Positions 1-64,000 of a DNA stretch of 64,000 bases are shown here, piece by piece. The DNA comes from Salibacter halophilus (lineage in GTDB: Bacteria > Bacteroidota > Bacteroidia > Flavobacteriales_G > Salibacteraceae). A program made the position numbers and the translations under genes. Position 1 is the stretch's first letter, and each line of letters opens with the position of its first letter. The stretch covers positions 186,001 to 250,000 of the forward strand of contig NZ_WACR01000001.1 of assembly GCF_008806325.1 (NCBI RefSeq), read 5' to 3'. Below the pieces are notes generated by a model that saw only the letters and a program-made list of their open reading frames with translations, ran no database searches and was not told the DNA's origin.

Positions 1-185
1 GTTGTTTCAAGGCCTAAAGAAAACCCCATACTATTTGAGAAAACATCTCCCAGCAAAGAGCTAACCGGAAATTTGAGCGTGTATTCTCTATTCTTATTCT
101 CTAAGCTATTGTTTGATTGAGCATTGAGTTTTGAGAATAAAAACACAAAAGCTGATATGAATAGAAGCGATAGAATCTTTTTCAT
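1..185 (-). CDS. Secreted/outer-membrane protein, N-terminal part only
   Basis: The gene runs off the left edge; only the first 61 codons are in the window. The start ATG at 185 begins a clear signal peptide (MKKILSLLFISAFVFLF, then SKLNAQ with probable cleavage after NAQ). The mature part begins with a charged stretch and a segment with GDVFSNSMGFSLGLE, which looks like the first strand of an outer-membrane beta barrel. Seen: signal peptide and start. Inferred: outer-membrane location. It is transcribed away from the cassette array that begins at 629 and looks like an ordinary host gene, not an integron integrase. The function is unknown. Confidence 0.6.
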   Translation of the reverse strand, partial: MKKILSLLFISAFVFLFSKLNAQSNNSLENKNREYTLKFPVSSLLGDVFSNSMGFSLGLET

Positions 186-628
186 AATTGTGGTGGTTTA
201 TTTTGGCGGTCAATTACTGTTAAATATCTAAGAAAGAATGCAGTAATTCAAATCACCAAAAAATAATATCATGCCCTCATAACAAGAAGAGCAAACCCAA
301 ATATTGTGCATTTTCACTCCTTATTTCAGGCACATTTAAAACTAATGTACCCAAATTTCTCCAGACGAAGTTAAAATTTCACCAATTTGATAGCTGAAGG
401 AGTTAATCAACCATCTATTTTGCAAATAGCAGACTCAGCTATTTGACTTTAAATCCTCTTTTATAACTATCTTCATAAAACTAAGGAAAAGGAGTTGTTG
501 GTAATTTGGTGATTATTTAGTAATTATGAAGGGAGAAATGAATTATATAATGTTAAGTAACAACCAAAAGTCAGCTTATCACTACTAATTTTCGGGGATA
601 AGTTAACCTTTTGTCAACTTATAACCTA
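186..628. other. Non-coding stretch left of the cassette array
   Basis: No convincing gene is present. Just before the array, ATAAGTT (598-604) and AACTTAT (616-622) form a perfect 7-bp inverted repeat with an 11-nt loop, ending seven bases before the first cassette boundary at 629. In an integron this position would hold attI or another attC. I see none of the conserved bases of the attC-like repeats found further right, so the stretch is either attI-like, a secondary integration site, or unrelated. No divergent integrase gene lies here. Confidence 0.4.
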
Positions 629-651
629 GTTAGCCACAATATGAAAAGACA

Positions 652-1197
652 ATGAAACAACTGTCGACAGAAATAACAGAATTGCTGAATAAGAAATCAA
701 CAACTGACTTCTTAAACGCTGCTCGACATTTTGCGACTTTGTTGGAAAATGGTGATTTAAACCAAGAGCAATTCTACAAGGAATCTCATAAAGCATTATC
801 AGAACTTTATCGGACTGCATTGGAACTTGAGACAATTGACCTAATTCATTCGAGCTCTAAAAGCGAATTCAACGAAATTGACCAAAACGAACTCAGAGAA
901 ATGAATAAAGGTCTGATTTCTAAACTTGGAAAAGAATGCTTCTATTGGGAAGTATTCGAACCAGCATATGACAAGAAAAACGAACCGACACAAGGTTGGT
1001 TAGTAGACGACTTTGCAGACATTTATGCAGACCTAAAAGAAGAACTAACAAAAATTGACAAAGTCGGCACTGACGAATCAATAGAAGACGCTTTATGGCA
1101 ACTGAAATTTGGATTTAATCACCATTGGGGAAATCACTGTATTGACGCAATGAGAGCATTACATTATTTATGGTATGACGGAAAAACTTCGATGTGA
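652..1197 (+). CDS. DUF5063 family protein (cassette 1)
   Basis: A 181-residue soluble protein, the first gene of the cassette array. Its C-terminal half fits the DUF5063 family as I recall it: a WLVDDFADIYADLKEEL segment, then DESIEDALWQLKFGF, a Trp-Gly pair, and a final DAMRALHYLW helix. No signal peptide or membrane segment is present and the fold looks all-helical. The family has no established function. The start at 652 follows an AAAAGACA leader, which is also seen before cassette gene 4652. The stop lies 14 bases before the palindrome at 1212, leaving no room for a second gene. Family assignment is from pattern memory; function is not inferred. Confidence 0.7.
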   Translation: MKQLSTEITELLNKKSTTDFLNAARHFATLLENGDLNQEQFYKESHKALSELYRTALELETIDLIHSSSKSEFNEIDQNELREMNKGLISKLGKECFYWEVFEPAYDKKNEPTQGWLVDDFADIYADLKEELTKIDKVGTDESIEDALWQLKFGFNHHWGNHCIDAMRALHYLWYDGKTSM

Positions 1198-1211
1198 AAA
1201 TGAAAAAATAC

Positions 1212-1350
1212 TGTGGCTAACAGCACCTAAGAAAACATGGGGCGGACAGTGGTTTCCGCAAGGTTTGTTCTTCGTGGCTACTTTTGTCGCTTGCGGACAA
1301 GAAAGTGCTCCGAAAGCCCCACGTTTCTTAGCTGCAAAACGTTGTAGCCA
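1212..1350 (+). repeat. attC-like site A
   Basis: A 139-bp imperfect palindrome. The outer left arm TGTGGCTAAC pairs with the start of cassette 1 (629-638). The inner arms CACCTAAGAAAACATGGGGC and the complement around 1316-1335 (AGCCCCACGTTTCTTAGCTG) fold together. The right end GTTGTAGCCA (1341-1350) opens cassette 2. The length is comparable to Vibrio cholerae VCR sites. Confidence 0.78.
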
Positions 1351-1365
1351 ATTAAAAAAGACAAA

Positions 1366-1980
1366 ATGAGAAACTCAATGACATTACTTCTAACATTCAC
1401 TTTCCTACTTTTAGCAAGGTTCAGTGGAAAGAAGGACGAAGTAAAAATTTGGACAGAACAAACGACAGTTGATAAGGCGATTGACTTTGAAAATTCGCTT
1501 AGTAAACAAATAGAAGTTCTCGACAAGAATGTCTCGCTCTCAAAAAGCATTTATCCTCTAGTTGACAAGTACAAATTAGCAAAGCCAATAATAATTCAAC
1601 GTGAGCAGACGGGTTTTTTACCTCTTTACGCTGAATACTTTTATTCTGAATCAGACTCAATTATCAGATATATAAGTTATGACTGGGAAAGGGAGAAATA
1701 TGGAAATTATTTCAAGAAACAAGAAATATGGGAAGTAGAAAGCAAAAAACTGAAACAGTACAATTCTGAATACGAGAAAATAAAATCGACTTTAATCGAG
1801 CAACTCGGTGAACCGACAAATCAGGATACAGAACCGCAAAAGACAGAATCAACTTCAGGACGAGGAGATTACTTGACTAGAAGTACAGTCTGGGAGACAG
1901 ATAATCACTATTCCAAATTGACTATGATTTTTGAATCAATGACTTACAGAATTAGGTGGTACTATTACTGGAAAAAATAA
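1366..1980 (+). CDS. Exported hypothetical protein (cassette 2)
   Basis: A 204-residue protein that I do not recognise. It opens with a hydrophobic signal (MRNSMTLLLTFTFLLLARF) followed by a Lys-rich segment, so export is likely. The position where a lipobox cysteine would be expected reads ARFSGKK and has no cysteine, so it is either a non-lipidated secreted protein or one that lost its cysteine. The mature part is rich in Lys, Glu and Tyr, with a Trp/Tyr-rich C-terminus (RIRWYYYWKK). The stop is eight bases before the next palindrome. Start chosen at ATG 1366, 16 bases after the cassette's GTTGTAGCCA core. Confidence 0.6.
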   Translation: MRNSMTLLLTFTFLLLARFSGKKDEVKIWTEQTTVDKAIDFENSLSKQIEVLDKNVSLSKSIYPLVDKYKLAKPIIIQREQTGFLPLYAEYFYSESDSIIRYISYDWEREKYGNYFKKQEIWEVESKKLKQYNSEYEKIKSTLIEQLGEPTNQDTEPQKTESTSGRGDYLTRSTVWETDNHYSKLTMIFESMTYRIRWYYYWKK

Positions 1981-1987
1981 AATAACT

Positions 1988-2126
1988 GGCTACAACAGCA
2001 CCTAAGAAAACATGGGGCGGGTAGTGATAAACGCCAAGTTCGTTCTTCGTGGCTATATTTGTCACAGGCGGATAGGAAAGTGCTCCAAAAAGCCCCACGT
2101 TTCTTAGCTGCAAAACGTTAATGTGC
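1988..2126 (+). repeat. attC-like site B
   Basis: TGGCTACAAC (1988-1997) is the exact reverse complement of the start of cassette 2 (1341-1350). Inner arms around 2000-2020 and 2089-2110 (CACCTAAGAAAACATGGGGC against AGCCCCACGTTTCTTAGCTG) repeat site A almost exactly. The right end GTTAATGTGC (2117-2126) starts the gene-less cassette 3. Confidence 0.78.
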
Positions 2127-2426
2127 CATGTGAACCTCGGTGCTGATTTATCGGGCTGATTACGAATGATGATGCTGGATAAGGGGTTTAAGAAACATGC
2201 CGACAGAGTTTGATAGTTGGTTAGGCTCGGACAGTTAAGGATTGTTTTGGTATTTGGTTGGACTGAAAAATGAGTCACCATATTGGCTGATGAGCAATCA
2301 ATTTTTTGATGGAACTTAAGCGAAGTTTTTGAGTCGCTTTTTTTCGATAATTTAGTTGAGTATAGGTTTAAGTTAAAATTGCGATCTGGCATGGTTTCTA
2401 ATTTCGTGTCGGACAGATAAAAACAC
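2127..2426 (+). other. Cassette 3 body without a recognisable gene
   Basis: About 300 bp between sites B and C. On the + strand I find only tiny open frames (12 and 15 codons). The long open frame on the opposite strand runs into both flanking palindromes and encodes no recognisable motif, so I treat it as a by-product of the palindromes. The cassette's start GTTAATGTGCC matches the left arm of site C (GGCACATAAC, 2427-2436) apart from one extra base, so it is a bona fide cassette by the arm test. It could be a promoter or RNA cassette, or a decayed gene. Confidence 0.5.
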
Positions 2427-2564
2427 GGCACATAACATTGGTTAAAAAACATAGGGCGGACAATGGTTTCCGCTGGTTTCGGGTTCTTAGAAAGTTTGGT
2501 TTCGGCCGGACAGAAAAGTGCTTCGTAGCGCCCTACGTTTTTTTACCCGAGACCGTTGGCGATA
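2427..2564 (+). repeat. attC-like site C
   Basis: Left arm GGCACATAAC (2427-2436) pairs, with a one-base bulge, with the start of cassette 3 (2117-2127). The inner part shares the long block found in sites E, F and I, including ACATAGGGCGGACA, TTGGTTTCGGCC and CAGAAAAGTGCTTCGTAGCG. The right end GTTGGCGATA (2555-2564) opens cassette 4. Confidence 0.78.
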
Positions 2565-2575
2565 ATTAAGAAAAT

Positions 2576-3538
2576 ATGATTGGAACAATTTTAGGAATCG
2601 GTGGAATAGTACTTACTCTGATATTTGGAGTATATACTATTTGGACCACAAAAAAATCTCAAAAAAAAGTATCAATTGGATTAGAAAAAAAAGAATGCTA
2701 TAGCCTTTTTAAGAAAGAGATAAATAGACTGAATATTGATGTTAACTATGCAGGAAATAGCATTGATAATTATCTTATTCTATTCAAAGGAACTCTTGTA
2801 AATAATGGACATAAAGATATAGACAAATCGAGTGTTTATAAACCATTAAGAATAAAATCAAAAAATGAATTCAAATGGTTAGAATCAAGTTTATCAGAAG
2901 TACCCCAAGGTGCCACCGTTGACTTAAACAAGTTAGACGACACAACATTGGAAATAAAATGGGATTTACTCAAAAAAGGTGAACAGATAGAGTTCGAAAC
3001 ATTAATCGAAATCCCTCAAGAAACTGAAATTGAAGATATCAGTGACGAATTCTATAACTCTTTAGATTTTGATTTCAGAATAACAGATGTCAATAACGTT
3101 GATAAATTATCTGAAACCTTCCCAAAAGAGAAGAAGAAAATTAGGAGAAAAAGAAAACTTCTGATTATGGGGGTATTCACATTTATTGCTGGGTTATATA
3201 TTCTATTCTCACCTGAACTACCAGAATACTTATCACTCTTTAAAGACAAAAAAGAAATTCATTATTTAGCTCAATATGGAAATGAAAACAAGTCTATAAA
3301 TGTTACCCCTAATTCAGAAGGGCAAGTGATTGTTCAAAATGGTGATAACGAAGAGGAACTTTCAGTTGAGGATTTCAATAAGCAAATATCATTATTGAAA
3401 ATTGATACTGTTGTTAGCCAACCTGATTCCTTCTTGTTCAATCGTATTATGGGAATCATTTATCTACTTACAAGTATTATGGCCTTTATCTTATTCTTTA
3501 AAATTAAACTATCGCCAACAATGGCTAAAAAATCATAA
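2576..3538 (+). CDS. Membrane protein of unknown function (cassette 4)
   Basis: A 320-residue protein with three predicted membrane segments: one at the N-terminus (about residues 4-24, TILGIGGIVLTLIFGVYTIW), one near 195-215 (LLIMGVFTFIAGLYILF) and one near the C-terminus (about 290-308). A soluble, Lys/Glu-rich domain of about 170 residues lies between the first two. I do not recognise the family. The last ten codons lie inside the attC-like site D (3510-3584), so its C-terminal residues are dictated by the recombination site. The start ATG 2576 is 12 bases after the cassette core. Confidence 0.6.
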   Translation: MIGTILGIGGIVLTLIFGVYTIWTTKKSQKKVSIGLEKKECYSLFKKEINRLNIDVNYAGNSIDNYLILFKGTLVNNGHKDIDKSSVYKPLRIKSKNEFKWLESSLSEVPQGATVDLNKLDDTTLEIKWDLLKKGEQIEFETLIEIPQETEIEDISDEFYNSLDFDFRITDVNNVDKLSETFPKEKKKIRRKRKLLIMGVFTFIAGLYILFSPELPEYLSLFKDKKEIHYLAQYGNENKSINVTPNSEGQVIVQNGDNEEELSVEDFNKQISLLKIDTVVSQPDSFLFNRIMGIIYLLTSIMAFILFFKIKLSPTMAKKS

Positions 3539-3584
3539 CTGCCCTTCGGGACAGCAACGCTTTTTAGCCTAACCGTTAGGCAGC
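3510..3584 (+). repeat. Short attC-like site D of a different type
   Basis: Only 75 bp. Left arm TATCGCCAAC (3510-3519) is the exact complement of the start of cassette 4 (2555-2564). Inner arms GGCTAAAAA and TTTTTAGCC flank a small GC-rich hairpin with TGCCCTTCGGGACAG. The right end GTTAGGC (3575-3581) is an exact fit to the classical attC core GTTRRRY. Its inner sequence is unrelated to sites A-C, so this cassette was probably captured from another lineage. Confidence 0.75.
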
Positions 3585-3590
3585 ATTAAA

Positions 3591-3710
3591 ATGAAAAAAC
3601 TGATTACAAAGGAATTAAAGAAATACCTTGCGAAAGGCTTCGAAATTGTTAGTCATACAAAAGGGATTGCAAAATATGAATGTTTGGTTTCAAGACCATG
3701 CGTTAATTAA
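3591..3710 (+). CDS. Short hypothetical protein, 39 residues (cassette 5)
   Basis: ATG at 3591, seven bases after the GTTAGGCAGC core, opens a 39-codon frame ending TAA at 3710. The peptide is basic (MKKLITKELKKYLAKGFEIV start) with two cysteines near the end. Position and spacing after the cassette core match the other cassette genes, which is the main support. No attC left arm matching GTTAGGCAGC follows it. The 139 bp to the next gene hold nothing recognisable, so its own attC seems to have been lost and it is fused to cassette 6. Function unknown; it may be the truncated start of a longer gene. Confidence 0.4.
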   Translation: MKKLITKELKKYLAKGFEIVSHTKGIAKYECLVSRPCVN

Positions 3711-3849
3711 AGACTAATGCAGTCTTTAGAGAGAAAGTGATAAAACGAAATTGTTATCATAAAATGATAGTAAGTGATAAACTGAAAAGTTAGGCCGTTA
3801 ATCTTCAACTATTATAAACCGTGACAAATACGTAACTAAAACAATCGAT

Positions 3850-4434
3850 ATGAAAAATTCAATCTTAATTCTCACAATTATTTTCATGACAGGCTGTAAA
3901 GCTTGGGATCCTTCAATGATATCAGTCCAAAAGGATCCAATCTCTCCTAAACTTCTCTCACTAGAAAGAAGAATGGAAGACTTAGCTAATACAACTGTAA
4001 ATACGAATGATGATGAGCTGAAGGTATTCACTGAAGAGGTTGAAAAGAACCTCATTAATCCATATGGTGATAAATACGGTTACATCGCATACAAGAAGAA
4101 TGTACTTGACTATAGTCCGGGAATGGGCATGTTATTGTTATCTAGTTTTACATTAACAGTACCAAACTTGTTTGGTATGCCATATCAAACTATTAAGTAC
4201 AAAGTAGAAGTTGAGCTAAGAATAATGGATAGTCAGAATAGATTGATCGGTAAATATTCAGCAATTGGCGAAGCTAAATCTACCGTAGCATACTACTATG
4301 GATACTCTATAAAAAGTGCTGTTAAAAGGACATATCCTGAAGCGATAAAAGATGCGTTCAGTAAAATTCGTCCTCAAATCCAAGCAGATGTAAAAAGACT
4401 AAACAAGGCCCTAAAAGAAGCAGGGAAACTGTAA
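3850..4434 (+). CDS. Lipoprotein of unknown function (cassette 6)
   Basis: A 194-residue protein with a short hydrophobic leader ending in a lipobox (IIFMTGC; Cys16), so it is predicted to be a lipid-anchored envelope protein. The mature part has a central glycine/hydrophobic stretch (SPGMGMLLLSSFTLTVPNLFGMP) followed by alternating strands and a Lys-rich C-terminal helix. I do not recognise the family. No clear cassette core is placed at the usual 10-25 bases before this start; GTTAGGC at 3791 is the nearest candidate. Its 3' palindrome (site E) does not pair with it, which points to a rearranged junction. Confidence 0.6.
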   Translation: MKNSILILTIIFMTGCKAWDPSMISVQKDPISPKLLSLERRMEDLANTTVNTNDDELKVFTEEVEKNLINPYGDKYGYIAYKKNVLDYSPGMGMLLLSSFTLTVPNLFGMPYQTIKYKVEVELRIMDSQNRLIGKYSAIGEAKSTVAYYYGYSIKSAVKRTYPEAIKDAFSKIRPQIQADVKRLNKALKEAGKL

Positions 4435-4440
4435 AGAAAC

Positions 4441-4636
4441 TACACAACAGCACCTATGAATACATAGGCCGGACACTTCGAGAAGCTCAGTGCATAGCAG
4501 TGGTTTATTCGCCTTTGGCTCATGAACTCCCTGCGGTAGGTTCCGCAAGTTCTGGATTCTTAACAAGTTTGGTTTCGGCCAGACAGAAAAGTGCTTCGTA
4601 GCACCCTACGTTTTTTACCCGAAACCGTTGTGCGTC
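4441..4636 (+). repeat. attC-like site E with an internal insertion
   Basis: At 196 bp this is the longest copy. It shares ACATAGG(C)CGGACA, AACAAGTTTGGTTTCGGCC and CAGAAAAGTGCTTCGTAGC with sites C, F and I, but about 70 bp (roughly 4473-4540) are inserted between the GGCCGGACA block and the GGATTCTTAACAAG block. The insert begins CTTCGAGAAGCTCAGTGCAT. The right end GTTGTGCGTC (4627-4636) opens cassette 7. The left arm (TACACAAC) has no partner at the start of cassette 5 or 6. Confidence 0.7.
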
Positions 4637-4651
4637 ATGCAAAAAAAGACA

Positions 4652-5443
4652 ATGAATAAGGAAAAGATTGCCATAATGAAACAAACCAAACGACTAAAAC
4701 TAAGTCGTTGGCAGACTCTTGACCATTTTTTCATTGTATTGTTCATTCTATTCATACCCGGACTAACTCTTTTCAGTCTATTTGAAATTTACGTCACTGA
4801 AACTTATGACGGAGTTAGAACTGTGGACGAACTCATTTCGACAACTTGGCCTTGGATAATTCCTGCGGCTGTCTTTTACTTCATTCAGAAAAGACGACTA
4901 AGATTTAGAGAAGTAAAAGTTAAGTACACTGACCAAGAATTTCAAGAAGCAATTGAAAGGACAGCAAAAGAGTATGAATGGCAAATTGAATTCAACGACA
5001 AAAAAATATTCCGGGCTTACCGACCTTGGAATTGGACAGGCAGTTGGGGAGAAATGATTACAATAATCAAAGACAAAGACAGACTTTTATTGAACAGTAT
5101 TTGCGACCCGAATAAATGGAGCTCTGTAGCTTCATTCGGTTGGAATAAGAGAAATATTGACACTTTTCTTAATAACCTTGTTGACGTAAAGAATGACGTT
5201 CCAGTTCAAAGGAATATCGAGAAACCTGAAAAAGAGTGGACATTAAAAAAGGTTGTAATTCGACTGTTTGCCTATCCATTTTGTTTGTTTCTTATTGGTT
5301 TAGGTGTTTACATGATTCTCTACCCTAGCAATTGGAAATCACAAATAGCAGGAATTGGAGCAATGACAATAGCTGCATTTTACCTGTACACTGACTTAAA
5401 AATGATAATGAAAATAAAAGCACGAACGCACAACAATGGTTAA
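4652..5443 (+). CDS. Four-helix membrane protein of unknown function (cassette 7)
   Basis: About 263 residues from ATG 4652. Two N-terminal membrane helices (FFIVLFILFIPGLTLFSLF; WPWIIPAAVFYFIQ) and two C-terminal ones (AYPFCLFLIGLGVYMILY; AGIGAMTIAAFYLYT) bracket a soluble domain of about 110 residues with a Trp-rich PWNWTGSWGEM segment. The family is not recognised. The start is uncertain: TTG 4628 lies in the attC core and is rejected, ATG 4637 or 4676 are possible. I prefer 4652 because AAAAAGACAATG repeats the leader of cassette 1. The last codons (ARTHNNG) lie in site F. Confidence 0.6.
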   Translation: MNKEKIAIMKQTKRLKLSRWQTLDHFFIVLFILFIPGLTLFSLFEIYVTETYDGVRTVDELISTTWPWIIPAAVFYFIQKRRLRFREVKVKYTDQEFQEAIERTAKEYEWQIEFNDKKIFRAYRPWNWTGSWGEMITIIKDKDRLLLNSICDPNKWSSVASFGWNKRNIDTFLNNLVDVKNDVPVQRNIEKPEKEWTLKKVVIRLFAYPFCLFLIGLGVYMILYPSNWKSQIAGIGAMTIAAFYLYTDLKMIMKIKARTHNNG

Positions 5444-5552
5444 AAAACATAGGTCGGACAGTGGTTTTCGCGAGTTTAAGATTCTTAGTAAGTTTGGTTT
5501 TGGCCAGACAAAAAAGTGCTTCGTAGCGCCCTATGTCTCTTAGTTGTAAACC
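5425..5552 (+). repeat. attC-like site F
   Basis: Left arm AACGCACAAC (5425-5434) pairs 9/10 with the start of cassette 7 (4627-4636). The central block is the same as in sites C, E and I. The right end is GTTGTAAACC (5543-5552), which replaces the CTGCAAAACGTT tail of other copies and opens cassette 8. Confidence 0.78.
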
Positions 5553-5562
5553 ATTAAAAAAT

Positions 5563-5949
5563 ATGAGAAACCTAATTGTATTAGTTTTGATTTGCTTTTC
5601 AACTGTCACTTTTGGACAGACGAATGAATGCAAGAAATTTAAAAACGGAAAATTCAAAATTATTGATGCAGAAGTTGGGAATTCAATTATCACACGAAAA
5701 GGATCAAAGCAAATTGAATATGGAGAAGGATCAAAGCTGAAACTTGAATTTAAAGTGAAATGGGTTGACGATTGTACGTATACCCTTGAACTTAAAAAAG
5801 TCCTTGAAAATCCGAATAATATTGAATTACCAGAAGGAATGATCTTGACGATTGAGATAATTGAGACGAAAGAAAATTCATATGTACAGAAATCAACATC
5901 AAATCTGTATGATATGGTTTTGGAAAGTGAACTTATTAAAATAGAATAA
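5563..5949 (+). CDS. Small secreted protein of unknown function (cassette 8)
   Basis: A 128-residue protein from ATG 5563. A longer frame starting at 5533 lies inside site F and is rejected. The signal peptide MRNLIVLVLICFSTVTFG is followed by QTNECKKFKNGKFKI. Two mature cysteines (in NECKKF and DDCTYT) may form a disulfide. The pattern of CxxFKxGKF, then a KVKWxDDCTYTLEL strand and a P-E-G-M-x-LTIEIIETKENSY segment matches a family of small secreted beta-rich proteins that I have seen in Flavobacteriales, without known function. It is a typical single-gene cassette. Confidence 0.62.
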   Translation: MRNLIVLVLICFSTVTFGQTNECKKFKNGKFKIIDAEVGNSIITRKGSKQIEYGEGSKLKLEFKVKWVDDCTYTLELKKVLENPNNIELPEGMILTIEIIETKENSYVQKSTSNLYDMVLESELIKIE

Positions 5950-5953
5950 AAAC

Positions 5954-6089
5954 GGTTTACAACAACGCATATAGCTTATGGCTGGTGAACGGCTAAAAGC
6001 AAGGTTTCCACTCCATAGTCAGCCTTGGTTCCGGTGGACAGGATAGTGCCTTAAACCGCCACAAAGCCTTATCCAAACCGTTCTACACA
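5954..6089 (+). repeat. attC-like site G, second type
   Basis: Left arm GGTTTACAAC (5954-5963) is the exact complement of the start of cassette 8 (5543-5552). The interior (CGCATATAGCTTATGGCTGG ... GCCACAAAGCCTTATCC) differs from sites A-F, but keeps a GGACAGGATAGTGC block recalling GGACAGAAAAGTGC. The right end is GTTCTACACA (6080-6089). Confidence 0.72.
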
Positions 6090-6099
6090 ATTTTAAAAG

Positions 6100-6546
6100 A
6101 TGAAATTCGAAGACAAGATATTAATTGATGCTCCCTGCAAGGACGTTTACTCTTTTTTCGAAAAGATGAAAGAGAATTATTTGGCTTGGCACCAGGAACA
6201 TATCGCATTCGAATGGAGAAAAGGAAAAGGATTAGAAGTTGGAAATGTTTTTTACTTCGAAGAAGAAATTGGGGGACAACTTCTGAAGAAAGAAACACGA
6301 TTCACCAAAATCATTCCTAACCAATACATTGAGTTTAAAATGGTCAATTGGTTTTACAGGTTGTTCATACCGAAAATGACTTTCATCTTTGAAGAAGAAA
6401 AAGGTGCTTGCCTTTTTACTGCTCAAGTGTTTTTACGTGGCATCGGACCTCTTGGCAAATGGACGCACAGAAAAGAATTCAAAGCAGTTAAAAAACATAT
6501 GAAGGAAGAAGGGATAAACCTCAAACGCATTATTGAGGAAAAATAA
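6100..6546 (+). CDS. SRPBCC (START/Bet v1-like) family protein (cassette 9)
   Basis: A 148-residue soluble protein. The N-terminus (FEDKILIDAPCKDVYSFFEKMKENYLAWH) is the first strand and helix typical of SRPBCC lipid/polyketide-binding folds. Next come a WRKGKGLEVGNVFYFEEEIGG beta hairpin, a KETRFTKIIPNQYIEFKM strand pair, and a long C-terminal helix (KAVKKHMKEEGINLKRIIEE). Family members bind hydrophobic ligands or act as cyclases, but no specific ligand can be inferred. The start ATG 6100 lies 11 bases after the cassette core. It is the only cassette gene besides the DUF5063 one with a recognisable fold. Confidence 0.7.
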   Translation: MKFEDKILIDAPCKDVYSFFEKMKENYLAWHQEHIAFEWRKGKGLEVGNVFYFEEEIGGQLLKKETRFTKIIPNQYIEFKMVNWFYRLFIPKMTFIFEEEKGACLFTAQVFLRGIGPLGKWTHRKEFKAVKKHMKEEGINLKRIIEEK

Positions 6547-6550
6547 AAAC

Positions 6551-6689
6551 GACCGCACAAAATCTGCTATAGCAAATGCGGGTCTCACTGCGCAAAAATG
6601 AAGATATTGCAACTAAATAACAATTGGCATGGTGGACAAAGATTAGGTTTCAAATCCCGAACTTGCCATAGATAGGGCCATTGGACGTA
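6551..6689 (+). repeat. attC-like site H, degenerate
   Basis: The arms TATAGCAAATGCGGG (6579-6593 region) and CCCGAACTTGCCATA (6656-6670 region) are complementary with few mismatches. The right end ATTGGACGTA (6680-6689) matches the left arm of the next site (TACGGCCAAC, 7531-7540) at 8/10, so the core G appears to have changed to A. The left arm does not pair with the start of cassette 9. A GGTGGACA word recalls the GGCGGACA of other sites. Confidence 0.55.
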
Positions 6690-6702
6690 ATTTTAACTTC
6701 AC

Positions 6703-7551
6703 ATGCAAAGAAAATTTATTAAAAATGTTGGGTTTGAATTTACTTATGAAAAAGTGAGTTTGATTCTTCAATTAATCACAGTCACAAAGGAAAACCACAA
6801 TTTATCTGAAGAACAACTTAAAGGATTAATACAGGCTACATCAGATTACCTAAGCAGGATTGATAATAAAACAAATCTACTAGAACTATTTGGTGAAGTT
6901 GAACTCAAAGAAGAGCAAATTAAGGTCAATGACTTTACGTTTTATAAATTTATTTCCAAAGACACCTATGAGAACTTTATAAGAAAAGGTAAATTTCAAT
7001 TAGGTTCCTTAAAATATTATAGAGAAATAGAGAGAGATAAAAGTCGCGATGAAAAAGAAGGTTTCTGTAATCTAATTTTTGAAAATCATAACCAACAGGT
7101 GTTTACTTCAGCAATTTCAGGTTTTAACTTTTACATTTTGTGTGGAACACATAAGCTAGATGAAAAACATCACATGACTGAGAATTTTGGAGACTATATC
7201 CTTAAAATCAAAAGTATAAGTTCATTTGCTAATTCTATTAAAAAGGCAATTGGTGCTAAGGAGTGGAAAATACAGAAAGTTTACTATACTGATTTTAAGG
7301 CACATAAAATCAAAACAAATCTAAAAGATTTTGAAGGAGCTAATCCTGAATTATCAGCTGAAATTTTCAAGCTGATTCAAAAACATTCTGTGTTTCCCAG
7401 CATTTTTATGAAACCAAAAATATTTAAGCCTGAGAATGAACTTAGACTTACGTTCAAAATGGATAAAAATGTAAAGCCAAAACTGAATTTTGACAACAAG
7501 GGACTTCTTGAATATATAGAAATAGAAAACTACGGCCAACAATGGGTATAA
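6703..7551 (+). CDS. Hypothetical protein, possibly DUF2971-like (cassette 10)
   Basis: A 282-residue soluble protein with an N-terminal helical part of about 75 residues and then a segment FTFYKFISKDTYENFIRKGKFQLGSLKYYREIE. That segment recalls the opening of DUF2971-type proteins (YK[YF]xS, a strand, then a polar loop), but the resemblance is loose. Later there is an SIFMKPKIFKPENELRLTFK segment, which also fits such proteins (a K/R near an E-x-E-x-R motif). The function is unknown. The stop at 7549-7551 lies inside site I, so the last four residues come from the recombination site. Confidence 0.5.
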   Translation: MQRKFIKNVGFEFTYEKVSLILQLITVTKENHNLSEEQLKGLIQATSDYLSRIDNKTNLLELFGEVELKEEQIKVNDFTFYKFISKDTYENFIRKGKFQLGSLKYYREIERDKSRDEKEGFCNLIFENHNQQVFTSAISGFNFYILCGTHKLDEKHHMTENFGDYILKIKSISSFANSIKKAIGAKEWKIQKVYYTDFKAHKIKTNLKDFEGANPELSAEIFKLIQKHSVFPSIFMKPKIFKPENELRLTFKMDKNVKPKLNFDNKGLLEYIEIENYGQQWV

Positions 7552-7668
7552 AACATAGGGCGGACGATAGTCTCCGCGATTTTCGGGTTCTTAGCAGTTT
7601 TGGTCTCGGCCAGACAGAAAAGTGCTTCGTAGCGCCCTACGTCTCTTAGCTGCAAAACGTTGGCGGTA
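7531..7668 (+). repeat. attC-like site I
   Basis: Left arm TACGGCCAAC (7531-7540). Inner arms are AAAACATAGGGCGGAC and the complement around 7631-7650 (GCGCCCTACGTCTCTTAGCT). The central block is shared with C, E and F. The right end GTTGGCGGTA (7659-7668) opens the last cassette and pairs 8/10 with GACCACCAAC at 8124-8133. Confidence 0.78.
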
Positions 7669-7674
7669 ATTAAA

Positions 7675-8138
7675 ATGAATCTCGTACCCTTTGAAAATAT
7701 CAAACTAAAAAGTAAACTCAACACCGAGGAGATAGCTGAGCGCATAAGTTCTCGAGCTGAATACACAAGGCAATTCGGAATGTCCTTTCACAAAAACTCA
7801 TTCAAGGATTATGAAGGCTATGCGAATGAGAAAGAATTTAAAATTAGGCGAATATTAAAAACAGGAAGAAATTCGTTTATTCCAACTGCACATGGAAGAA
7901 TGCAAAGCCAAGGTGATAAGTGCATCATTTCAATTAAAATTCGTCTTCTTCCATTGGTTTATATTTTACTAATTTGTTTGACTGTTTTTTTAGTTCTTTT
8001 TTGCTCTTCGATCCTACCGTAGGTGATTTTGTCTTCTTATTGATACCGTATTTACTCTGCATTATCTTCTACAATATGGAATCTCAGCGATTGAAAAATG
8101 GACTAATGCAAATAATAAATAACGACCACCAACATTAA
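7675..8138 (+). pseudogene. Frameshifted two-helix membrane protein gene (last cassette)
   Basis: ATG 7675 opens a frame (MNLVPFENIKLKSKLNTEEI start) that reaches a first membrane helix (PLVYILLICLTVFLVLF) and stops at 8020-8022. In another frame the protein resumes immediately: FDPTVGDFVFLLIPYLLCII, a second membrane helix, then a charged tail ending TAA 8136-8138. The shift lies near the T-runs at 7985-8005. Joined, the two parts give an ordinary ~150-residue protein with two helices and a cytoplasmic tail. A true frameshift and a sequencing error in the T-run cannot be told apart here. The family is unknown. The remnant attC left arm at 8124-8133 overlaps its end, and the rest of that site is missing. 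Confidence 0.6.
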
Positions 8139-8211
8139 ACTGAACTAAAAAAACCTTTTAACCCTTAATTTCTGAAATACAATTGACTTTTTTTAGCCTC
8201 AAACCACTCCA

Positions 8212-11200
8212 TCAATCAACGTAAGGCCTCACGTTCTGATTGTAAACATCTCCGTTGACGCGTTTCCCGTTTAGGTAGTAAAACTCCTGTCCCCACGGAT
8301 AAACAAGACGGATTAGTTTGCGGCCTTTCCCATCTTCAACGATGACACTTTTCTCAACCTGTCGATAGCCCTGGTCAATTGTTTCGTGAGAATAGCCGCT
8401 CGGGTAATTTTCAGCTAAATATTCCGGAGAGTTTTCTTTTATGCGCTGTAGTCTGGCTTCTCTTTCCTTTTCCTGTTTTTCGCGTTCTGCTTTTTTGCGA
8501 GCGAGTTCTTCTTTTTGCTTTTCTGCCGCTCTCTTTTTGGCATCTTCCGCGGCCTGATCTCTTTTGGCTCTTGCAGTCGCCAGCTTTTCCTGAGCTACAG
8601 GATCATTTGCTTTGACCGATAAAGCCTGCTGATAATTGGAAACAGCTACTCCGTATTTTTCACTCTGCATAGCTTCATTCCCCTTGCTGATGAAGTTCGA
8701 GTATTTATCATCTTTAGCTTGCTCTGCCGCTCTTTTTTCGGCCTCGCGCTTTAAGTCATCAATTTTGTCGAGTTGGTTCTGAGGATAGTTGTCCTCATTG
8801 TTCATATCAACAGCTTGCTTGTAAAGCGATTTTGCAGTAGCCCAGTTTTCATTTTGTAGAGCTTCATCGGCTTGTTGAACCAGAGCATTGTATTTTTCCT
8901 TCCTCTTTTCTTTTTGTCGTTGTTCTGCTTGCTGTTTCCTCTTTTCGGCTTCTTCCATTTCGATCATTCTCTCCACTTCAGCTATTCGCTCTTTTGGTCC
9001 GGATGATGCGGGTTTTAACGACTGAGCCTGACGGAAAAAGGATTTGGCCTGCGTCCAGTCTTTATCCAAAATTGCCTGTTCTCCCTTGATCATCAAACTG
9101 CTGAACTCCTGATCTCGCTCCTCGAGTCTTTTCTCTTCTTCCTTCTTTCGTTGTTTGGCAGCCTCTTCAGCCTCTTTCATCGCTTGTTTAGCGCTTTCAA
9201 TTTTTCCGGCCACCACATCATTATCGGGCATTAAATTATCGGCCTTATTGTAAAGTCCAATCGATTGAGAAAATTCTCCGTTTTCCAATGCTTCGTCACC
9301 CTGGCTGATAATATCATCGAACTGTTGTTTGAGCTCTTCCTTCTCTTTTTCCTTTTCAGCCTGGCGTTCAGCTTCAGCCTCAGCCATTTTTATTTTGTTG
9401 TTAACCTCTTCTATTTTTTTGGTCGGAACCTCAGCACTAGGTTTTAACTCAGCCGCCTGTTTGAAGTAAGATTTGGCTGCTTCCCACTCCTTGCGCTCCA
9501 TCGCGTTTTCTCCTTCCGTCAACAGTCCATTGTAGCGGTCTTCAAGCTCTGCAGCCTGTTTCTCAGCCTCTTCTTTTGCAGCTTGCTTCTTGGCAGCTTC
9601 TTCTTTTTTGAGCTCTTCAACTTTTTGAAGTTGGTTTTTAGGATATTCTTTTTCCGGTAGTAAATCTGCAGCTTGTTTGTAATTAGCCGAAGCATTTGCC
9701 CAGTCTTTTTCATCCAACGCCTTATCCCCTTTTTCGATCAATTCGTTGTACTGATTCTCAAGCGCTGCTTGCTGGCGCTCCTCTTTTGCCTTTTGTTTTT
9801 CCAGTTCCTGCTGCTTTTTCAAGCCGCTTTCTGCCTGGGATTTCATGTTTTTGAGTCGCTCGCTTTCAGGGAAAAGTGAACCGGCTTCATTTAATTTATC
9901 CAGGGCAGATTGCCATTCCTCATTGTCAATTTTAGCTTGAGCATCAGTAAGCATTTGATCGAACTGAGCCTTCTTTTCCTCCTGTTTTTGATCAGCAGCA
10001 ATCGCTTCGTTGGCTTTTGTGATTTGCTGATTTGGATAATCTTTATCAGGTAAAACTGAACCAGCCTCTTTGTACTTTGCAATAGCGTCCTGCCATTTTT
10101 CGGCACTCATCAATTCATCGGCCTGTTTTATTAAGCCGTCATACTCCTCTTGCTTTGCTGCTTGCTCAGCGGCCTTTTCTTTAGCAGCTATCGCTTCATT
10201 AGCTTTCGTGATCTGCTCGTCAGGATATGATTCCGATTCTTTTATCGCTTTAGCTTCCTCGTACTTTGATATCGCTTTTTTGTACTGCTCCTCTCCCATC
10301 AATCGGTCAGCTTCTTTCACGGCTTTTTGATATTGCGCATCGATCTCTGCCTGCTTCTCTTTCTCTTTTTCCTCCTGCTTGAGGTTTTTCGCTTTTTGGA
10401 TCTGACTGTTAGGATAATCTTCATCAGGTTTCACCTCGGCTGCCTCTTCGTATTTGGCTACAGCTTCATCCCACATTTTATTGCCCAAAAGCTTATCCGC
10501 TTCCTGAATAATCTTGTTGTATTTTTCGGTCAGAGCCTGTTGTTTCTCGCGTTCGGCCTGTTCCTTTTTCAGTTTTTCGGCTTCCGCAATTTTGTCTTTG
10601 GGGAGCTGTTCATCGGGCTTTACTTTGCTCGCCTCCTGATATTTGGATATAGCTTTATCCCATTGTTTGTTCGACAAAAAATCGTTTGCTTCTCCAATTA
10701 TTTTATCGAACTTTTCATTTATCGCCTGTTGTTTTTTGCGCTCAGCTTCCTCCTTTTTGAGTTTTTCAGCCTCGGCAATTTTATCTTTGGGTAACTGTTC
10801 ACCCGGCTTTACTTTACTGGCTTCCTGGTATTTGGAAATAGCCTGATCCCACTGGCTGTTAGAAAGCAAGTCGTTAGCTTCCTGGATGATGTTGTTGTAC
10901 TTTTCATTGAGAGCCTCTTTCCGCTTGCGCTCGGCCGCAGCTTCTTTGGCTTTTTTGGCCTGTTCTAATCCTGATTTTGCTGAAGAATCATCGGGTTTGA
11001 GCTTGATCGCTTCCTGATATTTTGAAATTGCTTCGTCCCACTTTTCCTTGTCTCTCAGTTTATCAGCCTCAGCTACAATCTCATTGTACTGTTCATCAAG
11101 TTTTGCCAGGCGGAGCTGTTCTTTCTTTTGTTCTACGAGCCGTAGCTGCCTGTTGGCATAGTCGCGATCAGGAAAAAGTTCCTGCATTTGTTTGTACAGG

Positions 11201-11466
11201 TTTGTCGCCTCATCGAACTTTTCTTTGTCGAGAGCTTTATCTGCGTCAGATTTTAAATCTTCATACTTTTCTTCTTTCTCCTTGAGTTTTTTCTCTTTTT
11301 CTTCTTCGGCTTCCAGCTCATCACCTATACTTTCCAACAATTCTTCTTCAGATTGAGCATAAGTACCGGAATTCGATAATAAAATAACAGAAAACGTTAA
11401 GGACAGTAAAAAGAATGAACGAAGTAGAACCTTGTAAATTATAGAATTAATTTCCCTCTTAATCAC
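8212..11466 (-). CDS. Large TPR-like repeat protein, exported
   Basis: 1084 residues with an N-terminal hydrophobic signal segment (VLLRSFFLLSLTFSVILLS) ending near TYAQS. I count 14 tandem units of about 55-75 residues. Each has a helix pair of TPR type (YNxIIxEADKLLxNKxWDEAISKYQEAxxVKPDE) followed by a charged Lys/Glu/Ala/Gln-rich coiled-coil linker. Units 3 and 4 are nearly identical, so the array has expanded by recent duplication. The C-terminal ~75 residues form a separate Tyr-rich domain (SPEYLAENYPSGYSHETIDQ start) ending in RPYVD. The likely role is a periplasmic or outer-membrane-associated scaffold. Function is inferred only from architecture. Confidence 0.75.
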   Translation of the reverse strand: MIKREINSIIYKVLLRSFFLLSLTFSVILLSNSGTYAQSEEELLESIGDELEAEEEKEKKLKEKEEKYEDLKSDADKALDKEKFDEATNLYKQMQELFPDRDYANRQLRLVEQKKEQLRLAKLDEQYNEIVAEADKLRDKEKWDEAISKYQEAIKLKPDDSSAKSGLEQAKKAKEAAAERKRKEALNEKYNNIIQEANDLLSNSQWDQAISKYQEASKVKPGEQLPKDKIAEAEKLKKEEAERKKQQAINEKFDKIIGEANDFLSNKQWDKAISKYQEASKVKPDEQLPKDKIAEAEKLKKEQAEREKQQALTEKYNKIIQEADKLLGNKMWDEAVAKYEEAAEVKPDEDYPNSQIQKAKNLKQEEKEKEKQAEIDAQYQKAVKEADRLMGEEQYKKAISKYEEAKAIKESESYPDEQITKANEAIAAKEKAAEQAAKQEEYDGLIKQADELMSAEKWQDAIAKYKEAGSVLPDKDYPNQQITKANEAIAADQKQEEKKAQFDQMLTDAQAKIDNEEWQSALDKLNEAGSLFPESERLKNMKSQAESGLKKQQELEKQKAKEERQQAALENQYNELIEKGDKALDEKDWANASANYKQAADLLPEKEYPKNQLQKVEELKKEEAAKKQAAKEEAEKQAAELEDRYNGLLTEGENAMERKEWEAAKSYFKQAAELKPSAEVPTKKIEEVNNKIKMAEAEAERQAEKEKEKEELKQQFDDIISQGDEALENGEFSQSIGLYNKADNLMPDNDVVAGKIESAKQAMKEAEEAAKQRKKEEEKRLEERDQEFSSLMIKGEQAILDKDWTQAKSFFRQAQSLKPASSGPKERIAEVERMIEMEEAEKRKQQAEQRQKEKRKEKYNALVQQADEALQNENWATAKSLYKQAVDMNNEDNYPQNQLDKIDDLKREAEKRAAEQAKDDKYSNFISKGNEAMQSEKYGVAVSNYQQALSVKANDPVAQEKLATARAKRDQAAEDAKKRAAEKQKEELARKKAEREKQEKEREARLQRIKENSPEYLAENYPSGYSHETIDQGYRQVEKSVIVEDGKGRKLIRLVYPWGQEFYYLNGKRVNGDVYNQNVRPYVD

Positions 11467-11551
11467 TCCTCGTTTTTCTTTAAGGCTCGCTAATTTATAA
11501 AAAGCTGGGTAAGTATGATGTTAATTTTTAACATCATCTATTATGAGAGTG

Positions 11552-11559
11552 TAACTTTG
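11552..11559 (+). promoter_or_regulatory. Candidate -7 element for the oxygenase gene
   Basis: TAACTTTG fits the Bacteroidota -7 consensus TAnnTTTG and lies 21 bases before the TTG start codon at 11580. No clean TTTG/TTG -33 element is seen at the usual distance, so support is moderate. Confidence 0.4.
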
Positions 11560-11579
11560 CCAAATTATTTATTGCAGAA

Positions 11580-12236
11580 TTGAAATTACAACAGCAACTC
11601 AAAGCTCCTGAACAATTACTGGACAGAGGCCTGGCAGATAGCCTTGCAACTAAAGGCTTCGCTTTAATCGACTCGTTTTTATCACCTGAATTGACATTCG
11701 AGATAAGAGATTATATCGATCGATTACGGGCTAATGATGATTTGAAAAAGGCCGGAATTGGTACCGCTCACCTACATCAGATTGATAATCGGGTGCGCGG
11801 AGATTATATCAGATGGATTTCACGAGATACTGAAGTTGAAGCGTTGAGGCATTACCAGGAACAGCTTCAATATCTTATTCAGTATTTGAACCGCTATTGT
11901 TTCCTCGGAATTAAGGATTATGAAATGCACACGACTTACTATCCGGTGGGAACTCATTATGAAAAACACATCGATCAGTTACAGGTAAATGGCAAGCGTG
12001 TTATTTCGTTTATCCTCTACCTCAATGAAGACTGGCAAACGGGAGATGGCGGTGAAATCAGGGTTTATCCACTCGATGGATCTGACCATGAAGATTTGGC
12101 TCCAAAAAACGGGCGGCTCGCATTGATGTTGAGCAATGAAACGCCACATGAGGTTCTGACCGTCAACAAACCGCGTTACAGTGTTACGGGATGGATGCTG
12201 AATCAGTTTACTGATACTACTTTCGTGGGATCATAA
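11580..12236 (+). CDS. 2-oxoglutarate/Fe(II)-dependent oxygenase (prolyl-4-hydroxylase type)
   Basis: 218 residues with the double-stranded beta-helix signature. The iron ligands are H130-x-D132 (EKHIDQ) and H190 (ETPHEVL), and the 2-oxoglutarate-binding arginine is R199 (KPRYSVTGW). YFxPGxH-like spacing is seen in TTYYPVGTHYEKH. Family members hydroxylate proteins or small molecules using O2 and 2-oxoglutarate; the substrate here is unknown. No ATG is available and the frame starts at TTG 11580. It ends at a bidirectional terminator shared with the convergent S46 peptidase gene. Two copies of the GGTCAGANCC word lie inside it (12078 and 12152). Confidence 0.85.
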   Translation: MKLQQQLKAPEQLLDRGLADSLATKGFALIDSFLSPELTFEIRDYIDRLRANDDLKKAGIGTAHLHQIDNRVRGDYIRWISRDTEVEALRHYQEQLQYLIQYLNRYCFLGIKDYEMHTTYYPVGTHYEKHIDQLQVNGKRVISFILYLNEDWQTGDGGEIRVYPLDGSDHEDLAPKNGRLALMLSNETPHEVLTVNKPRYSVTGWMLNQFTDTTFVGS

Positions 12237-12240
12237 AACA

Positions 12241-12270
12241 AAAAAAGGGACCGGTAAACCGATCCCTTTT
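12241..12270. terminator. Bidirectional terminator between oxygenase and S46 peptidase
   Basis: AAAAAAGGGACCGG and the complementary CCGATCCCTTTT form a stem around a short AAA loop, with A and T runs on the two sides. It sits between two convergent genes. Confidence 0.75.
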
Positions 12271-12291
12271 AGTCAATTCATCAATCGACTT

Positions 12292-14541
12292 TTATTTTTT
12301 GCGCTCAGCGTTGTTTTGAGACTTTGGTGCTTCTTTCACTTCTTTGATTGAAGGTTCAGTTGATTTTTGAGTCTCTTCTTCGCTTTTCACAATTGTCATT
12401 TGTCTCAACAAGTGTGAAGCGCCAGCATATTTATCGATTACAAAAAGGATGTAACGAATGTCGGCAACGATTGTGCGCTGGATTTCATCTTCAAAAAAGA
12501 TGTCTCCGCTCATCGCTTCCCAGTTTCCGTCAAATGCACAACCGATCAATTCTCCCTTTCCGTTGATAACCGGTGAACCTGAGTTACCACCTGTAATATC
12601 GTTGTTCGTGAGGAAGTTAACTCGCAATGTGCCGTCATCAGCAGCGTAGCGGCCATAGTTCTTGTTTTCGTATAGCTTCACCAATCTGTCTGGAACGATA
12701 AACTCGTCATCAGTTGGATCCTTTTTCTCCATTACACCTTCAAGCGTTGTGTAATAGTTGTAATAAACTGCATCTCTCGGATAATAGTCGAGTACCTGTC
12801 CGTAAGTTAAACGCATTGTAGAGTTTGCGTTAGGATAGTACTTTTTATCCGGATTCATCTCACGTAAACCAGCTATGAATAGTCTGTTTCCGCGGTCGAT
12901 TTTCGCATTGATCTCACTCGTTTTAGCAGAAATTTCATTGCGGTATTTTGAGAGGAATGCTCCGGCTAAACGAACTGCTGGATCTCGATCTAATTTTCTC
13001 GCTTTTGGTTTGTTGAGGAAATCTTTCAGTTCATTCGTATCAGAAAGCATTGATTTGCGGAAGATGTAATCTGCAACATCGTGGAAATCCGGACCTTTGC
13101 GTTTAACGATCTTCTTAAAGTACTCTGGCTGAATATCCTTATCGATGTCGTTGTAATAAATCTTGAGTAGCTCTGCAGTTACGTCCTTATCAGTTGCAAC
13201 ATCGTAATCTTTGTAAAAGTCCTTTGCTCTGCTTTTTACTCTTTGAATTTGAGCATTCAACTGTTTTGGATCAGGGTCTTTTTGTTCTAAAATACCACGC
13301 ATTGGAGATAAGTAATAACCCATCAACAAAATTTCAGATCCAAAAACAGCTTCTCCAAAGTAAGTCTGAGGGAGAATGTATTCTTCCAACTCTTTATACC
13401 CTTCATTGATGAGATTGAGTGCATCGCCATACTTTGCTTTACGTGCCGGCTTTTTGTTGACCCATCTCTGGAACTCTTTCTCGAGCTCTTTTTTCTTTTC
13501 AATGACATCGTTGTTCTTGATCTGCTCAGTTTGACCGATGAAATACTTGTAGTAATTCGATACACCTGCATATTTTGAAGCGTACTGGATATCAACTTTT
13601 TTGTCAGCATCCATGTGTTCTTTCATTACGTCAAGTCGCTTACCGCGAATTTTTACACGTGCAGGCTGATCTTTTGTAATCGCCATTTCAACTCCTGAAG
13701 CAGTGAGGTAACGATCAGTGCTTCCAGGGTATCCCATGATCATTGCAAAGTCACCTTTTTCAACACCGTCAATTGATAGTGGAAGGTGATAATTTGGTTT
13801 AAGTGGAACGTTCTTTTGATCGAAATCTGCCGGTTCACCTTCCTGGTCAGAATAGATTCTCAAAAGAGAGAAATCACCTGTGTGACGTGGCCACATCCAG
13901 TTATCAGTGTTACCACCAAACTTACCGATGCTAGATGGTGGAGCACCAACTAAGCGAACATCACGATATGTTTTGTAAACGAATAAGTAAAATTCATTTC
14001 CGCCAAAGAAGCTTTTAACGCTGGCATTGTAATCTGTGCCTTCAGTAGCTTCTTTTTTGATCGTTTGAGAAAGTTGACGAATCACCTGGCTTCTTTCATC
14101 CTCGCTCATCGTGTCCTGAAGAGCTTCATTTATTTTGTCACTCACATCTTCCATGCGAACGAGGAAAGAAGCTGTCATTCCATCGGCTTTGAGCTCTTCA
14201 CCGTAATTACCGGCCCAAAAACCATCTTCGAGATAATTGTGCTCTTCAGTTGAGTTTTGTTGAATAACACCGTAAGCACAGTGGTGGTTAGTCAATAACA
14301 TACCATCTTTTGAGATTACCTCAGCTGTACATGAACCTCCATTCAACATTACAATAGCATCCTTCAAAGAAGAATGGTTCACACTGTAAATTTCTTCAGG
14401 GGTCAACTTGAGCCCCATTTTCTGCATGTCTTCATAGTTCAGTCTGTCAATGAACATCGGTAGCCACATACCTTCATTGGCGCGCGATGCAATTTGAAAA
14501 CCAAACATTAAAACCAGTACTAATCCTACTATCCGTTTCAT
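12292..14541 (-). CDS. S46 family dipeptidyl peptidase, DPP7-like
   Basis: 749 residues with a signal peptide (VGLVLVLMFGFQIASRA) and the S46 catalytic triad: His in LTNHHCAYG (about residues 86-87) and the nucleophile Ser in GGNSGSPV (about 655), the latter typical of the chymotrypsin-like fold. Downstream of the serine is FDGNWEAMSGD. DPP11-type enzymes carry Arg at the position after FD whereas DPP7 carries Gly, so preference for hydrophobic rather than acidic P1 residues is inferred. The enzyme removes dipeptides from peptide N-termini in the periplasm, feeding amino-acid catabolism. The Lys-rich C-terminal tail (after residue 725) is longer than usual. Confidence 0.88.
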   Translation of the reverse strand: MKRIVGLVLVLMFGFQIASRANEGMWLPMFIDRLNYEDMQKMGLKLTPEEIYSVNHSSLKDAIVMLNGGSCTAEVISKDGMLLTNHHCAYGVIQQNSTEEHNYLEDGFWAGNYGEELKADGMTASFLVRMEDVSDKINEALQDTMSEDERSQVIRQLSQTIKKEATEGTDYNASVKSFFGGNEFYLFVYKTYRDVRLVGAPPSSIGKFGGNTDNWMWPRHTGDFSLLRIYSDQEGEPADFDQKNVPLKPNYHLPLSIDGVEKGDFAMIMGYPGSTDRYLTASGVEMAITKDQPARVKIRGKRLDVMKEHMDADKKVDIQYASKYAGVSNYYKYFIGQTEQIKNNDVIEKKKELEKEFQRWVNKKPARKAKYGDALNLINEGYKELEEYILPQTYFGEAVFGSEILLMGYYLSPMRGILEQKDPDPKQLNAQIQRVKSRAKDFYKDYDVATDKDVTAELLKIYYNDIDKDIQPEYFKKIVKRKGPDFHDVADYIFRKSMLSDTNELKDFLNKPKARKLDRDPAVRLAGAFLSKYRNEISAKTSEINAKIDRGNRLFIAGLREMNPDKKYYPNANSTMRLTYGQVLDYYPRDAVYYNYYTTLEGVMEKKDPTDDEFIVPDRLVKLYENKNYGRYAADDGTLRVNFLTNNDITGGNSGSPVINGKGELIGCAFDGNWEAMSGDIFFEDEIQRTIVADIRYILFVIDKYAGASHLLRQMTIVKSEEETQKSTEPSIKEVKEAPKSQNNAERKK

Positions 14542-14723
14542 GTTTAAATAATTTACGTTTTAAGTAACTGAAAATCGCCAGCAAAAACGAGCCGACAAAC
14601 TTCAATTTTTCAAAAAATTTGCAATGAAATGCAAGGGTAATAAATTTTCTAAAAACGGCTGCACAAAATGTGCTGAGCGGTGCATTTACTTGTTGTGCGT
14701 TTTCTCTAATGGTCAGATCCAAA

Positions 14724-16610
14724 TCACGTCAACTGATCCCACTTTTTCAATCGGTTGAGACCGAATGACAAACCAACAGCTCCACCGGCTGCAAGGACAG
14801 TATAGAGCTGCCATTCATTCCCGTGCAATAAGAACGAGCCCATAGCAAACAGCGTACAATACGTGAGTAATATTCCGCAAATCCAGCACCAGAGCCTCCA
14901 ACGTAGCGATTGCTTGTTTTTGGTCCGAACCAGTGGATCAGCGAACTTTCCCCATGCTCCCTCAGGCTTTACGCGGTCGTAAAAGGATTTGATTTTTTCA
15001 TCAGGCTCGGCCGATGTCACATAAGTTGCCACCAACCAGGCAATTGTGGTAAAGAGGACGGTAAATAAATACGGACCTTTATTCTCCACAAACTCAGCTC
15101 CCAGTTGCTCGCCAAGGATCTGACCGATAAAGTACCCGATAAACGGAGCCACCATCGCAGCGATTTCACTCCAGGCATTGATGCGCCACCAGTACCAGCG
15201 CAGAATCAAAACGGCCCCCAATCCGGCACCGGCTTCAATAATGAATTCCCAAACTCCGGCAATTGTGTCGATCACCGAAGTAACCAAAATACCAACGATC
15301 ATCAACAAAAGCGTGGCAATTCTACCAGATAAAACCTGATTTTTAGAGCTGTCTTTCGCGATAAACGGCATGTAAAGATCGTTGACCAAAAAGCTGGCGC
15401 CCATGTTCAACTGCGTGGAAATGGTGCTCAAATAGGCCGCTAAAAAAGCTACGAGTAGTAATCCGCGCAAGCCATCTGGCAAATAATCCCGCATGGCAAA
15501 TACGTAGCCTAATTGTGGCTGAAAACTATACTTGACCTGCTTTTCAATTTCTTGTTGTTGGTCAGATCCAAATTGAGCCAGTACCTCACCCTCAGTCATT
15601 CCGGCTTCTTTGTACGTCTCGATTTGTTGAGCGACTTCAGGTGACAGACTGTAATGCGGATCGTAGAGCAAAATAGCCGCAAGTCCAACTAAAATCCACG
15701 GCCAGGGGCGGACACAATAATGAGCAATCTGAAAGAAAAGAGTTGCTTTTTGTGCATCCTGTTCTGTTTTGGCACTCATCATTCGCTGTGCGATGTAACC
15801 ACCTCCGCCCGGTTCTGATCCCGGATACCAACTGGCCCACCACTGAACAGTAACGTAAGTGAGAAATGCGCCAATTGACAAACTCAAAACCTGTAATCCG
15901 CCAGATTCACCAACACGCGGAAAGAGGTGAAAATAACTATCGGGCAACTCTGATTTGAGATTGTCTATTCCCCCAACTTCAGGAGCTGAAAGCACGAGCC
16001 AGGCCAAAATTATGGTTCCGACCATAGCGATGAAAAACTGGACAGTATCTGTAATGGCAACTCCTAAAAGTCCAGACAGTGAGCTGTAAGCCGCGGCAAA
16101 AATCATAGCCGCAAAAACGTACCAAAGAACTGTTGAGCTATCGATACAGAAAAAAGTTTCAAGGAGTGCAGCAAAAGCCAGGTTTACCCACCCGATGATC
16201 ATCCCGTTCATGAAAACACCTAAATAAATAGCTTTGAAACCGCGCAGTAGTTTAGCAGGTTTCCCCGAATAGCGAATGTCGATAAACTCGAGCTCTGTCA
16301 CGATGTTAGCTCTTCTCCAAAGCCTGGCGAAGAAGAATACTGTTAGCATTCCGCCCGACAAAAAACTCCACCAGAGCCAGTTTTTGGAGACTCCGTTTTG
16401 GGCAACCATTTCAGAGACTGCTAAAGGTGTATCGGCAGCGAATGTGGTTGCCACCATCGACAATCCGGCAACATACCACGGCAAATTTCGACCACCGAGA
16501 AAAAAGTCGCTGATGGTTCCGCCTTTTTTGGTTTTAAATCGCCACCCGATGTAGAGCGTGAGCAGCAAAAAACCTACAATTATGATCCAATCGATAAGAG
16601 CCAGGTGCAT
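14724..16610 (-). CDS. Sodium:solute symporter (SSS family)
   Basis: 628 residues, polytopic membrane protein. The N-terminus (LALIDWIIIVGFLLLTLYIGWRF, then SDFFLGGRNLPWYVAGLSM) is the classical start of SSS transporters, and the GGRNLPW and ATTFAADTP elements line the Na+/substrate site. Hydrophobic helices continue to the C-terminus, with a cytoplasmic loop near 330-370. The substrate (sugar, amino acid or other organic solute) cannot be told from the sequence. It follows bshB1 in the same direction with 55 bp between them. A GGTCAGATCC word lies just past its stop (14711) and two more inside it. Confidence 0.87.
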   Translation of the reverse strand: MHLALIDWIIIVGFLLLTLYIGWRFKTKKGGTISDFFLGGRNLPWYVAGLSMVATTFAADTPLAVSEMVAQNGVSKNWLWWSFLSGGMLTVFFFARLWRRANIVTELEFIDIRYSGKPAKLLRGFKAIYLGVFMNGMIIGWVNLAFAALLETFFCIDSSTVLWYVFAAMIFAAAYSSLSGLLGVAITDTVQFFIAMVGTIILAWLVLSAPEVGGIDNLKSELPDSYFHLFPRVGESGGLQVLSLSIGAFLTYVTVQWWASWYPGSEPGGGGYIAQRMMSAKTEQDAQKATLFFQIAHYCVRPWPWILVGLAAILLYDPHYSLSPEVAQQIETYKEAGMTEGEVLAQFGSDQQQEIEKQVKYSFQPQLGYVFAMRDYLPDGLRGLLLVAFLAAYLSTISTQLNMGASFLVNDLYMPFIAKDSSKNQVLSGRIATLLLMIVGILVTSVIDTIAGVWEFIIEAGAGLGAVLILRWYWWRINAWSEIAAMVAPFIGYFIGQILGEQLGAEFVENKGPYLFTVLFTTIAWLVATYVTSAEPDEKIKSFYDRVKPEGAWGKFADPLVRTKNKQSLRWRLWCWICGILLTYCTLFAMGSFLLHGNEWQLYTVLAAGGAVGLSFGLNRLKKWDQLT

Positions 16611-16665
16611 AACCGCAATAATACGATTATCACATGAAAATCAATTAGAATGTAGGATTGCTTTT

Positions 16666-17397
16666 TTACAAGAGCGATGTAATATCATCAACTCCAGGAG
16701 TGCGAACAGCTATAAATCCTTCAGCATATTTCGCATTGATGCTACGACCAAATTGTGCGGCTCTCCCTTCAAGGAAATCGATGAATGATTGCGATGAAAT
16801 TGGCGTTTCAGGTTCTTTTGAGTCTGATTTTTCAGAGAAAAACTGGCTACTGAAAGCTTCTATCGCTTCGAGTTTCGTATCCCACTCTGCCGATATATCC
16901 ACGACAAAATCTGGTTGTAAGTAACGATCCTGAATATAGTGATAAACAGCTTTGGGACGCCACGACTCAAGCGGTTCTCCATCCCACTCCATTTTGATCT
17001 TTCTCAACCCGGAATAAAAACAAGCATCAGCTATGAGTTTTGCCGCCCTGCCGTGATCAGGATGGCGATCTTCAGGTGTATTGATAAGTGCTACCTCAGG
17101 TTGAAAACGCCTGATTTGTGTAGCGATTTTGATAATGTTTTCCTTGGTGTATTGAAAAAAGCCATCGTCCATGCTCAGGTTTTCACGATAGCTAACACCC
17201 ATTACATCTGAAGCTTTTGCAGCTTCTTTCATTCTCAACTCGGGAGTTCCGCGTGTACCGAGTTCACCTTTCGTGAGATCGACAATTGCTGCTTTTTTCC
17301 CCTGCTTTACATGTTTGATAATGGTTCCTGAACAACTCAACTCAACATCATCAGGATGAGCTGCTATGGCCAAAATATCTACTTTTTCCTTCGTCAC
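16666..17397 (-). CDS. bshB1: Bacillithiol biosynthesis deacetylase BshB1
   Basis: 243 residues of the LmbE/PIG-L deacetylase family. Zn ligands are seen in AHPDDVEL (H14, D16/D17) and in the second HPDH motif (EDRHPDHGRAA). It removes the acetyl group from N-acetylglucosaminyl-malate to give GlcN-malate, the second step of bacillithiol synthesis. The AAxASxVMGVSYRENLxMxDG segment and the YxxQDRYLQPDFVVDIS segment match BshB1 closely. The start codon overlaps the stop of the upstream PorE-like gene by four bases, implying co-transcription. A bacillithiol disulfide reductase-like gene (47361) occurs in the same window, in line with this thiol being used. Confidence 0.88.
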   Translation of the reverse strand: MTKEKVDILAIAAHPDDVELSCSGTIIKHVKQGKKAAIVDLTKGELGTRGTPELRMKEAAKASDVMGVSYRENLSMDDGFFQYTKENIIKIATQIRRFQPEVALINTPEDRHPDHGRAAKLIADACFYSGLRKIKMEWDGEPLESWRPKAVYHYIQDRYLQPDFVVDISAEWDTKLEAIEAFSSQFFSEKSDSKEPETPISSQSFIDFLEGRAAQFGRSINAKYAEGFIAVRTPGVDDITSLL

Positions 17398-19340
17398 TTT
17401 TCAATGATTTTAAATTCAGTGCGTCTATTTTGGGCACGTCCTTCTTCCGTGTCATTTGATGCAATGGGTTCACTAAAGTTGTAGCCTTTAAAGCTCAATC
17501 TTTCTGCATTGATTCCCGCATCAATTAAATAGGTGTAGACAGACTTCGCTCTGTTCTCTGATAATTGCTGGTTGTAATTTTTGCTTCCAACATTATCAGT
17601 GTGCCCGCCTATTTCAATCTTCAAAGTGGGGTTATTGTTCAAAAATTCTACAAGTTTTGTCAACTCGGCTTTTGACTCGGGCTTGAGTTTGTACTTATCA
17701 GTTTCAAAAAAGATGTTTTTCAATACAACCGTTTCGCCTTTTTCGATAGGCTTCATAGGGACATCAAATGCATAATTGTCAACGTCTTTACCTTTTTCAC
17801 CCGAGAGTTCAAAGTTTTCAGAGAAGAACAAATATCCCTCAGCTGAAGCGTTGAGCATGTAGTTTTTTTCGGTCGGAACCACAACCAGGAACTCACCGTT
17901 TTCAGGATCTGAGTATGATTCCACTACTCGTTCCTGCGTTTCCAGATCGATGAGCTCGAATTTAGCTCTCAGCGGCTTATCGGTTTTCTTGTCGTACACT
18001 TTTCCTCTTGCATAAGTAACGGGAGTTGGACGTGCATATTCGGGTAACTCAAAGCTGTAGAGATCCCATTTCCCAAAGCCTCCCGGCATTCCGCTCGCAT
18101 AATAAGCTTTCTTGCCATCAGCTCCAACAGACAAACTCACTTCGTCATCCAGCGTGTTGATAGGGTAACCGAGGTTTTTCGGCTCTCCAAATGAATCTGC
18201 TGAGATTTTTTCAACGACAAACATATCGCGCATTCCCATACCGGGATAACCATCGCTGGAAAAGTAAAATGTCTTGTTATCAGGGTGAGCGTAAGGAGAC
18301 AGATCATCTCCGGGAGTATTAAAAGGTACCGGTTTTGGATCTGACCATTTACCATCATCACCGATTTGAGTCATCCAAATGTCTTTTTTTCCTGGTCCAC
18401 CAGGGCGGTTACTCACAAAATACAAGGTGCGACCATCACTCGAGAATGATGGTTGAGAATCCCAATGGCGCGTGTTTACAGCTTTCCCGAGATTCCTTGG
18501 GTTTACCCATTGTTCTCCTTTTCTGCTCGCGATGTAAAGATCGCAGCTTCCCAGACCTTCTCTTCTTCCGCAAGAAGTGAAAAAGATGTAATTACCATCA
18601 GGGGAAATACAAGCCGCTCCTTCCCTGTAGGGAGAATTGATGGATTTACTCAATCTCTCAGCTTTTGCCCAGGTGCCATCTCCTTTTTTGCGAGACATGT
18701 AAATATCTTCGTCAAACTCGCTACGAGATGAAGACATAGCTCCTACTCGTGGTTGATTTTTCGTGAAGTAAATGAGTTTACCATCGGCACGCAATGTTGG
18801 GGAGTGTTCGTAAAAGCGATTGTTTACTCCCGGGCCAAGGTTCTGAGGATCAAAATCAACAGGATTTTCGATCAACTCTTTGCGCGTTTTTGTGGTTTGT
18901 TTTATTTCCTCTGCTTTATCGTCCCAGTAATCATCTTCCTTAAATCGGTGATACGCTTTGATGGTTTCGAGAGCTTCATCGAGTTTTAGGGCTTTGCTCT
19001 GGACATGAGCTAATTCGAGATACACCCGCGGATTGAAAGTTGAATCGATTGAAATTCCTTTCTTGTAGTAATTGATACTTTGTTCAAGATCGTCAATCTC
19101 CACTAAAAGCTCAGCTTTTAAAACATAAGCATCAATGAATTCTTCATCTTTTTCAATCGCCTTATCAATGGTGTTCAAAGCATCCTCAATGTAACGAAGA
19201 CGGAAATATTTGTTCGCCTGCTCAAAGTATTCTTTTGCTTTTCTGTTATTGGTCGCGAGCTCTTTAGGTTGAGCTTTGCACGCTGTAATAGTTAGGAATG
19301 ACAGGGCTATTAAAACGACAGACTTGATAAAAAACTTCAT
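17394..19340 (-). CDS. PorE-like lipoprotein: TPR, beta-propeller, CarboxypepD_reg, OmpA domain
   Basis: 648 residues. A lipobox (LTITAC, Cys21) ends the signal peptide. Domains in order: two to three TPR units (about 32-120); a WD40-like (PD40) propeller (about 170-430) with repeats such as GKLIYFTKN, GNYIFFTSC, RTLYFVSNRPGG; a carboxypeptidase regulatory-like fold (about 440-520); and an OmpA/MotB peptidoglycan-binding domain (about 540-648) with the GHTDNVGSKNYNQQLSENRA signature. This order is that of PorE, the T9SS outer-membrane/peptidoglycan linker, though Flavobacteriales carry several paralogues of this layout. Acts at the inner face of the outer membrane. Overlaps bshB1 by four bases. 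Confidence 0.82.
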   Translation of the reverse strand: MKFFIKSVVLIALSFLTITACKAQPKELATNNRKAKEYFEQANKYFRLRYIEDALNTIDKAIEKDEEFIDAYVLKAELLVEIDDLEQSINYYKKGISIDSTFNPRVYLELAHVQSKALKLDEALETIKAYHRFKEDDYWDDKAEEIKQTTKTRKELIENPVDFDPQNLGPGVNNRFYEHSPTLRADGKLIYFTKNQPRVGAMSSSRSEFDEDIYMSRKKGDGTWAKAERLSKSINSPYREGAACISPDGNYIFFTSCGRREGLGSCDLYIASRKGEQWVNPRNLGKAVNTRHWDSQPSFSSDGRTLYFVSNRPGGPGKKDIWMTQIGDDGKWSDPKPVPFNTPGDDLSPYAHPDNKTFYFSSDGYPGMGMRDMFVVEKISADSFGEPKNLGYPINTLDDEVSLSVGADGKKAYYASGMPGGFGKWDLYSFELPEYARPTPVTYARGKVYDKKTDKPLRAKFELIDLETQERVVESYSDPENGEFLVVVPTEKNYMLNASAEGYLFFSENFELSGEKGKDVDNYAFDVPMKPIEKGETVVLKNIFFETDKYKLKPESKAELTKLVEFLNNNPTLKIEIGGHTDNVGSKNYNQQLSENRAKSVYTYLIDAGINAERLSFKGYNFSEPIASNDTEEGRAQNRRTEFKIIEK

Positions 19341-19373
19341 TGTTTTGCGATTATGATAAAGGTCGCTACAAGG

Positions 19374-20003
19374 TTAAGGAATATTCATGTATTTATGCGT
19401 TTGCAGTGAAATCTTCCATTTGGGATTTTCCTTAACGTAATCGATTATTTTGGGTAATAACTTCTCCTCTCTTGACCACTCAGGCTGTAAGTAAAGCTCA
19501 CAGTCAGATCCTACTTTTTTAGCATGAGACTCTGCCCACTTAAAGTCATTCCTGTTCGCGATAACTACTTTCAACTCGTGTGCCTTATCGTAAGCTTCAT
19601 CGAGTGGCTTTTTGAACTTTTTTGGTGAAAAACAAATCCAGTCCCAGCTACCTGTAATGGGGTGTGCTCCGCTGGTTTCCATCCAAACCTTTAAGTTTTC
19701 TTGTTTGAGTTTTTCGGTCAGAACCGATAGATCGTACATTGCAGGCTCACCTCCAGTGATCACGATATTTGGCGAATTAGTGGCTACAGCATCTTCAACA
19801 ATTTCTTCAACTGATAATACCGGATGTTGATCAGCGTCCCAGCTCTCTTTCACATCACACCACACACATCCTACATCACACCCTGCAAGTCTTATGAAAT
19901 AAGCTGCTTCCCCGTTATTTCTACCTTCTCCCTGAATGGTGTAAAAATGCTCCATGATGGGAAGAGCCAACCCACTATCAATCTTTTTTTGAATTTCCTC
20001 CAT
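19374..20003 (-). CDS. queE: 7-carboxy-7-deazaguanine synthase (radical SAM)
   Basis: 209 residues. The N-terminal EHFYTIQGEGRNNGEAAYFIRLAGC segment and the cluster CDVGCVWCD (C42, C46, C49; CxxxCxxC) mark QueE, which uses a [4Fe-4S] cluster and SAM to rearrange CPH4 to CDG in queuosine biosynthesis. The GGEPAMY motif after the first strand binds SAM. The C-terminus ends in SLQTHKYMNIP, as usual for Bacteroidota QueE. It is sandwiched between an outer-membrane protein gene four bases upstream and the PorE-like gene, and probably read in one transcript with them. A GGTCAGAACC word lies inside (19716). Confidence 0.9.
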   Translation of the reverse strand: MEEIQKKIDSGLALPIMEHFYTIQGEGRNNGEAAYFIRLAGCDVGCVWCDVKESWDADQHPVLSVEEIVEDAVATNSPNIVITGGEPAMYDLSVLTEKLKQENLKVWMETSGAHPITGSWDWICFSPKKFKKPLDEAYDKAHELKVVIANRNDFKWAESHAKKVGSDCELYLQPEWSREEKLLPKIIDYVKENPKWKISLQTHKYMNIP

Positions 20004-20006
20004 AAA

Positions 20007-20720
20007 TTAGAATCTCAAGGAAAGTGCAGCACCTGTATTGACAGAGCGCAAGTTGTATTCTACTTCTCTTGTCTCAGTTACAGTAGAATTATTTTTCATA
20101 GATGAAATATCGAGATCAATTAAATGGTCAGATCCTGAAAACTCTGTATAAAAACGAAGCTCGAGGAATGACAAAACAGCGTAATTAAATGAAACGCCCG
20201 GATTCAAAAACAATCCCGGATCAACAACCGCTTTAGAATTGAACCTTTCAACTACTTCTCCAGCATTGTTTTGAACAACGTAATCTTTTTCAGCATTCTT
20301 GAATAAGTTGATTCCTGCCATAACATATGGCTGAACATCAAATTTATTTTTAATCAGTGGTTGATTAAATGACGCGCCTCCTGATACATACAGATTTTGA
20401 TAAGGAGTGTGTGATAACTCAACATTGTCAGGATTAGCCGGATATGCATCTCTTTTAATTGCTTCGTCATTAACCTCAAATAGGTTGTAACCAAATCTCA
20501 AAAGAGTTGACCATTTTTTTGACAAGAAAACTTCACCCTGAAAGCCTACATCTATTCCTGACGAGGCGTGCCCTTTCATAAAATCATCTTCAACTGTTGA
20601 GTTAAATGGTTTAACAGGAGTCGATACGCCCATGTTGGCAGATAGCCTGAAGCCGTTGTACTTTTGAGCAAGTACTCCAAGACTCAGGAAAGAAAATAAT
20701 ATTATTAATGCGTGCTTCAT
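20007..20720 (-). CDS. Outer-membrane beta-barrel protein
   Basis: 237 residues from ATG 20720, which begins a clean signal peptide (MKHALIILFSFLSLGVLAQ). A longer frame with 14 extra residues (start 20762) would hide that signal and is rejected. The mature part is a series of amphipathic strands (GFRLSANMGVST, WSTLLRFGYNLF, LYVSGGASFNQ, VQPYVMAGINLF, LFLNPGVSFNYA, ALSLRF), with a C-terminal aromatic residue (SLRF) that is typical of barrels inserted by the BAM complex. The specific role is unknown. Four bases separate its stop from queE. Confidence 0.72.
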   Translation of the reverse strand: MKHALIILFSFLSLGVLAQKYNGFRLSANMGVSTPVKPFNSTVEDDFMKGHASSGIDVGFQGEVFLSKKWSTLLRFGYNLFEVNDEAIKRDAYPANPDNVELSHTPYQNLYVSGGASFNQPLIKNKFDVQPYVMAGINLFKNAEKDYVVQNNAGEVVERFNSKAVVDPGLFLNPGVSFNYAVLSFLELRFYTEFSGSDHLIDLDISSMKNNSTVTETREVEYNLRSVNTGAALSLRF

Positions 20721-20944
20721 AACAGACTGCAAAATTACGCAACTAAACACATTTTGTGCCATTTGCTAACCATTTTTAACGGAAAAACGAGTCGAAATTA
20801 ATTTTGGTTCTGACCAATAGAAAAACACACGACCTCGTTTTTAACGATTTCAAAGCTTTTTTTAGGTTTTTTTCAGTTGATTTTAATTTACTTTGACCGC
20901 GTTTACCAAAACACTTTACATTTCTAAGAAATCAAACGAGCATT

Positions 20945-23900
20945 ATGGATTTTAAGAAACTAAACATTATTGGTGGCTGGGTAACCTTTGCGATTGCATT
21001 TGTTGTATATGCCATGACAATTGAACCAACCACGAGTTTTTGGGACTGTGGTGAATATATTGCTACCTCTTATAAATTAGAAGTTGGTCACCCTCCCGGA
21101 GCTCCTACTTTTATGATACTGGGTAGAATTTTCACTCTACTTGTCGATCCTCAAAATGTTGCCGTAGCCATCAACCTTATGAGTGCTCTTTCCAGTGCTC
21201 TCACTATTCTGTTCATGTTTTGGTCACTGACTTACCTGGCTCGTAAATTTGTTAGAAATGAAGAACTCAGTGGCGCAAATGGCATTGCTATTATTGGTAG
21301 TGCTATTGTAGGTTCTTTAGCCTTTACATTTAGTGATACATTTTGGTTCTCTGCCGTTGAAGGTGAGGTATACGGAATGTCATCTTTTTGTACAGCTCTC
21401 GTTTTTTGGGCGATTCTCAAGTGGGAATCAATTGCCGATGAACCGCACTCCACAAAGTGGCTTATTCTCATTTTCTATGTGATAGGATTGTCAATTGGAG
21501 TTCACTTGTTGAACTTACTCGCTATTCCTGCGATTCTATTCGTTTATTACTTCAAACGATTTGAACCTACTCGAAAGGGCATGATAATCACATTTATCCT
21601 GTCAATTGTCCTGCTGGGCTTTATTCAAATGATTTTGATTCCGCAGGTTGTGAATATCTCAGCTAAGTTTGAGTTATTGTTTGCAAACGGTCTGGGAGCA
21701 CCATTCCATGTTGGAACAACTGTATTCGGAATATTGCTGATCGCAGCTATTGCTTTCGGACTGTGGTACACACAAAAGCACCACAAGGTTATTGCGAATA
21801 CATCAATTTTAGCTTTTACAGTTCTCATGATCGGTTACACATCATTTGCTATGATCGTAATCAGATCAAATGCCGATACACCAATCGATGAGAACAACCC
21901 TGAAAATATGGTAAACCTTCTCTCCTACTTGAAGAGGGAACAATACGGAGATGTACCATTAGTAAAAGGACATTATTTTAATAGTCCGCTCGACAATCAG
22001 GACCCATACGATGATGGAAGCCCTGTTTATTATCCAAATGAAGAAACAGGCGAATACGAAATTGCCGATTCTCGCGAGAACTCCATCCCAAATTACGCTG
22101 ATGAGTTTGAAACACTCTTCCCGAGAATGTGGAGTTCAAAATCGAATCACGTTAGAGCATACAAAGCGTGGAGTGACTTTGAAGGTAACCCGATGCGCTA
22201 CAGAGACGTGCAAAGCGGAGAAATGAAAACCATCTATAAGCCCACGATGGGAGAAAACCTCAAGTATTTCTTCAACTACCAAATCTATTGGATGTGGGGC
22301 CGTTATTTCCTCTGGAACTTTGCGGGCAGACAAAATGATATTCAGGGACATGGTATCGATCAGAACCAATTCACTGATGGTAACTGGCTCAGTGGAATCC
22401 CTTTCATCGATGAAGCACGTTTAGGAAACATGGATGAGTATCCTGATGAACTCAAAGATAAATGGTCGTATAACAAGTACTACTTATTGCCATTGATTCT
22501 TGGGTTAATAGGCTTGTTCTTCCAATACAAATACGACAAACGCAATACTTTAGTCGTATTCCTTTTATTCTTCTTTACTGGCATTGCCATTGCAATTTAC
22601 CTGAATAACTATCCCTATCAGCCTAGAGAGCGTGACTATGCATTTGTAGGTTCTTTCTACGCTTTTGCGTTGTGGATTGGCTTGGGTGTAATGGGTCTTT
22701 ACAGACACTTTAGGGACAAAGTAAATCCTAAAGCACTTGCTGCCGGTACAACACTAGTTTGCTTATTAGCTGTTCCTGTACTCATGGCATCAGAAAACTG
22801 GGATGATCACGACCGCAGTGACCGTTACACAGCTAGAGAAATTGCAAAAAACTACCTCGATTCCTGCGCTCCAAATGCCATATTGTTTACGAATGGTGAC
22901 AACGACACCTTCCCACTTTGGTATTTACAGGAAGTTGAAGGATACAGAACTGATGTTCGTGTAGTTAATCTCATGCTACTCAACACTGATTGGTACATTG
23001 AGCAAATGGCTCGTAAAGCTTACGATGGTGATCCAATTCCAATCTCTATGACACCTGATCAATACAGACAGGGAACGAGAGATTTTGTGAGATTTGGAAA
23101 TGTTCGCGGTATTGATAAAGACAAATACTACGATATCAAAAAGATCATTCCGATTGTGACAATGGATAAATACAAACAACAACTTGGAAATGGTCAAAAG
23201 GATAACATCATTCCAACTAAGAAATTCAAGTTGAATGTACCAAAGGAAAAAGTAATGGCTAATGGTACTGTTGATCCTTCATTAGAAGATCAAATACTTG
23301 ATGAAATTACCTGGAAGGCTGATGGCCGTTATATTCTCAAGAATGAAATGGTAATGTGGGATATTCTTGCAAACTTCGACTGGGAAAGACCTCTTTACTT
23401 TTCAATCACAATGGGTAATGACGCTTTCTACGGTCTTGAAGACTACTTCCAGCAAGAAGGATTTGCCTTTAGACTGGTTCCGATCGAAACTAAAAATAGA
23501 AGTCCGAGACGTTATGGCAGAGTCGCTACTGAAACAATGTACGACAACATGATGAATAAATTTGATTGGGGCGGTTACGGAGATCCAGAAGTCTTCATGG
23601 ATGAAAATAACCTGAGGTTTGTAACCAACATTCGATTTACTTTTTCTCGCTTAGCGCAGAACCTCGCCAATAAAGGTGATAAAGAACGAGCAGAAAAAGT
23701 CCTTGACAGAGTTGTTGAAGTAACTGTTAACGACAGAGTACCTTATGACGGAACGCTCTTACCGGTTGCAGAACAGTATTATAATGTAGGCAACAATGAA
23801 AAGGCAAATGAATTAATGCGTAAGATTATTGAGCGAGAGTCTCAGTTTGCCAATTATTACCTGAGTCTCGATCCCAATAAAATGAGCGTTGTAAAACCGA

Positions 23901-24046
23901 ACTTAGAGCAATCAATTGGAATTATGGGTAATGCAGTTATGCTTGCAACTCAAAAATATCCGCAAAGTGATGAAATACAACAAGAGTTCCAGGCTAAATA
24001 TCAGGAACTCGCTCAGCGATACCAATCTATGGGACAAATGCGTTAA
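20945..24046 (+). CDS. DUF2723 membrane protein (putative glycosyltransferase-like)
   Basis: 1033 residues. The N-terminal ~180 residues are the DUF2723 domain, with the hallmark YAMTIEPTTSFWDCGEYIATSYKLEVGHPPGAPTF region split over two helices and an acidic FWDCGE motif like the catalytic region of GT-C-fold mannosyltransferases. About a dozen further helices follow to residue ~620, then a soluble C-terminal part of ~400 residues with a YNVGNNEKANEL repeat-like helix pair near 950. It is nearly universal in Bacteroidota, where a protein O-mannosylation-type role has been proposed. The start ATG 20945 is the only good candidate. A hairpin terminator follows at 24071. Confidence 0.85.
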   Translation: MDFKKLNIIGGWVTFAIAFVVYAMTIEPTTSFWDCGEYIATSYKLEVGHPPGAPTFMILGRIFTLLVDPQNVAVAINLMSALSSALTILFMFWSLTYLARKFVRNEELSGANGIAIIGSAIVGSLAFTFSDTFWFSAVEGEVYGMSSFCTALVFWAILKWESIADEPHSTKWLILIFYVIGLSIGVHLLNLLAIPAILFVYYFKRFEPTRKGMIITFILSIVLLGFIQMILIPQVVNISAKFELLFANGLGAPFHVGTTVFGILLIAAIAFGLWYTQKHHKVIANTSILAFTVLMIGYTSFAMIVIRSNADTPIDENNPENMVNLLSYLKREQYGDVPLVKGHYFNSPLDNQDPYDDGSPVYYPNEETGEYEIADSRENSIPNYADEFETLFPRMWSSKSNHVRAYKAWSDFEGNPMRYRDVQSGEMKTIYKPTMGENLKYFFNYQIYWMWGRYFLWNFAGRQNDIQGHGIDQNQFTDGNWLSGIPFIDEARLGNMDEYPDELKDKWSYNKYYLLPLILGLIGLFFQYKYDKRNTLVVFLLFFFTGIAIAIYLNNYPYQPRERDYAFVGSFYAFALWIGLGVMGLYRHFRDKVNPKALAAGTTLVCLLAVPVLMASENWDDHDRSDRYTAREIAKNYLDSCAPNAILFTNGDNDTFPLWYLQEVEGYRTDVRVVNLMLLNTDWYIEQMARKAYDGDPIPISMTPDQYRQGTRDFVRFGNVRGIDKDKYYDIKKIIPIVTMDKYKQQLGNGQKDNIIPTKKFKLNVPKEKVMANGTVDPSLEDQILDEITWKADGRYILKNEMVMWDILANFDWERPLYFSITMGNDAFYGLEDYFQQEGFAFRLVPIETKNRSPRRYGRVATETMYDNMMNKFDWGGYGDPEVFMDENNLRFVTNIRFTFSRLAQNLANKGDKERAEKVLDRVVEVTVNDRVPYDGTLLPVAEQYYNVGNNEKANELMRKIIERESQFANYYLSLDPNKMSVVKPNLEQSIGIMGNAVMLATQKYPQSDEIQQEFQAKYQELAQRYQSMGQMR

Positions 24047-24070
24047 TCAAAGCCTTGCTTAATAAACACA

Positions 24071-24092
24071 TAGGGGCTTCGGCCTATTTTTT
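24071..24092 (+). terminator. Terminator after the DUF2723 gene
   Basis: TAGGGGCTTCGGCCTA with a TTCG loop is followed by seven T residues, 25 bases past the stop codon. Confidence 0.65.
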
Positions 24093-24208
24093 TGACCTTA
24101 CTTTTAAGGACTTTTATGAAACAACTGTCACTAATTTCTGTTATTAGGCTTGAATGAGGACAAATAAATACTGATATTCGCCTCGCTAAAATCGAAAAAC
24201 AAATAGTT

Positions 24209-25444
24209 ATGAAAAAACAATTACTTAAAATCGCTGGAGTATTTGCATCAGCATTTATTCTTGCTACTAGTGTTAATGCACAAACTGAGGTTGGTATACT
24301 TCCAAACCCAGACAAATCTGATAACAATCAGGTTAATGTAGAACGTGGGAATTCTACAGTTAAAGACACAAACTTTTATGCAACATTTGTGAATCAACTG
24401 TTTAACCCAGATACTACATATATTATTTTGACGATCAATTCTAGTAATATATATACCTGGTATCACAGAATTCAAACCCCTTCGAATGTTTCTGTTGACA
24501 TCGAAGGAGCTAGAATGCACTTAGCTTCAGGTAACTCTGATGGATCGCCTGTAAGTGTTGACGTTTCTTTAGTAGAAACTGCAGCTAATGGTCTTCCATC
24601 TAACACTGTACTCGAGACTAAATCAGTAAGCATTGATCCGGTTACAACTACAAATGTTGGGGACTTTGCTAATGATGTTGTTTTTGACAACTCTTATAGT
24701 TCTGCTAACGGTTTCTACTTACAAATGACATTGGACTCAAATGTTAGTGATACTTTAAGAATGATTACTGGACAAAATGGAGCAGCAGCTGTCAGTGGTG
24801 ATTCTATTTCACTTGCTGGTTTTACAGGTGGAAATAATCTGAATACACTAGGATATGTTCAACATATTCGTCCGTTTGTTTCTTACGAAGCTACCAACAG
24901 TATTACAACAGATAAAGACACGATCACAACTGATAATGAATCTGTATCGTTTACAGCTGAAGGAAACTTCAAAAACATTGCAGATCCACACTTGATGACT
25001 GGAATCTCTAAGAATGCATTTTGGTCACTTGATAACGGGAGTACTTTCGTTGGACCAGCTAATGACACTACGTATTCATTTGCTGACGCAACAGTTGATC
25101 ACACTGTACTTCTTAATGATTCAATCATGACATGGTCTGCAGGTACATATGTTGTATCAGAATCGAAAACAATTGTTGGTGACAAAACAGTTACTGGTAT
25201 TAACAGCATTGACGAAGGAAACATCAAAGTTTACCGTTCACAAAACATGTTGAATGTAGAAGTTAATGGAAACCTAAACCCAGGTAACCAGGACCTTTTC
25301 ATTTACAATGTTGCCGGTCAACTCGTGAAATCTTCAAGAGTTAACCTTACAGCGAATTCTACTTCAAGAGTGAACATCAACGAACTCAATGATGGTCTTT
25401 ACATCGTGAAAGTTGCTGACGAAACAGTTCGTTTTGTGAAGTAA
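24209..25444 (+). CDS. Secreted protein with T9SS type A sorting domain
   Basis: 411 residues. The signal peptide is MKKQLLKIAGVFASAFILATSVNAQ. The central part is beta-rich, full of Ser, Thr, Asn and Asp, with paired segments (DKDTITTDNESVSFTAEG and others) and no recognised catalytic motif. The last ~75 residues are a typical T9SS C-terminal domain: IKVYRSQNMLNVEV, DLFIYNVAGQLV, NINELNDGLYIVKV and a final RFVK. The protein should pass through the T9SS translocon and be attached to the cell surface or released. A strong terminator follows at 25476. Confidence 0.82.
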   Translation: MKKQLLKIAGVFASAFILATSVNAQTEVGILPNPDKSDNNQVNVERGNSTVKDTNFYATFVNQLFNPDTTYIILTINSSNIYTWYHRIQTPSNVSVDIEGARMHLASGNSDGSPVSVDVSLVETAANGLPSNTVLETKSVSIDPVTTTNVGDFANDVVFDNSYSSANGFYLQMTLDSNVSDTLRMITGQNGAAAVSGDSISLAGFTGGNNLNTLGYVQHIRPFVSYEATNSITTDKDTITTDNESVSFTAEGNFKNIADPHLMTGISKNAFWSLDNGSTFVGPANDTTYSFADATVDHTVLLNDSIMTWSAGTYVVSESKTIVGDKTVTGINSIDEGNIKVYRSQNMLNVEVNGNLNPGNQDLFIYNVAGQLVKSSRVNLTANSTSRVNINELNDGLYIVKVADETVRFVK

Positions 25445-25475
25445 TTCACTTTGATTTGATAGATATTAATTTAGA

Positions 25476-25501
25476 GGCTACCTTCGCGGGTAGCCTTTTT
25501 T
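25476..25501 (+). terminator. Terminator after the T9SS protein gene
   Basis: GGCTACC (25476-25482) and GGTAGCC (25489-25495) form a perfect 7-bp stem with a TTCGCG loop and a run of six T residues. The next gene starts only a few bases later at 25508, so the second gene may depend on read-through. Confidence 0.85.
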
Positions 25502-25507
25502 ATTGCT

Positions 25508-26134
25508 ATGAACAAGACTATTATAACTCTTCTGTTTTTATTCACGGTCAGAGCCGGATTAACTCAAAACTCAGATTTGGATCTGACCGAAATAACTGTA
25601 CCTGATAGCATCGAAGAAAACTCGACAGTTTCATTCTCTGCAAAACTCAAAAATAATGGGCCAGACAGCGTACAAACTGGTACGCAACTCACATTTCAGT
25701 GGTCTGTTAATACTGATACGATTCCGGCAAACTTCACTTTAGATACTACTTTTTATACAGGAGACAGCATTGAACTGTTCTCTCCACCATTTAGCCTGAG
25801 CCCTAGTGATAGTCTTACCATTTGTGTTTCTTTCAACTTCCAAAATGATACGGTAACATCAAACAACGAGATTTGTGATTCTACCAAAGTCTACCTTTAC
25901 AATAATTTTGTTTTACCTGGAAATGTGAAATTCATTCAAACCAGGTCACAAATCATTTTACAAAATGCTCGAGTTTCAGAATTGAGAATTTATAATCTAA
26001 ACGGACAGATTGTTGGCTCAACGAATGGAGCAAAAGCGATAAGAACAGATCAACTAAAAAACGGACTGTACATCTTTACAGCCCGCTTTCGTGATTCCGA
26101 TAAGTTTTACAGGAGAAAAGTTTTCATCCGTTAA
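25508..26134 (+). CDS. Secreted protein, CARDB-like domain plus T9SS sorting domain
   Basis: 208 residues. The signal peptide is MNKTIITLLFLFTVRAGL. Residues ~20-125 form an Ig-like domain of CARDB type (LTEITVPDSIEENSTVSFSA, LKNNGPDSVQ, SLTICVSFNFQNDTV). Residues ~130-208 are a short T9SS type A sorting domain (LRIYNLNGQIVGST, DQLKNGLYIFTARF, RRKVFIR). It is probably a small cell-surface adhesin or accessory protein. The gene is convergent with hutH and their ends overlap by four bases. The first 30 codons hold two GGTCAGANCC words in opposite orientations (25546 and 25579). Confidence 0.72.
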   Translation: MNKTIITLLFLFTVRAGLTQNSDLDLTEITVPDSIEENSTVSFSAKLKNNGPDSVQTGTQLTFQWSVNTDTIPANFTLDTTFYTGDSIELFSPPFSLSPSDSLTICVSFNFQNDTVTSNNEICDSTKVYLYNNFVLPGNVKFIQTRSQIILQNARVSELRIYNLNGQIVGSTNGAKAIRTDQLKNGLYIFTARFRDSDKFYRRKVFIR

Positions 26135-27624
26135 GCTGAATAGCTTTCAACAAAGTCGATTGACTTTTTAATAAGCACGTGCAATTCAGCGTCATCTTCA
26201 ACTTTAGGGACTTCTTTTCTGTAACTTTCAAAAAGCTCCTCTACCCTTGAAGACGACTTAAAAGGTCTTCTAAATTCCATAGCCTGAGCAGCATTAAACA
26301 ACTCAATCGCTATGATTTTCTTGTAATTATTTAAAACGCGAAGTGCTTTTGTGGCACCATTAGCCCCCATGCTCACGTGATCTTCCTGACCGTTACTCGA
26401 GTCAATTGTATCAATACTCGATGGTGTACATAGTTGTTTATTCTGACTCACAATACTCGCTGCAGTATACTGCGGAATCATAAACCCGGAATTCAAACCT
26501 GGATTGGCAACCAAAAACTCGGGCAATCCACGAGTTCCGCTCACTAGCTTGTAAACTCTCCGTTCTGATATACTTCCTAATTCTGCAAGTGTAATTGACG
26601 CGTAGTCGAGGTTTATTGCCATGGGCTGACCATGGAAGTTCCCCGCTGAAATCACTTCATCAGCATCGGGGAAAACAGTTGGATTATCAGTTACCGAGCT
26701 GATTTCATTTTCCACAATCCTTTGAACATGATCGAGCGCATCGTATGAAGCACCGTGAACCTGAGGCACACAGCGGAATGAGTAAGGATCCTGAACGTGC
26801 TCTTTATGGCGCTTCACCAGCTCGCTTCCATCTAAAATTTCACGAACCGATTGCGCAACTTTCAATTGACCCGGTTGCTTTCTCGCAATGTGTGGCAAAT
26901 CTCCAAATGGCTCAATTCTACCGTCATACGCATCAAGCGACAATGCTGTAATACGTTCTGAAAGTGGCTTGAGTCGGTTCCATTCAAGTAAAATGTGTGT
27001 CGCATAAGCACTCATGAACTGCGTTCCGTTGAGCAGTGCAAGACCTTCCTTACTCCTCAACTTTATTGGATCGAGATTCATCTCGGTCAGAACCTCAGCA
27101 GCCGGCTTTTTTTCTCCGTTGTGATAAACTTCTCCAAGTCCTAGAATAGGCAAACTCAAATGAGCCAATGGAGCCAGATCACCACTGGCACCTAAAGAAC
27201 CCTGTTCGTAAACGACCGGTAAAATATCTTCATTGTAAAAAGTAATGAGTCGCTCAACAGTGTCGAGTTGTACTCCGGAATGACCATATGAAAGCCCCTG
27301 AACTTTGAGCAACAACATCAATTTTACGATGTGCTGAGGCACCTCATCTCCGGTTCCACAAGCGTGCGATTTTACTAGGTTTTCCTGAAGTTGTTCCAAA
27401 TCAGCTTTCCCGATTTCTGTATTGCAAAGCGATCCAAATCCGGTGTTGATCCCGTAAATTGGAGTCTTTTGTTGCTCCATCCTATTGTCGAGATACTCGC
27501 GGCACTTGATCACTTTGTTTTTTGCCGGTTCTGACAGTGAGAGCTTTTTGCCCTTGTTGACGATGTCAGCAACATCTTCAATTGATAAATCTTCTGGTTT
27601 TATATGATGGACTTCCTTCTTCAT
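26131..27624 (-). CDS. hutH: Histidine ammonia-lyase
   Basis: 497 residues. The MIO prosthetic group forms from the Ala-Ser-Gly triad at residues 146-148 in GSLGASGDLAPLAHL, the signature of aromatic amino-acid lyases. YGINTGFG near residue 57 carries the catalytic Tyr. The enzyme deaminates histidine to urocanate. The strong match to the HAL pattern (SYGHSGV, QEDHVSMG) favours HAL over tyrosine lyase. Its start codon shares a base with the stop of hisS (TAATG), so translation is probably coupled. No other hut genes are next to it. Confidence 0.9.
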   Translation of the reverse strand: MKKEVHHIKPEDLSIEDVADIVNKGKKLSLSEPAKNKVIKCREYLDNRMEQQKTPIYGINTGFGSLCNTEIGKADLEQLQENLVKSHACGTGDEVPQHIVKLMLLLKVQGLSYGHSGVQLDTVERLITFYNEDILPVVYEQGSLGASGDLAPLAHLSLPILGLGEVYHNGEKKPAAEVLTEMNLDPIKLRSKEGLALLNGTQFMSAYATHILLEWNRLKPLSERITALSLDAYDGRIEPFGDLPHIARKQPGQLKVAQSVREILDGSELVKRHKEHVQDPYSFRCVPQVHGASYDALDHVQRIVENEISSVTDNPTVFPDADEVISAGNFHGQPMAINLDYASITLAELGSISERRVYKLVSGTRGLPEFLVANPGLNSGFMIPQYTAASIVSQNKQLCTPSSIDTIDSSNGQEDHVSMGANGATKALRVLNNYKKIIAIELFNAAQAMEFRRPFKSSSRVEELFESYRKEVPKVEDDAELHVLIKKSIDFVESYSA

Positions 27625-28985
27625 TACTTTCCTAATTTTTCACATATTGCTTCAACAGTGAGTGATTCCTGCTCGCCTGTTTTCATGTTTTTAAGTGTAA
27701 TTTCCTGTTTGTTTAGTTCATCCTCTCCAACCATTCCAACGAAACGTACATTCTTATCATTGGCGAATTTCATCTGCTTTTTCATCTTGGCTGTATCAGG
27801 ATAGAGCTCGGTTTTGATTCCCGCTTCACGCAGTTGTTTCATCCATTTCAATACCTGAGCAGCTTCGTTATCTCCAAAGTTGACAAAGAGGATATCGGTA
27901 ACGTTTTCAACTGATTCGGGGAATAACTCTTTTTGGAGCATCAAATCGTAAATGCGATCTGCGCCAAATGAAATTCCAACTCCCGATAGTTTTTCCTTCG
28001 CTCCAAAAACTCCGGTGAGATCATCGTAGCGACCACCACCTGTGATACTCGATGGAAAATCAGGATGTGTAACTTCAAAAATGGCACCCGTGTAATAATT
28101 GAGTCCGCGAGCGAGCGTTACTTCAAAGTCGATATTCTTGTATCCCATAGCATCTGCTTGCCCCAGCATAAAGGTCATTTCCTCAACTCCCTTTTGCCCG
28201 ATTTCACTATCAGCGAGAACATCAGCAATGGTATCCATCTTCTGCTCGTTAGAACCGGACAGATTCATAATTGGCTGCAATTTTTCAATTGCTTCTTCGC
28301 TGATTCCTCTGTTCTTCAATTCCTCATTGACTTTCTCAACAGGCATTTTGTCGAGTTTATCCAACGCGATGGTAATTTCCATCATATTGTCTTTTTCGCC
28401 AATTGCTTCGGCAATACCAGCTAGAATTTTGCGGTTGTTGAGTTTGATGGTTACATCTGGCAGATTAAGTCGTTCATATACCTCCTGCATGATGTTGATT
28501 AGCTCAATTTCGTTGAGTAACGAATCAGATCCAATACAATCGACATCACACTGATAAAACTCGCGGTATCTTCCTTTTTGTGGCTTATCAGCTCGCCAAA
28601 CGGGCTGAATTTGGTATCGCTTGAATGGAAAACTAATATCGTTCTGGTGCTGAACAACAAAGCGGGCGAATGGAACTGTGAGATCATAGCGGAGCGCTTC
28701 CTCAGCAGTTTTATTAGCTGCAACCTCAGCAGTTTGATCTTTTTCGAGTTCAGTTTTCAACTGATTGAGCTTTCTGCCGCGCGGCATGATTTTGAAAATC
28801 AACCTATCTCCCTCTTCTCCGTATTTACCGAGAAGGACATCAGTCCGTTCCATAGCAGGAGTTTCAATTTGTGAAAATCCGTGTAGCCTGAACACTTCTT
28901 TTATCTGATCAAAAATGTAATTCCTACGCCCCATTTCAACCGGGCCAAAATCACGGGTTCCTTTTGGAATGCCTGCTTTGCTCAT
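27624..28985 (-). CDS. hisS: Histidyl-tRNA synthetase
   Basis: A class II aminoacyl-tRNA synthetase of about 453 residues. [11 protein letters not shown] opens the protein, motif 2 is seen in [11 protein letters not shown], the histidine-binding ARGLNYYTG loop is present, and motif 3 lies in [16 protein letters not shown]. The C-terminal anticodon-binding domain starts near residue 360. ATG 28985 (MSKAGIPKG) is preferred because homologues begin just before this motif; ATG 28991 or 29024 would add 2 or 13 residues. The stop codon overlaps hutH, placing histidine charging and histidine breakdown in one transcript. Confidence 0.92.
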
Positions 28986-29024
28986 GCTCATTTCGTTTTG
29001 GATGGGCAAATATCGAAAACTCAA

Positions 29025-29691
29025 GCTAAAACAGGTAGTATTTAGATGATTTTGGCAAGTGGTATTTCGGTTAAAATTTCAGGTTTGACACAATTTTTCG
29101 GTTAAAAAATTAGCTACGCTCTGCTCATTTATATCTGCATTTTGGTTTAATCCCAAAAAACAAGCGATGCTTTACTTTACAATTTACCAGAATAGTAATT
29201 CGTAGGAAACGTCTCATCAGTCAGCGATATGTAGCGGATGTGCGTAGTCGCGTTCCGAAGCGGAATACAACCAGACAATAACCAAAAAGATAATCTCCAC
29301 ACAAAGTTCATCAATACACTATACAAAGCTAGTACAGCAAGGAACAAAGCGCGGAGCACAAAATCCGACTACGGTTTTCGCAGCGGACGCGTAGAAAAAT
29401 CGCCTCTGATGAGACTTGATTTTTTCTGTCTTTTTTATCAAGAAAAAAGATTGACGATTTCTACATTATTAAATAGTTGTTGTCGATTCTACTTGATGCA
29501 AAAAGATTTAATAATCAGTTTGTTACTTTGAAAATTTTCTCAAAGCACAACTATATACCCTTTTAAATGGTATTTTCTTTGGAAAAGATATTCTGAAAAT
29601 AACGCTAAGTATCGGTTCTGACCATTACTTTATTACAATCAGTTTTAAAGCTGATGTATTATGTTAATTTTGACCGCCAAATACCTGATCT
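29025..29691. other. Long non-coding gap with a large imperfect palindrome
   Basis: No gene is supported. GTCTCATCAG (29211-29220) and CTGATGAGAC (29406-29415) are perfect complements about 200 bp apart. Nested inside, CGTAGTCG (29243-29250) and CGACTACG (29366-29373) pair about the same centre (29308-29313). The interior is locally GC-rich and contains no frame with a recognisable protein. It may be the relic of a small mobile element or a structured RNA. A GGTTCTGACC word (29614) and a TAATTTTG -7-like element (29665-29672) lie before the DUF1015 gene. Confidence 0.5.
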
Positions 29692-30915
29692 ATGGCAGAT
29701 GTAATCCCTTTCAGAGCCGTGAGGCCAAGCCGCGACAAGGCACATTTAGTTGCCACGCGATCATACATTTCTTATTCAAATGAGCAGATGGCTGAGAAGC
29801 TGGAAAACAATCCGTTTTCGTTTTTGCAGATCATTCATCCGCCTGCTGCCAATGAGTTAGATGGGGTTGAGAAATTTGAAAAGGTTCGTGAAGAATATCT
29901 CGATTTTTGCTATAGAGGTATTTTGAAAAAGGATGAAAATCCTGCATTTTACGTCTATGAGCAGCGATATGGCGATCACGTTTTTACCGGAATTATTTCA
30001 GGAATTGCTGTTGAGGATTACAAAACCGGACACATCAAAAAGCATGAGCACACGCTACCTGAGCGTGAAAAGATGTTCAAAAACTACCTCAAAACTACAG
30101 GTGTCAACGCTGAGCCTGTCTTGCTGACTTACACGAAAAAAGATAAAATTGAGGAGTTGCTGGAAAGAGTAAAAAAATCTCGGCCAGAGTATGAGTTTTC
30201 TACTACTGATAAACACACTCACACACTGTGGGTTATTGATGATCAAAACGATATAGAAATCATACAGCAAGAGTTTAGCGATGTAGAATCTGTTTACATT
30301 GCTGATGGCCACCACCGCTCTGCCTCATCTTCCTTATTGGCTGACGACCTTAGATCTGAACAAAAAAAGCCAAGCGATTATTTTATGGCTTATTTGATCA
30401 GTGATCAACAAATGGAAATAAGAGCTTTCCACCGACTGGTTTCTTCATTAAATGGTCAAACGATTGATGAGTTTTTGACTAAAATCAAGCAATCATTTGA
30501 AGTAGAAAGTCTCGGTGAAAATCGGTACCAGCCGCATAAGCTCCACGAGTTTGGAATGTACGTAAACAGAGAATGGTACAGGTTAACGCCTCATCGAGAA
30601 AACATTGACCTGGAACATCCTGTTGAACAATTAGACTGTCAAATACTTTCATCATTGATACTCAATCCTATTTTGGGTGTTGAAGATGAAAAAACCGATA
30701 AACGTGTGAAGTTCATGGGGGATTTGGAAGGTCTCGAAGGACTTGAACAAAACGTGAATAACGGCAGTTACGATGTGGGTTTTGCAGTTTATCCGGTTAC
30801 GGTTGAACAGCTTAAAAATGTGGCTGACAACAACATGATTATGCCGCCCAAAAGTACCTGGGTTGAGCCCAAGTTGAGAAGCGGATTAACGATCTACGAC
30901 ATTCTTGAATTTTAA
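29692..30915 (+). CDS. DUF1015 family protein
   Basis: 407 residues, soluble. The start ADVIPFRAVRPSRDKAHLVATRSYISYS and the segments NPAFYVYEQRYG and YIADGHHRSASS are characteristic of DUF1015 (a family related in part to ParB/SpoOJ-like folds and lacking an assigned function). In Bacteroidota these genes often lie near serine-biosynthesis genes, but not here. Nine bases separate it from the downstream YggS-type gene, so the two likely form an operon. A TAATTTTG element at 29665-29672 may be its -7 box. Confidence 0.82.
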   Translation: MADVIPFRAVRPSRDKAHLVATRSYISYSNEQMAEKLENNPFSFLQIIHPPAANELDGVEKFEKVREEYLDFCYRGILKKDENPAFYVYEQRYGDHVFTGIISGIAVEDYKTGHIKKHEHTLPEREKMFKNYLKTTGVNAEPVLLTYTKKDKIEELLERVKKSRPEYEFSTTDKHTHTLWVIDDQNDIEIIQQEFSDVESVYIADGHHRSASSSLLADDLRSEQKKPSDYFMAYLISDQQMEIRAFHRLVSSLNGQTIDEFLTKIKQSFEVESLGENRYQPHKLHEFGMYVNREWYRLTPHRENIDLEHPVEQLDCQILSSLILNPILGVEDEKTDKRVKFMGDLEGLEGLEQNVNNGSYDVGFAVYPVTVEQLKNVADNNMIMPPKSTWVEPKLRSGLTIYDILEF

Positions 30916-30924
30916 ATTCTAATT

Positions 30925-31587
30925 ATGGCTAACATTGCAGAGAATATTCAAAAGATCAAGTCAGAACTCCCTGATGATGTGACTTTAGTAGCTGTTTCTA
31001 AAACGAAACCAAACGAAGATTTGATGCAAGCCTATGATGCTGGTCAGCGTGTTTTTGGTGAAAACAAAGCACGTGAAATGGAACGCAAACACGAGGAGTT
31101 ACCAAAAGATATCGAATGGCACTTCATCGGTCATTTGCAGCGAAACAAGGTGAAATACATCGCGCCATTTGTAAAGCTCATCCACTCTTTGGACAGTCTA
31201 CGACTCGCAAAAGAGATCAATAAACGAGCTAAAAATGAGGATCGGGTAATCGATTGCCTGGTTCAACTTCACATTTCCGGTGAAGAGACAAAATTTGGTT
31301 TTGATTACGATGAAGCTGTTGAGTTTTTACGGTCAGAACCAATGAAAGAATTACAAAACATCAGGATTGTGGGTGCTATGGGAATGGCTTTACACACAGA
31401 TGACAAATCAGTCCTGAAAAGTCAATTTGGTGAATTGAAGTCGTTCTTCGACAAGATGAAAAAGGAATACGATCACTTTGAAGTCCTCTCAATGGGAATG
31501 ACCAATGATTACGAAGTAGCAGTTGAGGAAGGAAGTAATATGGTAAGGCTTGGATCTTCGATTTTTGGACCACGTAATTATGATTAA
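30925..31587 (+). CDS. YggS/PLPBP family pyridoxal-phosphate-binding protein
   Basis: 220 residues. VTLVAVSKTKPNEDLMQAYDAGQRVFGENKARE contains the PLP-binding lysine (VSKTKP) and the GENK motif. WHFIGHLQRNK, the SMGMTNDYEVAVEEGSNMVRLGSSIFG signature and the C-terminal FG complete the family pattern. Members hold PLP in a TIM barrel and take part in vitamin B6 and amino-acid homeostasis rather than having a known enzymatic reaction. It is the second gene after the DUF1015 gene. Confidence 0.9.
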   Translation: MANIAENIQKIKSELPDDVTLVAVSKTKPNEDLMQAYDAGQRVFGENKAREMERKHEELPKDIEWHFIGHLQRNKVKYIAPFVKLIHSLDSLRLAKEINKRAKNEDRVIDCLVQLHISGEETKFGFDYDEAVEFLRSEPMKELQNIRIVGAMGMALHTDDKSVLKSQFGELKSFFDKMKKEYDHFEVLSMGMTNDYEVAVEEGSNMVRLGSSIFGPRNYD

Positions 31588-31665
31588 TAGTTTAATCGTT
31601 TATTTGTTTAACGTGTAATCTAAAGTTGAACTATCTGAAACCTCAACTCAATTAAAGCAATAAAT

Positions 31666-32745
31666 CTAATAGCCGAGTTTTTCTTTGAGTTCCAGATCTA
31701 TTTCTCCTTCGAACATTGATTTAGATCCCTCCACCCAGCTCTCAGTCTCTATTGGAGTTGTGACTTTTTTGTGAAGTATAAGTGATACTCCTACAGACAT
31801 ACCTTTATATTTTTTTTCTAAAAACTCAGGCTTGTCACTGCATATAAACATTTCAACTCTTGTAGGCAGCCCAACATCAAGATAGTCACTAAAAACTGCT
31901 CTGTAATAAGCAGTTCCTCCCTTCATGCACTTCAAAAAGTTTGTTAATTGTAAAAACCTCTTGTCAGTAACATCAATAATAGCTTCTAGAGATGGCGTTC
32001 CATCACTGTATCTCCCACTCAATTTAAATACAACATGACCATCTTTATTGATTGTTGTATCTGTAACCATAAAGTTTAGTCCATGGCTAAATGATGACAT
32101 GTCGTTAATTTTAGTTTCTTGAGTCATGTGCAGTAAATGATTCATTATTTTGTGATCAGTATCAAGTTTATATGAATCAACATCCAATATAGCTACCTTC
32201 TCATGGAACTTAGCATTGAAAAGACCTGTCTTTTCTTTGGGTGAGAATCCCGTTATGACACAGTTAGCTCGCATAAAAGACGTGTCTTGTTTATCTTTAC
32301 TCACGAGTAATTCTTCATACCCTGCTATAAAATCATGATCTTTATATTCTTTCTGATTAAAACTTTCTAAAGCTTCCTCAAAAATTTCTCTTGCCGTTTT
32401 TGGTTTTGCCCTGACTACAAATTCATTTAACTCAAGTTGCTTGCTTTCCATGTAGACAGTGTCAGTGTTCATCAGTTCTGAAACCGAAACTTTGAGATTT
32501 TTATACCCAATTACACTTATTGAAAATGTGTCACTTTTATCGAGGTTGAATTGAAACTTATAAGAACCGTTCTCTGAGGACACAAATCCAATCCCTTGAT
32601 TTGAAGCACTCTCAAAATGAACGAATGGAATGCTTTCTCTTGTGTCTTTGTCAATGACAACTCCTGAAAATTTAGTTGACTGGCTAAAAGTGTTGAAGCA
32701 GCTCAAGAGAAACCCGACTAATAAGATGATTGATAATCTTGACAT
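31666..32745 (-). CDS. CarboxypepD_reg-like domain protein, tandem copy 1
   Basis: 359 residues. The signal peptide (MSRLSIILLVGFLLSCFNTFS) is followed by a carboxypeptidase regulatory-like domain (about 25-110: FSGVVIDKDTRESIPFVHFE, GSYKFQFN, FSISVIGYKNLKVSVSEL). The remaining ~250 residues are a beta-rich domain ending in TPIETESWVEGSKSMFEGE. The family occurs widely as outer-membrane-associated proteins in Bacteroidota, without a defined role. It is a paralogue of the adjacent gene 32787-33887; the first ~110 and last ~30 residues are almost identical while the centre differs. Confidence 0.75.
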   Translation of the reverse strand: MSRLSIILLVGFLLSCFNTFSQSTKFSGVVIDKDTRESIPFVHFESASNQGIGFVSSENGSYKFQFNLDKSDTFSISVIGYKNLKVSVSELMNTDTVYMESKQLELNEFVVRAKPKTAREIFEEALESFNQKEYKDHDFIAGYEELLVSKDKQDTSFMRANCVITGFSPKEKTGLFNAKFHEKVAILDVDSYKLDTDHKIMNHLLHMTQETKINDMSSFSHGLNFMVTDTTINKDGHVVFKLSGRYSDGTPSLEAIIDVTDKRFLQLTNFLKCMKGGTAYYRAVFSDYLDVGLPTRVEMFICSDKPEFLEKKYKGMSVGVSLILHKKVTTPIETESWVEGSKSMFEGEIDLELKEKLGY

Positions 32746-32786
32746 ATGACGGTGTTAATTATTGATAGTAGATTAAAGTTAAGCTC

Positions 32787-33887
32787 TCAATACCCCATTT
32801 TTTCTTTTAACTCCAGGTCTATTTCGCCTTCAAACATTGACTTTGATCCTTCCACCCAGCTCTCAGTCTCTATTGGTGCTGTGACTTTTTTGTAGAGGTT
32901 TAAAGTTGTTTTTATAAACCACCCTTTATCATATATTTTTTTATCGTCTGGCCTGTGACCAAAATCCCGATTAAGCTGCATTTCCATTTTAGTTGGGAGA
33001 CCAACATCAATGTAGTCACTAAAAACTACTCGATAGAATATTGACTTTCTTTGTTCACCAGCTCCCCAATAGTCTGTTAATTCTAAAAAACTGTTTGTCG
33101 TGACATCAATAGTAGCACTCAGTGATATATGTTCATTTCTATCTCTCCCTATAATTTTAAACACAACGTGATTGTCCTCATCTAAAATTGTATCAGTTAC
33201 TTCGTAATCATGCCACCTGTAAAAGGAAAAAGATAACATCTCATTAACTTTTGTAAAACGTGTCATCATTAAAAGTAAATTAACTCCTCCTATATCACCT
33301 CCGTTTTTCAATGAATCCACAGCTAATATTGTTACCCTTTCCTGAAACTCCTTAAATATTCCAACTTTTTCTTTTGGTGAATAACCAGTGATTACGCAAG
33401 TGGCTTTCATGAAGGAGGTATCTTTTAAATCATTACTTATTAACAATTCCTCATATCCAGCAATAAAGCTCTGATCATTGTATTCTGTATCATTAAACTT
33501 CTTCACTGCATCTTTGAATATCTCCTTAGCTGTCCTTGGTTTTGCGCTGACTACAAATTCATTTAACTCAAGTTGCTTGCTTTCCATGTAGACAGTATCA
33601 GTGTTCACCAGTTCTGAAACCGAAACTTTGAGACTTTTATACCCAATTACACTTATTGAAAATGTGTCACTTTTATCGATGTTGAATTGAAACTTATAAG
33701 AACCGTTCTCTGAGGACACAAATCCAATCCCTTGATTTGAGGTACTTGCAAAATGAACGAATGGAATGCTTTCTCTCGTGTCTTTATCAATGACAATTCC
33801 TGAAAGTTTAGTTGATTGGCTATAGGAATTAAAACAACTGAATAAAAGTGAAAGAAGTAGAACAGCTAAAGGTCTTTTCATAATCAT
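32787..33887 (-). CDS. CarboxypepD_reg-like domain protein, tandem copy 2
   Basis: 366 residues with the same layout as its neighbour: signal peptide (PLAVLLLSLLFSCFNSYS), regulatory-like beta-sandwich (about 28-115), then a variable central region and a conserved C-terminus (SWVEGSKSMFEGEIDLELKE). Forty-one bases separate it from copy 1. The upstream DNA of the two regulatory-like domains (about 32400-32700 and 33530-33830) is nearly identical, including third codon positions, which points to recent duplication or gene conversion. The start could also be the ATG two codons in (MKRPLAVLL). Confidence 0.75.
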   Translation of the reverse strand: MIMKRPLAVLLLSLLFSCFNSYSQSTKLSGIVIDKDTRESIPFVHFASTSNQGIGFVSSENGSYKFQFNIDKSDTFSISVIGYKSLKVSVSELVNTDTVYMESKQLELNEFVVSAKPRTAKEIFKDAVKKFNDTEYNDQSFIAGYEELLISNDLKDTSFMKATCVITGYSPKEKVGIFKEFQERVTILAVDSLKNGGDIGGVNLLLMMTRFTKVNEMLSFSFYRWHDYEVTDTILDEDNHVVFKIIGRDRNEHISLSATIDVTTNSFLELTDYWGAGEQRKSIFYRVVFSDYIDVGLPTKMEMQLNRDFGHRPDDKKIYDKGWFIKTTLNLYKKVTAPIETESWVEGSKSMFEGEIDLELKEKMGY

Positions 33888-34002
33888 ATCGAAACTAACG
33901 CAATACTAAATTGCATATTATATTACGATAAAGAAATGACTTGAAGAAACTTCTTAAATGAATTGGCGTTGATAATCTCTTTAATTATGATCATTATTTC
34001 AA

Positions 34003-34030
34003 TTGACTACAAATAGGATTCGTAGTTTTG
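34003..34030 (+). promoter_or_regulatory. Promoter of the HEAT-like gene
   Basis: TTG (34003-34005), 17 bases, then TAGTTTTG (34023-34030) fit the Bacteroidota -33/-7 pattern. It lies 26 bases before the ATG at 34056. Confidence 0.55.
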
Positions 34031-34055
34031 CAAAAATTCACAGCGGAAGATTAAG

Positions 34056-34610
34056 ATGAAAAAGCTCACAGCAACTCAGGAAAAGTCCAGACAAAAGAAA
34101 CTCAAAAAGATCACTGAAAAGCTTCAGAGTGACGATAACAAAGCTATAGTTTCGGCTCTGAAAGAAGTGAAAGAACACGGTGATGCTTCTATTATCCCAT
34201 TCCTGATCGATTTATTCCTCAACAATCAAAATCAAGAAGTTCAGGATGAATTGCAAAAAGTATTTTTTGGATTAAACGATCAAGATGCTGTAAAGCCAAT
34301 TCTCAATGCCGCTGAACAAAATATTGAAAGTTACCAACGTTCATTTTTACTATCGGCAATTTGGGAAGCAGGTTTGAGCATTGATGAACATCTCGATCAG
34401 TTGACAAATATCGCCCTCAAAAGTGATTACATGTCAATGCTCGAAGCCGTTACTATCGTGGAAAACATGAAACGCCCTGATGAAGATGAACCTCTCAAGC
34501 GCAATATTGTGAAAGTGAAAGAATACCTGCTCGACAATCCTGAACAAGACGACAAATACAGGTTAACAGCCAGTTATTTGGAGATCTTAAGCGAGCAAAT
34601 GGTGGGTTAA
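34056..34610 (+). CDS. HEAT-repeat-like cytoplasmic protein
   Basis: 184 residues, all helical, no signal. Helical pairs such as DDNKAIVSALKEVKEHGDAS, IIPFLIDLFLNNQNQEVQDELQK and DAVKPILNAAEQNIESYQRS resemble HEAT/armadillo repeats. The segment AIWEAGLSIDEHLDQLTNIALKSDYMSMLEAVTIVENM continues the superhelix. The very basic N-terminus (KKLTATQEKSRQKKLKKI) is distinctive. Orthologues are common in Flavobacteriales but have no established role; a scaffold or adaptor function is inferred from the fold. Confidence 0.65.
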   Translation: MKKLTATQEKSRQKKLKKITEKLQSDDNKAIVSALKEVKEHGDASIIPFLIDLFLNNQNQEVQDELQKVFFGLNDQDAVKPILNAAEQNIESYQRSFLLSAIWEAGLSIDEHLDQLTNIALKSDYMSMLEAVTIVENMKRPDEDEPLKRNIVKVKEYLLDNPEQDDKYRLTASYLEILSEQMVG

Positions 34611-34616
34611 ATCAAG

Positions 34617-35184
34617 ATGCCACTAAGGCGCTAAGACACGAAGTAGTTATATTTGAAAAAACTCAATTCCTATATCTTCTAATCCTGTTCTTAATTAAAG
34701 GGACATTAAAATTGATAAGGTAACCAAGGTTCAAATCAGTAAGTTTTAAGTGGCTAATAATTTGTGATTCCCAAACCGGATTCACAATCTCAACTGCTTT
34801 TAACTCTACAATCACCAGATTATTTATTAGCAAATCTAACTTGAGGCCTTCCTTAAACTCAATTCCGTCATAAACAATTGGAAGAGATACTTGGCGTTTC
34901 ACTCCAAATCCCTTTTTCCTTAATTCGTGTGACAAACAAACTTCATAGACTTTTTCAAGAAGTCCGGGGCCAAGACTTTTATGAACAGTAAAAGATGCGT
35001 TTACGATTGCTCTGCCTATTGTTTCTTCCTGTTCTGAGAGGTTGCGGTAATTCATTTAATAAAAGTAATAAATTACCATTAATAGTAAAAGAATAAGCTA
35101 TACTCCTATTTACACACTGGTTAACCTACCTGTTAAAAAATTAAAGAAGATTAACTCCACTTTGTGACATTGTGGCTTAGTGTC
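34617..35184. mobile_element. Possible GxxExxY mini-unit with related ends
   Basis: The GxxExxY gene is flanked by related words in inverted orientation: CCACTAAGGCGCTAAGACAC at about 34620-34640 and, on the other strand, GACACTAAGCCACAATGTCA reading back from about 35182. The shared core is CACTAAG plus a GACAC/CACAAAG-type tail. Neither arm belongs to the neighbouring genes. GxxExxY genes commonly sit in such isolated intergenic units in Bacteroidota and Planctomycetota genomes (recalled, not checked). Mobility is inferred. Confidence 0.4.
34663..35055 (-). CDS. GxxExxY protein (PD-(D/E)XK nuclease-like)
   Basis: 130 residues. The naming motif reads GLLEKVYEVCLSHELRKKG, preceded by IGRAIVNASFTVHKSLGPG. 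A PD-(D/E)XK-like core follows: DLLINNLVIVELKAVE, in which the D and the E-x-K (VELKAVE) could be catalytic. Proteins of this family are small nuclease-fold proteins of unclear role, sometimes fused to 23S rRNA intervening sequences. No partner gene is adjacent. The start ATG is at 35055. Confidence 0.82.
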   Translation of the reverse strand: MNYRNLSEQEETIGRAIVNASFTVHKSLGPGLLEKVYEVCLSHELRKKGFGVKRQVSLPIVYDGIEFKEGLKLDLLINNLVIVELKAVEIVNPVWESQIISHLKLTDLNLGYLINFNVPLIKNRIRRYRN

Positions 35185-35202
35185 TATAAACTTTCAGCTT
35201 AA

Positions 35203-36147
35203 TCAACTATTCTCCTCCAGCCACTTTCTCACATTCTTTTCAATTCGCTGCTTTCTATTTTCATTATCAGCTCGTTTGAATTGATCTCCACTCACTTTTT
35301 CAAAGAGCTCGATGTAGCGCTCACTAACTGATTCGATGTATTCAGGAGTCATCTCAGGCATTCTGTCTCCATCCCTACCCTGAAAGTTGTTATCGATCAA
35401 CCATTTACGCACAAACTCTTTTGACAACTGTTTTTGTGACTCCCCTTTTTGCTGGCGTTCTTCGTAGCCATCAGCATAAAAATAACGAGACGAATCTGGC
35501 GTGTGAATTTCATCGATTAACGTAATCGTTCCATTTTTATCCTTACCAAATTCATACTTGGTATCCACTAAAATCAACCCCTGTTTTTGTGCATGGTCAG
35601 ATCCACGCTCAAAAAGTGCACGAGTCGCTTTTTCTAACTCGCGATAATCCGATTCAGAAACAAGTCCTTTTTCCAAAATTTCTTCTCTGGAAATATCTTC
35701 ATCGTGCCCCTCGTGAGCTTTTGTTGTGGGTGTGATAATAGGCTCGGGAAGCTTGTCATTTTCTTTGAGGCCATCGGGAAGAGTAACTCCACAGATTTCA
35801 CGTTTTCCGTCACGATACACTCGCCATGCATGACCTGCCAAATAGCCTCGAATGACCATTTCAACCGGAAAAGGATCACACAATTTCCCAATTGTAACAG
35901 ATGGATCAGGAGTGCCCAATTTCCAGTTTGGAATAATATCGCTTGTCAGATCCAGAAACTTAGCTGCCAATTGGTTCAGAACCTGCCCTTTGTAAGGTAT
36001 CGGTTTAGGAAGTACAACATCAAAAGCACTAATCCGATCGCTTACAACCATTACCAATAAATCATTTTCGAGGTAATAAACATCGCGTACTTTACCTCGG
36101 TAATGACGGATCTGACCGTTAAACTTAAATTCTGGAATACCTGTCAT
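35203..36147 (-). CDS. purC: Phosphoribosylaminoimidazole-succinocarboxamide synthase (SAICAR synthase)
   Basis: 314 residues. The ATP-grasp-like SAICAR synthase pattern is complete: [27 protein letters not shown] near the N-terminus, [26 protein letters not shown] and the signature [17 protein letters not shown]. It ligates aspartate to CAIR in purine biosynthesis. The length is typical of the longer bacterial/yeast-type form rather than the ~240-residue E. coli form. The start codon overlaps the stop of the PhoH-like gene by four bases. Confidence 0.93.
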
Positions 36148-37103
36148 GAGTTCTGATCTTTAAATTGTGATTCGTAAGCATCAATTATTCGCTTCACCAA
36201 TGAGTGACGGATAACGTCACGTTCATCTAGCCTTACGGTTTCAATACCTTTTACATCTTTCAAAATGCGGAGAGCGTGCTTTAGTCCGCTTTTTTGATTG
36301 TACGGCAAATCTACCTGCGATTCATCTCCGGTAATGATAAACTTGGCATTTGCTCCCATTCTCGTGAGGAACATTTTCATTTGATTTTCGGTAGCATTTT
36401 GAGCTTCATCGAGAATCACGAAAGCATGATCGAGCGTTCTCCCACGCATAAATGCCAACGGAGCAATTTCAATCACTCCCTTATCCACAAACATATCGAG
36501 CCTGTCACTCGGTATCATATCACGAAGCGCATCATAGAGAGGTAAAAGATACGGATCCAGTTTTTCTTTTAAATCTCCCGGTAAAAACCCAAGGTGTTCC
36601 CCAGCTTCAACTGCCGGTCTGGTTAAAATAATACGTCTGACTTCTTTGTTTTTTAATGCCTTGACAGCAAGCGCAACCGCAGTATACGTTTTTCCCGTAC
36701 CTGCAGGACCAATTGCAAAAACGAGATCATTTTTATCAGATGAAGCAACAATTCTCTTTTGATTAATTGTTCGGGCCTTGATGATATTTCCGCTCGTGCC
36801 ATGAACTAAAATATCGTTTGACTCCGATGCTTCTTTGGCTTTCATTTCACCTTCTTCACCTAACAACAACTCAATATTTTGCGGACTCAAAGAGTTGTAT
36901 CGATTGTAGTGCTTGAGCAAGAGTTTCATTTTTTCATTGAACTCTTCTAGCTCCTTTTTGCTGCCCCTGGCTGTAATTTCAGTACCGCGAGCATGAATCT
37001 TCAACTTGGGAAAAAAGGATTTTATGAGTTGGATATTGGCGTTGTTGACACCAAAAATCTCTACCGGATTACTCGTTTCAAACTGGATGACTGTTTCTTG
37101 CAA
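36144..37103 (-). CDS. PhoH family ATPase
   Basis: 319 residues. An N-terminal ~110-residue KH-like portion precedes the ATPase: Walker A GPAGTGKT (132-139), Walker [12 protein letters not shown], and the [23 protein letters not shown] region typical of PhoH-like/SF1-type NTPases. Family members are phosphate-starvation-induced or RNA-processing ATPases (PhoH, PhoL); which one this is cannot be told. It is the upstream partner of purC with a four-base overlap. Confidence 0.88.
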
Positions 37104-37191
37104 AGGATTTAATTTATAAAAGTTTTACCGTACTATTTTGCTAATTTCGTGGAGGCAAAATTATTGATTTCGCTCGATCCTAAAACGCGTC

Positions 37192-37977
37192 ATGCATATA
37201 ATTACACTTACAACAGATCTCGGCTTAAAGGACTATTATGTTGCTGCAATTAAAGGCAGCATATTAAAAGAATTACCAAACGCCAGAATTGTTGACGTAA
37301 CGCACGAAATTAAAAAATACAATGTCCCTGAATCGGCCTTTGTCGTTCGAAATGTATTCAATGATTTTCCTGAAGGCAGTATCCATATAATTGGCGTGCG
37401 ATCATTTGAAAGTGAAAACAACCCACACGTTGCTATTTTGTACAGAGGCCATTTTTTCCTGGGATGTGATAATGGAATGTTTTCGCTAATCTTTGATGAC
37501 AAGCCCGATAAGATTATCAAGCTACAGATTAATAAAGAAACAGAAGTATCAGCATTCCCCACAAAAGAAGTCTTTGTGAAAGCCGCTACACACTTGGCTA
37601 GAGGCGGAACCATTGAAATGCTTGGCAACCCTGTTCCTGAGTTATCTCAAGCCGTAGCATTTCAACCTGTTATCGATCAGGACTATATCAGGGGGAATTT
37701 CCAGTACATCGATTCCTACGGAAACCTCATCACTAATATCAATCAGCAGTTATTCAATCGTGTTGGTCAGAACCGAAAGTTCAAAATCTCATTCAGGAAT
37801 CCACGATTTGAGGTAAATGAAATCTCCAGATCTTACGAAGATGTACTTGAAGGAGATATTCTGGCTCTCTTTGGTAGTTCAGGTTTTTTAGAAATCTGTA
37901 TTAATGCCGGTTCAGCCACACGTTTATTAGGTTTAAAACTCAACGAAACCGTAAGTATAGAGTTCTATGATCATTAG
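37192..37977 (+). CDS. SAM hydrolase / SAM hydroxide adenosyltransferase family (DUF62)
   Basis: 261 residues. The start IITLTTDLGLKDYYVAAIKG is diagnostic: the Asp of TTDLG and the following DY bind the ribose of SAM. VDVTHEI and FLGCDNGMFSL complete the N-terminal domain, and a C-terminal beta-barrel (about 170-261) has GNLITNI and the NETVSIEF end. The family hydrolyses SAM to adenosine and methionine; the fluorinase/chlorinase loop is not evident, so halogenation is unlikely. It overlaps the next gene by 11 bases, indicating coupling. One GGTCAGAACC word is at 37765. Confidence 0.87.
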   Translation: MHIITLTTDLGLKDYYVAAIKGSILKELPNARIVDVTHEIKKYNVPESAFVVRNVFNDFPEGSIHIIGVRSFESENNPHVAILYRGHFFLGCDNGMFSLIFDDKPDKIIKLQINKETEVSAFPTKEVFVKAATHLARGGTIEMLGNPVPELSQAVAFQPVIDQDYIRGNFQYIDSYGNLITNINQQLFNRVGQNRKFKISFRNPRFEVNEISRSYEDVLEGDILALFGSSGFLEICINAGSATRLLGLKLNETVSIEFYDH

Positions 37978-38260
37978 AATTGTCAAAATGACATTTAAGG
38001 AAGACCGTATTGATACCTTTCTCGAAAACTTCAATGCGAATAAAGAAAAAATAAGAGCTGTAGATGGTTGTGAACATCTAGAACTACTAAATGATGTCGA
38101 CAACGAAAATACTTTCTTCACTTATAGCTATTGGCAATCTGTAGATCACCTAAACCAATACAGAGAGTCTAACTTATTCAAAACCATCTGGAAAAACACG
38201 AAAATACACTTTTCCGACAAGCCTCAAGCCTGGAGCGTGAAACGCAAAATATCGGTATAA
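37967..38260 (+). CDS. Antibiotic biosynthesis monooxygenase (ABM) domain protein
   Basis: 97 residues, a single ferredoxin-like ABM domain: IRIVKMTFKEDRIDTFLENF, an HLELLNDVDNENTFFTYSYW strand pair and a YRESNLFKTIWKNTKIHFSDKP end. Members are small dimeric proteins including quinol monooxygenases and haem-degrading enzymes. No haem-binding His/Asn pair is evident, so the activity is open. It starts 11 bases before the end of the SAM hydrolase gene, in another frame. Confidence 0.82.
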   Translation: MIIRIVKMTFKEDRIDTFLENFNANKEKIRAVDGCEHLELLNDVDNENTFFTYSYWQSVDHLNQYRESNLFKTIWKNTKIHFSDKPQAWSVKRKISV

Positions 38261-38284
38261 AGCGCAATTTTTTGTCATTAAGCG

Positions 38285-38313
38285 TTTGTTGTTGAAAACT
38301 TTTACTAATTTTG
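38285..38313 (+). promoter_or_regulatory. Promoter of the PID-CTERM-like small gene
   Basis: TTTG (38285-38288), 17 bases, then TAATTTTG (38306-38313): an almost ideal Bacteroidota -33/-7 pair. The ATG at 38319 lies only five bases further, so the mRNA would be nearly leaderless. Confidence 0.55.
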
Positions 38314-38318
38314 TTGGT

Positions 38319-38516
38319 ATGAAAAAGTGGTTTATATCAACGATACTCGTGATGGCTTTGGGGATTGCATTTGGTCAACCGCAAGCACCAGCTCCAAATG
38401 ATTTTGGAGATCCAGATGTTCCTATTGATGGTATTTCATCTCTCTTAATAGCAGGAGGAGTAATTTTCGGTGGTAAAAAGGCATACGATCTCAAGAAAAA
38501 GAACGAAGAAAATTAA
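38319..38516 (+). CDS. Short exported protein with PID-CTERM-like C-terminus
   Basis: 65 residues from ATG 38319. The 11 codons upstream (start 38286) overlap the promoter and are rejected. The signal peptide MKKWFISTILVMALGIAFGQ is followed by a Pro/Asp-rich linker. The C-terminus then has PIDGISSLLIAGGVIFGGKKAYDL and KKKNEEN. This layout (PID box, one hydrophobic helix with glycines, basic tail) is that of the PID-CTERM sorting signals described in Flavobacteriales, which resemble exosortase substrates. Almost nothing is left between the two signals, so it may be a minimal substrate. No exosortase gene is in the window. Confidence 0.6.
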   Translation: MKKWFISTILVMALGIAFGQPQAPAPNDFGDPDVPIDGISSLLIAGGVIFGGKKAYDLKKKNEEN

Positions 38517-38547
38517 TCAATTACATATTCCCTTTTATTTGGTTACA

Positions 38548-38577
38548 GACTCTTTGATATTTCAAAGGGTCTTTTTT
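38548..38577 (+). terminator. Terminator of the PID-CTERM-like gene
   Basis: GACTCTTTGA and TCAAAGGGTC form a stem with one G-U pair and a TATT loop, followed by seven T residues. Confidence 0.75.
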
Positions 38578-38585
38578 TGGTATAA

Positions 38586-38618
38586 AAAAAAGCGCGGCTC
38601 CCTGAAGAACCACGCTTT
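38586..38618 (-). terminator. Terminator of the nrdBA transcript
   Basis: On the minus strand AAAGCGTGGTTC pairs with GAGCCGCGCTTT (two G-U pairs) and is followed by a run of T residues. The G-U pairs form only in the minus-strand RNA, in line with termination of nrdA. Confidence 0.7.
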
Positions 38619-38646
38619 AACAGCATGAACATTAATGCTTAACTAA

Positions 38647-40989
38647 TCATGAGTTTGCTTGCTGTTCACTTTGCACTTGTTCTGCCTCTCCTTTACCGTT
38701 TTGATCTTCAGCCTTGAGAGCTGTTTTGTCGACAGTAAACTTAATTGCATCACGTGCTGCCTTAGTTCTCAAATAGTACATTCCTGTTTTAAGGCCTTTT
38801 TTCCAGCCGTAGAAATGCATTGAAGTGAGTTTAGCAAAGTTGGCATTCTCCATAAACACATTGAGCGATTGAGACTGGCAAATGAATGCCCCACGATCAG
38901 CAGCCATTTCAAGAATTGACTTTTGACTGATCTCCCAGGCTGTTTTGTAAAGCTCTTTAAGGTTATCTGGAATATCCGGAATATTTTGAATCGATCCGTT
39001 AGCAGCAATCAATCTGTTTTTCATTTCTTCATCCCACAGATCTAGCTTTACCAAATCGCGCAACAAGTGTTTATTGATAACGATGAACTCACCAGACAAT
39101 GTTCTACGTGTGTAAATGTTAGAAGTGTATGGCTCAAAACATTCGTTATTTCCGAGGATCTGACTGGTAGAAGCTGTTGGCATAGGAGCTAAGAGAAGAC
39201 TATTTCTCGCTCCATGCTTCATAACTTCCTCACGAAGCACATCCCATTCCCAGCGATCTGTAGGTTCAACGCCCCAAAGATCATGTTGGAATTTACCTTC
39301 ACTCAATGGCGATCCTTCAAAAGTTTCATATGCGCCTTCTTCTTTAGCTAAATCTTTTGAAGCTGTCATTGACGCGTAGTAAAGCGTTTCAAAAACTTCT
39401 TTATTCAACTGACGCGCTTTTTCCGAATCAAATGGATAACGTAACTGAATAAATGCATCTGCCAATCCCTGAACACCAATTCCAATTGGTCTGTGACGCA
39501 TATTAGAATTCTTAGCTTCTTTTACAGGATAGTAATTTCCATCGATTATCTTATTGAGATTCAACGTAACCTCGTAAGTTACTTCAAACAGCTTATCATG
39601 ATCAAACTCTCCATCTTCGTTTATGAATTTTGGAAGAGCTATTGATGCCAGGTTACAAACCGCAACTTCATCAGGAGAAGTGTACTCAATAATCTCTGTA
39701 CAAAGGTTGGAAGACTTAATTGTACCAAGGTTTTGTTGATTACTCTTTCCATTAGCTGCGTCCTTGTAAAGCATGTAAGGCGTTCCTGTCTCAATTTGAG
39801 ATTCTAGCACTTTAAACCAAAGTTCCTGGGCCTTAATTGTTTTGCGCCCTTTACCCTCTTTCTCATACTTGAGATACAGTTTCTCAAACTCTTCACCATG
39901 AGTATCACTTAAACCGGGACATTCATTAGGACACATCAAGGTCCATTCTCCGTTTTCTTCAACGCGTTTCATGAATAAATCAGGAACCCATAAAGAATAG
40001 AAAAGGTCTCTTGCGCGCTGCTCTTCTTTACCGTGATTCTTTTTCAAATCCAGGAAGTCAAAAATATCAGCATGCCATGGCTCTAAATAAATTGCAAATG
40101 AACCTTTGCGCTTTCCACCACCCTGATCTACATAGCGAGCAGTGTCATTGAATACTCGCAACATTGGAACAATTCCGTTAGAAGTTCCATTTGTTCCGCG
40201 AATGTAAGAGCCGGTAGCACGAATATTATGAGCAGCTAAACCAATACCTCCTGCACTTTGTGAAATCTTAGCACATTGCTTGAGTGTGTCGTAAATACCA
40301 TCAATACTGTCTTCTTTCATCGTCAAAAGGAAACAAGAAGACATTTGAGGTTTTGGTGTTCCGGCATTGAAAAGAGTTGGTGTGGCATGAGTAAACCACT
40401 TCTCACTCATGAGGTTGTACGTTTTTATAGCTGAGTCGATATCATCCTTATGAATACCAACTGCTACCCTCATGAGCATATGCTGCGGCCGCTCTACAAT
40501 TTCGTCTTCAATTTTGAGCAAATATGCTCGCTCAAGGGTCTTGAATCCGAAAAAGTCATATTGAAAATCGCGGTCGTAAATAATACTGCTATCTAACTGC
40601 TCCTTATTATCCATGATCACTTTGTAAACATCATCAGCAATCATAGGAGCTTTTTTATTCGTCTTAGGATCAACAAACTCATAAAGATCAGTCATCGTTT
40701 CAGAAAACGATTTTTTTGTTCCTTTATGAAGGTTAGATACAGCTATTCGTGCAGCCAAAACTGCAAAATCAGGGTGCTTTGTAACCATTGAAGCTGTAAC
40801 CTCAGCCGCCAAATCGTCTAAGACACGTGTGGTAACACCATCATATAGACCTTCGATTACTCGCATTGCGATTTGAACAGGATCAACAACTGGAGCCAAT
40901 CCGTAACAAAGCTTTTTTACTCTGGCCTGTATCTTATCGAATTTTACAGACTCTTTTCTGCCATCTCTTTTTACAACGTACATACTCAT
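38647..40989 (-). CDS. nrdA: Ribonucleoside-diphosphate reductase, alpha subunit (class Ia)
   Basis: 780 residues. An N-terminal ATP-cone ([20 protein letters not shown]) precedes the ten-stranded barrel with the radical-chemistry core: [15 protein letters not shown] (active-site Cys), the NLCTEI loop with its Cys and Glu, and the [20 protein letters not shown] segment. The C-terminal tail is Lys/Glu/Gln-rich and I do not see the usual C-terminal CxxC cysteine pair there (it ends [12 protein letters not shown]), which is a point to check. It makes deoxyribonucleotides with NrdB, encoded just upstream with 21 bases between them. Confidence 0.93.
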
Positions 40990-41010
40990 AAAATATCGCG
41001 GTTAATAATT

Positions 41011-42042
41011 TTAAAAATCTTCGTCTAAACTAAACTTGGAGCTATCAGAATTTCCACCTCCTGTATTCACTCCTGCTTTTTGATACTCTGCTACGCGTTT
41101 CTCAAAGAAATTTGTTTTACCCTGGAGTGAAATCATCTCCATAAAATCAAATGGGTTTTTGGAGTTGAACACCTTATCACAATCTAGTTCGAGTAAAAGC
41201 CTGTCTGCAACAAACTCGATATACTGAGACATCAAATCTGCATTCATACCGATAAGTTTAACTGGTAATGCATCAGTAACAAACTCTTTTTCAATCTCAA
41301 CAGCATCCAGTATAATCTCTTTTACTCGTTCTTTTGACAGTTGATGTTTGAGGTGATTTGTGTAGAGTAAACAAGCAAAGTCACAGTGCATTCCTTCATC
41401 TCGAGATATGAGTTCATTTGAGAAACTAAGTCCAGGCATCAAGCCTCGTTTCTTCAACCAGAAGATTGAGCAGAATGATCCTGAGAAGAAAATACCTTCA
41501 ACAGCTGCAAACGCAATAAGTCTTTCAGCAAAAGACCCGTTGTCAATCCAGCGAAGAGCCCAGTCGGCTTTTTTCTTCACGCAATCCATCGTTTCAATTG
41601 CATTGAAGAGATAATCTTTCTCTTTCGTGTCTTTTATATAAGTATCGATTAATAAAGAGTAAGTTTCGCTGTGAATGTTTTCGATTGCAATTTGGAATCC
41701 ATAGAAAAACTTTGCTTCAGTATACTGAACTTCATGCAAGAAGTTTTCCGCCAGGTTTTCATTCACGATTCCATCACTTGCAGCAAAGAATGCCAATACA
41801 TGTTTGATGAAGTGACGCTCGTCATCATTAAGCTTTTCATCCCAATCTTTTAAATCTGGATGAAGGTCAATTTCCTCAGCAGTCCAAAAACTGGCTTCAG
41901 CTTTTTTATAAAACTGCCAAATGTCATCGTGTTGAATTGGAAATAGCACGAATCTGTCCTTGTTCTCCTGAAGAATGGGTTCATTTTTCTCAAGTTCCTT
42001 CTGCTTCTCTGATGTAGCTGCTATATCTTGTTGATCACTCAT
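41011..42042 (-). CDS. nrdB: Ribonucleoside-diphosphate reductase, beta subunit
   Basis: 343 residues of the ferritin-like class I R2 family. Diiron ligands are seen in the helices with [38 protein letters not shown] and [15 protein letters not shown], and the radical Tyr is expected at [11 protein letters not shown]. The C-terminus (SKFSLDEDF) is the acidic/aromatic tail that docks onto NrdA. The order nrdB-nrdA on the minus strand with a common terminator at 38586 indicates one transcript. Confidence 0.92.
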
Positions 42043-42371
42043 AGTTTAGAAGTTTAAAAATTTGCAAAAAATCAATAAGAAATTGAAAACCAATAAGTTT
42101 CCGTTAACAATCCTGATAATCAGGGCTTGCGTTTATTTCTTTGAACTCCTACAAATTTTGACAAAAAGCTTCCAAAAAGAGGTGCTAATTACTCCGTTTT
42201 AATTCACAAAAAACTAGAGTTTTGAACAAAGCGATTTAAAATAGTGCTGTTAAAAATTTTTATCGGTCAGAACCGATTTAGCATGAATGGGACTTTCATA
42301 CAAATCAACCTTGTTGATAGACTACCTGAATAGAAAATTGGTTTTGAAAACCTAATAATTTGAGTTACCTT
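42043..42371. promoter_or_regulatory. Intergenic region upstream of nrdBA
   Basis: The 329-bp gap between nrdB and the DUF3109 gene must hold the nrd promoter. I see no NrdR-box pair that I would defend. The clearest structure is ATCGGT-CAGA-ACCGAT (42262-42277), a perfect 6-bp hairpin that contains the genome word GGTCAGAACC (42265-42274). The region is otherwise AT-rich, without a gene. Confidence 0.4.
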
Positions 42372-42938
42372 CTAAAGCGATTTATCGATTTGCTCTAATT
42401 CTTTATAGAAGTTCTCTCCATACTTCCTTATGAGTGGTTCTTTGGTGAATTCAAACACTTTAACCCCTAGTTTATCGCCCAGTTTACAGGCATCTGAACA
42501 AATATCCCATCTATCGTAATTCACAGCCTCAAAGTCTCTGTATTTCTTGACTCTGATGGGGTAGAGATGACAGGAAACGGGTTTGGGAAAGTCGATTTTT
42601 TTATCGCGGTAAGCCTGTTCTATTGAACATTTGGCTGTACCATCAGGATCGAAATTGACATAAGCGCATTCTTTTCCTTTTACCAATGGTGTTACCCACT
42701 CGTTATCCCATGAATCACGGATGTATTTACCCTGTTCCTCCACTGCCTCTATACCTTCTTTACGCATGTAGGGCTTCACTAACTCATAGATTTTATCCAT
42801 CACTTCTAGCTCAGACTCCTCAACCGGTGCTCCCACATCGCCTTCTACACAGCAAGCTCCTTTACATGCTGATAAATCGCAAACAAACTTCTTTTCAAAC
42901 AACTCGCTGGAAAGAATAACATCATCTATCTGAATCAT
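42372..42938 (-). CDS. DUF3109 family protein (Cys-rich, putative metal-binding)
   Basis: About 188 residues from ATG 42938 (MIQIDDVILSSELF). An in-frame ATG at 43001 would add 21 residues that homologues lack. The signature FVCDLSACKGACCVEGDVGAPVEESE carries four cysteines, with further cysteines in GKECAYVNFDPDGTAKCSIEQAY, PVSCHLYPIR and WDICSDACKLG. The arrangement recalls the zinc/iron-sulfur-binding YkgJ-like families. The function is unknown. With the shorter start, the GGATCTGACC word at 42983 lies in the 5' region rather than in the gene. Confidence 0.82.
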   Translation of the reverse strand: MIQIDDVILSSELFEKKFVCDLSACKGACCVEGDVGAPVEESELEVMDKIYELVKPYMRKEGIEAVEEQGKYIRDSWDNEWVTPLVKGKECAYVNFDPDGTAKCSIEQAYRDKKIDFPKPVSCHLYPIRVKKYRDFEAVNYDRWDICSDACKLGDKLGVKVFEFTKEPLIRKYGENFYKELEQIDKSL

Positions 42939-43057
42939 GTTGGCAAATGTAACAAGGTTTTGGTTTTGACGGAATGTTTCCTGGATCTGACCGTTATTCA
43001 TTCCTTCTTCATTTTATCTTTGTGATCTAAATTTTATTGAATCAAACGCGCATTTTC

Positions 43058-44605
43058 ATGGCTCAAAAAGACGATACTTTAAAAAAGATTATTTCCCACT
43101 CTAAAGAATACGGTTTCATTTTTCCATCAAGCGAAATCTATGATGGCCTTAGTGCAACTTACGATTACGGTCAAAATGGTGTTGAACTCAAAAACAACAT
43201 CAAGGAATACTGGTGGAAGGCAATGGTTCAAATGCACGAGAATATTGTTGGCCTCGACTCGGCAATTTTCATGCATCCAACTACCTGGAAAGCCAGCGGT
43301 CACGTTGATGCTTTCAACGACCCAATGATCGATAACAAGGACTCTAAAAAGCGCTACAGGGCTGATGTTCTCGTAGAAGAGCACATTGAAAAAATTCGCG
43401 GTAAAATTCAAAAAGAGGTAAAAAAGGCAGCCAAGAAATTTGGTGGATCTTTCGAAGAAGCGATGTTCATCAAAACGAATCCACGTGTATTAAAATACCA
43501 GGATCAAATAAAATCGATTGAAGAACGACTCAAAAAACTATTGACTGAAGAAGACCTCAAAGGTGTTAAGCAGTTGATTGAAGAATTGGGTATCGCTGAT
43601 CCGGTTTCAGGTTCTAAAAACTGGACTGATGTTCGCCAGTTCAACCTCATGTTTGCTACTGAACTGGGTTCTTTAGCTGACGGAGCTAATAAGGTTTACC
43701 TACGCCCCGAGACAGCTCAGGGTATTTTTGTCAACTTCCTAAACGTGCAAAAGACTGGTCGCAAGAAATTGCCTTTTGGAATTGCGCAAATAGGTAAGGC
43801 TTTTAGAAATGAAATCATTGCACGCCAGTTTATTTTTAGAATGCGGGAGTTTGAGCAAATGGAGATGCAGTTTTTTGTAAAACCAGGGTCAGAACTCGAA
43901 TGGTACGATTACTGGAAAAACTTGCGAATCAACTGGCACAAAGCACTCGGGTTCAACGAAGATCATTATCGTTTTCACGATCACATTAAGTTAGCTCACT
44001 ACGCAAATGCTGCCGCAGATATCGAATACGATTACCCGATGGGCTTCAAAGAACTAGAAGGAATTCACTCTCGTACCGATTTTGACCTCAAGGCTCATGA
44101 AGAACACTCAGGCAAGAAACTGCAATTCTTTGATCCTGAAGAAAACAAGAGCTATATCCCTTACGTGATTGAAACTTCAATCGGGTTGGATAGGATGTTT
44201 CTTGCGGTTCTGACCGAAGCTTATGAAGAAGAAAAACTCGAAGATGGTAGTGAGCGAACTGTGATGCGTATTCCTTCTTTCCTCGCTCCGGTGAAAGCTG
44301 CCGTTATGCCGCTCACCAAGAAAGATGGTTTACCTGAAAAAGCACGCGAAATAATCAATCAACTCAAATTTGATTTCAACTGTGAGTACGATGAAAAAGA
44401 CTCCATTGGTAAGCGATACAGAAGACAAGATGCAGTGGGAACGCCTTACTGCGTTACTGTTGATCACCAAACACTTGAAGATAATTCGGTAACGATTCGC
44501 GAGCGCGACACTATGAAACAAGATCGCGTTTCAATTGAAAATATAGAACAAATACTCATCCAAAAAACGAGCTTAAAAAATGCACTAAAACAGATTTCAG
44601 CGTAA
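43058..44605 (+). CDS. glyS: Glycyl-tRNA synthetase (dimeric class II)
   Basis: 515 residues from ATG 43058 (AQKDDTLKKIISHSKEYGFIFPSSEIYDG); an upstream TTG at 43037 is rejected. It is the eukaryote/archaea-like alpha2 type: LRPETAQGIFVNF, the motif 2 FRNEIIARQFIFRMREFEQMEM split region and motif 3 ETSIGLDRMFLAVL are evident, and the C-terminal anticodon-binding domain starts near residue 415. A TATCTTTG -7-like element lies at 43015-43022. The next gene, an aldehyde dehydrogenase, starts nine bases after the stop. Confidence 0.93.
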   Translation: MAQKDDTLKKIISHSKEYGFIFPSSEIYDGLSATYDYGQNGVELKNNIKEYWWKAMVQMHENIVGLDSAIFMHPTTWKASGHVDAFNDPMIDNKDSKKRYRADVLVEEHIEKIRGKIQKEVKKAAKKFGGSFEEAMFIKTNPRVLKYQDQIKSIEERLKKLLTEEDLKGVKQLIEELGIADPVSGSKNWTDVRQFNLMFATELGSLADGANKVYLRPETAQGIFVNFLNVQKTGRKKLPFGIAQIGKAFRNEIIARQFIFRMREFEQMEMQFFVKPGSELEWYDYWKNLRINWHKALGFNEDHYRFHDHIKLAHYANAAADIEYDYPMGFKELEGIHSRTDFDLKAHEEHSGKKLQFFDPEENKSYIPYVIETSIGLDRMFLAVLTEAYEEEKLEDGSERTVMRIPSFLAPVKAAVMPLTKKDGLPEKAREIINQLKFDFNCEYDEKDSIGKRYRRQDAVGTPYCVTVDHQTLEDNSVTIRERDTMKQDRVSIENIEQILIQKTSLKNALKQISA

Positions 44606-44614
44606 ATTTACAGC

Positions 44615-46063
44615 ATGGAAAAGCTTCAAAACTACATCAATGGCGAACTAGTTGAGCCATTGTCAAAATGTTACTTTGACAACATTAATCCTGCTACAGG
44701 TAAGGTTTACAGTCAGATCCCGGATTCTGACGAGTCAGATGTAGAAAATGCAGTAAGAGCTGCTAAAGAAGCTTTTCCGCTTTGGAAGAACACGACAAAG
44801 CAGGAGCGTTCCAGGATTATGGTACGCATCGCGCAACTAATTTTTGAAAAGCGCGATGAATTAGCAGCAGCTGAATCTAAAGACAACGGTAAATCTTTGA
44901 AACTTGCCGAAACTGTTGATATTCCCAGAGCACGCGAAAACTTCGAATTCTTTGCATCAGGAATTTTACATTTTGCCAGCGAGTCGCATCAGATGGAAGA
45001 CACAGCTATCAATTACACGTTGCGCGAACCGCTGGGAGTTGTTGGCTGTATTTCTCCCTGGAATTTACCGTTATACCTCTTTACATGGAAAATAACTCCG
45101 GCCATTGCAGCCGGTAACTGCGTAATAGCAAAACCTAGTGAGGTTACGCCAATGACGGCTTATTTGCTGAGTAAAATTTGCATTGAAGCCGGATTGCCAA
45201 AGGGTGTATTGAATATTGTTCACGGCTATGGCCACAAGGTTGGTAATGCCATCACTGAAAATGATGACATAAAAGCAATCAGCTTTACAGGAGGCACGAA
45301 AACCGGTCAGATTATCGCATCAAAAGCTGCTACTAAATTCAAAAAATTATCACTCGAGTTAGGTGGTAAAAACCCCAACATCATTTTTGAAGATTGTGAT
45401 TTTGACAAGGCATTGAGCACATCAATGCTTAGCAGTTTTGCCAACCAGGGACAAATTTGCCTTTGTGGTTCACGCATTTTTGTTCAAAAGCCGATTTACG
45501 AGAAATTCAAAAAAGCCTTTATTGAAAAGGTAAATCAATTAAAAATAAGTTATCCGTCAGATCCTGATGCACAACTGGGTGCAATTGTTTCAAAAGAACA
45601 TATGGATAAGGTTCTGTCTTATGTTGAACTCGCAAAAGAAGAAGGCGGAACAATTTTAACCGGTGGCAAAAAATATGAGATGGAAGGCGAATACAAAGAT
45701 GGTTTTTACCTGGAGCCTACTGTAATTGAAGGCCTGTCATACACATGCCGAACAAATCAGGAAGAAATATTTGGACCGCTTGTTACTATAACTCCTTTTG
45801 AAACTGAAGAAGAAGTTCTCAAAATGGCTAATAGCGTTGAATACGGACTTGCAACAACAATTTGGACGCAAGATGTGACAAGAGCACACCGTGTAGCTCA
45901 AAAAATTGAATCGGGAGTTGTGTGGATCAACTGTTGGTTGATTCGTGATTTAAGGACTCCCTTTGGTGGAATGAAAAACTCAGGATTGGGACGTGAAGGC
46001 GGTTTTGAAGCTTTGCGTTTCTTTACTGAACCAAAAAATGTATGTGTGAATGTGAATATATAA
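44615..46063 (+). CDS. Aldehyde dehydrogenase (NAD-dependent, semialdehyde type)
   Basis: 482 residues. The general-base Glu lies in LELGGKNPNII (about residue 250) and the nucleophile Cys in NQGQICLCGSRIFV (about 283-285); FTGGTKTG is the NAD-binding loop. The overall pattern is closest to 2-hydroxymuconate/2-aminomuconate semialdehyde dehydrogenases (ELVEPLSKCYFDNINPATGKVY start, NCWLIRDLRTPFGGMKNSGLGREGG end), which would place it in aromatic or tryptophan/kynurenine catabolism. That substrate assignment is inference. It lies nine bases after glyS and ends at a strong terminator. Confidence 0.85.
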   Translation: MEKLQNYINGELVEPLSKCYFDNINPATGKVYSQIPDSDESDVENAVRAAKEAFPLWKNTTKQERSRIMVRIAQLIFEKRDELAAAESKDNGKSLKLAETVDIPRARENFEFFASGILHFASESHQMEDTAINYTLREPLGVVGCISPWNLPLYLFTWKITPAIAAGNCVIAKPSEVTPMTAYLLSKICIEAGLPKGVLNIVHGYGHKVGNAITENDDIKAISFTGGTKTGQIIASKAATKFKKLSLELGGKNPNIIFEDCDFDKALSTSMLSSFANQGQICLCGSRIFVQKPIYEKFKKAFIEKVNQLKISYPSDPDAQLGAIVSKEHMDKVLSYVELAKEEGGTILTGGKKYEMEGEYKDGFYLEPTVIEGLSYTCRTNQEEIFGPLVTITPFETEEEVLKMANSVEYGLATTIWTQDVTRAHRVAQKIESGVVWINCWLIRDLRTPFGGMKNSGLGREGGFEALRFFTEPKNVCVNVNI

Positions 46064-46065
46064 AA

Positions 46066-46099
46066 CAAAAAAAGCTCCCTCAGGATTGAGGAAGCTTTT
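46066..46099. terminator. Bidirectional terminator between aldehyde dehydrogenase and lipoprotein genes
   Basis: AAAAAGCTCCCTCA and TGAGGAAGCTTTT form a stem with a one-base mismatch and a GGAT loop between two convergent genes. Confidence 0.8.
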
Positions 46100-46126
46100 A
46101 AATATATCGATTAATCAGAGCCTATT

Positions 46127-46579
46127 TTATTTATCTTCACCTTCTGTCATTTCGTTCCAGGCATCTTTCAAATCCATTTTCGTTTTCTTTAGAAACTCTT
46201 CCGTTTCATTTTTCATTTCTGTGAATTCTGTTTCACCAGAAGCTTTTACTTCTTTAATCTTTGCATCGAGTTCTTCAATTTCGTTCTCGATTTTCGTTTT
46301 TTGCATCTTCATCTTGTCTTTCGCATCATCGCTAGCATCAGCCATTTTTTCATCAATTTTACTCAATTGATTGTTAGCGTCAGACTTTAATGCTTCTAAC
46401 TTTTCTACTACTTTTTGTTTTTGTTCTTTGAACTCTTTTTTAGCATCTTTTGCTTCTTTTTTCATTTCTTTTTTAGCTTCAGACTTCTCACCTCCATTAT
46501 CAGAGTTTTGAGAATTTCCTGAACAACTAATAGAAAGTGCAGCGATTGCTAAAACTGGAATTAATCTTCTTGTCTTCAT
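46127..46579 (-). CDS. Small coiled-coil lipoprotein
   Basis: 150 residues. The signal peptide ends in a lipobox (AALSISCSG, Cys19). A Ser/Asn/Gly linker (GNSQNSDNGGEKSE) is followed by an almost uninterrupted Lys/Glu/Ala helix (about 35-145) with heptad spacing, ending in WNEMTEGEDK. Such apolipoprotein-like helices are thought to lie along the membrane or peptidoglycan. No specific function is known. It ends at the terminator shared with the aldehyde dehydrogenase. Confidence 0.7.
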   Translation of the reverse strand: MKTRRLIPVLAIAALSISCSGNSQNSDNGGEKSEAKKEMKKEAKDAKKEFKEQKQKVVEKLEALKSDANNQLSKIDEKMADASDDAKDKMKMQKTKIENEIEELDAKIKEVKASGETEFTEMKNETEEFLKKTKMDLKDAWNEMTEGEDK

Positions 46580-46748
46580 AATGTGTTAATTTTAATTAGT
46601 TAGTTACAAGTACATCTCCAAAGATACAAAACCTGACAAACAAGCATTTACACGATTGATTTATTGTAGCTGTTTAGCTTTTTACACACCAAATAAAATC
46701 AGCCGTGCAAAATAATTCACACATGGAGAAAACAATATGTAGCCTAGT

Positions 46749-47288
46749 CTATTCGAAGATAGCCAAACTGTCTACATTTTTAGAATAGGACTCAATTCTC
46801 TCACGACCTTCTAAAAACGCCAGTTCAACTAAAAAGCAATATCCGTAAACCTGAGCATTCATCTTTTTAGTAAGCTCGGCAGCTGCCATGGCTGTTCCTC
46901 CTGTCGCCAGTAGATCATCGTGGACTAGGACATTCCAGTTTGGTTTAAGAGCATCCTTATGCATTTCTACTTCACTTGAGCCGTACTCCAAATCGTATAT
47001 AAAGGTAACTGTTTCATAGGGTAGTTTCCCCACTTTTCTAATTGGAATAAATGGTTTTTGAAGTCTCTCAGCTAACGCTGCTCCCAACATAAACCCTCTA
47101 CTCTCGATCCCGATGATCGCGTCAATTGGTTCTGACCGATAAACGTTTTCCCAATAATCAAGAATTTCAGAAACCAGTTTAGGCTCTGATAAAATTGGTG
47201 TTATGTCTTTGAATTGAATTCCTTCCTTTGGAAAGTTGGGAACGTTCCTTATGGCTTTGCGTACTTTTTCAGATAATTCCATGCTCAT
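46749..47288 (-). CDS. apt: Adenine phosphoribosyltransferase
   Basis: 179 residues, the standard length. The PRPP-binding signature VLVHDDLLATGGTAMAAAEL is exact for type I phosphoribosyltransferases, and the flexible loop region RKVGKLPYETVTFIYDLEYG and the N-terminal IRNVPNFPKEGIQFKDITPIL hood are those of Apt. It salvages adenine to AMP. The start could be either of two close ATGs (47288 or 47282). A GGTTCTGACC word lies inside (47128). Confidence 0.93.
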   Translation of the reverse strand: MSMELSEKVRKAIRNVPNFPKEGIQFKDITPILSEPKLVSEILDYWENVYRSEPIDAIIGIESRGFMLGAALAERLQKPFIPIRKVGKLPYETVTFIYDLEYGSSEVEMHKDALKPNWNVLVHDDLLATGGTAMAAAELTKKMNAQVYGYCFLVELAFLEGRERIESYSKNVDSLAIFE

Positions 47289-47360
47289 AAAATGTTGAGC
47301 GAATTTACAAAATCATTGATTCGTCAAACAAAACAAGTTTACAGTTGCTAATTTTGTAGT

Positions 47361-48350
47361 ATGTGTGAAAATAAAATCCTCGATGTTTTGATCATCGGAG
47401 CAGGCCCAATCGGTTTGGCTTGCGGAATTGAAGCAGAAAAAAACGGCCTCAGTTACCAAATTGTTGATAAAGGAAAACTGGTCAACTCTATATACAACTA
47501 TCCGCACGGAATGCGCTTTTTCTCGTCCTCTGAAAAACTGGAAATTGGCGGAGTTCCATTCATTTCTCACACTCACAAGCCAACGAGAGCTGAGGCTTTG
47601 GAATATTACCGCAGGGTAGCTATGTCGTGGGATCTGAATATTACACTGTATAATAAGGTAGAATCTGTTGAGAAGAAGAACGATCTTTTTAGGGTTAAAA
47701 CTGCAAAAGGAACTTACACCGCTCAATCGGTAGTAATTGCTACAGGCTTTTACGATTTGCCTCATAAAATGGGTGTCCCGGGTGAAGAGTTGTCCAAGGT
47801 GATGCATTATTATAAAGAACCTCATCCGTTTTTCGGTCAGAACCTTGCGGTAGTGGGCGCCAGCAACTCAGCTGTGGATGCAGCACTTGAGTGCTATCGC
47901 AAAGGTGCAAAGGTCACGATGATTGTGAGAGGTGAAGAAATTGGAAGAAGAGTGAAATACTGGGTGAAGCCTGATATTGAGAACAGAATAGCGGAAGGAA
48001 GCATCAAGGCTCTTTTCAACTCACAAATTGAAGAAATCAAAGAGGATTCGATCAAGGTTGACCACAATGGTGAAAAGATTGAGTTTGAAAATGACTTTGT
48101 GCTGGCTCTGACCGGTTACGAACCTAATTACTCATTTTTGGAAGAAATGGGAATTACTTTTTCAAAGGATGGTAAGCGCGTCCCCACTCACAATACTGAA
48201 ACGATGGAAACGAATATTGATAACATATTCCTCGCTGGTGTTATTTGTGGCGGTATGGAAACCCACAAGTGGTTCATTGAGAACTCCCGTGTACACGCTG
48301 AGCAAATTATGAAGGTACTCAAGGAACGATCAAATAAAGTGATTGCTTAA
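47361..48350 (+). CDS. YpdA/Bdr family bacillithiol disulfide reductase-like protein
   Basis: 329 residues of the FAD/NAD(P)-dependent thioredoxin-reductase-like class without an active CxxC pair. The FAD Rossmann motif is LIIGAGPIGLACGIEAEK and the NADPH motif VVGASNSAVDAALECYRKG. NSIYNYPHGMRFFSSSEKLEIGGVPF is the YpdA hallmark. YpdA reduces bacillithiol disulfide with NADPH in Firmicutes; together with bshB1 here (16666) the assignment is coherent. TAATTTTG at 47349-47356, five bases before the ATG, may be its -7 element. Confidence 0.86.
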   Translation: MCENKILDVLIIGAGPIGLACGIEAEKNGLSYQIVDKGKLVNSIYNYPHGMRFFSSSEKLEIGGVPFISHTHKPTRAEALEYYRRVAMSWDLNITLYNKVESVEKKNDLFRVKTAKGTYTAQSVVIATGFYDLPHKMGVPGEELSKVMHYYKEPHPFFGQNLAVVGASNSAVDAALECYRKGAKVTMIVRGEEIGRRVKYWVKPDIENRIAEGSIKALFNSQIEEIKEDSIKVDHNGEKIEFENDFVLALTGYEPNYSFLEEMGITFSKDGKRVPTHNTETMETNIDNIFLAGVICGGMETHKWFIENSRVHAEQIMKVLKERSNKVIA

Positions 48351-48374
48351 ATTGGTCGCGACAAAAAGCTAATT

Positions 48375-49139
48375 ATGAATATCATTTCCTGGAATGTAAA
48401 CGGTATTAGAGCCGTAATGCGCAAAGACTTTGAGCAGCAATTGAAAGATTTAAATCCTGATATCTTGTGTTTGCAAGAAACCAAAGCTCAAGATCATCAG
48501 GTTGAAGAAACTTTAGAAAAAATCAACGGATATCATATTTATTCAAATTCTGCAGAGCGTAAAGGATACTCCGGAACAGCTATTTTGTCTAAAAAGGAGC
48601 CCCAGAAAGTCACCTATGATATTGGTGTTGAGGAACACGATAAAGAAGGTCGAATCATCACTGCCGATTACGGTGATTTTTATCTCGTTACTGCTTATGT
48701 ACCAAATTCAGGAAATGAGCTGGTAAGACTCGACTACCGAACAGACTGGGACAAAGGATTACGAAAATTTATTTTGAACCTGGAAAAAGAAAAACCAGTC
48801 ATTTTGTGTGGCGACCTCAATGTTGCTCATCAGGATATCGATATCGCAAGACCAAAACCAAACTACAATAAATCAGCAGGTTTTACTCAAAAAGAAATTG
48901 ACGGTTTATCAGCTTTGCTCGATGAAGGATTTATAGATGTGTGGCGCAGCCAACATCCTGATGAAGTCAAATATTCATGGTGGAGTTACCGTTTTGGAGC
49001 CCGCAAAAAGAACATCGGCTGGCGGATTGATTATTTCATAGCAAGTGAAAAGATTGCCGATAAAATTAAGAGTTCATCAATCATGAATGATGTGATGGGA
49101 AGTGACCATTGCCCGGTTTCAATCGAGCTCGATCTATAA
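48375..49139 (+). CDS. xth: Exodeoxyribonuclease III (AP endonuclease)
   Basis: 254 residues of the exonuclease III/APE1 fold. NIISWNVNGIRA opens the fold, LCLQETKAQ holds the metal-binding Glu (E35), VILCGDLNVAHQDIDIARPK the catalytic Asp/Asn pair, WRIDYFIAS the substrate-binding region, and GSDHCPVSIEL the final Asp-His. It cleaves DNA at abasic sites and degrades 3' ends in base-excision repair. It starts 24 bases after the ypdA-like gene and its end overlaps the convergent glycosyltransferase gene by six bases. Confidence 0.93.
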   Translation: MNIISWNVNGIRAVMRKDFEQQLKDLNPDILCLQETKAQDHQVEETLEKINGYHIYSNSAERKGYSGTAILSKKEPQKVTYDIGVEEHDKEGRIITADYGDFYLVTAYVPNSGNELVRLDYRTDWDKGLRKFILNLEKEKPVILCGDLNVAHQDIDIARPKPNYNKSAGFTQKEIDGLSALLDEGFIDVWRSQHPDEVKYSWWSYRFGARKKNIGWRIDYFIASEKIADKIKSSSIMNDVMGSDHCPVSIELDL

Positions 49140-50126
49140 AAACCAATAATCTTTCCCTTTCTCAAAATCATGTTTTTGGAGAAAATCTTCAATCTGTACT
49201 CGCTCTTTTTTTGGAGGATAAACAGCTATCAGGATTTTGGGGTTTTTAATTTCAGGGAGTGTGGAATAATGATAAATGTTTTCAGTTTCTTTTAAATCGA
49301 GCTGTGAATAACTTCTCTCTTTTTTGTTCAGAACCTCTTTAGCCAGATTAGCTTTCCGTCCCGATCCAAAAATCACCAATTGGTCATTATCATCAAGCAC
49401 ATTTTCGACAAAGAACGCCACCTTTAAATCAACAAATGCTTTTTGCTGATAATGTGAGCTGTTTCTGGATGTTCTTCCTGGATGTTCGCGCCATAAGTGC
49501 GTCACTTCTTTGACAGATTGAAACTCGACTCCTGCCTTCCAAAGTAAAAGCATCATGTGATAATCCTCAGGATACTCCAATCTCTCAAAAATTTCCAATT
49601 TCTCAAGAAGCTCTCTAGAAATCAACCAGTTTGGAGAAGCGACAACACACTCTCTAAACATGTTTTCTGTAAACTTTTCATTGGCTACAGTATCATTCAG
49701 CCACCTCTCGTAATCAAGATAACCGCTACTTACTTTGCCATCATCGCTAAAATATTTTACCAATCCGGTTGTCAGCGCTCCCTTATTTTTAACTGCGTTT
49801 TCAACCAACAATTCCAGTTTGTTTTCAGGCATAATATCATCTGCATCCATTCTGGTAATAAAATCACCTTCGGTTTTGGTCAGAGCCAGTTGCAAAGCCG
49901 GTATTATCCCCATAGCTGAGTTTTGGTAATACGTTATTGCTGGGACTGACTGTGAAAAGGACTGAAGAATTGAAAATGAGTCATCTGAAGAATGATCATC
50001 AATAGCGATCAATTCCCAATTTTCATAGGATTGATTCTGAATACTGCGGATAGAGTCACCGAGCCAGGCTGCGGCATTCTTCACCGGCATGATAATGGAA
50101 ACCTTATTTTGACACTTAGTTGTCAC
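49134..50126 (-). CDS. Family 2 glycosyltransferase
   Basis: 330 residues. The GT-A fold is clear: VSIIMPVKNAAAWLGDSIRSIQNQSYENWELIAIDDHSSDDS, with the metal-binding DxD-type motif in FITRMDADDIMPENKL. A C-terminal ~90-residue extension (LVIFGSGRKANLAKEVL, PKILIAVYPPKKERVQIEDFL) looks like a small Rossmann-like domain that is unusual for GT2. The sugar and acceptor are unknown; cell-surface glycan synthesis is likely. It is followed upstream by a perfect hairpin terminator region at 50155. Confidence 0.83.
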   Translation of the reverse strand: MTTKCQNKVSIIMPVKNAAAWLGDSIRSIQNQSYENWELIAIDDHSSDDSFSILQSFSQSVPAITYYQNSAMGIIPALQLALTKTEGDFITRMDADDIMPENKLELLVENAVKNKGALTTGLVKYFSDDGKVSSGYLDYERWLNDTVANEKFTENMFRECVVASPNWLISRELLEKLEIFERLEYPEDYHMMLLLWKAGVEFQSVKEVTHLWREHPGRTSRNSSHYQQKAFVDLKVAFFVENVLDDNDQLVIFGSGRKANLAKEVLNKKERSYSQLDLKETENIYHYSTLPEIKNPKILIAVYPPKKERVQIEDFLQKHDFEKGKDYWFL

Positions 50127-50154
50127 AGATGAATTGTATTGTGGGCTTAAAATA

Positions 50155-50184
50155 AAAAAAGCCGATCAAATTTGATCGGCTTTT
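50155..50184. terminator. Perfect hairpin terminator downstream of the RRM gene
   Basis: GCCGATCAAATTTGATCGGC (50161-50180) is a perfect 20-bp palindrome with A and T runs on the two sides. For the minus strand it lies just after the RRM gene stop. Confidence 0.85.
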
Positions 50185-50206
50185 AAAGCTTGATATTACA
50201 AGAAGT

Positions 50207-50470
50207 TTAGAATCTTCTTTCTCTGCGAGGTCTTTCTTCAGCTTGTTTTACAACCATTTCGCGACCGTGGACTTCTTGTCCGTTAAGGTCAGCGATTGCT
50301 GAATTTGCTTCGTCATCGTTATCCATTTCAACGAATCCAAAGCCTTTAGAGCGACCAGTTTCGCGATCGATAATGATTTTAGCGCTAGTTACTTCGCCAA
50401 AGTTTTCAAATAGATCAAGTAATTCATCTTCCTGAAGTTTGAAGTTCAGGTTTGCTACAAAAATGTTCAT
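50207..50470 (-). CDS. RNA-binding protein with a single RRM
   Basis: 87 residues, almost entirely one RNA-recognition motif: RNP2 is IFVANLNF at the N-terminus and RNP1 is RSKGFGFVEM near residue 42. An Arg-rich tail (EERPRRERRF) follows. Small RRM proteins of this type bind single-stranded RNA and are abundant in Bacteroidota and cyanobacteria, often cold-inducible. The gene seems to have a long 5' leader: a CAAATGTA block at 50584-50591 reads TACATTTG on the minus strand, ~110 bases before the ATG. Within the leader ACGGT-N7-ACCGT can form a small hairpin, so post-transcriptional control is possible. Confidence 0.9.
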   Translation of the reverse strand: MNIFVANLNFKLQEDELLDLFENFGEVTSAKIIIDRETGRSKGFGFVEMDNDDEANSAIADLNGQEVHGREMVVKQAEERPRRERRF

Positions 50471-50667
50471 AATAAAAAATAAAAAAGTTAATACTACTGA
50501 AATAAGAGAGAGGAAGAGCTAGATCGAAGATTACTTACAGGAAGATAACTACGGTCACAACAACCGTCTTTCAAATTTCATGACAAATGTAGAACAAGAT
50601 ATTGGTCATATAACCATTTGTATCTTAATTTTTTATTAGCTCATTATAAACTTTGTTCAAGAATACA

Positions 50668-50701
50668 AATAAAAAAAGCCGCAATCTACTGACTGCGGCT
50701 T
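50668..50701 (-). terminator. Terminator of the DNRLRE/T9SS gene
   Basis: AAGCCGCA and TGCGGCTT (8-bp stem) with a T run on the minus strand, 25 bases after the stop of the gene at 50726. Confidence 0.8.
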
Positions 50702-50725
50702 GATACAATGATAAAAGTGAATCGC

Positions 50726-51685
50726 TTACATCACGACAAATTTGTGAGCAATTGTGTTTTCACTTCCTTTTATGAAATAAGTTCCTTTTGTAAGATCACT
50801 TACATCTAGCATAACAACATTTGAATTGAGCTCTGTTGAATTAACAACTTTCACAACCTGTCCAGAGATGTTCATGATTGTAAGTTGGTTTACATCTTCA
50901 GGAATATCAGTTATTCTGATGTTTGAAGTTGTTGGGTTTGGATAAACAGATAATTTACTTTCTACTAGGTCTTCTCTAATTGAAGTTGTAGTCGTATCAA
51001 TTGGTTCATCACCTGTGTAAGTGATGCTTAAAGTAGGCCTAAAAAGTGTGTTCGAAGATTCGTATGAAAAAAACTCTCTCAGGTTTCCATTAGCTGGAGT
51101 AGCCTCTTTAAGAAGCACACCATAGTTTGTAGAAGGGCTATCTACCCAACTCTGTACAAGAGTAACAAACTGAGAACTATTAAATGAAAGGGTTGTTTTA
51201 CTTGCTGAAAGGTTGTCTCCCTGATTATCGATTGGAGAAAAACTATATCCTGCTTCAATATTACTTCCATTAGGCCATGAGTCATTAGGATGAACAGCGT
51301 TATTATATGTTACATCTCCTGATGAAGCAGAAGCTCCTATAGTTATATCAGTTGGATTAGCACTCCCCTCACTCCATATATTCTCGACTACATGTAACAA
51401 ATATGTAACTGAAGCTATTTCTGGATTATCAGCTTCAATTACCAGCTCTGCACTTGTTATTGAAGCATTAGCAGGTATTTCTACAAGGTCAAAATGTAAT
51501 AAAGAATATGTTGCCTGTCCATTATCATCTGTACCACTAACAAGGTTTGCTTGCCCATTTGCATTATCAGGCTGACCTGCATATACTGATGCATCATTTA
51601 AAGGATAAACATCAATAGTATGTGATTGTGCAAAAGCTGTAATTGAAATAGCTACAGATGCTAAAACTGAGTAAATTTTTTTCAT
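50726..51685 (-). CDS. Secreted DNRLRE-domain protein with T9SS type A sorting domain
   Basis: 319 residues. The signal peptide is MKKIYSVLASVAISITAFAQ. Residues ~22-225 form a DNRLRE domain (carbohydrate- or adhesin-associated beta-sandwich): NDASVYAGQPDNANGQANLVSG, TYSLLHFDLVEIPANASITSAEL and VTLVQSWVDSPSTNYGVLLKE. A Thr/Asp linker leads into the T9SS sorting domain (LSVYPNPTTSNIRITDI, LTIMNISGQVVKV, LTKGTYFIKG, KFVVM). The protein should be surface-exposed. The 15 intergenic bases before its terminator and a strong signal peptide support a single-gene unit. Confidence 0.85.
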   Translation of the reverse strand: MKKIYSVLASVAISITAFAQSHTIDVYPLNDASVYAGQPDNANGQANLVSGTDDNGQATYSLLHFDLVEIPANASITSAELVIEADNPEIASVTYLLHVVENIWSEGSANPTDITIGASASSGDVTYNNAVHPNDSWPNGSNIEAGYSFSPIDNQGDNLSASKTTLSFNSSQFVTLVQSWVDSPSTNYGVLLKEATPANGNLREFFSYESSNTLFRPTLSITYTGDEPIDTTTTSIREDLVESKLSVYPNPTTSNIRITDIPEDVNQLTIMNISGQVVKVVNSTELNSNVVMLDVSDLTKGTYFIKGSENTIAHKFVVM

Positions 51686-51759
51686 AATAACTGTGTTTTT
51701 AAGTTAATAAGGCTGCAATTTAAAAGTTTAATTATCAATTTCAAAGTAAGACGGGTTTC

Positions 51760-52974
51760 TTATTGCATAGTTGTTTCAATTGTTGATGCATTATTAAGTG
51801 TTTTGTGAACAGGACATTTATTGGCTATTTGCAAGAGTTTACGCTTTTGTTCATCATTTAAATCTCCTATAAATTCTATTTTCCTGTCAAATACATCAAT
51901 TTTTGAATTTGAATCTTGTTCCTCTTTACAATCGTGAGCGTGATCTTTTGAGTGATCAATGTGTACTTTAACATCGGTCAGAGCCCAACCTTTTCTTTGA
52001 GCATACATTTTTACTGTCATTGCAGTGCAGGCAGCAAGCCCTGATGCTATTAATGCATAGGGGTCAGGTCCGTAATCATCACCTCCCACTTTTTCTGGCT
52101 CATCAGCAACGAGATCATGCCGTCCAGCTTTGATGTATGTTGTGAAATTATCTTCTACATCGAGTTCGGCTGCTACATGACTTTTGGATCTGACCGCTAC
52201 TTTATCTTGCTCTTCAACATATTTTTTAACCCATTCGGCTACAATTCTCCCAGCGTACTGTGCATCGCTTTTTTTGGTGAGTAAGTGATCAGCTTTATTC
52301 AGTGTTATAAATGATTTAGGGTGATGTGCACTTTCGTATATCCTTCTAGCATTAGCTATTTCAACTACTTTGTCCTGGGGAGAGTGCATCACAAGTAGAG
52401 CTTTCCCCCTATTCCCTTTCATCACCTCTTCAATTGTTTTACGTTTTAGCGATTCTAAGAAGTGTTTTTCTATTTCAAATTCTCTTCCTGCTAAATTTAC
52501 TTTAGCATATCCTTTTTCTTCTATCTCTGGTATTTTATCCTTTATAAGGTGTGTGACATGATCTGGAGTTGAAGGGGCTCCAATGGTTACTATTGCTTTT
52601 ACTTTTTCGAGTTCTGCTGCTGCGTAAAGTACTGCCGCTCCTCCAAGTGAATGACCCAATAGAATTTCAGGCGCTTCGTATTCATCTTCCATGAATTGAT
52701 ATGCAGCTTTAAGGTCTTCAATATTGGTAGTGAAGTTAGTATCGCTGAATTCTCCTGTACTTTCACCAAGACCTGTAAAATCAAACCTCAGTACTGCGAT
52801 TCCATTTTGCGTGAGTCCATGACTAACATTTCTAACTCCATTAAAATTCTTACTACAGGTAAAACAATGCGCTAATATTGCGTAAGCTGCCGGTTTTTGA
52901 TCAAATGGAAAATCGATTACGGCTGCTATTTTTTCACCTTTAGAATTCTTAAACCCAATTTTAGTAGTAGACAT
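51760..52974 (-). CDS. Fusion of alpha/beta hydrolase and OsmC-type peroxidase domains
   Basis: 404 residues. The N-terminal ~255 residues are an alpha/beta hydrolase (nucleophile Ser in ILLGHSLGGAAV, acid in MHSPQDKVVEIANA, His in NKADHLL). The C-terminal ~135 residues are an OsmC/Ohr domain with its two cysteines in LAACTAMTVKMYAQRKG and ANKCPVHKTL, which reduce organic hydroperoxides. The fusion is known in several bacteria and couples hydrolysis with peroxide detoxification in an undefined way. It is divergent from an AraC-type regulator (53097), its likely controller. Confidence 0.87.
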   Translation of the reverse strand: MSTTKIGFKNSKGEKIAAVIDFPFDQKPAAYAILAHCFTCSKNFNGVRNVSHGLTQNGIAVLRFDFTGLGESTGEFSDTNFTTNIEDLKAAYQFMEDEYEAPEILLGHSLGGAAVLYAAAELEKVKAIVTIGAPSTPDHVTHLIKDKIPEIEEKGYAKVNLAGREFEIEKHFLESLKRKTIEEVMKGNRGKALLVMHSPQDKVVEIANARRIYESAHHPKSFITLNKADHLLTKKSDAQYAGRIVAEWVKKYVEEQDKVAVRSKSHVAAELDVEDNFTTYIKAGRHDLVADEPEKVGGDDYGPDPYALIASGLAACTAMTVKMYAQRKGWALTDVKVHIDHSKDHAHDCKEEQDSNSKIDVFDRKIEFIGDLNDEQKRKLLQIANKCPVHKTLNNASTIETTMQ

Positions 52975-53096
52975 TATTGAATGTATATTTACTGTTATGA
53001 TTTATCTTTAAGCATGAAATGTAAGGATTGTTTATCATTTATTAACAAATCATAAAATCAAAACTCACGTATTATCTTACTCAATTAAACGCATCT

Positions 53097-54086
53097 ATGA
53101 AAAAAAACCATGTTGTTAAATTTCCAGCAGGCCTGAGCGATATCACTCTCCCCCACTTTATAAGTGGCTTAGATGGTGAAAAAACTCGTTATGGGATGAA
53201 ATTTGACAACGAGCTAGGGAGCGGTCAAATTGATAATATCAAACTATCAGATAGTCTAGAAGTATCTCTTCAAAAAGCATTATTCAACGAGCCTGTGAGG
53301 TTTATTCAAAATCCTAACCAGACTAAACCTTATTTTGCAGTATCATTTTGTAATTCTGCTGAAATAGGGCATAAAACACAGGATGTAGAAAAGTTTTTTG
53401 GTGCAAAATCAACTGATGGCGTATTCTTCAGTAATATAAAAGAGATTCAGGAGTTTAGTTTTCCCGAAAACCAAAATATAAATTACGTTTCATTTCGTTT
53501 TTATGGTGACTTTGCCGCCACTTTACCTCACTCACCCCATGCTGATGACGAGCTTTATAAGCTCATCAATCAACAGGATAACTTTGTGATTTATGAACAT
53601 CTCAGGTTGGAAATGACTGAGTTGATGAACGATTTAGAAAAACTAAATCCTGAAGATTCAATAGACCTTCTTTCAATAAAAGGTAAGGCCTATGAATTGT
53701 TAGGCTGTTTTTTTAAAACATTCTACGAACGCAAACTTTCTTCGCAAGGTCCCAGATTACCAAAAGAAGATATTGAAGTTGCTTTCAAAGTAAAAGATGA
53801 AATATTGAGCGATCTCAGTCAATCACCAACTATAAATGAACTTGCAGAAAAGTACGGTGTGAGTCAATCAAAACTCAAACAAATTTTCAAACAGGTTTTT
53901 GGAAATACAATTTACCAGCTTTACCAGGGTGTGAGAATGGAAAAAGCAAAAAAGCTGCTCTCCACTAGAGAATACAAAGTTTCACAAGTAGGTTACGAGC
54001 TCGGGTACTCAAATTTATCACACTTTAGTGAAGCTTTTAAGAAACAATTTGGTATCTTGCCCACCCAATACATCGAATCTCTGTAG
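53097..54086 (+). CDS. AraC-family transcriptional regulator
   Basis: 329 residues. The N-terminal ~230 residues are a sensor domain of unassigned type. The C-terminal ~100 residues carry two helix-turn-helix motifs: SPTINELAEKYGVSQSKLKQIFKQVFGNTI and KVSQVGYELGYSNLSHFSEAFKKQFGILPTQYI, the AraC/XylS signature. The gene diverges from the hydrolase-OsmC fusion with 122 bp between starts, so it most likely regulates that gene. No stress ligand can be named. Confidence 0.86.
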   Translation: MKKNHVVKFPAGLSDITLPHFISGLDGEKTRYGMKFDNELGSGQIDNIKLSDSLEVSLQKALFNEPVRFIQNPNQTKPYFAVSFCNSAEIGHKTQDVEKFFGAKSTDGVFFSNIKEIQEFSFPENQNINYVSFRFYGDFAATLPHSPHADDELYKLINQQDNFVIYEHLRLEMTELMNDLEKLNPEDSIDLLSIKGKAYELLGCFFKTFYERKLSSQGPRLPKEDIEVAFKVKDEILSDLSQSPTINELAEKYGVSQSKLKQIFKQVFGNTIYQLYQGVRMEKAKKLLSTREYKVSQVGYELGYSNLSHFSEAFKKQFGILPTQYIESL

Positions 54087-54125
54087 GTACAAACTTTTCG
54101 GGTACAAATAAGTCCTTTTCGGTTA

Positions 54126-54154
54126 TTGTCATTCAAAATCTCATCATACATTTG
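54126..54154 (+). promoter_or_regulatory. Strong promoter of a candidate small RNA
   Basis: TTG (54126-54128), 18 bases, TACATTTG (54147-54154) is an excellent Bacteroidota promoter. No start codon follows before a strong terminator at 54239, so the product is probably a short RNA. Confidence 0.6.
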
Positions 54155-54159
54155 CACTG

Positions 54160-54275
54160 TACTTAATCAATAGGACGTCCATCACGGGCGTCTCTTCATA
54201 GGTTAGGTTTTTTCATAGTGTAGGGTTAGGTTTGATTTTCGAAGGGGTTGCATCTGCAACCCCTTCGTTATTTTT
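54160..54275 (+). ncRNA. Candidate small RNA upstream of htpG
   Basis: Between the promoter at 54126-54154 and the terminator at 54239-54275 lies about 110 nt without a useful open frame. It contains GGACGTCCATCACGGGCGTC, which can fold locally (GACGTC is self-complementary, GACG and CGTC pair), and two related words, ATAGGTTAGG and GTAGGGTTAGG (about 54197 and 54221). I recognise no known RNA family. An alternative is a leader RNA for htpG ended by attenuation, since htpG starts at 54408. Confidence 0.45.
54239..54275 (+). terminator. Strong hairpin terminator of the candidate small RNA
   Basis: CGAAGGGGTTGC and GCAACCCCTTCG form a perfect 12-bp stem with an ATCT loop, followed by TTATTTTTA. 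It lies ~140 bp upstream of htpG, where no protein-coding gene ends. Confidence 0.85.
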
Positions 54276-54354
54276 ATCCCTTTTGTCATACAACATCTCC
54301 TTCATTTCTTTCCATAAAGTCAAGTTGTCAGTTTCAAATGTCATGGCACATCCT

Positions 54355-54373
54355 TTGACATTAGTATTGTCAA
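54355..54373. promoter_or_regulatory. Candidate operator upstream of htpG
   Basis: TTGACA-N7-TGTCAA is a perfect 6-bp inverted repeat with a TTAGTAT spacer, 34 bases before the htpG ATG. Two further TGTCA half-sites lie just upstream (about 54326 and 54340). It does not match the CIRCE element of HrcA. A repressor or heat-shock activator site is possible. Confidence 0.35.
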
Positions 54374-54407
54374 CTTTCAATCAGACTAAAATTAAAATTG
54401 AATAAAA

Positions 54408-56300
54408 ATGAGTACTGGAAAAATTAATGTACAAACGGAGAACATATTTCCGATTATTAAGAAGTTCCTCTATTCTGATCACGAGATTTTCTTGCGTGAA
54501 CTTGTATCCAATGCAGTAGACGCAACATCAAAACTTAAAACACTTCATAAATTAGGAGAATACAAAGAAGATCCGGGAAACTTAAGGGTCAACGTATCTA
54601 TCGATAAAGACAAAGGGACTCTCACTATTAGTGATAATGGTGTAGGAATGACTGAAGATGAAGTGCAACGTTACCTCAACGATATCGCATTTTCAGGCGC
54701 TGAAGAATTCCTCAAAAAATACGATGATAAAGCTAAAGACTCTGGTATTATTGGTCACTTTGGACTCGGATTCTACTCAGCTTTCATGGTTGCCAAAGAA
54801 GTTGATGTGATCACGAAGTCATACACTGGCGGAGATGCTGTAAAGTGGAGCTGTAAAGGTGATCCTGAATATACACTTGAAAAAGCTGATCGGTCAGAAC
54901 GCGGTACTGACGTAGTGCTGCACCTCGATGATGAGTCGCAGGAATTTCTCGAAGATAACCGCATCTCCGGGATTTTGGAGAAATACTGCAAATTCTTACC
55001 GGTAGAAATCAAGTTTGGAACAAAGACAATCAAGGTTGACGATCCTGACGGGAAAAAAGATGATGATGGGAATATCAAAAAAGTTGATAAAGAAGTCGAA
55101 AACATCATCAATAACCCCACTCCGGCCTGGACGAAGCAACCTGCGGATCTGACCGATGAAGATTACCATAATTTTTATCGCGAACTCTACCCGATGAGTT
55201 TCGAAGAACCGCTTTTCCACATTCACCTAAATGTAGATTACCCATTCAATTTGACCGGAATTCTCTACTTCCCAAAATTGAAGAATAACATTCAGATCCA
55301 GCGCAACAAGATTCAACTCTACTCCAACCAGGTGTTCATCACTGATTCGGTGGAGAATATTGTTCCTGAATTTTTAACCCTGCTACACGGTGTTATCGAT
55401 TCACCTGATATTCCGTTAAACGTTTCGCGTTCTTATCTTCAGGAAGATGGAAACGTGAAAAAGATCTCTAACCACATCACGAAAAAAGTTGCTGATAAAC
55501 TCTCTTCAATGTTTAAGAGAGATCGCGATGATTACCAGTCGAAATGGGATGATATTAAAGTATTCATCGAATACGGAATGCTCACTGACGACAAGTTTTT
55601 CGACAAAATGCAAAAAGCGTTATTGCTGAAAAACACTGAAGGTGAATTTTTCACGATTGATGAGTACCGCGAAAAAATTGAGGAAAAACAAAAAGACAAA
55701 AACGATGCTATCGTTCACCTCTACGCAACAGATGCTGATGAACAGGATGCATTTATTGAATCGGCTAAAAACCGCGGGTACGATGTACTTGTAATGGATT
55801 CTCCATTGACGAGTCACTTTGTTCAACAATTAGAATCAAAACTCGACAATGTAAAATTCGTTCGTGTTGATGCTGATGCGATCGACAAACTGATCGAAAA
55901 AGAAGAACAGCAAGAAGCAAACCTCACTGATGATCAAAAGAAAACGCTCCAGGAGGTTTACGAAGGTGTTGTTGAGAAAGACAAGTTCACCGTTCAGTTC
56001 GAAAACATGAATGAAAAGGATAATCCTGTAGTGATTACGCAACCCGAGTTCATGAGAAGAATGAAGGAACAGCAGCAAGTTGGTGGCGGAATGATGGGCA
56101 TGAGTAATATGCCAGATATGTTTAACCTCATGATCAACGCCAATCATCCGCTTGTGAGTAAAATTCTTACTGAACAAGATCAGGACAAGCAAAAAAGCCT
56201 TGCTAAGCAATCAGTTGATTTGGCAATGTTGTCGCAAAATATGCTTAAAGGTAAGGATCTGACCGCGTTTATTAAGCGCAGTGTCAATATGATTGACTAA
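54408..56300 (+). CDS. htpG: Chaperone protein HtpG (bacterial Hsp90)
   Basis: 630 residues. The N-terminal GHKL ATPase domain shows FLRELVSNAVDATSKLKTL (Mg-binding Asn), LTISDNGVGMTEDEV and GLGFYSAFMVA. The middle domain has FPKLKNNIQIQRNKIQLYSNQVFI and NVSRSYLQEDGNVKKI. The C-terminal dimerisation domain follows from about 510. It is shorter in the charged linker than some Bacteroidota homologues. It folds and remodels client proteins in the cytoplasm. Two GGATCTGACC words lie in it (55145, 56255). The LemA gene follows after 25 bases. Confidence 0.94.
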   Translation: MSTGKINVQTENIFPIIKKFLYSDHEIFLRELVSNAVDATSKLKTLHKLGEYKEDPGNLRVNVSIDKDKGTLTISDNGVGMTEDEVQRYLNDIAFSGAEEFLKKYDDKAKDSGIIGHFGLGFYSAFMVAKEVDVITKSYTGGDAVKWSCKGDPEYTLEKADRSERGTDVVLHLDDESQEFLEDNRISGILEKYCKFLPVEIKFGTKTIKVDDPDGKKDDDGNIKKVDKEVENIINNPTPAWTKQPADLTDEDYHNFYRELYPMSFEEPLFHIHLNVDYPFNLTGILYFPKLKNNIQIQRNKIQLYSNQVFITDSVENIVPEFLTLLHGVIDSPDIPLNVSRSYLQEDGNVKKISNHITKKVADKLSSMFKRDRDDYQSKWDDIKVFIEYGMLTDDKFFDKMQKALLLKNTEGEFFTIDEYREKIEEKQKDKNDAIVHLYATDADEQDAFIESAKNRGYDVLVMDSPLTSHFVQQLESKLDNVKFVRVDADAIDKLIEKEEQQEANLTDDQKKTLQEVYEGVVEKDKFTVQFENMNEKDNPVVITQPEFMRRMKEQQQVGGGMMGMSNMPDMFNLMINANHPLVSKILTEQDQDKQKSLAKQSVDLAMLSQNMLKGKDLTAFIKRSVNMID

Positions 56301-56325
56301 ATTTCCAATTGAAAAATAATATAAC

Positions 56326-56904
56326 ATGAAAAGAATACTCCACATAGCGTTAATGATGACAGTTGTAATGAGCATGAGCTCATGCGGCTACAACTCCATG
56401 GTAAAAATGCGCGAGGAGGTTGACGAAAAATGGTCTCAGGTTGAAACGCAATACCAGCGTAGAGCTGACCTGGTCCCAAATCTTGTCAACACAGTTAAAG
56501 GCGCTGCAGATTTTGAAAAAGAAACGCTTACTCAGGTTATTGAAGCACGCTCAAAAGCAACTTCTATACAAATCAATCCGGGTGAGTTGAACGAGCAAAA
56601 TATGCAGGCTTTTCAAAAAGCACAGTCGCAATTATCTGGCGCTTTATCTCGCTTGATGGTTACTGTTGAGCGTTACCCAGATTTAAAAGCGAACCAAAAT
56701 TTTCAAACTCTTCAGGCTCAGCTCGAAGGAACTGAAAACAGGATTGCTGTTGCGCGCAAAAAGTACAATGAAGCAGTACGTAATTATAATACGAAGACAC
56801 AAACGTTTCCTGAAAACTTAACTGCTTCGATGTTTGACTTTGAAAAGAAACCGTATTACGAAGCTGATAAAGGTGCTGAAGAAGCTCCTGATGTTGAGTT
56901 TTAG
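56326..56904 (+). CDS. LemA family lipoprotein
   Basis: 192 residues. A hydrophobic leader with a lipobox-like MSSCGY (Cys20) is followed by NSMVKMREEVDEKWSQVETQYQRRADLVPNLVNTVKGAA, the LemA signature, then a helical bundle ending in PENLTASMFDFEKKPYYEAD. LemA proteins have an N-terminal membrane anchor and a helical cytoplasmic or periplasmic domain; a cysteine here suggests lipid attachment. The role is unknown. The gene is 25 bases downstream of htpG and likely co-transcribed. Confidence 0.87.
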   Translation: MKRILHIALMMTVVMSMSSCGYNSMVKMREEVDEKWSQVETQYQRRADLVPNLVNTVKGAADFEKETLTQVIEARSKATSIQINPGELNEQNMQAFQKAQSQLSGALSRLMVTVERYPDLKANQNFQTLQAQLEGTENRIAVARKKYNEAVRNYNTKTQTFPENLTASMFDFEKKPYYEADKGAEEAPDVEF

Positions 56905-56927
56905 GTTTTTATGTTTTTAAACAAATT

Positions 56928-56962
56928 GAAAAGCCACTTCTGTTGAGGAGTGGCTTTTTTTG
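56928..56962 (+). terminator. Terminator after the LemA gene
   Basis: AAAGCCACTTC and the complementary GGAGTGGCTTT form a stem with a short loop, followed by a T run, 24 bases after the stop. Confidence 0.8.
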
Positions 56963-57026
56963 TTTAGTAATTAGGGTTTTCACTTGTTCCTACAACATCC
57001 ATTATACAACTCTACTATCTTCTACT

Positions 57027-57213
57027 CTATATAATATCTTTTTCTGCCTCTTCAAGTCGTATTTTAAACTCTTCTTTTGAAATTGGTTTACCATCAGGTC
57101 TATAACCTACAACATTTTGATCTAAGAGTCTTTCAATTTCGTATATAACCACTCTCCTCTTCAACCTTCATAAGCTCCAGAATCAACTTATATTTCCTTT
57201 CTTGAACACTCAT
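57027..57213 (-). pseudogene. Frameshifted antitoxin-like remnant
   Basis: ATG at 57213 (minus) opens MSVQERKYKLILELMKVEEE, which stops after 26 codons. In another frame the protein continues as YEIERLLDQNVVGYRPDG, KPISKEEFKIRLEEAEKD and then a stop at 57027. Joined, they give a ~60-residue peptide with the layout of small antitoxins paired with RelE/ParE toxins in Bacteroidota: an N-terminal helix, then a [DE]xVVGYRxDGxPIxKEEF motif. One base shift around 57150-57165 breaks it. No toxin gene is next to it, so it looks like a decayed toxin-antitoxin locus. Confidence 0.55.
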
Positions 57214-57262
57214 TCCCTATGCATTTGTATCAAAGTTAATAAAAATCACTCTCAAAAAATCT

Positions 57263-57466
57263 TTAATCCTTAATTTCAAGTGTAAACAACTCCTCGACTT
57301 TAACTTTTAGTTCTCTGCTAAGCTTTAAAGCAAGGACAGTGGACGGAACATATTTCTCCTTTTCAATCGCGTGAATTGTTTGCCTGCTGACTCCAATTAA
57401 ATCTGCCAGTTGAGATTGCGTCATCTCAGAAAACTGCCTGTATCGTTTTACTTTATTCTTCATCAA
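57263..57466 (-). CDS. Small Xre-type helix-turn-helix regulator
   Basis: 67 residues, one helix-turn-helix domain: RYRQFSEMTQSQLADLIGVSRQTIHAIEKEKYVPSTVLALKLSRELKVKVEELF is a textbook Xre/Cro pattern of the short YgzD-like type. Met2 may be the true start. It overlaps the upstream membrane-protein gene by 14 bases, so the two are translationally coupled. It probably binds the perfect palindrome at 57949-57985 upstream of the pair and represses its own operon. Confidence 0.87.
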   Translation of the reverse strand: MMKNKVKRYRQFSEMTQSQLADLIGVSRQTIHAIEKEKYVPSTVLALKLSRELKVKVEELFTLEIKD

Positions 57467-57944
57467 CCAGTTTCTTTTGACGCATTAGTACGAAGTTGAA
57501 TCTCAGTATAAACAAGAGATAAAAGAAAAATAGCTCAGTGATCATGACAAAATAAAAGTCCAAATCGTAAATCAGCCAAACTGTTATAAAAATCAGGATT
57601 CCATTAACGATTGCAGACCACAATAGTGACTCCAATCTCAACTTCATAATCATTTCATCTTCATTCTTCTCTTTGGCTAAAATTGAGAGTAATCCACCAA
57701 TTAATAATAATGACAAAGCAATTTCATCGAATAAGTTGTTCTTTCTCATTTGAGGCCAACCTGTCTCAGAGCTACTTCCATTATTTAAAAACGAGGAGTT
57801 CCCGAAAAAATCCGGAACTCTCACATCTAAAAAGACCGGTTCATAACTACTCAAGACCCCTATAGTTCCTAAAGTCAACCCTATTATAAACAAGGTTAGT
57901 CCTATTGGCTTCCATTTATGTGAAAATAAGTATTTAGCTTTCAT
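57453..57944 (-). CDS. Membrane protein paired with an Xre regulator
   Basis: 163 residues with four membrane segments: WKPIGLTLFIIGLTLGTIGVLSS near the N-terminus, FDEIALSLLLIGGLLSILA, LLWSAIVNGILIFITVWLIYD and FVMITELFFFYLLFILRFNFVL. The arrangement of a small four-helix membrane protein followed by an overlapping short Xre gene is a common two-gene module (DUF2178/DUF2975-like). It may sense membrane or envelope state and sequester the regulator, but this is inference. The start ATG is four bases after a large palindromic operator. Confidence 0.7.
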   Translation of the reverse strand: MKAKYLFSHKWKPIGLTLFIIGLTLGTIGVLSSYEPVFLDVRVPDFFGNSSFLNNGSSSETGWPQMRKNNLFDEIALSLLLIGGLLSILAKEKNEDEMIMKLRLESLLWSAIVNGILIFITVWLIYDLDFYFVMITELFFFYLLFILRFNFVLMRQKKLVDEE

Positions 57945-57948
57945 ATTG

Positions 57949-57985
57949 TAAAGTTTATTTTACCAAATGTAAAATAAACTTTACT
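57949..57985 (-). promoter_or_regulatory. Perfect palindromic operator over the promoter of the membrane/Xre operon
   Basis: GTAAAGTTTATTTTAC (57949-57964) and GTAAAATAAACTTTAC (57970-57985) are exact reverse complements separated by CAAAT. Each arm is itself a near-palindrome GTAAA-N6-TTTAC. On the minus strand the centre reads TACATTTG (57972-57965), an ideal -7 element, and TTTG lies 20 bases upstream (57996-57993). The operator thus covers the promoter, and the gene starts at 57944. Confidence 0.75.
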
Positions 57986-57997
57986 CTGAATCAAATA

Positions 57998-58031
57998 AAA
58001 AAACCCTTCAATATTTATTAAAGGGTTTTCG
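57998..58031 (-). terminator. Terminator of the 552-residue secreted-protein gene
   Basis: AAAACCCTT (58001-58009) and AAGGGTTTT (58022-58030) form a 9-bp stem, with a T run on the minus strand. It lies just downstream of the gene at 58042. Confidence 0.7.
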
Positions 58032-58041
58032 TTACTATAAT

Positions 58042-59700
58042 TTACAATGATATATAGATTGACTTACTAATCTTAGTTCGTTTAAACATATCTGAAATTG
58101 TAACAGGCATTCCTGAGAGCTCAATCATCAATAAATCATTTTCTAAAGCATGAACTTTACTTAAAGTTGGAACATAATTAAATCCAAGTTCATGTTTCAA
58201 TCCCATTGAATTTGGAGGTACCATAGATAACTCTTCAAACTCACCATCAAAAACTGTCCCAACTTTAAACTCATGATCAGCGTTGTAAAAACCTAAAATT
58301 GGTCTATTTTTATTTCTAGAATATGATATTACAGATCTAACAGAGCCTCCACTTGCTCTATATTCTTTTTGATTTATCGTTTTTTCAAATTCAAGATTTC
58401 CATTTTCAATATTAACTCCAACAAAAGCGACTTCATACTCAATATTGTAAACTGTTGTACTTGAAGTGCTCCCAAAACCAACACCCATTGTAGCTCCTCC
58501 GGTTGATGTTCCACCTATAGCAGCACCACCTGCGCCTGCTCCTGCCATACCTGAATTATGATGATGGGTTTGCACGTACCTTTCATAAAATTCGAATGAC
58601 ATGTAAGCCACATCATCACAAATAACTATTTTAGATAGGTCTTTTAAATCCATTTCAAATTTACCATTCATAGATTTAACAAGCTTAAAGTCAATCAAAT
58701 CAAAGCTGTTTTTCTTGAAGTATTGCTCACCTGATTTATCATACCGGGCAGCGAAAAAACCCTGCTCTTTCCTGAATTTCTTCAGGGACTTGAATAATCC
58801 AGTACGCCTTTCCCTATAAAAACCCGAAACAAAAAAGCCTTCATCAACTTTTTCAATTTGATAACCAGTATATGATGTCTTTTCTTGATTAGGTAAAATA
58901 TATTGATTGATAAATTTTCCATCGTAGTCATACATTAGGAAATTAGTCCTCTCTTTATGACCATCACCAGACTTCATCAAAACACCAACAACATTACTTT
59001 CAGGATTTAAAGATACGTAAAAGTCAGGTACAACATGCTCTACCTCATATTTATGATATACTGGAATAGTTGATAGTTTTACATTTTTCGTTTTTAAATC
59101 AACAATCATCAATTCATTGTTGACCTTCTTTTTTAAAAGTCCTTTCTTCATATTAACGCTCAAAAACAACTTATCATCATCTTTTTTGACATCATTAATA
59201 TCAAATTCAAAACCTACTGGGATCGTTGTATTATCAAATGTTTTTGATTCAATATCATAGGAGCTCAAATACATTTCTTCATCAGCTCTTGTAATTAGAT
59301 GCATTTTTCCATTCTCGTACAAAAAATGTAATGGTTTGAAAGTTCCAAAGTAGAACCTCGCCATTAAATCTACCAGTGATTTGCGGTCTTTCTTCGACCT
59401 AAAATTCTTTTTGTCAAGAGGGTATTCTAGTACTTCAGCAGGTTTTTTCTCTCCATTCTCATATCGATAAGCATAGAGATAGTAATTTCCATTTTTATCA
59501 GAAAAAGGTCCTTCATTTTGGATAAAGTCCCCTTCTTCTTCTCCAGGCGTCAAATACAATTGAAACATACCATACTCTTCACAGTTCAAGGTATAGCTTT
59601 TTCTTACTTTAATATCAGGCGAATCAATTTTGTAATAGTTCTGAGCAAGGCTAACTCCGAAAACAAATAGTGAAACGAATAAAAATCCTAATTTCTTCAT
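58042..59700 (-). CDS. Exported protein of unknown function with a Gly/Ala-rich insert
   Basis: 552 residues. The signal peptide is MKKLGFLFVSLFVFGVSLAQ. The body is a long series of beta strands with aromatic-rich hairpins (NGNYYLYAYRYENGEKKP, FLMYDYDGKFINQYILP, GYQIEKVDEGFFVSGFY) that could form a propeller. Near residue 380 there is a His pair (QTHHHNSG) followed by a low-complexity Gly/Ala/Thr stretch of ~35 residues (GMAGAGAGGAAIGG, GTSTGGATMGVGFG). I do not recognise the family. No sorting domain is visible at the C-terminus. Confidence 0.6.
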   Translation of the reverse strand: MKKLGFLFVSLFVFGVSLAQNYYKIDSPDIKVRKSYTLNCEEYGMFQLYLTPGEEEGDFIQNEGPFSDKNGNYYLYAYRYENGEKKPAEVLEYPLDKKNFRSKKDRKSLVDLMARFYFGTFKPLHFLYENGKMHLITRADEEMYLSSYDIESKTFDNTTIPVGFEFDINDVKKDDDKLFLSVNMKKGLLKKKVNNELMIVDLKTKNVKLSTIPVYHKYEVEHVVPDFYVSLNPESNVVGVLMKSGDGHKERTNFLMYDYDGKFINQYILPNQEKTSYTGYQIEKVDEGFFVSGFYRERRTGLFKSLKKFRKEQGFFAARYDKSGEQYFKKNSFDLIDFKLVKSMNGKFEMDLKDLSKIVICDDVAYMSFEFYERYVQTHHHNSGMAGAGAGGAAIGGTSTGGATMGVGFGSTSSTTVYNIEYEVAFVGVNIENGNLEFEKTINQKEYRASGGSVRSVISYSRNKNRPILGFYNADHEFKVGTVFDGEFEELSMVPPNSMGLKHELGFNYVPTLSKVHALENDLLMIELSGMPVTISDMFKRTKISKSIYISL

Positions 59701-59779
59701 AGTGCAGTTTTAGATTTTAATAATTCTTACCGTGCCAAAATATAACTTTTTAAGCGCCATTGAAAATTTGGCCTAAAAC

Positions 59780-59813
59780 AAAAAGTCCTTCCCGGGATAT
59801 CGAGAAGGACTTT
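59780..59813 (-). terminator. Terminator of the icmF-type gene
   Basis: AAAGTCCTTC (59782-59791) and GAAGGACTTT (59804-59813) form a perfect 10-bp stem with A/T runs, 27 bases downstream of the stop. Confidence 0.82.
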
Positions 59814-59839
59814 CATTCACTAAATATTTTGAAAAAAGT

Positions 59840-62800
59840 TTACATATTTCTGCGGTATTGACCTCCCACTTCAAATAGTGCTTCTGTGATTTCACCCAAT
59901 GAGCAATACTTGCATGCTTCCACCAATTCTGCAAAGATGTTCTGGTTCTGAATAGCAGATTCCTGAACACGCTTGATCATTTCCTCAGATTTCGCTTTTT
60001 GGCGGTCTTTCAATGAATTTACTGTGTCGATTTGTGCCTCTTTTTCATCTTTGGTCGCACGAATGATCTCTCCGGGAGTTACTGTTGGTGAACCTTCAGA
60101 ACTCAAAAATGTATTCACACCAATGATCGGGTAGTCGCCATTGTGCTTGAGTGTTTCGTAATAGAGCGACTCTTCCTGGATCTTACTGCGTTGGTACATC
60201 GTTTCCATCGCTCCCAGTACACCACCGCGTTCAGTGATTCTGTCAAACTCTGTTAATACGGCTTCCTCAACTAAATCTGTCAGTTCTTCAATGATAAATG
60301 ATCCCTGAATTGGGTTTTCATTTTTGGTCAGACCCAACTCCTTGTTGATGATCAACTGAATAGCCATTGCCCTACGAACCGATGCTTCTGTTGGCGTTGT
60401 AATAGCCTCATCATAAGCATTGGTGTGAAGCGAGTTACAGTTATCGTAAATCGCGTAAAGCGCCTGTAGAGTTGTGCGAATATCGTTGAAATCAATTTCC
60501 TGAGCGTGGAGTGAACGACCACTTGTTTGAATGTGGTATTTCAACATCTGCGCCCTGGGATTTGCCCCGTATTTCTCTTTCAGAGCCTTCGACCAAATTC
60601 TGCGAGCAACACGGCCAATAACCGCGTACTCAGGATCTACACCATTCGAGAAGAAGAATGAGAGGTTCGGACCAAATTTATTGATATCCATTCCGCGGCT
60701 CAAGTAGTATTCCACGTACGTGAAACCATTAGCCAGTGTGAAAGCCAACTGAGTAATCGGGTTGGCACCGGCCTCAGCAATATGGTAACCGCTGATTGAA
60801 ACGGAATAGAAATTTCGAACTTTTTGATCGATGAAGTATTCCTGAACATCTCCCATCAACCTCAATGCAAACTCAGTACTGAAGATGCAGGTGTTCTGAG
60901 CCTGATCTTCTTTCAAAATATCGGCCTGAACAGTTCCGCGAACTGTGGCGAGTGTCTCCGCTTTGATCTTTTCGTAAACATCTTGCGGTAGTACTTGATC
61001 ACCGGTTACACCGAGCAACATCAATCCGAGACCATCATTACCTTCAGGCAAATCACCTTTGTATGTAGGACGTTCCTGATTGTTCTCTTTGTAGATGGCG
61101 TCAATCTTCTTATTGACCTCATCTTCCAATCCGTTTTCTTTGATGTATTTCTCACACTGCTGATCGATAGCTGCGTTCATAAAAAAGCCGAGCAACATTG
61201 GAGCCGGACCGTTAATTGTCATCGAAACCGATGTTGTTGGAGCTGCCAAATCAAAACCTGAATAGAGTTTTTTGGCATCGTCCAAACAGCAAATCGAAAC
61301 ACCTGAATTCCCAATTTTACCGTAAATATCTGGTCTGTGTTCAGGATCATTTCCGTAAAGTGTAACCGAGTCAAAAGCTGTTGAAAGTCTTGCAGCCGGC
61401 ATATCTTTACTCACGTAGTGGAAACGCTTATTCGTGCGTTCCGGTCCGCCTTCTCCGGCAAACATCCTTGTAGGATCTTCACCTTTTCGCTTAAATGGAT
61501 AAATTCCGGCCGTGTATGGAAATTCGCCAGGTACATTTTCCTGCTTGCTCCACTTCAATACATCACCCCAACCATTGTATTTTGGTAATGCAACTTTAGG
61601 AATTTTCGTGTGTGACAAACTCTCAACATGAGTATCCATGCGGATTTCCTTGTCACGAACTTTAAATACGTACTCTTCAGCTTTGTAACGAGCGCGCTTA
61701 TCTTCCCAGTTTTTGATGATTTCCCAGTTGTGGGGATTGAGATCGAGTCTCATCGCATCAAAACGAGATTTTAGCATTTTAGCCGTAGTCAGTTGATCTT
61801 CAGCTAAACCTGCACTTTCAATTTCTTCATCCCAGTCAGATCCGTCATTCGCAATATCGAGCGTTGTTTCCGTAATCGTTTCCAAAGCGCTGTGCAAGCC
61901 AAAAAGCTTGTCCGCAACTTTTCGTTGCTTTTCAACTTCTTCATCGTAGCTTCTATTATTTTCAGAGATCTCACTAAGGTAACGCGTCCTTTTGGGCGGA
62001 ATGATGAAAATCTTTTCACTCATTTCCTTTGTGATCATGAAATCTGACTTGAGGTCAACACCTTCTTTTTCGCTCATCAGATCCATAATCTTGCGGTAGA
62101 GCTGATTCATTCCCGGATCATTGAACTGTGAAGCGATTGTACCGATCACAGGCAAATCATCATCTTTAGCATCCCAAAGCTGGTGATTGCGTTTGTATTG
62201 TTTGCGAACATCGCGAATTGCATCGAGCGCACCGCGTTTATCGAATTTGTTGATTGCCACAACATCGGCAAAGTCGAGCATGTCAATTTTCTCGAGCTGA
62301 GTAGCAGCACCAAACTCCGGTGTCATCACGTAAAGCGATGAGTCGCTGTAATCCATGATCTCAGTATCGCTCTGTCCAATACCTGAAGTTTCGAGAATAA
62401 TCATATCGAATCCGGCAACTTTCATCACATTGATCGCTTCCTCAACATATTTTGAAAGTGCCAGGTTACTCTGACGAGTAGCGAGCGAACGCATGTAAAC
62501 ACGCTTATTGTTGATCGCGTTCATCCTGATACGATCTCCAAGAAGTGCTCCTCCTGTTTTTCTCTTAGATGGATCAACCGATACAACGCCTATCGTTTTA
62601 TCTTTTTGATCGATCAAAAACCTGCGGATCAATTCATCTACCAGTGATGATTTTCCGGCTCCACCGGTACCGGTAATCCCGAGAACCGGAACCTGGCTCT
62701 GACCAGCGAGTTTATCGATCTCATCAAAAACAGCTTTGTGTTCTTCAGGGAAATTTTCTGCAGCAGAAATCATGCGCGAAATCGCATTGACATCACGCTT

Positions 62801-63277
62801 TTTCACAGCTTTTATATCGCCTTCTAATTCTTTTCCAATCGGGTAGTCAGATTGCTTAACGAGATCATTGATCATACCCTGCAAGCCCATTTCACGGCCA
62901 TCATCAGGATGGTAAATCCTGGTAATCCCGTATTTGTGGAGTTCTTCGATTTCATCAGGCAGGATAGTTCCGCCACCACCACCAAAAATCTTGATGTGAC
63001 TGGCTCCTTTTTCCTGAAGAAGATCGTACATGTATTTGAAATACTCGGTGTGTCCACCCTGGTAAGATGTCATGGCAATGGCCTGTGCATCTTCCTGAAT
63101 TGCGCAATTTACAACCTCGTCAACACTGCGGTCATGACCGAGGTGAATCACCTCACAACCTGTGCTTTGGATGATTCTGCGCATGATATTGATTGCCGCA
63201 TCATGGCCGTCAAAAAGTGAGGCTGCTGTAACGATGCGAACGTTATTTTTTGGTTTATAGATCTCGTTGTTCTTCAT
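59840..63277 (-). CDS. icmF: Fused acyl-CoA mutase with chaperone domain (IcmF type)
   Basis: About 1145 residues from ATG 63277 ([20 protein letters not shown]); an upstream ATG at 63346 would add 23 unlikely residues. Domains in order: B12-binding Rossmann domain (about 15-150, [14 protein letters not shown] with its DxH and a GGGGG loop); MeaB-like GTPase (about 200-480, Walker [14 protein letters not shown], GTPase [10 protein letters not shown]); linker; mutase TIM barrel with [37 protein letters not shown]. It isomerises branched acyl-CoAs such as isobutyryl/n-butyryl-CoA with adenosylcobalamin, the GTPase acting as a built-in cofactor-loading chaperone. Methylmalonyl-CoA as substrate cannot be excluded. 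Two GGTCAGANCC words are inside. Confidence 0.9.
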
Positions 63278-63386
63278 AGATCGACTGACTTTTCTGGACT
63301 GCGAAATTAACGTTTTTGAACTTGTTACACGAATAACCAACGACAAGCTTAGTGTGTTCGCCTAAATGTTGTATTACATTTGCCGT

Positions 63387-64000
63387 ATGGTGAAAAAACT
63401 TATCATCATTTATGTGATTCTATGTCCGCTGATCTCGCTATGTCAGGAACACATCGACTTGTTTTCTACGCACTACAAACTGGTTCCGACCGCAAACAGT
63501 GCAAACACTAAAAATCTCACTGAACGCTCTTTTACTATAAATGCGTTGCTTCCCATTCAACGCGAAAACGGAGATGCTTTCATTACAGGGTTTTCGCTGG
63601 AGCAGGCTACTATTTCATTTGATAATGACTCAACTAACTTTGAAGAGAGCTATCTTCCCACCCGACTTCAACTGGGGTATCAATTCAGTTTGCCAAATAA
63701 TTCATCTCTGATGGTAATGGCGCTGCCCAAAATCAGTTCAAACTGGAAAAGCCTCAATGAAAAACATTTTCAGTTTGGAGTTTACGCGCTTTACTCTTTC
63801 AAACCCAATCCTGATTGGAAAGTTAAGCTGGGTGGTTATTACAACAGCGAGTTGTTTGGACCCTTTTTTGTCCCGCTCATCAGTGCCGAATATTACGGTT
63901 TTGAAAACTGGCTCTTCTACGGAACTATACCGGTCAATTACAACATCATGTATATAGCCGGTGAAAAATGGCGGTTTGGCTTTCGTTATCAGGGACTCGT
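63387..64000 (+). CDS. Outer-membrane barrel protein (DUF6268-like), partial
   Basis: The gene runs off the right edge after ~204 codons. The signal peptide is MVKKLIIIYVILCPLISLCQ. Strands with alternating aromatic residues follow (TNFEESYLPTRLQLGYQFSL, KHFQFGVYALYSFKPNPDWKVKLGGYYNSEL split, AEYYGFENWLFYGTIPVNYNI). The layout resembles the DUF6268 family of outer-membrane proteins, assigned from memory. TACATTTG (63375-63382), four bases before the ATG, could be a -7 element giving a nearly leaderless mRNA. Confidence 0.65.
   Translation, partial: MVKKLIIIYVILCPLISLCQEHIDLFSTHYKLVPTANSANTKNLTERSFTINALLPIQRENGDAFITGFSLEQATISFDNDSTNFEESYLPTRLQLGYQFSLPNNSSLMVMALPKISSNWKSLNEKHFQFGVYALYSFKPNPDWKVKLGGYYNSELFGPFFVPLISAEYYGFENWLFYGTIPVNYNIMYIAGEKWRFGFRYQGL

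Follow-up and report, generated by a model that had tools for sequence, protein, structure and literature searches.

A cassette array in Salibacter halophilus suggests an integron-like system of Bacteroidota, putatively driven by a recombinase lacking the IntI-specific domain

Ten co-oriented gene cassettes, with a palindromic site between each pair, occupy positions 629-8133 of the window, the 64,000-nucleotide stretch of Salibacter halophilus DNA analyzed here; coordinates and counts of the first-pass annotation hold. Judged from the sequences, the array very probably belongs to an integron-like system of Bacteroidota whose cassettes would be moved by a tyrosine recombinase without the IntI insert, a new variant putatively driven by a non-IntI integrase. 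The cassette array is supported by the circle test, by covariation in the sites, by an attI-like start, by an empty locus in a congener, and by cassette genes that recur elsewhere beside other neighbours. The label of integron array initially given stands in this part only. A classical integron is not supported, because the recombinase is without the IntI domain and groups outside the IntI clade, the R boxes are 10 nt long and rarely fit GTTRRRY, and the site model R2 is silent in the 40 genomes of other phyla examined.

The array starts with an attI-like inverted repeat. The first coordinate of each cassette listed below is that of its opening GTT, which at 6680, in cassette 9, has decayed to ATT (ATTGGACGTA); sites are about 73-200 bp long. 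The circle test counts over how many of 10 bases the start of a cassette pairs with the first box of its own site, a pairing by which an excised circle would rebuild the full palindrome.

600-631, forward strand: attI-like site, inverted repeat AAGTTAACCTTTTGTCAACTT (600-620), then ATAACCTA, then the GTT opening cassette 1; arm match 7/8
629-1340, forward strand: cassette 1, ORF 652-1197 (DUF5063; PF16702, E=2e-35), site S1 at 1212-1350; circle test 10/10
1341-2116, forward strand: cassette 2, ORF 1366-1980 (unknown), site S2 at 1987-2127; circle test 10/10
2117-2554, forward strand: cassette 3, without a clear ORF, site S3 at 2425-2564; circle test with a one-base gap
2555-3574, forward strand: cassette 4, ORF 2576-3538 (membrane protein, unknown), short site S4 at 3510-3584; circle test 10/10
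3575-4626, forward strand: cassette 5, ORF 3850-4434 (lipoprotein-like), long site S5 at 4438-4637 (model match); circle test fails
4627-5542, forward strand: cassette 6, ORF 4628-5443 (membrane protein), site S6 at 5425-5552; circle test 9/10
5543-6079, forward strand: cassette 7, ORF 5533-5949 as called (likely start 5563), site S7 at 5954-6090; circle test 10/10
6080-6679, forward strand: cassette 8, ORF 6100-6546 (SRPBCC-like), degraded site S8 at 6553-6687; circle test fails
6680-7658, forward strand: cassette 9, ORF 6703-7551 (unknown), site S9 at 7527-7669; circle test 8/10, read from the sequence
7659-8137, forward strand: cassette 10, ORF 7660-8022, lone R'' box at 8124-8133 at the end; circle test 8/10, read from the sequence

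The seven junctions reported earlier at 8-10 of 10 bases are found again (cassettes 1, 2, 4 and 7 at 10, cassette 6 at 9, cassettes 9 and 10 at 8), and the eighth, with its one-base gap, is that of cassette 3, as read from the sequence. The body of the last site is lost, no R2 match being detected past 7666. Model R1, whose training set of nine sites included five from the window, recovers eight window sites, three of them outside that set; the broader model R2 recovers nine. Neither attC nor any other family was matched in an Rfam search of the array, and the nine window sites, folded as had been suggested at the outset, show energies with no consistent strand preference. S4, singled out for its canonical core, does end in GTTAGGC (R1 score 19.8 bits), but such a core is an exception in the family. 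Among the products named from the sequence, DUF5063 was confirmed by the PF16702 match, whereas the SRPBCC assignment is met by PF10604 at E=1.3e-4 only, under the family cut-off.

Further arrays reside in the same genome at C1:64948-70084 and C3:308352-310819, and a weaker one at C3:51070-55569; R1 matches 24 times in this genome at E values up to 1. BLAST of the array found no match among phages, and among plasmids hit Persicobacter only, leading to plasmid pPP2 of Persicobacter psychrovividus. In the latter, 127 sites, all on a single strand and with a median spacing of 686 bp, are distributed over 100 kb (NZ_AP025294.1, 303371-403345), and the array is superintegron-sized. Almost all of its genes are annotated as hypothetical proteins, identical ones being repeated, and helix-turn-helix and transposase genes are inserted (L135, L137, L138). 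Intervals devoid of any ORF of 50 aa, as in cassette 3 (2117-2554), are frequent also in pPP2 (13/52).

Complementarity between cassette start and own site is a general property of these arrays. In four arrays (the window, two further arrays of the same genome, and pPP2), 24 of 54 consecutive site pairs match at 6/7 or better, where shuffling of partners predicts 1.4. With a fuller list of pPP2 sites the figure rises to 104 of 125 pairs (83% vs. 6.7% with shuffled partners). In the perfect cassettes of this plasmid, complementarity is complete over 10 nt (59/59), is down to 2% at the eleventh position, and then reappears across two to three bases. R boxes are 10 nt long (GTTR plus six residues), and conform to the canonical GTTRRRY in only 5 of 59 instances. 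The reverse-strand control of an exact de novo scan is symmetric by construction, hence uninformative. Behind the integrase stop, the first cassette matches 10/10 at 13 of 22 integrase loci, against 2% of control positions. Inverted repeats with arms of at least 7/8 mark 16 of 23 array starts (the window, and 22 adjoining an integrase) vs. 9% of random GTT positions.

The arrangement suggests how cassettes may be exchanged. A recombinase of the Xer/IntI superfamily would recombine the attI-like repeat found just downstream of its own gene with the attC-like sites that close single-gene cassettes on their 3' side. The family recombinase would itself do the cutting and joining, with the crossover presumably at the conserved GTT. 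The variable bases following the GTT would come from the cassette, and pair over 10 nt with the box that opens the cassette's own site.

The palindromic sites are a real, specific family. In an RNAalifold analysis of 109 sites from many genomes each predicted stem pair features a compensatory change. When the helix is set out explicitly with 17 pairs, pairing holds in 93% of cells and double changes occur at 17/17 pairs. The covariation score is 0.652, vs. 0.154 in shuffled and at most 0.08 in slid versions; these counts are biased towards structure because the alignment was fitted to R1, an effect which we judge too small to account for a covariation of this size. The AACA and CGTT motifs, as the GTT and AAC triplets, are near-invariant, and A-C mismatches are conserved in the stem (alignment columns 21/350 and 26/345). 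The inner ten pairs almost never change to G-U, which suggests that selection acts on DNA rather than RNA. R2, the E-values of which are rough, matches in 172 of 247 genomes (70%) of Bacteroidia, so named, like the phylum Bacteroidota, from the known organisms carrying kindred integrases and sites rather than from a marker-gene tree. Genome tallies are lower bounds, because scoring was limited to about 13 candidates in each genome. R2 found no site around 19 true IntI genes, nor in 40 genomes from other phyla, of which 19 were reached via IntI loci.

That no integrase was in sight, as first noted, holds true for the locus: the contig of the window has no PF00589 integrase gene, the bases preceding cassette 1 have no integrase remnants, and the genome, searched for IntI as had been proposed, has nothing over the IntI cut-off. 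Yet a tyrosine recombinase truncated to a C-terminal piece of 160 aa adjoins an array on contig C3, and relatives carry intact homologues of about 350-430 aa (that of Seonamhaeicola aphaedonensis, L066, for instance), in many cases next to an array. Within 45 bases downstream of the truncated C3 gene comes an attI-like repeat, then a cassette at 10/10, in a four-site array. Because the genome retains only this truncated copy, its arrays are probably frozen, and that of the window is probably a remnant which has lost its integrase. The first cassette behind the truncated gene (L015:8830-10347, on C3) encodes a full-length Drt4 defence reverse transcriptase (PADLOC, E=1e-155).

Family integrases feature N-terminal, SAM-like and catalytic domains, and lack the IntI-specific domain. 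KDR and HxLRH motifs are separated by 58-63 residues in the members measured, by 99-100 residues in true IntI, and the TIGR02249 match splits at the insert and remains under its cut-off. Insert-bearing IntI proteins form one clade (SH-aLRT 100), with the Bacteroidota integrases outside, in a rapidly built tree whose Xer rows include long branches. In sequence and fold alike, archaeal Xer proteins (4a8e, 5hxy) match best, with IntI4 (2a3v) close behind. XerC/XerD and the tandem recombinases of contig C15 were both discarded as integrases of the array, being in a different clade and having no sites beside them. The C15 pair (G000:C15:3324-4749, on a 9.5 kb contig) probably belongs to another mobile element.

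Sites and integrases are linked in position as in strand. At integrase-centred loci R2 finds 53 sites, 50 of which are downstream of the integrase and share its strand, although less DNA was searched downstream than upstream; the same is true of 25 of 28 sites at loci outside training. In whole genomes, of 25 sites within 30 kb of the integrase, 21 are downstream on its strand and the other four upstream on the opposite strand. Among the 247 genomes, 172 have R2 sites, 150 the integrase and 125 both (odds ratio 5.3, p=9e-9). Some observations tell against the proposed system: sites without integrase were found in 47 genomes and integrase without sites in 25. Many assemblies of relatives end near the integrase. 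No R2 site was detected at integrase loci L044, L056, L065, L076, L078 and L080, despite long downstream flanks. In L042 (8622-14720) a methyltransferase and a helicase directly follow the intact integrase, before the first site found; in L044 (153-7597), where no site was found, a methyltransferase and large defence-candidate proteins do so.

Comparison with relatives is consistent with mobility. In the congener G002 the same two flanking genes are convergent, about 1.1 kb apart, with no site in between. Cassette 6 has homologues in other company in G004 (75% identity), G005 (72%) and pPP2 (36%), and a homologue of cassette 5, 62% identical, is located in G005 behind another site. In L067 a homologue of cassette 2 (43%) comes first behind the integrase, with a site immediately downstream of it. 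Homologues of cassettes 5 and 6 keep the same order in G005, about 8 kb apart; single ones reside in G004, L067 and pPP2. Gene order conserved in distant relatives, which according to the first-pass annotation would have told against cassette shuffling, was not seen, sharing being limited to single cassettes or this pair.

The array might alternatively be a CALIN of a classical integron, with ordinary attC sites that a true IntI, now lost or acting from elsewhere, used to move. AAC/GTT triplets, box-spacer-stem architecture and cassette logic are those of attC, and the core of S4 is canonical. CALINs, moreover, are common, and Salinibacter is reported to have a complete classical integron (PMC9024848). 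This origin is nevertheless unlikely: the genome has no IntI over the family cut-off, position and strand tie the sites to a non-IntI recombinase, GTTRRRY fits only 5 of 59 boxes, and R2 is silent around the 19 true IntI genes as in the 40 genomes of other phyla.

If the mover is a non-IntI enzyme, it could be the housekeeping XerC/XerD pair, the adjoining integrase being incidental. The genome has two Xer-type recombinases (C5, C11), 47 R2-positive genomes have no detected family integrase, and Xer proteins can act on mobile dif-like sites. The family integrase is consistent in adjacency and strand, however, with the attI-like repeat behind it, and the involvement of XerC/XerD is very improbable. 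Even smaller is the likelihood that REP/MITE-like elements or terminators lie dispersed between genes by chance. Sites are indeed repeated, palindromic, intergenic and conserved in sequence, but dispersed palindromes would not make the start of a gene complementary to the box that follows it, nor would all of them share one orientation downstream of a single integrase family. That the inner stem almost entirely avoids G-U speaks against selection as RNA, and circle-test values far over the shuffled level in independent arrays refute this origin.

The integron-like system favored here resembles classical integrons, sedentary chromosomal superintegrons and CALINs included, in having co-oriented single-gene cassettes which end in palindromic sites with a GTT/AAC joint, an inner stem with conserved mismatches, an attI beside the integrase, and long arrays with duplicated hypothetical genes, as in pPP2. 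It differs in the recombinase, which lies outside the IntI clade without the IntI-specific domain and has an extra N-terminal domain, in the 10-nt R boxes rarely fitting GTTRRRY, in the conserved A-C mismatches, and in that integrase and cassettes point the same way in most loci. Catalytic and SAM domains are shared with XerA/XerC/XerD and with NF040815 (site-specific tyrosine recombinase/integron integrase). Xer proteins resolve chromosome dimers at dif, and we know of no cassette arrays attributed to them. An integron-like subgroup of simple tyrosine recombinases, in which the insertion is incompletely conserved, has been delineated (Smyshlyaev et al. 2021, PMC8138268); unlike here, no cassette arrays are described for members without the insertion in the parts of that paper drawn upon.

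IntegronFinder 2.0 reported one complete integron in Bacteroidetes proper, in Salinibacter ruber M1 (PMC9024848), and a set of eleven taxon-specific attC models leaves out Bacteroidota (PMC8352920). Standard tools would miss the family integrase, because detection demands the IntI-specific domain (PMC9668308). Standard integron surveys have reported almost none in Bacteroidia, against a site family present in most genomes sampled here. We lean towards the view that Bacteroidia have a widespread integron class of their own, with 10-nt R boxes and a recombinase clade which never had, or has lost, a domain held to be essential and not needed here, with a phage branch in which the integrase is short, the array divergent and the genes reversed, the whole overlooked by surveys that require the IntI domain. 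No description of the system was found in open-licence papers, preprints excluded; novelty is provisional, given the limits of this search. If the recombinase works as proposed, cassette capture would be possible without the IntI domain, a second system would be available for asking how palindromic or single-stranded sites are recognized, and a large unexplored pool of cassette genes would be accessible, one of which, in first position, encodes a phage-defence reverse transcriptase.

Arrays of the same site family are found also in IMG/VR viral contigs (L172, L177, L185, L179 and others, e.g. IMGVR_UViG_3300043411_001575), next to a short relative of the integrase, about 270-290 aa long. Here 39 of 40 sites lie upstream of the integrase, on the opposite strand. 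In four contigs checked, 20 of 21 genes are opposite to their site, whereas in arrays on chromosomes and plasmids 80 of 85 run the same way as theirs. Phage-borne integrons and attC sites (PMC9892861) are alike in that cassette sites and integrase reside on phage DNA, as in L172, L177 and L185; the short integrase, the divergent array and the reversed genes set apart the form described here from those in that report, which makes no mention of Bacteroidota. The same divergent geometry of integrase and array was observed in four bacterial genomes (G075:C2, G081:C9, G120:C7 and G266:C2).
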